Assembly (NCBI GenBank): GCA_034687125.1
Contig: JAQGBZ010000001.1
Span: 124,001-188,000, forward strand
Direction of reading: 5' to 3'
DNA: 64,000 nucleotides
DNA from: Neelides folsomi
Taxonomy: Eukaryota > Arthropoda > Collembola > Neelipleona > Neelidae
The notes under the pieces are model-generated. The model made no database searches. It had not been told where the DNA came from and saw only the letters and a program-made list of their open reading frames with translations. A program made the position numbers and the translations under genes. Positions 1 through 64,000 of this stretch are shown piece by piece; positions within the stretch are counted from its first letter, which is position 1, and each line of letters starts with the position of its first letter.

Positions 1-3000
1 AATAGTTAAATTTCACGTTGGTAACTTGTTTTCGAAAATTCTTCAAAATTCTAATCCCCTTCTGCGAATCAACAGCTCAATTGATCTTCATGAAAGGAAA
101 GCATTAAAAATAAACTATAGTTCAACAAGTCCTAAATTAATACAAGTCCGTGATTATTATTAACTCTCTATTGTTCATCAATAGTCGTTCAGAAGTTAAA
201 AGGACTAATAAGATAATACCCGGTTATGTCAGTTCTGTCTTTTTCGGATATAATCCTTTCGAGTGAATAAAGAAGTAATTTTGACAACTCTTTTCTCCCT
301 ATTCACTCAAGCGGATAATTTGATCTGAGTGAGCTCAGCTTATCTGCTACAGTACTTGGGTTTCTGTAATTTTAATTTGCGGATCCACAATGTGCGTAAT
401 TTGTCGTGAGTAAAGTTGAAAATAAGGATGAATAACTGTTGAGTTTATTGACAAGTTGGTCATGGGACAAGTCATGGGAGAGGGAGAAGTAAAGTACATG
501 GAGTAATTCCCTAGAAATTTGTAAGTGATGATTATCTCCCCAGGGGCTTGTTTCTAAAGGGCAACCGGGCCAAAGGCATAAATCTATTGACCAAATCCCT
601 CCTCATCCGCAGCTTCCTTTTCCCAACATTCTCACAAGAGCCTTTCATTCCTCCATCAATTGTTTGGAAAATTGATTGGTTCAACAAATTGAAAGATTCT
701 GTTGCGCCGTTTTCTTCACTTTTCTCCCCTTATTCGGTCATCATCGACCTCATCGCTCCAACAATCAATCTTCCTCTTTTGAGGTGAGGGTTATTGAACA
801 CAAGTTAAATTCTTCCTAATTTACCTCAATTCTTCACAATTTATTTCCCTCAATACGCATAAACTCTCTCAAAAAATGTTTAAAATATTATTAAAGGGCA
901 TATTCAAATTGAAATGTCCATATTAGAATTTACCTTTTCTGATTTTCCTCCTCTTTTGTATGTCAATTTGACAGGCATTGAAGATGGAATTGTTTAAAAA
1001 GTTCATTTTCCCTAATTGAGGATTCTTTATATGACTAATGGGAATCCGTTTACCAAAATGTGGATTCCTTTCTTTATTTCACCATTGTTCTTCCTTTACT
1101 TCAATTGGAGGTAAATAACACGAGTCTTAAATTAACATGACCGACTATAACTTGAGTACAAGGGCTGTTCAGAAGAAAAAATCGTCAATCTTTGAGTATT
1201 GAATGGGAAATCGAAACCTTCTGTGTGTTTCCTTTGTAGCTGTTTCTCCACAGGTGATTTGGAAGTCTCAGGGAGGCCGTAGAAGGAGAAGCTTCAGAAA
1301 AACCACTTGCTACAGCCAGATTATCATATTCCATTCAATTTACAATGCGACAATAAAATAAATCTATTATTTTAAAATCTGACCATCCTCCTTATCATAT
1401 ACATATTTTACTTATACTTACATAGAGTACAGATCATACATTACATTAGTAGAAGATTTACTTCAAGACATGACTTATATGACTCATATGCGTAAATACC
1501 AAAAGGTTTTAGAATAAATACCTTAAATATTAATAATGTCAGTCCATTTCTTTCAATTGTTTAGAAATCTCTACATCATTTTTGACATGTTTCTTCATAT
1601 TTTCTTCATCTTTTTCTGCATTATAGGGTTGGATTTAATCGGGGAAATATCACTCAATGCATCACATTGTTCCCATTATTCCTATATTATAAAGTAGGCA
1701 TTTCTTTCATGTTTCTTTTCATAACATGTTTATAGGAGCATATAATTCGAAGCGGTCAAAGGGAGATAATAATATAATTTATAGGATTAAGGAAGAAGTA
1801 AATTTAAGTGGAAAAGGAAGGAGTGGAGGCGGCAGAACAAGATTAAAAGATTTGCCAAGAATCACAAAGAGAACTCTCTCGAATCGAGTGACTGAAATAA
1901 TATGATCATACGAATACAATCAAATCTCGTGGTTTTATATGAGCTTGAAAGGGAAGATTTATATTAAAATATTATATCCCACGTTGTATTGTTGAACTTA
2001 AGTAATATTAATTTATAGGTATAGGTATGGTACATATACTTTTCCCGTTGTGGTATTTTGTTTTGTATAAAAGTTCTAAATCTTTTTCCCCTTTTCATTA
2101 TTAGAGGTTGGAAGTGGCCAAAGGAGAAAATTGGCATTTCCGTTCCGCCACAGCGAGAGATCACCGAAAGTCATAAAAAGGGGAAGGTTGGAGTTTTCCG
2201 ACACGTTCATTCATTACATTATTACATTACTAGATTACTTCTCCAATTGCCATCTTATCTTGATCCTCATACAATGTGTTTCTCGGGATATTGTTCTTTT
2301 GAGATAGGTCTAGAAGTTTTGTGTTATTATTTTCCTACTCAAGATATGACTTTTGTATATGAGTCGGATGATGGAAGTTTGAACGTCTGTGCAATTGAGA
2401 GAATGCTGAGACCGCCTATTGATATAATTTTGATGGAGTTTTTTTGTCACCTACCACTGTGCTCAATTAGTTTTTACCGACCGAGGAAGAAAATCTCATT
2501 CCATTTCAATACGCAGAGCCCGCGGAGAAACCAAAACGCTTCCATTGCTTTCATTACTTCCATTTATCTCCATTGCTTCCATTTAAGAATCTCCAGTCCA
2601 GGAATTCTCATCACTCCGAAATATGTCTTGGTTCATCCCTTTTTCCAATGATGAGAAGTCAGAGGGAGACAATAATTAAATTTGTTCAAAATCAGAGTTT
2701 CCTGCTCTTTATTCCATAATGGGTCCAAGGGAGAGGTGACCTCCCGAGGTTCTCTACAAGTCAAAAAGGGTCCTACAATAAGGGAGCTTGGAATCTCCGG
2801 ATTATCATTGCTCCCAATAACACATATTTCATTTCATTGGATCCTTTCCATGTTCCTCCCCTTGTTCTTCTCCTCATGTGTTATGATTGTAGTATTGGAT
2901 TGGGATTGGATTGATCTTTCCACTCGATACGGACTTATTCGATCCCGAGTCTCAACCGACTCCGGTGAATCCCTGGAGCTTGGCCCATTTATTCCAAATG

Positions 3001-4379
3001 TTCCCCCATGTGTGGACCGAGGACCCCTGAGGAACCCTGATTTTTAACCTACACAGATGTTACTTCCATTCCGATGGAATCTCATTCACCTTGCCGCGGT
3101 CGGACAAAGTCATACTCCCCTCATTAACATCATTAGTGGGTAGTTAATTGAGTTTTAAAAGACCAATTCTACTCAACACCTTTTTGTTGGTTCTTATACT
3201 TCTTCAAACGCACCTACAATTGTACTTACTCAACTTTTTATTTCACATCCAATTCAAACTCATTCTTCATCTTACCTCTAGCTACATTCGCACCTGTACA
3301 TCTAGGATACCATATGTATGTATGTAAAATGTGTATCTTACTTTATACAATCATTTAACAAGTCTATGAAGAATAATTATTAGATAAATATCATTATAGT
3401 TCATTCCCAAATTCAGTAAAAAAATAAAATAATAAAATTGAGGCCAAAATATAAAATAAACATTTTCAAAAACAATATAAATTAGCATTACTACAATTAA
3501 TAGTAACAGTGAAATTGTAATTCGTATCTCTGGAAATTATATGCGGGTTTTTCAAACTCACCTGCATCGATTTTGGGATTGAATTATAGTACATAGTATG
3601 CCACTTTAATGCATACTAAATTATTAAATCTTTTGCCAGTGCAAACAAAAACTTTTGCATTACGTTTATGGGATTTATCAAGCTATAAGGAATCAGAATC
3701 TTTTTTAATTCTTATGCGTTATATTGAAATGTTAAAAGAAGAGTACAGGAATTTAAAAAAACCAATTTGAAAAATTGAAAAAACGACTGAAACGTGGGTT
3801 AATAAAAAGTGTGAAATAATCTTAACAAATGATTAATTAAATACCGAGGTTGTCGCAAATTATAAAAATCTTTTCTTTAACCAGAATCTTAACACATTTA
3901 ACAAAACATTTAAAATATATAAATTACTAAATACAAATATACAATGACTAAATGCTAAGCTTACAAACTATTATCACAGATTTATATCAAAGATTCATAT
4001 ACTTAACAAATAAACAAATCTTCATTGAATTACTGAAAATAAAATAAACTTAACCCTTCTGCGTGGAAAATCTTACTTGAAAAAACCTTTATTTTTGTGG
4101 GAAGAAATTGAAATAAGATTTATCAATAATATGGGAGATAATTTTAAAATGTGCATTTGGAAACAGTGACTTTACATAGATTTTAGATGGTAACGTATCT
4201 TTACCATTCCATAAATTAAAGGAATTTATAGTTGGTAAAGCATTTATACCAGATCACAAAAATAAAGGTTTCTAACGTGATAACACATGTATACCAATTC
4301 CTATAAAAGGGTAGACTTAATCACAGATGAAACAATAAGATATCTAAACTTAACCTAATATCACAGTTTAAGACTAGAT
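1..4379. other. no gene recognised
   Basis: AT-rich unique sequence. Open frames at 548-787, 2058-2651 and 2682-3047 (+) have no domain and a composition typical of non-coding DNA. I see no RNA gene, repeat array or transposon ends. Confidence 0.6.
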
Positions 4380-4848
4380 TTATTTTGATGAATGGGCCGT
4401 TCTTGAAGCCACAGATGGAGTTTGTTCGGCTGAACGAAGACGCTCCAGGAATTTCTTCACTCTCGTGAACTTCCGAAGTTCATAAATCCCAGACATTCTT
4501 GGATTCAACTGGGGGATTTTACTTTCATCCCCGTCAAGAAGGACCGTGGCAGCTTAACTTGCGGTTAGGGCGGATTCATGTTCCTCTGTTAAGAAGGAGA
4601 CGAGGAGTCCCATCCGATTACAGTCGTCGTAATCCAAAGATTCGATGGTATAAAATGAACGTTTCAACGGCTTAAACACGACAAGCGTTGCATGCGAGTG
4701 AATAATAAGAAAAATTGCCCACAATTATTATCTAAATCGATTAATATCAAAAATTTAATTAATTTAAAGCCAAATTTTTACTTACGTTTCTTTTTTCTAA
4801 TTGAAAGTCAGTTTTCAAGATGGTAATTGAACTTGTGCGATTCTCGTT
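4380..4848 (-). pseudogene. unidentified coding-like fragment, two possible exons
   Basis: On the minus strand, an open segment ending ...LKTDFQLEKRN at 4786 is followed by GTAAGT. A candidate acceptor TTTAAG ends at 4671, and the frame resumes in phase with PLKRSFYTIESLDYDDCNRM at 4670. It reads MGLLVSFLTEEHESALTA and then meets an in-frame TAA at 4556-4554. Beyond the stop the same frame stays open for 57 more codons (LNPRMSGIYELRKF, KKFLERLRSAEQ) to a TAA ending at 4380. In another frame, 4905-4822 reads VRILPNGSLEVKVLKRESHK. The amino-acid composition looks protein-like, but I do not recognise the family. It may be a decayed gene or cargo captured by the nearby Helitron. Confidence 0.35.
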
Positions 4849-5262
4849 TTAACACTTTGACCTCTAAACTACCATTCGGCAAGATACGTACGTTTTTATT
4901 ATTAAACTTTGATAAATACGAATTGATAACTTATAAATTTATAATTGTCATAATAAACTAAAATAGATTGGACATTGTAATATTTATTTTCAAGGCCACA
5001 ACACGACGACAATCAACATTGAATAACTTTTGAACAAAAGGGAATCATGTGTGTAAATATTATTTCTTAAATATGGAGGATTTTGAAGTTCTTTATTTTT
5101 GATGGAAGATCGGACTTGGAAATTTTCAAGTTTTTTCAATTTTTCAAATTGGTTTTATTTTACTTTTTTTAAAATTAAATAACTGGTAAGAAGGCTTTTG
5201 TAATAATTAATTCATAAAATATATTTGCAATTAAATTTACTTACAATTATTAAATTATAAAT

Positions 5263-5353
5263 ATGTCGGAATTGATTGACATAATTTATGGCCAATGGCC
5301 GAACTCTCAAGAAGATTTGGTTTGTGCACGAATTGCCGATGAATTAGAAAAAG
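5263..5353 (+). CDS. possible orphan first exon
   Basis: ATG at 5263 opens MSELIDIIYGQWPNSQEDLV, followed by ARIADELEK, up to a possible donor AAAAAG|GTATTT. Without splicing the frame ends at 5376 after 37 codons. The peptide looks protein-like and has no family I recognise. The Helitron relic begins just downstream, on the other strand, so any continuation may have been interrupted. Confidence 0.2.
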
Positions 5354-5458
5354 GTATTTATAGTGGTATTTATTAAAACAAATCACAAAATATCAATTAA
5401 TTCACGATTCTGAAATTTAATCCTTTACTACCAATCAATTACTTATCAAAAGATTGAT

Positions 5459-6910
5459 TCAACTTTTTTTATAATATTGAACGAGTAGAATGAAACGAGT
5501 AGAACGAAATGAGTAGAATCTTAACATAAATTGCCACGAAAGAACTTGATAATTTTTAATGAGCCTTTGTCGTTCCTCAAACGTGAGGATTTCCGGAGTT
5601 TTATTTTGTTTACTATCAGCAATCAACAGAGCTTTCAAAATGTCATCCCAATTCAAATCATTTGATGATAATGTTAAGAACCATTGAGGAGGACCAAAAT
5701 TTTTAACCATCGCCATTAATTCACTGCAATGCTGTTTGCCAATAAGCTTTTGTTCTTCTTATTCCTTTCATGTTGAGATGGACGTTGTCAATTAAATTAT
5801 CAGGCATGCTGTCGTTTTGTTTCAATCGGCAACAAGTACCAACGTTTTGTTGCTCTATGTGATATTCAACAACAGAAAGGGCATAGAAGAGATATTCATT
5901 GCTTTTGAATCTTTTGTCTGCTCTCATTATTCTCATCTGGTAATAATCTAATGGAGTTATTGGGATTTTTCGTTGGGAAATAAATAATAAAAAGCCAATT
6001 CTTCTTTTTTTTTCCTTTGACGCATTGGTTAAACTCATGGTGTTTCTCCTCAATGAATAAACTGGGATTTGATCTTCATTTGATTTTTGGACTACAGTTG
6101 ATAACTTGGGGATCTTCACGTTAATCGGGCAAAGAACTGATGATTGTAGATTGAGGTCAAGTAATTCATGAATGGACTCAAGCAGATTTTTTAAAACACG
6201 CCATAAATTATTTCATTGGGAAAACAATTTTTGAATAATAGAATTTGTGAATATGATTGGCGTAGTTGAAAACATGTCATTTTCAGGTGTTGTAATTTTT
6301 TAAAATTAATTTTGTCATTGATATAATTGATTCATTTCATTAAAAATGCAGTTCCATCAGGTACACATCGTCCATTTTTGTTTCTTAAATGTGGGTCAAA
6401 TAACCAATAATGTGATTCTGTTTGATTTCGTACGGATAAATTATTTACAATTAAGATTCCTTGCAAATTTGAAACCATAATGTTCAAATCGTCCTTCTAG
6501 TTTGATCATCCTTACAAAAGGCACAACTCTTGAAATTAATTTAAGTTCAATTTCAGTGAGGCATTTAATCTTAAAGAAATTTCTTGTAATTCGTTGTCAT
6601 TCCAAAATGCTTGTGAGGGATTCTTGCCTTTCTTTAATAAATGATGATTCAAGATGTAATTGTTAGAATTTTGCTTATAGATTCAGGAATAAGATTCCCT
6701 TTTACAGATTTCAGAAACGTATTCAGCATATTGAATAATTTCTGGTTGAAATTTTTGAAAAAAATTTATTTCTCGTAATGAATTGTTCCTTTTTTATTGG
6801 TAATCAGTCTTAATGTCCTTTCCTTTGTTTCCATTTCACGCTGTTCTTTTTTCTTTAATGCATCATTTTTAAGCTTTCGTTCTCTAACTTCATTGGTTTC
6901 AAGTTATTTC
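5459..6910 (-). pseudogene. decayed Helitron Rep/helicase N-terminal region
   Basis: Reading the minus strand: around 6805-6902 a Lys/Glu-rich stretch (ETNEVRERKLKNDALKKKEQ); around 6453-6567 LTEIELKLISRVVPFVRMIK, matching the LTxVExxLIxxVxPxMxxxRL signature that precedes the Rep domain in animal Helitrons; 6119-5721 with YYQMRIMRADKRF, EYLFYALSVVEY and RTKAYWQTAL; and 5716-5459 with MVKNFGPPQWFLTLSSND and LTFEERQRLIKN. The last two form one Helitron-like N domain broken by a +1 frameshift at about 5719-5723. There are several in-frame stops upstream. The catalytic Rep tyrosines and the helicase are absent, so the copy is truncated and dead. No Helitron ends were identified. Confidence 0.82.
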
Positions 6911-9900
6911 ATTTCTTAGTCTAATTCATCTAATCATCAGTAAATGCATTTATGTATTTTATATTTAAAAGTAGATGTAAATAGGATTATAATGAAGAAC
7001 AAAACTTAAAGATAAAATTAAAAAATTGAGAAAGAATGAAAATTAAAAGTAAATAATGCAACGACAGAAGAACAAAGCATTATATAAATAAAAATATGTA
7101 TTTAGCTTTCATGTTTTACTCACTTTACCCCAATATTTGAGTTAAGATCAATTTTAACTTCGTAACACTAATTTAAATTGAGATTCATTTTTAAAATTCT
7201 CTAGAAACGATCAAAATAAAATTATTTTTCCAATCACACCCTTATAGCCTGCTAAATCCCTTATCTGTTTTTTATTTGAAATTCTTAGCATAAATAATGA
7301 AATTGGATGAGAGATGAGAATAAAAAATAAATTAAAGATTGAAAAACTGAAACATTGTATCTCGTATTTTACTTTATAACAGTGGAATAAACCCGAGATT
7401 TTTTTCACGCATTTAAAATTTAAAGGATGAGCCATCTCATTAATTCTAGAGATGTAAACAAAGAGAACCAAAACAGAGATTCATTATGTGAACCAATGTG
7501 AAGAAGTATAAAAAAGGTTGACGGTGCATTTGTGCATAATGAAACGAGTGGATATAATCGCAAAGTGCCCAAGATTTGTATGCGAAGCGGGAAAAGTGGT
7601 GAGGCCCATTAAACTAACAAATCGCTCCGTGAGGAATTTAATGGCGGAGGGGCGGGCGGGGGAAGCGAGGATTTGCGGGCGCGTAATCAAATAAAATGGA
7701 GTGTCAAGAATGAAGAATTTATTTGGAGAGGGCGGATGAATGGTGTGAATTTGGGGGAAGAGCGGATTGCTCTCGGAGCCTCCATGCTGTGAACTCCTCA
7801 TGAAATATGATTCAACATCCACAAACTGCAAATTCAATTTCCGAGAAGGAATACAAAATTACAATATAAAATATATGTAAAACACAGGGCTGTGTTTGTA
7901 TAAGAAGAGATATAACATTACTGTATTTATTTATGCACAAGACTATGTGTGTAAAATATGAGAAACGGTAGCGTTGTGAGTCATAGGCTCGTCTTGAGGG
8001 TGTTCTTGGGTGTCTATTGTGCTCCATATTCTCCGAAGGCGGGCGTCGGTGTAGGAATTGGAGTGGCCATTTTGAACATGATTTGATGGAAAAATAAGCT
8101 CGGCCTCCTGCGGCTATCAGAATAATTGGTATCTGCCTGAGTACAAAAGACGAAATTTTTTCCCCGCGACAAAAAGCACTCTAATGCTGAGAGAACCGAG
8201 CCAGGTGTGAAAAGGTGGTTGATGATGGACAAAAAACTCTCAGAACGCCCGCCCCTTCCTACGCAAAGTGTGGCCAATCCTCTTGCACGGAATTCTCATC
8301 ACTTCCAAATCCTCTCCACGGCCTGATAAAAAATTACTATCTCTCATGCAATCTTATCCCATCTTCTAAAACTAGTCCCTCTGCCATCATTCCTTTTCCT
8401 TAGAATTTGATCCATTTACCAAATCTGTTGATTATAACATAGGTAATTAAGATTTTCTGATTAATTTGCTCTCTTGCATCTTGCATCAAAGCATTAAACA
8501 TTTTAATTTTCAAGGTGGCTAATATTTATATTGGTTATATTGTATAATGATAATATTTATATCATTATTGATAGAGGAATTTAAAATACAGAGATACTAT
8601 CTAAATTCAATATTCTAAAAATGGTAATTTGTTATGATTAAATATTTAGCTGGAATTTTTGTCCAAAATTCCATTAGGGTGATGAATGCGATTGAAAAAG
8701 CAATTATGGGAATAAATGAAAAACACGACTGTTATTAAAATGAATGGCCCTGGAAATGAATTAAAGGGTTGCAATTGGGTGAGGTTGGGGTTGATGAGGT
8801 TAAATCGAGGCTTGGCTCGAGACGGGATGTCAAAGGGCATAGGATTTGGAATTCCAATGATGAAATCAAGGAATAATGGCTCTGGTCCTGGCTGTGCGTG
8901 AACTTGACAGGTAATACCTTTCTCAAATGATTAATTTCAATCGTGTGTTGAGGAATCAAGACACACGTGCGATACATCCAACGATAAGACTTTTCCAGAC
9001 GCAGCCTCATCGTCGCTAACCCTCTCACATCTCGATCTTTTACAACTTTTCCAACCCTTTGGAATTATGATCAGCAGCAGGAAGAAAAAGATTTTGTGCC
9101 GGGCATTCGCCTTCGATCCTATCGGAAAGCTATGTAAATATGAATGCCGAGATGACAATAATATTTTAACAACACTTAACATTGGGCTTCTCAACCTCAG
9201 TGAGAGTAATGGATAAAATATGAATATCTAATATCTTAAATCTCCTGCGCTCACACCATAGGAGGGGGTTCATTTATTCACAAAAATACTTAATTCAACC
9301 TCAAACCATCCCGCTATTAAATTTACTTTATGACTCAAACTTGTTTCGATTCTTCATAAAAATTGAAGTTCAAAAGTTAACCCTTTAAGTTATTTTATAT
9401 AAAAAATCTCCATTATTAATAAGAACTGTTAAATTTTATATTTATTTGTCATAAAAAGGTAAATTATTTATTTAAAAAGCATAAAATAAATAAAATTTTC
9501 TAAGAATTACTTCTAGTATGAGAATGATTGAAATCTAAAGGTAAAGAATAAAAACAGTTATCGTTTGTACACATAGAATACACAAGTTCCTGTCTTATCT
9601 TTATCTTAATATTCTCCAGACACTTACTTAGGTTTATTTAATGGTGTTCGGGAGTAAGAGAAAAGGGAGAAAATAGCGGTAGGGATACTTTGGGCATTAT
9701 TTTTACGAGTGTCTGTGTGAAGAGATAAAGATCTCACTATGATATATGGACAAATCCCAAAAGTTAATGGGTCGAAATGGAAGGTCCGCAGATGAAGGAG
9801 TTGCCGTCCGAGTCCAAATGGACCCACGGAATCTAATAGAGAAAGCGAGGAGTGCCACTCCACTTTTTTCCTATAATAAATCCAATTAAGTCCTACGAAA

Positions 9901-12900
9901 CGATTAATGGAGAGGAATGATGATGCCAATGAAATGATGATATCCTACTGAGCTCAACCCCCATTAACAACACATCATTCTTCATTCCTAAGCTTCACTC
10001 AAGAGAAAATCAAGGCAATTGGAAGGACCGATCTCCTTAATGACTCGTAATTATGACTTTCATTCCAATACAACTTCCTTTCGCACGAAAATTCAATTAA
10101 TTATACAAAATTCCTGAATTTCACTTTAGTCCTTAGAATTTGAAAACCATTCGAGATTGGAGGAATTTTCAAATATTACATTATGTAAAGTATAGCATTT
10201 CAATTTGTTTGAAGTTAAACGTAATGTGAATTAGAATTTCATTTATTGCATGTTAAATATTGGTAACATACTATATTATTTTTTTAATATCATCAGTTCC
10301 ATTAACATTTACAAACATTTTCCAAACAATATGTATTGTATTAAAAGTAATGTGATGAAATTTATGATTAAACAAAATGACTCAAGTACAGATATATTCT
10401 AGCTATAATGTAATGATGCATGAGTTAAGTGAACTTCATTCGAGAGAGTGTTGAAGAGTTTGAGTAAATGGATTTTCCCCTAATGGTCGAATTCTTATTT
10501 TCAATTGAATGAATGTCCCACTGGGTGAGATGCGGAGATATAATTGAGTTTTGTCTTTATAGCTCAACCTCATACTTTGAGCCCCTTTATTGCCATTATG
10601 ACATTAAAAGGAGCTTCGGGTTCACTTTTATTACTTCCTATCTACAAACCTGATAATTTGATAGCTTTAATGAGGTTTCGGAAACACATAAAATGATTTC
10701 TTTTACAACATTCTTCTACCGCATCTATATTATTTAAGTTGAATATGGTACGTCAATGCTACAACATCCATTCTGGGAAAATACATTTTATTCACATTTT
10801 ACAATGCACATTTTTTTCTTTACATAAAGTACTAAAAGAAATAGGTTATATAAAAAGTGTTAAGAATTGGGATCGCCATATGGTAAATTAAGGAATTAAA
10901 AATCAATGTAAAAGCATTAAAAGTAATTGAACACGTCAATTGTCAAATTGTGAGAACTTGGAATTGTAATCGTGAGAACTAGTGGGAAAATGAGAGCAGA
11001 GTGAAGAGGAAGAACAAAGTGGACAAAAGGAGTCAGGTAGGTAAATGAGGGAGGAAGAAATGGAAGCTCTCCAGGTTGCAATTCCATCCCAACTCCAAAG
11101 ATCCAAAAGATCCAAACGTGAAAGAAAGGAGCGAACGGGAGTTGGAATCAAAGAGGAATCAAAGCAAGGGTTAAGGAAAAAATGTTCGGACTCCTTGCCT
11201 TTAAAATTCTTTGAAGTAAATAAAAATCCTCGTATTTAATTCCAGCCCAGAGATGTGGAAGAGGGAACTCACGCATGTGAGACTCGTAGAAAAACAAAGC
11301 GTCTTAAATCAACGACTGCGAGGAGAATACTCCGGCTTCCTGCAAGCTTCAATTATCTCACATTCTATGCCAAGATTCAAATTCAGAAAGGGGAAATGCA
11401 TACACTCAACACATCCTTTTCATCCCAAAGGACCTGAATTTCCTTAGAGGCAATCTGCCTTGCTTTGTTGCTTTGATTCCCTCACTCTTCCTTTACTCTT
11501 AACATACTACAAAATATACGTGCATGATGTGGAAATGGATCCATTGTCTAAACCCCGTAATACTATCTTCCATACATCGTGTACGGTGTACTTAAATGGC
11601 TCAATATATGTAAAATGTCTATGACGATCTTCTTTTAAATTATAAGGTTGGATAGGATCTAGCCTTTAACTTTCGGCATCTGATTCTCATCCTCGTCATG
11701 TAAAAAGATGAGAAGGATTCAGACCTCCCTGACTCCATTTACCCAAAGGAGTCAATTGAGAATAAAGAGGAGAATGCGAGTTCATAATACTAAAAGGACA
11801 AAAAAATACAATAATACGTACAATTTGTACATGACAAGGCTTTGGACTTTTCCTCGGGTAAGGTTGCATTTACTAAAGTTGTAGAATGAGTAGGTATAAT
11901 GTTCTTTAGAATGAGCATAACATATTATGTACAGGAACATGCATGTGTGAATATTCCTTAGACTTATTCAACTACGGATCAGACGATGTGAACCCAAGTC
12001 AATGTTCCAGGGAGTTTCGCATGGGATGAGAAACAAGAAAGGTCACATTGTTCCATCGGAGACAATAAAAATAGGGGAAGACAATTCGGGACGAAGACTC
12101 CGAGATTTCGAGAAAGAGAGGGGAGAATTCACATCTCATTGTCTCCCTCCGCACAATCGCAATTGTCCTTCCCTTTCAAAGCCCCTGTCCTCACTCAACT
12201 CGCGTAATTATAGGCTTACTACCATTTGATAAGACGATTCTTTTCATTCCTCGGTGTGGGAACAGGGAAGATGCCGTTTGCCTTCTGCTTTTTCTCCACT
12301 CCAATTCCCTTTGACAAATCATAATGTAAATATACGTGTTAATAAAAGGTCTCACAAGTAAATCCTTTCTATTATATACCTGCCCCATTATGCTCTCACC
12401 CTCAGAGAGATGTCAATACAAATATTCATACATTCCATATAAGTATTCTTTCCATATAAATGTTAAATATATTCTCACATGCCTTTATTTAATATTATGA
12501 ATAGAAATTTGTCTTTTAATGCATTGGAATAATGGGCAATCTTTTACCTGCAAATATTCCTCAAGACCTTACAGCTTTATTGTTCAATTTTCCCTTCCCT
12601 ATTATTATTCCGATCTTTTTCCTATAGGGTCATTAGAATAACCTGACTCCCTTTTAAGAATGTAGAGTAATCATTTGTGAACCAAATGAAGATGTATGGT
12701 ATATTATAATATATATGAAAATAATATTTTCTTTTGTGTGTTTTAATGCCGGGATGGAATAACGTTTATTTGAGCCGGTCGACTCTCGGCTTGAAGGGAT
12801 ATGAAAAGAAGAGGGGCGAGAGGCACTTGAAGAGAAGAATGAGAATCAATCTCATTGTCCAATATCTTTGTCGGCATCAATGCTAATCGGCTCCCTAATG

Positions 12901-13427
12901 AAGGGCTTAAATCGAATGGTAGGAAAGACTCCCAGGACGCACGAATGTGAAACCTAACGATTACCGCAGCAATTCTAATTCCAAACAGGGATAACTTTAT
13001 TGAAAATGAATGAATGTATGATAAGGATTTGGTGATTTATTATAATGTAGCTTTAAATTAAATTAATACTGCTGCTTGTTGGAATTGTCTTGTAACTTTT
13101 ATTTTATTAAACAAAGTAGCGAAATGATATATTATTTAAAATCCAGATCTGAAAACGTTTGAAAGCATTAGGAAACATTCGTATAATTCATCACCAATTA
13201 CAGAGACAATTACTAAATAACAAGTAAAAATATTCACGTACAATTTAGTGTAAGTATTAAATTTAAATCATAATCCTCTACGGAATAAGTAAACATTTGG
13301 AAGCATTAAAGGGACTCTCAATTCATCATCAGTAAAGAAACATGTATTTGTAAAAAAGTGATTAAAAGCCGGTGTGGGTTCAAGTAACAGATATTTCTAA
13401 ATTGGCTACTAATCATCATACCTGACA
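6911..13427. other. no gene recognised
   Basis: Between the Helitron relic and the unknown three-exon gene. Only short, domain-free open frames are present, often overlapping on both strands (for example around 7.5-9.2 kb and 11.0-11.4 kb). Some segments (about 7.6-8.3 kb and 8.7-9.1 kb) are somewhat richer in G and C and could be regulatory. Confidence 0.55.
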
Positions 13428-13586
13428 TTAAAGCTCCCTCTTTCTGATTACCATCAAATTTGTATTAAATTCGTTTAGTGATGCAATTAATATGTGTTGA
13501 AAGGGGCAGTTTAAAACGAGGAGACTTTGTTTCTCCATGACCGTATTGAAAGTTTGTGAAAAGGCATCTCCTTCGTACACCTTTAC
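13428..13586 (-). CDS. unknown gene, last exon
   Basis: 52 codons from VKVYEGDAFSQ to IRKREL and a TAA, after a strong acceptor with a pyrimidine tract. A second possible donor (TTGATG|GTAATC) near the end would allow a further exon, which I could not find. Confidence 0.5.
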   Translation of the reverse strand, partial: VKVYEGDAFSQTFNTVMEKQSLLVLNCPFQHILIASLNEFNTNLMVIRKREL

Positions 13587-14298
13587 CTAGAAAAATTAAT
13601 AATTAATTGTAAGTTTTACAAATCTGAATAGAGTAGGTATGTACATATATGTATATCGTATATGTAATATATACTTAATGTTAGTACGCACTGTGTCCAT
13701 ATTTATTTATATATCGTACAATTAATAATATATAAATACTTATAATATAATATGAAGTAAATTATTTAATAATTGTTTTCGCTTACGACTAGCGCCCATC
13801 TGTTGTGATTAACCCTGTCAGCTTCTTTGAATATAGAAATTTTTGGTTTTCCACCTATTCGGAAATTGAAAAGACCGAAAAGTCCGTATTCCCCACTGTT
13901 AGATAAACCATTTTCCCTAAAATTAAACGGTTCGAAGTTCGAATTAGATCGATAATTTATAATATCAAAATAAATTCCAGTATACATAATGTACTTCTTA
14001 TTTAACGATTTAATTTATAAATGTAGATCAATTTTTACCACTGCAGAAATTCGTGTTGGGCAAATGACGTATCTGCAAATTCTCTGATCTCGAGGACACC
14101 TCCGGTAATACATTGGAACTGGTTACTAAGTGATTCGTTGGCCATAGTTGAATGATTTAGATTTTTCCGTGGTTTCTTAGAGTAAAACTGTTTGAAGTAG
14201 ATTGTTTCACCTTGAGCATCATTCCCTTTCTTAAAACTCATTTTCATATTCAAATTAGCCAAAATAGTTGATATTTGAAAATTCATGTTCACTACCAT
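13428..14298 (-). CDS. uncharacterised three-exon gene (182 aa as modelled)
   Basis: Minus-strand exons 14298-14039, 13916-13787 and 13586-13428 join to 549 nt. Intron 1 (14038-13917) is CAGTG|GTAAAA ... TTTAATTTTAG|GG in phase 2; intron 2 (13786-13587) is CTAGTC|GTAAGC ... TTTTTCTAG|GTAAAG in phase 0. Both junctions keep the frame. The product has segments ITGGVLEIREFADTSFAQHE, ENGLSNSGEYGLFGLFNFRI, EADRVNHNRWALV, VKVYEGDAFSQTFNTVMEKQ and NCPFQHILIASLNEFNT, then IRKREL and TAA. No signal peptide, membrane helix or known domain was recognised; it looks like a mixed alpha/beta soluble protein. The first exon frame is open further upstream to about 14378, next to a possible acceptor (TTTATTAG), so the true start may lie in an upstream exon. 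It could also be a gene relic, but there is no internal stop. Confidence 0.55.
13787..13916 (-). CDS. unknown gene, middle exon
   Basis: Completes the split Trp codon and adds 43 codons from ENGLSNSGEYG to NRWALV. It is flanked by TTTAATTTTAG and by GTAAGC. Confidence 0.55.
14039..14298 (-). CDS. unknown gene, first modelled exon
   Basis: Starts at the first in-frame ATG (MVVNMNFQISTILANLNMKM) and ends ...AQHEFLQ plus the first two bases of a Trp codon before GTAAAA. If an upstream exon exists, this exon would extend to 14378. Confidence 0.5.
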
Positions 14299-14378
14299 GA
14301 TTTTCCTGGTCTGTTCTTTTATCTTATCTACACAATATTCAAAATTTAAATGAGTCAAATGCGAAGTTCGTTGAGAAG

Positions 14379-17300
14379 CTAATAAATTATGTATTTACAC
14401 ACCTAATATGTATAATCTACAGCGAGGGGATGACAACCCAAGTCGAACTGATTTGGGAGCAATTTTAACCTCTTAGCATATATAATATATATTACAAGTA
14501 TGTTGACACTGGACTGACAATGAGCCTAGACTGAATTGGACTTTTTGGTATTATTTATATGGTATACTTATGTGCAAGAAAGGGTTAAGGGATACTGGAA
14601 AATCCCGGCTTAAATTGGCCTTCATTTTGACCTGCTTCTTTCGATATTAGTACCCAAAGTGTTCATTTAAGTTCAAATTTATTATTTTTTCAACACTCCT
14701 CAATGGATATTTTAAATTGAAATTTGGGGAAATCTATTACGGTCACATTTTTTGTGCTTTATTTACAATTCATTTCCTAATAAATAATGGTCCACAGTAC
14801 ATACATATTATGCATAGGTACTAAGGTATATGTATACATAATATTGTGTATTATTTTGTCTATTAGTGCATAGGTAAATAGGTAGTGCAAATGGCTAATT
14901 TTTTGGGATTTTTAAATGTTGGTAATGTTTAAAATAATTTTCACTAACATATTTTCATGAAGTACAAATTGCATAATTTGGTATGTAAAAACGGCTAAGA
15001 AATGCTATATTTAAATGTTTTGTAACACACTTTATGTACTTAAATAGCGTTTCATAAGCCGAATGTTTTTTAGACTTTATTTCATCTGAATATACAAATA
15101 ATGCATTTAAATCGTAAGGAATGCAAAAGAGGATAAAACAAAGAAGCCCACTTTATTCAAATCGGCTCATAGAACAAATGTGAGAGAACTAAAAGGAAGA
15201 AAGCGAGGAGTTTGGTCTGAAAGAGATAGGAAAGTTTTCTCGTTGGAGTGTTGAATAATTGAAGACTCATGGCCACACCCCTTCCCAAACTTCCAAGATG
15301 CGATGAATACCAAACACACAAGAGAGCCTATAGCTCCTCACAAATACAACCTCATTATATTCCTTTTACAGAGACGCCAACAAATCTCTGAACATTTCAC
15401 TCTCAAAGGATGAACTTTTTTCACCTCGTGTGTGTGGACCACGTAGTCACCGTAATTTTCATCTCTCGACATCGTGCAGTTGTTCATCTCAATTTTGAAT
15501 TCTTCGCCTAATGCAATGCATACTGAATCAGAATTAAAGCTCTTGGAATTAATTCATGCTAAACTCTTTTCATTTCCTCGTATAAAACCTAGGTATAACA
15601 CTTTTCTCTGCAAGTTTCTGAAAACATTCAAAACCATGTGCGAGCCCGAAACATAATAAAAAGCTAATAAATTTTACATTTTTTATAAAGGTTCAAAAAG
15701 TAGTAGTACAGATAGTTGCTTAATCCTACTAAACACATACAGGTAGATAGGTAAGTGTTCATGGTAAGACGAGTGGGTGAAACGTGAAATTGGATGAAGG
15801 GAGACACACTTTAAAAGATTCTGATATGATCATTGATTTTTATACAACGGCATTAAATTTTATTTAGAAAAAAATTAAAATACGCAATATAGGATAAGAT
15901 AGTCGATAGTTCTAGTAGGTACATTATTGTTAGTATGGATGAGCATGTAATATACTTATTTCTAGTCGGCCCATCATCTATCATTTTGGGAGAAGAATGA
16001 AGGAGATGAATAATGAGTCGATAGTGGAAGCCTAAAGTGGATCATATTTTAGATGCAGGGAAGAAAAAGATAAGAATGGGCATTTGGGATTTGGATCTTT
16101 TGTGAAGATCCATTTGAATGGGATAGACGCTCATTCTTCTCTCGATGAGTTCCGAGGAAGATGATAGATAGGACGGGAAAGGTAAATGGTCGGAGTAATC
16201 ATAATAATAAAGTGGAGGAATAATGGGATTCACACGGGAGAAGTTCAATTTCTCCGAATGACAAATGAATTGTCTTTGATATGATGATGGGTGTGTTCGA
16301 GGTGGCGAGGCCGAGTGGCAATACTCAGGAAATGGAACTTAAATGACTTTCGACGAAGAAAACCCTAAAAAACACATACAGTTATATAAAATATAAATAT
16401 AATACACTCAATTTAATATGTTTTCAACTTTAAGATAATATCATATGGATAAGTACAAAATGGGCAATAATAAGTATTAGTGGAGTGTGTGTAATATATT
16501 ATGTATATCTTGTGTGTATATGATATAATATAAGGTCCCTGCACCATAGGTGGGTTTTTTATTCAGGCAGGAGCAGATGAAAAATTGCCCAATTGGAAAA
16601 TATATTTTTTTCCAGCGAGCTTCGATCGTTCTCCTTGGTTTTGTCTCTGCGTGGTGCATTTCCCTACTTCCCTCCGCTGTCTTGTCCCTTCAAAAATGAG
16701 AAAAAATAATGGTGCGGAATTCTGTACCCTTCTCCCCTCCCTTTTTCTGGACAACTCCGGAGTCACTTACGGCCAGAGTGTATTAAGAAGGACAAGTGAG
16801 GTAAATAGTTTTAAAAAGTTAACTTAATCGATATCTCCTTCAGATACTCGTACAGATTCTCGTTCCTACAATGTTCCTGGTACACCTTTCTACATGTCGT
16901 GAGAATTTTGTCAAGATTTGGTCAGAAGATATATTTATCTCTTCGTTGTTGGGGGCGCGGGCACAACCCGGAATTATTATTTGTACAGAGACATTACCAA
17001 ACATACACACTAAAAAAGTAACACATCCTCGGCATTGGGGTCTATATGATGTAATATATGAGATACTTTTCCTATTTGGGGTTCTAAGTGGATGTAAAAT
17101 GGGCTTAAACTCGTAATACGGAAAAGAATTGTAATACGCGTACACATTCCATTTGTATGTTTTGTGTGTATATTTGAAGCCTATCCCACTCGAGGCTTTT
17201 CTCTTACCAGATAAAAATCACCGAAAATTTTTACAAGTGAAAAAGACGGTTTTTACACCGATTCCCCACTGTGATTTATTTATACATGAGAATGAGAAGG

Positions 17301-20300
17301 CCGGAGAGGCGTAAGAGACCAAGTTTATCTCCAAAGTCCCATTCCCATCCGCATCACAAATTCTCCTCATGATTATTCCTCTCCTCTCTAATGAGTTCCG
17401 ACTTTTATGTTTATTTTCGGTTTGTTTTCTTCTCCAAATGAAATTATGGGAATCGGTTTTGCTTCCTGGTGTGAGGGAGGGAAAACCTTTTCCAGTCCGA
17501 GTCTCCCTCATTTGTTTACGAGGGTTGGAAATGGAACCGCCGCTGCCCCTCCCACCCTCTGTCAAATGCCATCCAAGGGAAGTTTTTATTATTTCATCCT
17601 CCACTAATTCAATCGGAACCCCTTTAGTTTTATCTGATCCCTTAATAGCGGCCCACTTGTAACTCAACCACCCTCTGCGTATTAAATATCAAATGAGCCG
17701 TTTGGGTTAAAAACACTCTTTGGAGACAATAAAGATAATTCATCTTGGGACAGATGATAAATTATTTTGGAAAAAGACGCTCCCTTTATTTAATATTATC
17801 AGCGCATGAAGGAAACAAAGGAAGATTTGAGAAGAGACTTGGTCAAAAGATGCGCCGAGCACGAGTTTAAATATTCAGATCATGACGTGTGTGGAATTAA
17901 TTAGCATTAAGTTGTCCAAATATGTTCATCACGCTTGTAATTAAAATATTAGTAACACAAGGACACAATGACGGAAAAAGTATTATTTTTAAATGTCATT
18001 TGGCCCAATTCATCTTTCTAGTATTTTAGAGAGCAATTTATTATTTTTGATTTATTATTTGCGGCAGTTTATTAAAATGCAGGTGTTTGGTTAATTTATG
18101 ATTTGAAAGAATTCACTTCAGTTTGATTTGAAATTAAAAACTGAATGAGTAATTAGAGCATATAAAAGGAGCGGAGCAAAAGAATGCGCTTCGGAATTAT
18201 TAAATAAATTCTTTCGGAAAGTGGTGAATTGGGATGATGAAGTGGAAGAGGTCGGTGAAGACAACAATGAAAAATTCATTAAGAAGGCATAGCTGCTGGG
18301 TGATTCTTCTCCTTTCTTCATTCCTTTTCATTTGATTTCATGGTGGTTAATAAATTTCTTTTGAAATTAATTAAATTAGAGGGCCAAGGAGGAGGCAAGA
18401 CACCTGATCTCTATTATCTCCTCTGAATGAGCAGAATAACCAGAATGGGAGAATCATGATTTAAAGATGAACAAAATCCAATGGCACCTCACATATTTTA
18501 TTGTTCTGGAACAAGGGAGAAATTCTATTGTGTCTCATAGCCCTGTGTGGACGGTGGGCCATTGTGGTTCTCTCGGACTCATCTTTGCCTTAATAAAGTA
18601 CCCTTAAAGGGTCACGAGGGGGTCAGGTCACAGGGGGTCCTCCAGCACGTGGTTCCTCCGACAATTCATAAATCATTTCTCAATCTCGCCCCAACTCCTG
18701 CTCTTTCTTCAAATCCTCTCCTATTAGATCCTCTATTTCAAAAACGATTAATTACTCCCTCCTCCGACATTTGTTCAACAGCCCCAGTGAACATCTTGTT
18801 CCCTCAAAATTCCCTCAAAACCAAAGGGATCTCACGATGAAATCACAAATTCCCCACATTTGAAAAATCGCCTTTTATTTTTCTCCGCTTTTTACAAGGC
18901 TCTCAAAGTTTCAAATTCTTTAATTGGGTCCAACAAAGGGCCAAATACCAAATGGTAGTTCCCAAATGATCAAAAGAAACACCTGAGAAGTCTGCTAAAT
19001 GAAAGTGGAAGAATTTCTTTTTAATAACAAAGAATAATACAATCATTGAGTGGGAGACTATAGGAGCTTCCATAGTCCAAATTCCTCATTCTTATTTCCT
19101 CCTACTGCTGCTGCTTTTAGTACACAAAGGAGTTTACATTCTAATTGGATTTATTTTCCCGATCATCCATCAATCAAATATGTAAAAGTCATAGTGTTGT
19201 AAATGTTCACATGTCAAATAATGACATAGGAGAAATCTACTCAGATTGGACATTCAAAATCTCCTCATTACAAACAAGGAGCCGAGTCGTATTATGACGA
19301 AAATGAGAAAGAGGAGGAACAATGAGGAAAGGAAAAGGAAAGATGTAATTTTCGATATGACCAGCGGAGAGAAAAAGATTCCTTTCAATCGTCCTATATT
19401 TTCCTAATAGCCTATTTCAGATTTGTTTCTTTGTCTAACAGTAGTCAAACACCCATTAGCATTAGCTTAGCCCATCTATTAACAACCAATTGTGTATTAT
19501 TCCCTATTCAATTTTGATTAATAGCAGTGTATTCAAGAAAGAATGTACGAGTTCGTAAAATCAGACTATGAACTTTGTACTTGTACCTACATAACATAAA
19601 AAGTATTTTTACATTTATACCATTGCATAGGTTGGAACAGCTTGCCTGTACTAACATAACATTACCTATGCTTTCAGATTAGGTAGGATCATATACCAAA
19701 TAAATAGAATACTTTATTATACTCTGGTATAATTTCATTTCTTAATATCGTATGCCCACAATACTATAGGTAACATTCTATCATTGGAATAATAATTATC
19801 TATATGTTACTAATACTCTTAATACAAGAATATGAGATATTGTTGAGACTTTTTTGATTGTAATTTTAAGACGTATGTAATGTAAGTATAAAGTTTTATA
19901 AGATGTAAAGTATGACAAAGTATTGTATTGTACTTATAATGTTTCAAAGGGAAGAGTCATGGTGAACTTTGATGTCTGAACGTCTGAGGCTTTGTTCATT
20001 GGAGGATGTTTCATTTGTTTTGTATTGTCATTCTCCCTGATGATCATTGATGATCGAGCAAAGCTCATAATTGTACTCTCATCATCCTGATCTTCTGGTC
20101 GTCTCCACTTACAGCTCCTTACCACACCAGTGCCATCACATTTCTCCGCACGTCTTATCGTCGGATCTCAGACGGCGGGCGATAGAGGTGAACACTTTGA
20201 CTCTCATCAGTGGAGCCTCCAGTGCCAGCGGATCATAAATAAGATTTCCAAGTGACATCTGCTACATCATCCTCTCAATCCGAAACCCTTCTTTATTCCT

Positions 20301-21283
20301 TCCCCACCGCAATTACCATCCGACCATACTTGACTCCACTCAGGGGTTTCCAAATCATTTGAACAACCCTCATCCCCAAGTTTAATTAACAAGATCACCT
20401 TCACGCCCATTAAATCCCTCCATTGCTTCTTGATGTTTCATAATAATTTTACAAGGAATTGATTGGTACATTGGAATTATCTAGATTTTTCTTTGCACCT
20501 TTTTTGCTTGGCATTCATTATAGTTTTATGTTATCAGCTTCATTAATATTCATTACATAACACTTGGCTCAAATATTAAATGATTCAGTTTGAAATATCA
20601 ATCTGAAATCTGAAGGCATCTGAACAAAATAAACTTGTTATGTAAAAGCAATTTAAATATTTTATAACAAAGAAACTAATATAAACAGCTACAATTTAAA
20701 GTCCTGACTATTTTTGATGTTTATTACGAGTTACGATTTATGAACGAACATTGGGATTCAGGGATTCATATTCGACTCATAAATAAACGCAATTATATTT
20801 CATACATACAAGTAAATGTGTAATTATAATAAGTATTTTTATGCATGTATTGTTTTAAAGCCATTACAATGTTTATCAATCACCATATTAAATTGAAATG
20901 ATCTTTGATTCGCAGGTCAGGCTTCCTTTGTGTTATGTTGGATCAATTATGTTATTCGATACAATTCGAGAACAATAGAGAATGTTGCATAAATGTAAAC
21001 ATATTGATTAAATCCGATACAAAATGTATTTAATTGATATTCTAATGGTATAGCTTAAATAACATTTTAACGCGTGCAAATAAAAATAAATAAAATGATT
21101 AGTATTGAAGGGATGACAAAATGAAGAATTGGTCGAACTGATATTACCAGAAGAAGAAAAAAAGTATTTATAAATACACATCAAGAAATGGTAAATGAAA
21201 ATACCTAAAATATAACATAAAATACAAGTAATTTAATCTTAAATATGAAAAGGAGTGATAAGAATGAAAATCTTGCTCAGCGA
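14379..21283. other. no gene recognised
   Basis: AT-rich with scattered short open frames, the longest being 17218-17667 (-). No domain, RNA gene or transposon was recognised. Simple TA-rich runs occur around 14.48 kb and 16.5 kb. Confidence 0.55.
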
Positions 21284-21405
21284 CTAGAGCCATTCATTGT
21301 AAAATTTCTGAGATTTGAGTGTGAATTATATTTTTTACATGAATCTTCCAGCCTCCTGATTTTACGAGCGGAATCAACTTTTGGCCTGCCACGTAAATCT
21401 TATAA
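21284..21405 (-). other. short coding-like relic, GRPKV motif
   Basis: On the minus strand the frame reads DLRGRPKVDSARKIRRLEDS followed by CKKYNSHSNLRNFTMNG and a stop. The GRP-K-x-R-K-R-R-x-x-L pattern resembles a segment seen in many uncharacterised, repeat-associated arthropod open reading frames. Flanking frames are full of stops. A transposon relic is possible; confidence is low. Confidence 0.2.
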
Positions 21406-22745
21406 TCCACAGAGCTTCACAGTTTCGTTCCTTCAGAATTAGCATAAGGATGCTATTTAAGATAACTGATAAATACAACACCAACTTGCTTTTTAATTTG
21501 TTTCAGGTTTTTCGGCTTATAGTCATTCCCTTTCCTTTAATTAATTCTTCCAGAACAAGTGTAAAGCGTTTACCTTCGATGTTGATTCAAATTCGTATTT
21601 TTATATAAGTATTGTAATTTACTATCAATGTATATTATATTTTTATACTTAAAAGACAATCTTTTACATGTATTTGTATGAGTAATATTTGAAATACTGT
21701 TAATTAGATTTTCGAATTGTACGTTTATTGTTTAATTACCTACTATAAATTATGCATAATCTATTTAAATTAAAATCACAATAACTAGTTGTATATTAAT
21801 ATTTTGAAATATGTACTAACCTCACAATTGTAAGAATTTAAACTTTTTAAACTTTGGAAATTGTTGTTAAATTAATATTTCAAAATTACTTAAAATTCTT
21901 AACCTGTTGGTTCAATAAATCTATTTAATTCCTCCAAACTCAACAACCGAGTTGATTCAGGCAATTATAAAAATGTAAGGGAGTGAATTTTAATAAATAA
22001 TAGCGATATGCAAATTGGGCAAAATGGCAAATCCCTGTTTGGCATGTGAAGAAAGACATTAACAAAATAAAAGGAGCCTCATTTGCATCAACTTAACATC
22101 ATCATGTCATCAAGAGCTCATCATAATAATCCAACTCTGACTATGACTTGCTCACTCCGTTGAATAGAATTCTCTTTTTGTTTTTCTTCCCTTGTTTATT
22201 ATCACAACAATGGTGGAACAAAGGGAAAAGAAATGAATTTTACTAACCGTTTCTCCAATAGCCAAATTCTAAATTCCATTTCTAATCCACGCGGCACGCA
22301 ATTGTAGAAATGGTTGAAAGAATTACGAGACTACTTGAGAAGTCCAAAGACTTAACAAAATGTTCAACCCTTTTACATAAAAATGGACAATGAAATAAAA
22401 TCGAGACTCAAATGTTCTTTTGCTCTAATAAATAAGTCAATTGAAAATTGATATGAAATATAAACAAAGGAAAATCCAACCCGTGGGGATGAAACCTTGC
22501 TAATACAATTTCTCTTGAAAAACGCCATCATTAAGAATTCAAAAGAAAAGTTGGAAATATTTCATTAGGTGAGTTTCATTTTGTCAATACCCGAATAAAA
22601 GATGAAAATCCCCATTAAAAAGAAATACATAATACCTAGTCAAAGTCGATATAGCCATGATAAATTCAATTTCTTAAAACTCTTCCATTGATTAAATATT
22701 ATCATACTCGTTAATAGGATCCGCCATATAAATGAATATTATTAG
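21406..22745. other. no gene recognised
   Basis: Very AT-rich sequence between the GRPKV relic and the MITE-like element. Nothing supportable was seen. Confidence 0.55.
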
Positions 22746-23115
22746 AGAGATTAAATTTTGACATAAGGCCCGACATAAGCATAAGCATAAGTGACGTCAT
22801 ATGTCAGCCCCTCCCCTTTTACATAAAATCCTACGCTATGTTATGGCTAGAGGCATAAGAATGCATTTCTTATGTCAGGTTCCTTATGTCGTGCATAAGG
22901 GTAAACCGTGCGATGAATTAGGCTCTATTTTCAAAACCTTGCTTTTAAAGTATCTCACGCATTTGGATTTGTAGCTGAATCTAAATCTTGCTAATGTTTA
23001 TGCTTATGTACTTATGTTAATTTAATTGAAGTGACTTAGCATGGCATAAGGGGGATACATAACATATGACGTCACATATGCTTTATGCTATGACTTATGT
23101 CAAAATTTAATCTCT
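22746..23115. mobile_element. MITE-like foldback element, about 370 bp
   Basis: The left end AGAGATTAAATTTTGACATA at 22746 is repeated as its exact reverse complement at the right end, finishing at 23115. Similarity continues inward for about 60 bp, with gaps, through a shared GTGACGTCATATGT block (around 22791 and, inverted, around 23065). No transposase frame lies inside. ATTA flanks both ends with a one-base offset, so a short target duplication is possible but not clear. It is probably a non-autonomous DNA transposon; the superfamily is unknown. Confidence 0.75.
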
Positions 23116-23279
23116 ATTATCTTAATTTATGTTTAGTATAATATTTAGCGGAGTGAAAAGTAAAATCATGAAATGACTTCAGATACATTTATCAGTATGA
23201 TTTATAAAAGGGCTATTTTCAATTCTTGTTCAACCCCCTTATTGAAAACGCACCGGAATGAAGTGATAGACCAATATGC

Positions 23280-24535
23280 GTATAATCTTAAATTCATACG
23301 GCGATTAAGATGGAAGAGGAAGTGGGGAGAAACCTCACGGTGAGATGTTTTAATAGTCGGGGTGTGAAACCCAGAGAGGGAATCTCTCCATAATGTGGGA
23401 ATGGGTTAAAAGTGACAATGGGCACTGGAGGTGGTAAACACCACTTCTCTGTGGGAAGAATTGACATGGAATTGCCGCTGGAGTGTCAATTGGCCCTGGA
23501 GGAGATTCCAAACCACATCAACCGAGCAGCAGCAGAGACGCAACAGCGAAGCAACAGAGAAGCAGCAGAGAACTCAATGACCCAACAGAGAACTCAGCGA
23601 ATCTCCAGCGGGATGTGTCAATAACCGCTGCGTGTGGTAAGAACCAGCAGCTCGGAGGATCGCTGGAGCGTTCATGGGGCCATGATCGTAGTTTGATTGT
23701 CTTTCCAAGATAACCCGGGAGGCCCCGACGCTGTGGAGCCCCCGAACATCATCATCATCCGCGGAGGGTGCTAAGGAGTGAATGAGCATGGGGCGGATTT
23801 GGAGTGGGCCGGCGACCCGCTGGCCATCTTCCCCAGGGGCGGGCCAGTTTCCGGAGGTCAGATTATAGCCATAGCAGGGGGCACGGCAGCGACCCACTGC
23901 TGGAGCGGGTTGGGCAGGGAGCCCTGGTGGTTGGAGGTGCAGATGGCCCAATGGAGACCGCGTCCCTCTGCGGTTGACGCTGTGCTCACCCAATGGAGGC
24001 GAGAGTCTTGGGGCGCAAAGGCGGATCTACGGAGGATCTCGGGGAGTTGGGAGGACGGTGGAACGGTGGGGGATGGAGGCTGGGCTTTTCCTCGGATTTC
24101 ACCTCTCCTCCGCTCCCAGTGTGGCTCCACATTGAGGCTCAGCGAGAGGCAATTTTGTTGGCCCGGTTCTGAAGGAGGGAACACTTCAAGGGGTCACTTC
24201 ACCTCCCCTGTTCAAAGGGATCAAAGAGTGACTCGAGCAGGAGTCAAGTACCACTCCACTCACAGGCCCCAAGGAACAACCACCACCAAGGGTCAGCTCA
24301 CTTTTGCTCAACACGCCCCGAGTAATTACCATGCTCCCCGGGAGAACCCGAGACCCTTAGCCCATTTACAACTTTAAAACAAGTCCTGTGGATTTTAATC
24401 CAATTGACGAACACACCTCTCACTCGTGTCACCAATATGAATTACAATTTACAACCCTTAACTTAATTTTTGTGAAGTGTTTTCTTTTGCTGTGATAGTG
24501 CAAGATCCCAATTGAGAAGACAAACAACTTGAAAG
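23280..24535 (+). promoter_or_regulatory. GC-richer island: candidate opa promoter and 5' leader exon
   Basis: About 23290-24400 is visibly richer in G and C than the rest of the window and carries overlapping open frames on both strands (for example + 23778-24377, - 23574-23993, - 23858-24184). None of them shows a domain I recognise, and simultaneous opening in both strands is what GC-rich, stop-poor sequence produces. It lies 1.4-2.6 kb upstream of the opa start codon. A leader exon could end at the donor at 24535. Alternatively, one of these frames could be a real exon of an unknown gene. Confidence 0.5.
23522..23602 (+). repeat. CAGCAG / AACAGAGAA-rich imperfect repeat
   Basis: A purine/CAG-rich run with several imperfect copies of GCAACAGAGAA and CAGAGAACTCA, inside the GC-richer island upstream of opa. 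It may be leader or promoter low-complexity sequence. Confidence 0.6.
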
Positions 24536-25861
24536 GTAAACATTTTTATTTAACTTACAATTCATTACACATTATTTTAGATAACTTTTTATCTTTCGCT
24601 TTCAAGTTTTTGTTTACACTCGTTTACTCCGTTTGTGTCGTCTCAATTATTATTGTCATTTCAATGTCAATATTTTCATTTCTGAAAACAGAATATTCAA
24701 TGTTGAACAACTTATAAACAGTATAATAGCAGCTCTTTAAGATTTTAAATATAACAAAATAGTATTTTTGGAGTTTTCTTCAAAAATAGTATTTTTGGAG
24801 TTTTCTTCAAAAATATAACTCCTTTGAGATATAATACTTCTTCAGTTAATTTTAATTTCTCATTTAATCTATGAATCAAATCATTTTAAAAATAAGTTTT
24901 GAGGCATAACATGTTATTTCAGCCATCAATAAACTAGCTTATTGTTGTAATTGAAGGTTAATGAAAAAGTCTACTTTGTTTTTAATATATTATTCAAATA
25001 ACAAATGTGATATTATGTATCAAGTAATTGATTCTTTTATAATTGCAATTTGTAATTGTATAGTTAACGGTAAAGGACTTCAATAATATAAGGTTAGGTT
25101 TTCTAAATCAAACTTATAAAATGTTAATTTATTCTATCCTCTATATGAGTGTGATACAAATTACAAAATAATGGCGATTCCAATGAAAAGTAAATACACT
25201 TTAATTGCTTTATTTGTTTCAAACAGAAAACAATTGTTGGAGATTCGATATATTGTAGGCACCAATATTATTTTATTTGTTGTATTGAATTTTTTTCACG
25301 AATTTATTTTATATCGGAGTTTTATGTAGGTATAAAATTTAATATGGTATGGATTAATTGTTAATTATTCAAATATTTAGTGTTGCAGTTACATTATCAT
25401 CGTTTATACAAATGGAAATTCCAATATTTTGTATCCTAAATTAAGTCTTTTAAACATTGGCCCGTTGATTTGACCCTATCTGACCAAATATAGAATGTTT
25501 TAAGCTTAAAAAACATAGCTTAATGTTAAGGGAAATTTAAAGTTTTCTCCAAATTGAGGCCCATTGGCCAAATAAAAATACTCATAATAGGCTTAAAATT
25601 TCTTTATAATCTGCGTGCATCAAAAGTTTTGTACATTTTAAAATTAAAAATACATACTGTAATTACTACACTAGTATGTAATGCATCATTGAAAATATTT
25701 ATATCCGCCAATATCTTTATCCGAACAAACTACAAATTACAAATAGTGCAATTTAATTATTATAATGTTCGTGATCAGAAATAGGAATATATTTTACGTA
25801 GTTAAAAGCTTAAAACTTTGCAAAGAATTTTGAGAGATTGAAAATAATGTTTGATTTGTAG
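24536..25861 (+). other. likely 5' UTR intron of opa
   Basis: A good donor (CTTGAAAG|GTAAAC) at 24535/24536 and an acceptor (GATTTGTAG) ending at 25861 would remove 1326 bp between a 5' leader exon and coding exon 1. No coding sequence is seen here. It contains a 27-bp tandem duplication at 24756-24813. This is inference from splice-site sequences only. Confidence 0.45.
24756..24813. repeat. 27-bp tandem duplication
   Basis: Two consecutive identical copies of a unit containing ATAGTATTTTTGGAGTTTTC, followed by a partial third copy. It sits in the proposed 5' intron of opa. Confidence 0.85.
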
Positions 25862-25901
25862 CTTGATCGGTTGTGTGGATTGACTGACTCGGACAGCAAC
25901 G

Positions 25902-41790
<15,889 letters not shown>

Positions 41791-43700
41791 ATCCCGCGAG
41801 TTAAGTGAAATCGCGGTTTAATTTAAATGGTTCCGAAATGAAAAGAGTTTTAAATGTTGGTCCAAGGGCCTTCAAATTCACATTGATCGGAGGCGATCGG
41901 AGTGAGGAAAATTCCAAAGCAAAGCGTACTTTTTCAAATCAATCTTCTGTTTTCTATCACATGAAAGGAAAAGGTAAAACAATTTCGGTTTGTTTCTTGT
42001 GTTCAAATTATTATTTTATTTGAGCCATTGAATGCTCCTGGTCTCACTTTAATTAAAGTAAACCTACATTATATTATTTAATAGAATATCCACGAGATAT
42101 TTTTCGCGTTTTAAAATTTTAATCTTGGAAAAATTTATTATTCATGTAAAAATTATTGTAAATCTTAGAAATGAATATATTGAAAATATTAGAAACCAGA
42201 AAAATTTATTTGGTTGTTTATTCATGGACATAAGTATTATTATGTACATGAACTTATTTTAATTATTCAAATGTACTTATTATCCTATTGTTTTTTTGTT
42301 ATACCGTTTCTTTTAAAGTTAATTAAATAAGTGATTTCTCAAACAAGATCCTCATTTTATGTAATTTTTAAAAGTTAAAACAATCATTAAGAGAAAATTG
42401 GACTTTTGTGCTTAGCTTTTTTAAGTTGATGAAACACAAAGTTTGTTTATTAAAAGGAATAATTGGAAATATAATGAGGATGGTAAAACGTCTATGGAAT
42501 TAAAAGAGAAAAGCGTAAAGTGGGCAACTTCTCATTAAAAAGGCAAAGCCATCAAAGTCCATCTTTTTCTTTATTCGAAATTGAATGGTCGCGAAAAACG
42601 AACATTGTACAAAACTATGTATGTCAATTGATTGAATTTTGTGTCTGTATGATACGTATGATAAATATGATGTCGATATAAAACTATTATTATTATTATA
42701 GATAATTACGATACCTTATAACATAATATATTATACATATATACATATTATATCTCTCATCAACTCTACCTAAATATATACACATTATAATCATAAGACA
42801 AGTTTATCAAGTTTGTCCAGAATCTACGTCGTGAATTAAAAGCAAATTGAAGTGAAAAAACCTTTTGTTTCCGCATAGTGCCAACTTTTATTTAATGAGC
42901 ATATTTCATAAATCAATTCATTCCCATTCCATCATCTGATCATAATATGTCGAAACTTTCCTCATTGATTTTAAATGCATACCATAATAATTCACACATT
43001 TATCTACCATGTACGTAACTTGTATTGGTACAATATTATCATTAGTATATATGTAAATTTGGGAAAAACATAATTTGTTCCTTTTTGATATATGTTGATA
43101 TTAAACAAAGATGCGTTCGTCAAATCGATTAGACAATGAATACCAAATGAGAGTCTTCGAGCAAATGTAAATTCCTTATTAAATTAAACCATTTCGAAAG
43201 GAGAGAGTTTTTAATATTGAAATTATAATAATGTTGGTAATAATATTAACTTCATTTTGTATTCATTGCGTATGACTTCCAAATGATGCACACAAAAGTG
43301 TAGTTGTAATTTGACGGCGACGACGGACGCAGAGGGGGAAAGATGAAGGAATTCAATAGCCGTCTGTCAAACTCCTAAGTGAGTGTTTCTTTAAATGATT
43401 CTTGATGTGGAAAAGCTGTTTAGGATATTCTTTTTTGCATCAAGACATTTAGTAAAGGAGCTGAGTTTAAGTACTCGAGTGTAGGAGGAGGAGGACCGAA
43501 GTTGATGGTTCGTTGGTTGGCAATCATTCGCCTTGACAGTCAGTTCACTCCTAGTGTTTGTTCATGTCATTCCAACTTCGAAACGTCTGAAAACTGATAT
43601 CCTGTTTTCCTTCTAAATCTTTATGAAAATCCATCTTTGCCTAAATCCCTTCAAAATGGTGTAGGGGAGCCTTGAGAGGAAATACTAATTATAAATCTCT
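41791..43700 (+). other. opa 3' UTR and downstream sequence
   Basis: The sequence after the opa stop is AT-rich and has no recognisable gene. The nearest poly(A)-signal-like hexamer seen is ATTAAA at 42052-42057, about 260 bp after the stop. The true 3' end is unknown, and a longer UTR is possible. Confidence 0.5.
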
Positions 43701-43703
43701 CAA

Positions 43704-44217
43704 TCAACCCATCATCTGTTCTTTTACGACACGGCTATTTCCAATTTTCCCGTCCTTATCCCAGATAAAAATGCTAATGAGACCAACAATATCCTTTGGT
43801 GTTTGCCTACAATAAATATAACAATACCAGTATAGAATTTGATTAGCTAAGCTACTTAATATAGAGAAAAAAATGCTGATTTGAAAAGCATTATCTTTCC
43901 AACCATGAGGTTCTTTCTTATTAGTGTTCTTTCGCTTAAACTTCAACACCTTCCACGCTTGTCTGGCCTAATACAGAATTCCTGTATGTAGTGCAGTTTA
44001 ATACAGATGTCATCTTATTATTCACTCCCAAATATCCTGAGATAATGTTTAGTAACGACCTTTTCCCTTTGTATTTTTGTACAGTGCACGATTTCCATGC
44101 TGTCTTGTTGCTGTCTTGTTGGGAGCTTTTTATCCTGAAAAAACTTGAGATTGTGAGGAAATCTGTTCTTATCGATATTGGAATATCAAATGTCGCTGTC
44201 ATATGCACATCAAGCAA
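43704..44217 (-). other. open minus-strand frames, unassigned
   Basis: Two adjacent minus-strand frames (44217-43936 and 43949-43704) overlap in different frames; a third frame also has a coding-like stretch (HNLKFFQDKKLPTRQQQDSM). I considered a decayed transposase, possibly piggyBac-like from the GVNNKM and WKDNAFQISIFF context, but the match is too weak to call. Confidence 0.15.
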
Positions 44218-47200
44218 TTACGGATTTCTCAACTTATTATAATGAGAGATCTTTATATTATTAAAAGTAGCTACGCCATTGAAGAATTACTAATATTGAA
44301 ATAAAACACATAAACGCTACGCATTCCTATCTACTAATTGTTTTATATTAGATGATAACGAGTCATTTAATTTTAATAACTTCCCTTGTGGTAACTGATT
44401 CCTTTCATCTTATCAAACCTTTATGGCAATTAAGCAGTAATTAGTAAAAATTCTCAATACATGTGTATAAGATTACAATTAATAATCAACAAAAAAATTC
44501 CAAAGCTGTTACAAAAAAATGACAATTCAAATGTTTAATATTATCGCATTACCTATTTATAAGAAATACTTAATTATGCAATGACTTTTTATTTCATCAA
44601 CCTTCAAATTGCTCAATATCAAGTTGAATGAAGAGGATAGGCGAAATAGAATGAAGCTACTTTCTACAAAATGTAGGAATCAAAGTGAATAAATAACACG
44701 AGCCAAGTTTATTAACAAGATTGAGTTGTAACCGTCGGATAATGAGGAATTGTGATTCTTGGGAAACGAGCGTTCTCCCTTTTATTCCTCCCCCATTGTT
44801 GGGCTTGTGATGTGCATTGAAGGATGGCAAGGATTTCCATTGACATATGTAGATATTCTAAAAATAGGGGTGGATGCCCTAATTCAATCACTCCTCTCAT
44901 TTCGTGATCGCACAGACAAGGGGTTCCAGCTCCCTGAGTTCCAGAGGGACATGAGAAACTTCATGCAGCTTTATTTCCCCATTTGAGCCAAAACTGAAGC
45001 CTTCTGTGGTGGACTAAAGATAAATAAACGATCCGAGTGTCTGTCTCTCAATTTTAGGATTCACGTCCATTACTTCACAATTTCTCCAACCATTGCTACC
45101 ATATACATACAAAGTAGGGTTAAATAGCTAAATCCACCAAAATGAACAGATAGTACTTATGTGCATGAATATACATAGAATCTGTATTTAAGAGACGAAG
45201 TCAAAGTGTGGGCATATGGAGAATGAGAACAAAAAGATGAGCACGCTGAGGCTCTCACGTTTGAGCCCACCTTTCCACCACTTCAATTCTTATAGAGAAA
45301 TAAAGAAAAGCTCAATTTTGATCTGCCCTCGAACTCCGTGCGTGTCTCTTCCTCCTTTGGTCCCTTCAATTCTCAAAGTGGCAAATGCTCGAATGCCACA
45401 CAGTCTGACAGCCAACGCGGTAAAGAAATCGAAAAATGACAAACGATCTTTATGAGAACCACGAGGGAGGAAGGTGGTGGAAAAAAGTAAAAGTAGTAGC
45501 ACCGTTCTCCCATCATATACTTTTAATCAACAGAACCAGTAGGAGAATGTACACGATATTGAAGGAGGAAAAAAGCAAATCTCATTTCACATTTCACCCT
45601 CTGCCCTATATGATTCATTGCGTAAGTCTATTAATAATACTCATTCACCATTTTCCCTCTCCATTCATCCCTGTTGACACTCCTCAGAGGATCCATTTGA
45701 TTGGGATTATCAGATTCCTATTATTTTCAAAGGCATTCACGCCTTTGCAAATACTTTCTATTAATTCCTGTTATCACTCCATTGATTTTAAATATGATTT
45801 TTCATAATGTAAACATCTGACGAATATTTTGTACAAATCTTTGTAAGTTAATGATGATTCTGATGAGTATTGTTTATGAGTTACATATATCTCTGATTTA
45901 TTTTTCTATTTTGTAATACAGGGGCAATGGATTTTACTACATAATTAAAATTGCTCCAAATTATTTAATAATAAGGATTATTGAAAAGAACGTGATCCGA
46001 AGCATCGAACCTTATGAGAATAAAGCTACTCAAATTTAATCCGACTAGTCGAATCATTCGTTCATCATTATGGAGTTCTAAAAGGAGCATAATACCCTTT
46101 GAGGATAAAAAGTACATTATAGTCCGCGAGAGCTCGGGTAAACAAAATTTTCATATCGTCAGTGTGATAATGGATTCGTTTTCAATAAAGGGAGGGATGG
46201 GTGAAAAGACCATTGAATAATATTTAGACCGTCGAAGAATAAAACGAGAGTGAGGGGATCAGACGATGATGACTCGGGTAATTTCATTTGACAAACACAA
46301 GGTCCATCATAAAGTCATTCTCAATCCCTGCCACTTTATCTTCAAAAGCCCACATTCTTCAGGAACCCTATAAAATATTAATTATTCTTCCTTTCCAAAG
46401 CCAAGTTGCATAAGCTGGGCCAATGCTAACGTGACTATAGCTTAAGTCCTCATTATACGCTTCTTGTGAAACTTCTATTCGAACTCTCTCGCTTTTTGAG
46501 CTCATCATGATTTGAGGAAATTTAAAAAGACTTTTTCAACACTATTTTGCATACCTTGGGCACAACCATGCACAAATGCCCATAATAATACAAAACTACT
46601 TATCTGATATTAAATACACTCAATGAATGAACTTACCGAACAAATCATTGAAAATATCTGAAAAATTGTTTTAACACTAGAGATATTATAATATAATATA
46701 ATATATAACCAGTACCAGTATATGTAAAAACATAGAGTACAAATATTATGTAAATGGAAAAAATATTTTTGAATTATTAAATTGGTTTATGTAATTTATT
46801 GACTATTTTATAAAATTGTCAATTATATCTGCACTTAATAAATATTCATTTTAATGAGAAAATTCAATTTACAGAGTAATTGAAAATTGAATTGTATAAA
46901 TTGGAAAACTGTTAAAGGGGAGAAAAATAAGCTGTTATGATTGGCATCAATTGTATGCAAATTGGAGACAGACGGTGAAAATGCATTTGTCCTAGAGGAT
47001 CAAATATGCGAATAATGTGTAAAGGTCCTCAACGGAAGGATGATTAGCAGGGCTAATGAGTGGGGAGTATGAGAAGACAAAGGAGAGGTCATGGGAGAGT
47101 TTTCTACTCGATCACATAGAAAGAGGCCTCATTGAGTGGATTCCTCTGAAGATGTTGCAACTCCTTGAGAGCGAATCAGAATCTATCAAAGGAGTCACAT

Positions 47201-50200
47201 TCTCGGCTCAGAAAGGAAGAGGGATGGAAATGCAATGCAGGTGTAATAGCAATATTTATGAGCGAACACCTGTCCTCATAGATCCCAAGATCTCATCCTT
47301 ATCCCTTGGCCCATTCACTTGCGTCTTCGCTGCTGCAAAAGGCGACATTTTTTATGTCCTTTCCTTTTTTACCCTCTCACCCTCAAGTACCAGCCGATGG
47401 TGAGTTACATAAGTAGACCCTCAGGAAACTTAGGATCATCCAAGAGATAGCTTATTATTATGTACCTCATATACACCCCAGGTATGTCGTCCCAAAATAA
47501 TGGGAGGTGAAGATGAAGCTTTTCTTACAGATGATTTCAGTTGCCAATCTTAATCTTCACAGTTGAACTTTAAATAACATTTAAAGTTAACGCTTGTGTA
47601 AACGTGAATTAAAAGTGTTTGATAAATGAAATTATAAAAGTTTTTTTTAAATTCAAAACATTTCATAAATGCTGTAGCGCCTGCTTCAAAGCTATCAATT
47701 TAAATCCAAATAACATTTTATTTTATTTTTATTGGAATAAAAGATTCATTGCAGTAAAGTTAAAGTCAAAAAGAAAGTTTAAATTGAAGGTTAGAGTTTG
47801 AGCTGAGGAAAAGCCACATCATCTGTTTACTGTCTTGGTTCACTTCCTACGCGCCTCAATGAACAAGCAGAAGCAAAAGTCAAGTTTACGTATAACGTCC
47901 CAATAAGAAAACACATGCATCTAAAGCATAACACGTAAGATTCCCTACTTACATATAAATGTTGGGAATCTTATGCAGAGATGTAATGTAGGAAACCGGT
48001 AGGAATGGGGATGATATGGGAATTAAGGAGATGAGTGATCAGAGTGAAAACCATTAGCCATGCACTTTTGACAATAATAAGTTGAGGAAGATTATTTTTC
48101 TTCTGGTGAGATATGACCCTCAGAGTTTAAGCAAAAGGAGTCTCTTGAAGTGGAAGAGGTCTGAAGTAAAATAAGGAATCCTTAAGTAAAAGACCATTAG
48201 TAACTTGTGTCTCTGTGAGTGGTTCCCCATTGTTTGGCGGATTGGAGGGATCTGAGGAGGAGGAATGGGTAGACAAGTGATAAATGATGATTCCAGGATC
48301 AAAACAAGGTGTAGGGACTTGTAATGATGAGATTGGAGGTGATCCTTCCCTTCGGACCACATTGAAATTGAGACTCTCCATGTAAAGGGAGAAAGGGAGC
48401 AGGAGAGGAGATGAGCTCTAAGGAGGGAAAGAATGTGTCCCTTCAACCAATGGATGGCAGAAGACAATAGGGAGGAATTTTCTCTCCGGAATACATCCAC
48501 CATCGAAGGGAGGTAAAAAACAATTGCATTCTTTCCAGGCGCAATGCTGTCTGAGCGAGCCGGCAGCTTCCAAATAACCGAACAACGTACAACCACATTG
48601 CCAAAGAGCCGAGGAATGTTTTACCCTCCGATATCCCACAACCCCTCAGTCTTATAAACAACCGTGCAAAAAACTTTATCGCTCCACTCCACACATTACT
48701 ACGCTTCTATCTCTTATCTTCTCTTCCCTCAATTTATACACATACTTATTTATTATGACTTTATACACTATATATCTAAATATATTTGCCATATAGGTAT
48801 AGGCTGTAACATGCTAGATACCTCTACAGCATGGTATACTATAATGTATACTTTGTAGATTGGTATATAACAGATGTATGGTTGTAATTATATGCACTTG
48901 AAAAGAGTGTTAAATAAGTTCTTTTCACAAGTGTGTGCGAGGTAAAACGAACGTGGTTCGCAGTCTTCACTCATCTCCTCGAAAAGAAAAACAATTAGCA
49001 TTTTGGGATTTGGGAATCTCCAAACAAACAGATGCCTCACCTCTTCTGGGTCTCAACCTGACTGTGCCAATCTGAGTTATTGACAGCTTCCCCCATTCAT
49101 TCTCTTATTGCTTTGGCCATGTGAGCCAATTTTCACAGGTGTCTGATTGCAACTCCTGGGAATGACAACGACCACTTCCAAACCATCAAAACAAATCATA
49201 TACATTTCCATTTCTAATTCACTTCATTCTCTCTCTCATCAATCCCATTACCTTTATTCTCATTTCCAATGAGTCAGAGGCAACAATGAGAAAAGTTCCT
49301 CATTAATAAGTTAATAATCCCAATTTACATTTGGAGTGGGCAAAATTGAACGAGTCATAAATATGATCCGTGAGCAAATACCAAAATTGCTACCATGCAT
49401 GCTATGAAGACCTTTTAAGGCAATTTTATTTATTTATTGGAGAAAACTTCACTCCCTTAATAAGCCAATTTAATCTAATTATAGACCAAATAAAGAAGCT
49501 TGTGGAATTAGAGCAATTTGGTGGTGTAAAAATTCCCATTGGGTTTGATATTTATGAGGTTTGAATTTGATGGACAGTGTGGATCATTTAGGCGTGAGAA
49601 GACTTTTATAAAACAAACGAATGGGTTCAATTAGTGAAGAACCAAATAAAGGATATTTTTTACACAGTTCCATTTTTCATCATTTCCTATTAAGGTTTTA
49701 TTTAATTTGTTTAATATTTTAAATCTTTTGAAATTTAAAAGTTTAAAGACTAATTCTAGTGTGTAGGTATTTTTTAACAAGAGTAAAGATCTGATAAACG
49801 GTCACTTTATTGTTCAGTAAATAAAAATTAGTGGATGAATCATTAATCAGGGCTTCAGAAGTGTAACGGACCGAAGTGAACAAATTGAAGGGGCTCGTGA
49901 AAATTTACACTCTTCAATTCTCAATGGACATTTCACAGCTCGTTATTTAATTCATACACATATGATTGACTTATGATTGGATCCTCTTCATTAACATTTT
50001 TTATTTAAAGTATCCCATCCATCCAAAAGTTCGTTTTCCTTTTTTCAAAGCAGGAAGTTGATTTAGAATATTAGATTGTAGACTGCTTTTAACACAATGT
50101 AATATACCTAACATTATTATAGCCGTGTTTAAAACAAATACACATTAATCGCTAATAATTAATAGTGACCAATCGGAAAAGTTTAATAATTTTTAAAGAA

Positions 50201-53200
50201 ATACATATGAGTAGCATGGTTCAGTAAAACCATCAAATACAGTTTGATACTCCCGTATCAAAATGAAACAGTGGCATGGAGGATATCAATCGGTATTTAA
50301 TGTATGGGTTTTTTATGTGGCATCAATTGGGGTATGGAATGCGAAGGAATGAGAGAAGCTATTCTTTCATCTTCTCAGATCCCTTATCTTTAAATTTAAA
50401 CTCATACATTCCTCATTCAAAATTAGGTATAGTTGTGAGACAGTGATGAAGGTGGGAGATAGGAAGATCTACAATTCATATAGCCAAACGGAACCAAAGA
50501 TGAGTAGCTGAGGATTTGAGTTGTGTGAGATCTCATATTGGTAGAGGAGTAATGGAGCAACTCTTGTATTACTGATTGTATTGTCTCAGATTTCATCTCA
50601 TTCTCATATTCAGGTCTTGCGTCTCGAGTCTCACGTCCTCCCTCCATTCCTCCGCGGACGGACTCGGGACGTTGTGAATGGGTGAGGATTGGTCTCAGGA
50701 GATCGCCGCATTCCAGGCATTCATACAGGATGATTTTCACTCTCGCCCTCCTCATTACAAATTAGAACCCTTATGTCTTACGCACAATAACAAACTCTGG
50801 ACCCTCAGCCCTCAACGGTTATATAATAGACAAACAACATTACAACATTCTACGTTGGTTCATTTCTATGCAGTTTCACGTTCTATTCAATATTACACAT
50901 ATTCAATATTTTATCAATACTTTCTAAAATAATATTCATTAAATTTTTATATTAGATCATCAATAATATTCAAAACAATGGCATTTTTATAAGGTTTAAC
51001 TAATTCAAATACAGATACATATTTAGGATCCTGGTCCTGGTTATTGTCTACGTATCTGTATAGTATAATTTAAATAAGATATTAAATTCTTGTTCAAAAT
51101 AATAAATATAAAACGACATTTACTGTACAATAGAAGGATTATAGTGTATAGGGAAATAATCCTGGGATAATTTCAATTTTTCTTCAAAGCTCGTATTAAA
51201 ACGATCATTGTGTTATTATCACTATGTATGCAAGCTGTTCATAACTTCATAAGGGCTGAAAGGGGATTAACATCAACTGGGAATAATGATAATCGGTTCA
51301 AAGCGGGCAAGGGTCGAATACTGGAGGAAGTATTGGAGTAAATGTCAATGAATAATACGAACCTTGGGGTTCATCGGTTGTATGGATGTATTTACATGGG
51401 CTTGGGTTAGCGAATAACTCAGTTTGTAAATTGACAGGATTTGAAGAGACGTGATCTTTTTTGTTTCTTCCTCCTTTTGGGTTTGGTGAAGGCAGGTAAG
51501 ATTTTTCCTCCGGCACAACCTTGTTATAATGAATTTATTTACGACACACTGAACCACCTTTTCTCTATCAACATCTCTTTCTCGTTTTCATCTTGACCAA
51601 ATTATCTAATTTCCAGGTGCATCTCTTCATCTTATATTTAACATAATTTGATCCCTCTTTTACAACTCAAAATATGTTACATATGAAATATGCATGATGA
51701 AAATTTTCCATAAGTAATGTAAATGTAATGTCTACTATCTTGGGTAGTAAGTATATTTCATTCCATGCAATAACTACCTATTTACTATAATTATTATAAT
51801 GTTTACCTATATAAAATTTACATACGTACATATACCTTATCACAATATACAATATACTTATTTAATTTCTTAATAATAAATTATTCTTCGTGATGATTAT
51901 CAAAACAAATTTTAATGCGTATTTTTCTAGCAATAGTTTAAATCTTTAAATCTATTTATCGATGAAGATAAGCATAACTTTGACTTTATCTATGCGCTAT
52001 TTATCCATCTATCTAGATAGATAAATAACGAATAGACATAAAAATTGTTTAATGAGCGTAAGATGTAATCTTAAGAAGAGAGTCTATTTAACGAAAACAT
52101 CCATTTATGCAATTAGAAGCGCATATTTCTTCAGTGTATGCATCAGTATTTCTTCAACTGAATCGTATTATCATATAATAGCTACTTGCTACGTGTTGAT
52201 CTAAAGATTCAGAGGATGATGAAAAAATGGCACGAGCAGGAGAGTGAGTCTCAAATCTCTTGGCTCTCAAAGATCTCCGTTGGAGTTTTGTGGGAGATTG
52301 CGTGAAGGTAAGGAAGGCGATCGTGGATGAAATCTATCGCGCAGAGGGCGAACTATCAGCCGACTGCCAAAGACGGGGAGGAAAGAGGTTGGGCTTTGGA
52401 GGAGTCAGACAAGTTCCTTCTTGGCCACTCCAGAGATTCTACAACTCCTACAACTCCTCAAGTTCAAGAGGAATCTTCTGGAGCTGGGGGATGATGAGAC
52501 TCCTTCAGCTACAACCACTCAACCATTGCCCATCTTTACATTCTTTCATCAAAATGGGCGACCTTAACTTTTATACACAAGGAATGGTACACTGGTTATA
52601 TAATCATTTAATCATTGAACTTGAGTGGTCGGAATGGAGAATTGATGTGCCAGCGCGGCTGCTCCCTACTTTTTATAGAATTTATTTTCCTGACACTTTC
52701 ATTAACTTCGGCCCGCCTTTGCCAACGAACAAATCTCATGGATGTATTTAAAAGCCTTGAACAAAATAGAAACTTCATTCTTTAGGATCTGCAGCTGATG
52801 CATAATTACTCCTCACAGGGATTAATAATAAAATTTCTCATTATCCGCTAGGCCTTTTATTCTCCAATTAACCAAACATGCTCCTGGATGCTTATTAAAA
52901 TATATCGATTCTTGCGCAAAAAAATTAGAAGTTGGGTACAAAGCCGTTTTCCTCTACGCATTTTTTACGCTTTTATTTTTTCTATGCAAATGAGAGATAA
53001 AGCTCATATTCCTGATTTATCGAGGGTGAAGTCATAAAGGGAGGAAGGGAAAATAATTTTAAGACACATTTTATAAGCAGCGTTTGTCATTGTCACTTAA
53101 ATTTCCGGCCCGAGGGTTGGAATGGGAAAAGCGTAGAGAAGCGGAGCCCGAACGAGGAAAGATTCGGGAGGGACAGAAATTTTTGCGGGTGACAACTTCA

Positions 53201-56200
53201 ACCACGCCCATTCAATTCGGATTGTCAAAAACGGTCGTCCTTATTTTATTTTCAATAGACAAATTCCATGATGATGAACTGATTGAAATTTGCGGACTTC
53301 CCTGCTACAATTTCACAAGCTACATAGGAAATTTTCTATACAAATAACACATCTAAATCCAAATAAAGGTTTTAAAAACTTCTGAAATATAAATTATCAC
53401 AAATAAATGTAAATCAATATTGTAAGCTAATTGTATTTAAAATATAATAATAATATAAATGTAGCAAGTAAAGAAAGAGAAATAAAGATCAAGTGGTCGG
53501 AAAATCGATTTGGGACAAAAAGTACTTGAAAGAGAGAATGAAACTCCCCGACCCTCCCAGACCATAGAAGCACAAAATCCAGAGAGGATCAAGGGCCGTA
53601 TGGTTGCATTCAAAGAGAAAGTCCCAAAATGAAAATCATCGGTAGTTAATCGAACCGTTTGGATGAACTCGAATTTCCCCCTATTTAATGACTCTCTTCA
53701 GCCGCTGCCTCATCACCCAATCCCTCAAAAACAGATACAGTCTCTATACAAAGTTAATCATGTGCACTGATTTTAGACATATTTTTATTTACACAACGTA
53801 TGAACGATTTTATAAATGGTAAACACTGTTACTTACAATCAAAATAATCACAATTGCTGTACAGACGTTATAACTTATAACATTATTTAATCTTCTAATA
53901 TTATTTAATATTTTATTACATTGTTAATCATTAATCAGCACATTTAACATTCGTATATCTTTTTTTTAAATGTGGCTCTTGTACAATTAATTATATGTAG
54001 TTTTTATAATTTTTTATATTTGTATTGATTGATAAATTATATTTTACATAATTTAATTTTAGTATATTTATATTTTGTGCTGAGAGATTTTTTGGATTCA
54101 TTAAAATGTTGTAAAGATTCAATTCGTAGAACCCAATAAAGCCAATAATCAATCGAAGTTCCATTGATTTGGAAGGAGGAAGAAGAGTCACGAAGATCGT
54201 AATGATTGGAATGATGAGAATGCGAGTGGAGGAATTTCAATGTTTAAATAAACCCCATAAAAAATAAATGATACTCCGAAGGCACTCCGAAGGGAGATGT
54301 GAAAAGCGACGATCGTGATGTGTCGAGTTGAGTAATATTGAGATGAAGTCGTGAAGAGGGCTGAGTCCAGAGGCTGGATAAATGAATTTGACATGAGATC
54401 ATGACAATGAGAATTGTTCATTGGGAGATAGATGGGTGCTCAGAATGTCCACATCCAAATCAATTGAAAATATCCAACCTCTTGTCTTAACCTCCATACT
54501 CATTGGGTATATGTAAATACAATATAAAATAAGTTAGGTATAGGAAAAATATACGTATAAAAATACAAAAATACATGCCATGAATTAGTATATTAATATA
54601 TTTTATATTCGTGATTCATACAGACTTTTATTTATGATTAATGCAGATGCTCTATCAAACTAACACATCATTCATAAATCGTTCATCTATAGCCCGCATA
54701 TCATTTGAATATTGTTCAAAAAGTGAGTGATATAGAATGTAGTATAGTTTAATACATAAGATCAAACACCTTAATAACGTCCATAACTCAACCCTATGAT
54801 ATTTACAGACAGTTGGATTGATAAGTTTTTCATAACAAGTTTAATAGACAGTCCATTCGAAATTGAAATTCCTCGCTCCGAATACATAGTACTTGTAAAT
54901 TCATATCGTCTTTTCAATTCGTGATGATGGGATACAAGATCAAAATGATTTCTACCTTTATGAATGATGAAAGATTTTAAATGTTCGACTCCAACATTTT
55001 GACATGGGTTGGGCACAATTTTCATTGGGAGTAAACCCAAACCAATTCAAAACTAAACTAGCATTTACATTCCTACAAATGTAATGAGTAGCATAACAAA
55101 AATAGAACTTATTTACATAATTATTGTTAATTGTAAGATTGGTTATTTTAATTATTTGATAAATTAATTTTTATATGCATTGTAACATGAAGCGTAATAT
55201 GAAATTATGTATTTATTTATACATAGTAGTATCTTGACAGATTTTAAATAGAAATGACCAACTTATTATAAATAGGTTGTTTTTACAAGAACGAGTTTGG
55301 TTTACGCCCGAGATTAAACAGCTTGAAAAAACTTATGTATCGGAAATGCAATTGCAGTTGAAATGGTAAGTATATAGTAATTCGAGTATTTTGGAATGCA
55401 TAGTTAAATGGTTATGCCAGAGATTAACTTTAGAATATATATGAGAGATTGATATACGGGGTTTTTAGATTATATTCCACATGAGAGATAGATGGATTTA
55501 GTTTAGAAGGCTGAGGAAGGAAGGCAGCTGAAGAAAAAAATTCGTTTTCAATGGCAGCAGGGGAGGCACAGCATGAGACAAGTCTTTCAGTATTTTTTCA
55601 TTGTTACCTTGTCTCACGATAAAAAAGGTTTCATCTTCAACTGACTCACTAGCACACTGAGTGAAGCCCTCCAATGATCCCTTTGGGGACTTAACTATGA
55701 GCCTTAACTGCACCAAAATCCTAATACTAATATCATTACACATAATGTTGTATTTCTTACACATTTCTCCAAGTATGGAAATTGGTCTTGTTGGGAGAAG
55801 GAGTGAAATGTAGGCAGAGAGTCTAAAGACAGAATCTAAAGACTTAAAAGGCACCAGATTTGAAATGTTGAATTTATGTGCATCGAGTCATCGAGATATC
55901 CTCAATCCTCATTTCGTCATTTCCCCCTTCATCTGCCCTTTGTACGACTGGGTATATTATTGTACGGAGAGTCGTATGGTCGGATGTATTTACAAAGCCA
56001 ATGGTAGTGGAGGGTCATCACGGAAGAGGATCTATTGATTTTAAAATGAGATCGTAATCCTTCTTTTGACTATTATAGTCCATTTTACTCTCTGTGAGTC
56101 TCTAGGACCCGGATTTATCTTTAGAGGGTTCTATGGCCATTCCAAGGGTCGTACAAAAGAGAAGCCCGAAATTTTCAATACCCTCTTCGAAGAGCCAAAT

Positions 56201-59200
56201 AAATGTCAGGTAAAATTAGACGGTAATATCTACATTCCAACTCATTTGGGGAGAGGAAGAGAACACCTTTACTTTTATTAGTCTATAAATTACATCCCTT
56301 CTTTTCAATCCTGATCTTTAAAGGACTTCACACATTCAGAACGTTTTCCTTTCACGTGCTTAATCAAAATATATTGATTTTACGCACGTTCTCATTTAGC
56401 TGTTAAAAATACATTTAATTTTATTTTACTTTCATCTACATTTACAACTTTTACTTTTCCCATACTTTTACTTTTACATTATCAATCCGTAATACTGTAA
56501 CTGTAAATTGTGCTTTCTCATGTAACTCTTATTTCAAGAGATTTATAAATGGTTATTGTTGTAAAGTCAAGTAGTTTCTGTGTTTTGTTTGAAAAATTCA
56601 TATGGAGAAAAGTGCAAGTACAAAGGTAGTTTTGAGGGAATTATTTCAAGTGGGATTCTTTTGAGGAAAATGAAGTGGAATGAAGGAGGGACGAATTTCC
56701 CCATTTCCATTCCATTTACGTACCTGTCATAAACACAGAAGATAAATAGGCCCTCGCCGGGTCTCTTTTTTTGTTTCTGCAAGTCATATTACATCACATT
56801 AAGACGAAATGCGTGAGGATTTCCAGGGCTGAGCGTAATAGGGATAGTAATGCTATAGATAGAGCTACACTTGATGAGGAATAGAATGCGCCGGGTCTGA
56901 GGAATGGGACGCCCTATGGGGCACCCCCCTCCGAAGCGAATAAAATCAAAAACAGGAAGGAACCTGGGAATCTTCAAAGGATGTCCAAAGCCCCAGCTCC
57001 AACTCCTATTCTATAAAGGTTAGGGAGATGAGAGTTTGGACACCCTGGCCGGTGTATCCTCCACTCGGCCTTAGCTCCTAATCCACCCAAGACGGAGAGA
57101 ATGGAATGATTTGACCGACCGCGTTTTTTTCCCTTCCTCCACCGCTGAGCCTCCATGGTTGATAAGCCCAACTACTGTGTGGAGGATTTGAGTGCGAATC
57201 TCTCTATGAACGGAACCGTGTAGGGGGGATACCCCCCACATTCGTTCTTTTGATATAACAAAAAAATGCCACGCTGCGATAATAGCTTAGCAGATAGACA
57301 GGGGGTCCCTGAATCCCCATATATAGCCACAGTCTCTCTCACAAAAACTGCAAACTTGCCCAACACTCCGACCTGATCATTCCTCTCCTCATCATCTTCC
57401 TCGTCAGTCCATCAAATTGGTCTCCGAATTTTCAAATTCTCCCCGATCCGAACCCATTAATTGCTCGGGAGCCGGCCGCAAACGACTCGACTTTTTTGAA
57501 ATCGTTGCGTATCTCAATACATGGAGCGGAGGGAGGAAGGGGAGGCGCAAGGAAGTGCAGTGGAGTTTTCCATCCAATCCAATTCCCCTCCCCCAATTAC
57601 CTAATAATATACTCTTTTCAATATTGAAAAATGAAGTGTGGTTCGAGAAGTTTATTGAGCTTGAAGAACTTGATTTGTGTAAAGGTAAGAATCAAGGTGA
57701 AATTGTGAGATTCTTATAGACTCTCAAGTGTATTTTTTACCCCTTCCCTTCCCCATCTCCCTACAAATCTAGACGTAATAATTTTAAAGTGAACACTCCT
57801 TCCAAAAAAACTATGTAAGTAGCCCTTATAGACACTTATTCTAACCATAAAATATATTTAAACCTTTGCCTTGTTATCTTTATACATGTAATATCTGTAC
57901 AGTTTATTTACTCATTCCTCGTAGGATGGGTAGAGTTTCTTGTGAAGTAATGAGCCGCGTAATGCCTTGTATCCAATTTCTAAATAGAAGCTAATAACAT
58001 TTTTGACGAAAGATAAGTTTTGAGATCTTGTTACTCATTATAAAAAAATTAAAAGTCAACTTTAATTCTTGTATTTAAGATATTTCAATATATTTAATAT
58101 ATGAGCATAGATTTCGATGTGATTACATGCAGATACTCTATATGATATAGCTATTAATTAAAGAAGTATTTGTTAAAATCAATTCATTTTATCGTAGTTG
58201 AAACAAGTTGACTTAAAAATTTCTTTTTATTATTTTGATATTATGAAGTTCTTTATAATTCAAAAAGCGTAAGCTGTGAACCGCATCTGGATATTCTGTT
58301 TATGAATTCAACGAAGCATGATGAATAAATTAAATGCTTATTATTTTATATGCTCGAGTATCAAGTTCCACAAAGAGTCCGATCTCTTTCACTTAATATT
58401 TTCATTCACATCCTCATCCTCAATTCACCGGTTCTTTTTGTCCATTCAATGTGGCATCTTTGAGAAGATTTCATCGGATGAAATTGCGTGAGAAATTTTT
58501 ATCCTTCAAACCAAACGCCTTGAACTCGGAGTAATTGTAATTTTATATAAGTGACATTGACAATGATATAAATTCGAGGTATTTTTTTTTATTTTCAGGC
58601 TATTTTTTATCTTGTTTTATATAGAAAACGCATACAAACAGGGTGTGAATTAATTAGATGCATTTCATACTAGTGCAGAAGTATACATAAATTTAATATA
58701 ACGATTTATATTTTCCAGCAAGTTTCATAATAATTCTTAAGGCATCTCCCTGTCTTTTCAACACCTGCCAATTTATTACCCAAGGACGTTAAAGAAGAAG
58801 CCCGAGAAGTTGAAGCGACCGTTGAAATTCCTCTGGCTCTCACCCACAATGACACTAAACCCTTTTTTTCCTCCATATTTTCATTATATTTTTATAGCAT
58901 TAGCTCCTTCGAGGGCATTAAGAAAGGAACAATTGAGCCTACACTCCTCTCGATGCAATAATAATAATGTGTTAAATCATGATAGTCAGGCATGCAAAAC
59001 GAATTATTTTTTTCACCACTCTCACTTGAGAGTTGTCTATTTCTTTATTCCTTTTGAGTAGAATTTCAAGTCTAAATGCCATCTTCACCCAAACCATTAT
59101 CTTTCCTCTGCTGGAACACATTTAGTAGAAATAGTATTCCTATGAGCATGAAAGTGATATGAAAGTAATATCAAAGCGTGCTGTAAAACCGTATTGTAAT

Positions 59201-62200
59201 AAAGCCTAATCCCAACAATTGGTAAAAATGCATCTACGGCCAGTTGGCCACAAGGTTATGCATTATGCATATAGCGTTTACGATAAAATATTCATAAGTT
59301 TATTCTTTTGTATCATTTGGCAATTTAGCAACTCGTCTGGATCTTCAAGGCCCAATGTAATTTATGAGGGAAATTGTATGAAAATTGAACCAGTCTTTTT
59401 AATTCGAGTAATTTATCGGTCTAATTTCCGACTATTTGAACATTTGAAATGAACAAGATAAAAATTATGATTTTTGAAGTAATTCATCCTTGAAATAAAA
59501 TTTATAACCGACAATGTAAAATTCAAGGAATTCTTCTATAATAGTTAATTAACAATAAATTATTTTTTCTCCAATTAATTAAATTTTTATTTCTCTTACA
59601 AGAACCCTTTGTTTCAAGAGGAATGATGAAGTTATGGGAGACGAGAACAAGGAGCCGTTGAGTTGATAGGTTATTAGAGATGGGTTGGGAATTGGTGTTC
59701 CAGGTTATTAGATAAATTATAGGTTCTCTAGTGTTTGCTCAACACTCTTTCGAGTTCAAATGGTGTTTCAATACAAGAGGTACGCCCTTGAGGGCTATTA
59801 ACAATATGGATTACATAGGCCCTTGCTCACTTCCACGGAGTGAAGGGATCCGGACGCACAAGAAGGGCTCAGAGCTCAATTCCCCCAAAGCACAAAGATC
59901 CCCATTGACTCCCTCACAGGTCTTAAGGGCCACTTTTCTTCCAAATAAATAAATAAGTCCACATATTGACATTTCGACTTAACAACTCTCCTCGCTTCCT
60001 TCCGCCCTCAAATGACATTTGACAAAGGACCATTAATTTATTATAGGATTACTTCGATGGTTCTTTCAGATTCTTTCCAATGCCTTTGTGAGCCTTCAAC
60101 AGCTCCCACGTCCAACAAAGTCTATAATATATCTTATTCACCCATTGAAATATCTGGAGGATTATACAAAAAACATGCCACGTAAAGTAAATAAGTGAAA
60201 TATCGAATAAACCTAAAAGTAGTTATATTGTTCCACAACACTACTGTTGAAACTGTTAGTGTGAGCGATTGTATGTTTACAATATTCTGGTTCATTTAAA
60301 TTTATGAAGGAAATGAGTTCGGGCTTCTAAAGGGAAGATTTATTGGAAATATTTCCTTAATGAGCTTTCGACCTAACAATGGCCGACTTGACTTTGAGTA
60401 ATTTTAAGAGGTCAATCAATGGAGCTCCTCATGATCCGATCCTATCAATGACGGCAGAGAAGAAAAACGAGAGATCATATAAGTGAGTAGATATGGGAGC
60501 AGATACTGATGAAGGCTCAAGTAGTCCACAGAACATCCAGTGAAGATGAAAAATGCACTGGTCAGGGCTGGAGTGAAAAATAGATCGTTTTTCATTTCTC
60601 TGACTTGAGACCAGAGTTCGGATCTTGTGAGGTTGAGATGATTGTTCTTCCTCTTTCCTTACTCACTTCTAACAGGGATGACAGTAAAGAACCACCAAAA
60701 AATTAAAGACCTCCTACTGGCTTTTATCTTCCCATCCCTTCCCTGCCCGTCCCACCCTTCCCCAACGTGAGTAATCGTGTACGATGGTGAGAATATGGAC
60801 AATTTTGAGATTGGAGGAATCGCTGGGAAATGTAAAATCCATTATTATCCTTCCGACCTTATCTCCACAACTTGGGTAGACTTACTCCCATACTTACTCC
60901 TTGTAAGCCCACACTCCGTATATGAGATTCTCACGCTGGAAAATGTAAAGGGCCGTACTCTTCGGTCACCGCATGACCGCCTTATACAAAACCGCCCAGC
61001 CCATTACTACACTTCTCAATAATGCCCCCAAGTGTATAACTTGTTTATATAAATCTTCAGCTCGAGTGTCATCTTGGACTTCTTACACACCCATTCCTTT
61101 TGCGGCGAAGGAACTTTGAAGTTCCATCCCTTAGGACACACATAGGAAATATAGGACACATTTTCTTCTCCATTGGCCCCTTTGCCTCCTCCACGACCCT
61201 CTCTGATAATCCTGCCGTCAAACTCAATTGTCAAAAGTGGTGAAAAGGGACGAAGACGACGAGTTGGACATTTTGAGGAAGGAGCAAGTCTTATGTCACA
61301 AGTCGACAGGGTGACTGACAGCTTAAACACCAACTTCCCAGCTCGATCTCACATGTGTCTTTCTTATGCCTATCTCAGGATGAGCCTTTAAATGCCTTCA
61401 GAGTTGTAGGCGCTTGAGAGTCAATTCATGATTTTTCTCACATAGACATTTTCTCTCATTTTCTCGCCTCCTTGTCATTCGGACCTTGAAGCCAGTTCAT
61501 GAAGTCTCACGCAACTTGTATGATAAATATTTGATAAATAACCATGTATTGTGATGAATAAGTATTATGACTAAATACTAATTGTTTTATGAGTTTGCTT
61601 CAGGTGTGAATAACTCGAAAGACACTCCTTCTTCCAAAGGGAAAATGAATCAATTTTGCATATATTTATCATTATTCAGTGTTGGATAAATTATTAATTC
61701 TTATTTTTTCTGTAATGTAAAACTTAAATCTCAATCTTTGAGAGTCTGTAACATACAATGTTTAATAATGTATCATGATAAGGATAATTACATTTAAGAC
61801 ATTTGATTTTAATTTGAAAAACTTTCCAAGATGAGATGGCAAGGGAGCGAATGCTACTCTCTTTGATAGCCAATTTGATTCTAGACTAATAATTAACCCT
61901 TTGTCAATCATCCTCCTAATCTACATTCATTCCTTAGGGGAGGAAATTTTATTGGTTGCGCTCTTCATTGGATTATGCATGCCTTGTGAGCCCATTATTC
62001 CTCGAGGAATTTTTTATTCGCATTTTTACTCTCAATAACACTCGTTGTATGGAGAGGGGCTTAACCTATGAAAATCGCTCGTCCTACCTCTTTGCCACTG
62101 AGACTCTCGTTAAAGCTATGACTATTATCTTAGATGAGAAAAAGTGTTGAATTGATAAGTTTCTTTCCAGTTTCATTCTTTGCCTACCAACCCTAACATT

Positions 62201-64000
62201 ATTCATAATATAAAAATTATGAAAAGCTCGGATATGAATAATACTCCTTTACTAATTGGAAATTACTCGAGAATATCCCAAGGACAAATTTTATTGCGAT
62301 AATTCCAAATTAATTTTTATTAATGATTTTAATTTAAATAAATTTCTGAATAAAAATATAGAATTTATTTCTTGTTGCAAGCTTTATCTTGTATGGTAAA
62401 TTCAGGTAAATATCATAATTTATCTGGTTAAACGATGAGATGTGTTTTAATTATTAGAAAATTAAAGGTTTCGAAGGTCTTTGCATAAAGTATTTTGGGT
62501 AAAGAGAGTTGAGGGAACCTGACCCCAACGGTGGGTCCAAATAATGGAATAGTTTATTGTGGAGGAATCCAATGGGAAAAATGCGGAGTAAAAATGCGGA
62601 GTAAAAATATTTATAAGGGGCAGAGTTATGTAGGTGTAAAAAGGTTCATAATTTACTCGAATAAGTGGAGAGGAAGGTTGGGCGATCATTAGAGTCTCTC
62701 CATGTGTGTTTAGGAAGATTGAAGTTTTTCAGCACAATTGAACGGAGGAGCAAAATTAATCGTCTCACTGATTTTTGACAGAATTCCACAAAGAGGAAGA
62801 AAAGGTAAGGAAAGTCAGGTGGATGGGAACAAAAGGGGGGATAGGGCAAGATGCATTTGGGGCTCTTTGGACTTCTCCAGCCTCTTCCTCATCCCGAAGG
62901 ACCCACATGGAGTTTGGAATTCGGAGATGAAATGAGAAAATTCCAATAAAACTAGAATAACAAGGATCATATAGGAAGTTAACCGAGGTTCGGACTCCAT
63001 ATCCCTCCAGACACCTGAATTTAACTTAAAATAATGGAATATAAAAAGGATTATAAATGCATGGAAAAAACATAGCAGGGAGTCCCCAAATCAAAATTTG
63101 AACATGTCCTGCTGAGCCAGAAGAATTCAAAGCCTTATATCAATATTTTACCATAGTGCTTACGCACATGGTAGTAAATGCATTTGGAATCTTTTGGATT
63201 CATATCATACAACCAATTCCTCATCTACCTCCAATCACAATCTCCTTCTAAGGTTCACGCTTTTAAGGAGAACTTTAATCGAAATTCCTCCTTGACCCTT
63301 TCGCGCCTTTTCTTAATAAAAATCTCATTTGGAACTCGCAAGTTCAAAAATCGAATGAAGTTCAAAATTTTCATTAAAATTGGATCAAATCAGGATCAAA
63401 ACAATTTTTTATTAAGACTCGCATCGAAGCGCTCTGATGAGTTTATTACAAAAAGTTCTCTTTCAGACACGGCAAGTTCAATTTCAAACACATTCCTAAA
63501 TTAATGAGTTTAGATGAGAAGCAGCTTAAAATGCACGAAAGAGGGAAAAACCTCATGCATATTTCCAATGCAAATCCGTTATGATGCATTAAGCCCGGCT
63601 TGGGATTGGTGTGGGACGGAGTTGAATAAAACGCAGGGAAATTTTAGCTCCAAGAAAAACATTCATATTGATGTTTAGGAGAGGCAGAAGCATATTATGA
63701 ATCCATATAAATATACCTTACGTATCTGTATATTAAGTAATAAATACACTCTTTATACCTAAAAAGATGCCAGGAGTTAGAATTTATATTATATACAGGT
63801 ATTTGATATAGGGACTGATATGACTGATGTGTGTTGCGTGATCTCTTCCTTTTCCTTCAGCTCAGCCAATAAGATGTGAACATAAATAACCCTTCCATTT
63901 TGAATATCAAAATTTTTATCCCACCTGCTCAGCTCGCGAGTGTTGGAGCTCCCAAACTCCGAACTTTTATGAGCTAGATAGACATAATAAGGATATATCC
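44218..64000. other. long gene-poor region downstream of opa
   Basis: I found no convincing exon, RNA gene or autonomous transposon here. Open frames such as 48120-48596 (-), 52260-52751 (+), 55498-55854 (-) and 57417-57719 (+) lack recognisable motifs. Small direct duplications occur, for example TGCGGAGTAAAAA twice near 62580-62608 and CAAATAAAAATTA-type copies further upstream at about 37592-37620 inside opa intron 4. The region may hold distal opa enhancers; this is inference. Confidence 0.5.
52007..52022. repeat. 16-bp perfect palindrome
   Basis: ATCTATCTAGATAGAT is its own reverse complement, with partly matching flanks (TTAT...ATAA). It may be chance in AT-rich DNA or the centre of a small foldback. 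Confidence 0.7.

Follow-up and report, generated by a model that had tools for sequence, protein, structure and literature searches.

A predicted orphan gene in a springtail genome and its diverged paralogue on the same contig

Genes without recognisable relatives are reported in large numbers from springtail transcriptomes. In a study on the transcriptomes of two species, 30.1% and 43.6% of the sequences are reported to be without a BLAST hit (PMC4468109). A gene of this kind would be ordinary in a springtail, because many transcripts there lack BLAST hits. A second body of work, on insects, deals with the control of induced genes. GATA and NF-kB sites mark infection-induced genes in Drosophila, with an odds ratio of 16.2 for the two together (PMC9147463), and the promoter of a moth moricin needs both an NF-kB and a GATA site (PMC5457402).

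Both lines of work provide a background for the locus described here. It lies within a 64,000-nucleotide stretch of the Neelides folsomi genome, which we refer to as the window, where a first-pass annotation had proposed an undescribed spliced gene on the minus strand. Can a gene model that was read by eye and resembles no known family be confirmed from a single assembly? In the present case it can, through a diverged paralogue, by drawing on its intron phases, its codon pattern and the blocks of sequence that both copies keep upstream.

Gene model and paralogue

The predicted gene consists of three exons that join into 182 codons and a stop (Table 1). Its three segments, the two GT-AG introns with their lengths and phases, and the clean stop are all as the first-pass annotation had described them. 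The proposed span, which reached up to 14378, stands in part: the frame is indeed open upstream of the ATG at 14298, as far as a stop upstream of 14378, but the coding start is placed at the first ATG, at 14298, and nothing in the sequence shows that the segment from 14378 down to this ATG is coding. A second in-frame ATG at 14286 occupies the same aligned place as an ATG of the paralogue, and a product that starts there would be 178 aa long.

Table 1 Features of the predicted gene and its upstream region, in window positions.
Feature	Position	Strand	Details
block A	14580..14634	(-)	CAGGTCAAA ... GGGATTTTCC ... TTAACCCTT; blastn E 0.23
kappaB-like site	14597..14606	(-)	GGGATTTTCC (paralogue GGGAATTTCC); in block A
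block C	14433..14450	(-)	18 bp, CAGTTCGACTTGGGTTGT (paralogue CAGTTGGGCTTGGGTTGT); blastn E 2.8, weak alone
block B	14313..14368	(-)	TGACTCATTT ... TTTGAATATTGTG ... GATAAGATAA; blastn E 0.23
AP-1-like site	14351..14357	(-)	TGACTCA; inside block B
GATA-like site	14322..14329	(-)	AGATAAGA; inside block B
coding exon 1	14039..14298	(-)	from first ATG at 14298; donor TGCAGTG/GTAAAA
intron 1	13917..14038	(-)	122 bp, GT-AG, phase 2; the paralogue's 112-bp counterpart is not conserved in sequence
coding exon 2	13787..13916	(-)	ENGLSNSGEYGLFGLFNFRI...
intron 2	13587..13786	(-)	200 bp, GT-AG, phase 0; not conserved against the paralogue's 122-bp intron
coding exon 3	13428..13586	(-)	VKVYEGDAFSQTFNTVMEKQ...; stop TAA
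candidate polyadenylation signal	13103..13108	(-)	AATAAA, about 320 bp beyond the stop; seen by reading

The case for this gene is carried by a second copy on its own contig, at a distance of about 158 kb. Here three exons, ordered as in the window gene (G000:C1:296786-297060, 297173-297299 and 297422-297571, plus strand; span 296786-297571), encode a product of 183 aa. The introns between them, of 112 and 122 bp, are in phase 2 and phase 0 and fall at the same protein positions as those of the window gene, the aligned junctions (marked by a slash) reading HEFLQW/ENG against HTFQLR/ENA and RWALV/VKVY against NWILL/IKGY. The splice sites of the paralogue were chosen with the window gene in view; its three ordered matches were found in the raw DNA before any gene model was drawn.

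When the 182-aa protein was compared with all six frames of the assembly (75.1 Mb, 840 contigs), the matches were the three exons of the gene itself and two weak ones elsewhere. One of these, at E 0.63, is the paralogue locus, where closer reading revealed three matches of 34.3, 32.3 and 31.6 bits within 3.1 kb; the best single match there was 24.6 bits for 500 shuffled queries and 19.6 bits for the reversed query. The other (G000:C115, E 1.5) was rejected as a relative, having one internal stop and no ordered matches to exons 2 and 3. When the paralogue protein was searched back against the assembly only the two loci were returned, and with either protein as the query no convincing third locus was found in the 75 Mb. 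The paralogue query used in this back-search and in the viral and prokaryotic scans mentioned below was 184 aa long, as it carried a surplus V where exons 2 and 3 join, while the family, PDB and BLASTP comparisons were made with the correct 183-aa protein. Judged by this assembly, the predicted gene is a member of a two-member family and not a singleton. Two diverged loci are all that the searches returned, and multiplicity of the kind seen with transposons or repeats was not found.

A segmental duplication was also considered and set aside. Among 315 open reading frames of at least 55 aa in the window, a single one, the frame of exon 2, had a match at E 0.001 in the 29.9 kb that surround the paralogue; one weaker match between the window and the paralogue surroundings, at E 0.002 in a separate comparison, was disregarded. 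What the compared neighbourhoods share is the gene and its upstream blocks alone.

Coding constraint and the predicted protein

The window protein and its paralogue find each other at a BLASTP E value of 2e-24, and their Smith-Waterman score of 210 compares with a maximum of 58 among 2000 shuffles. Over 174 aligned codons they share 61 identical residues, that is, 35% protein identity, and they differ at 84 first, 61 second and 114 third codon positions. Among the codons with a single difference 27 of 58 are synonymous, against 12.4 expected. The estimates for dN and dS are 0.66 and 2.73, with dS near saturation, and pN/pS amounts to 0.60 (0.49–0.73 in 1000 resamplings). In the two shifted frames, a stop occurs in 22 and 16 of the codon pairs. 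For the introns, the score of the alignment to the paralogue was reached in 64 (intron 1) and 69 (intron 2) of 500 letter shuffles, and the 300 bp downstream align no better than shuffles, 483 out of 500 reaching the score. Read from the codons, this means that the protein sequence has been conserved for most of the period since the two copies separated, a constraint that, with two sequences only, is not divisible between the window copy and the paralogue.

The first-pass annotation had reasoned that two in-phase junctions were unlikely to arise by chance. This argument is weak alone; that the model is no product of chance was settled by the paralogue, whose identical intron positions and phases, codon-wise conservation and non-conserved introns bear out the claim of a spliced protein-coding gene. 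A chance chain of open segments with no gene behind it might be suspected of any model originally picked by eye, yet it is barely conceivable beside a paralogue of identical exon structure and beside the coding pattern. Since the genome has another, diverged copy whose introns sit at the same places and which shares sequence upstream, we take the predicted three-exon gene to be almost certainly real.

Could the window copy have been silenced recently, so that it is now a pseudogene and the copy at 297 kb does the work? The comparison has one intact relative only, which leaves some room for this idea, but the window copy has neither stop nor frameshift, its splice sites and frame are intact, and with dS near saturation a long-unconstrained copy would have lost its frame. 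We therefore hold silencing to be very improbable. Frame-breaking indels, named in the first-pass annotation as a sign against the gene, were looked for in the paralogue, the sole relative compared; its frame is intact. Likewise, no broken frame or splice site was found in either copy.

The two copies would encode proteins with 182 and 183 residues, each near 21 kDa in mass. A simple hydropathy scan detected no strongly hydrophobic N-terminal core of the sort that a signal peptide would have in either protein, a result that an undetected upstream exon could alter. It also gave no membrane span, the largest 19-residue hydropathy values being 1.18 and 0.81. Conservation is strongest at about residues 55–178 and includes Cys63 as well as the stretches AD.SF..H.F, FG.F.FR..G.KPK..IFK and N..N.NL.VI. 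These residues probably form one compact domain to which all three exons contribute.

That the protein belongs to no known family, as proposed in the first-pass annotation, agrees with the profile searches, which gave no convincing match in Pfam, NCBIfam or the PDB. NCBIfam returned no match. M60-like_N from Pfam (E 0.19, window protein only) and three PDB profile matches (best E 0.15 and 0.14 in two runs, the latter with a two-row profile) were taken as chance. Two peptide patterns yielded 133 pattern matches in viral contigs and 162 in bacterial and archaeal contigs, none of which was confirmed. PHROG family 6245, of unknown function, matches residues 1–75 of the window protein at E 5.8e-4 with the whole protein and 1.2e-4 with exon 1 alone. 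The paralogue differs in having no such match, a tblastn search of 50,697 phage records returned nothing better than E 2, and the relation was set down to chance.

The same searches bear on the idea that the pair is a fast-evolving branch of an old and widespread family that has moved past sequence detection, an idea that overlaps the other readings discussed here. At the identity seen between these paralogues on one contig relatives would fade fast, sequence searches miss such relatives, and to the eye the final 120 residues alternate in hydrophobicity in a way that suggests many strands. On the other hand, the two-row profile brought no convincing match, and a crude propensity scan gave strand and helix mixed, with no clear beta pattern. 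On balance, we consider an old family improbable.

Surroundings of the two copies

In the window the gene is located between a broken Helitron stretch (5.4–6.2 kb) and a C2H2 zinc-finger gene on the opposite strand. The family scan of these surroundings covered 10 open reading frames. Helitron_like_N (PF14214, E 3e-10) was found at 5462–5758 on the minus strand, within a remnant at 5459–6212 in which the element is broken. A frame at 5724–6212 overlaps the Helitron_like_N frame in another phase and is without a Pfam match; presumably it is the upstream part of the same Helitron. The zinc-finger gene (zf-C2H2_15, E 1.2e-22) has two recognised exons that lie far apart on the plus strand, 27725–28087 and 41119–41790, the second of which contains a polyglutamine run. 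Pfam gives C2H2 fingers, and we take the gene to be Zic/odd-paired-like. At 23574–24377 a long open frame of 150 aa on the minus strand overlaps one of 200 aa on the plus strand; they lie in a 2-kb step that is among the richer of the window in G+C (0.41). Neither a tRNA nor an Rfam match was detected in the window, the repeats near the gene, at 12–16 kb, are short and imperfect only, and no tandem array was found at 10–18 kb.

About 9 kb before the paralogue there is an open frame of 417 aa on the minus strand, rich in Gly, Ala and Gln (L020 5467-6717), which resembles the tail of a transcription or RNA-binding protein. Elsewhere in the assembly, a mitochondrial contig carries COX1 (G000:C742:3610-4950, E 2.7e-126) of springtail-like appearance, and its further frames are presumably ND2, COX2, ATP6, COX3, ND3 and ND1.

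Upstream blocks and comparison with known systems

The likeness between the two copies extends beyond their exons. For the 102 bp before the ATG the score of the alignment to the paralogue was reached in none of 500 shuffles, and the same holds for the preceding 300 bp (0 of 500). The match consists of three collinear blocks within 340 bp, in the order A, C, B. Their E values come from a free blastn comparison of 8 kb with 9.9 kb, in which an unrelated A+T-rich pair scores better (E 0.005), and a global alignment of the upstream regions places block A together, but not blocks C and B. Given such weak E values, the blocks are credible because of their order, their place and the shuffle test. 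In the assembly, the second half of block A, taken as a 27-position pattern with at most three mismatches, was found at the two loci only among the matches listed; the exact pair of cores of block B was found, again among the matches listed, only at the window gene and the paralogue. Reversed control patterns of both blocks gave no matches.

Blocks A and B contain sequences that we take to be Rel-, AP-1- and GATA-like, going by the consensus sequences for these factors, and that were picked after the blocks had been seen. GGGAWTTTCC occurs once in the 64 kb, at the site in block A (0.69 expected; at least one in 53 of 100 shuffles), while the looser GGGRNWYYCC occurs eight times (6.62 expected) and the GATA-like AGATAAGA seven times (4.17 expected). 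TGACTCA is found 13 times in the whole window against 7.26 expected, a number reached in 3 of 100 shuffles. Since these counts are near expectation, or above it in the case of TGACTCA, what is notable is conservation, not motif presence. The kappaB-like and GATA-like sites are proximal upstream sites kept in the paralogue, each near chance frequency singly, and the spacing of the motifs is unequal between the two copies.

What might such blocks do? A Rel-domain exon is present in the assembly (E 1.3e-14). In the mechanism that we propose, a Rel/NF-kB factor would act with GATA and AP-1 factors to switch on both genes, induction would take place in defence or stress tissue, and the protein, an inducible factor of defence or stress, would have an intracellular role. 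This is a guess from the motifs only, and we put it forward as a tentative reading that may well be wrong. It would count against this reading if block C held the transcription start, as the transcript would then include both the AP-1 and the GATA site.

A plainer account is that the pair is real and its product constitutive or tissue-specific, for example in cuticle, gut or germ line, the blocks being an ordinary core promoter whose resemblance to known motifs is accidental. The near-chance rate of the kappaB-like and GATA-like sites would fit this, as would the excess of TGACTCA throughout the window, the lack of a signal peptide in the simple scan, and the fact that the blocks are common by descent to two copies only. 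It is less easily reconciled with the kappaB-like ten-mer, which fits the consensus in the window gene and the paralogue alike although its central base has changed, and which sits in a conserved region, whereas the introns are not conserved. To this plainer account we give an even chance.

If the reading as an inducible promoter is true, a new inducible defence gene family would have been found in the lineage of Neelides folsomi. The full proposal, a new intracellular defence family under Rel, AP-1 and GATA control, with a new domain, particular to its lineage and duplicated together with its control region, is distinctly unlikely.

How, then, does the locus compare with what has been described? 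Classical immune effectors are secreted. The window gene, unlike insect immune-induced genes, has no signal peptide that we could see. With these genes it has in common a kappaB-like and a GATA-like site, here no more than about 310 bp ahead of the first ATG. The described moricin sites are 2 bp apart, those of the window copy about 270 bp. The pair also resembles orphan duplicate genes, a common kind; the gene pair itself is new and sound. Like them, the window gene is short, spliced, without a detectable family and part of a small family in one genome, its restriction to a lineage being putative. The pair differs from them in that an upstream region is conserved besides the exons.
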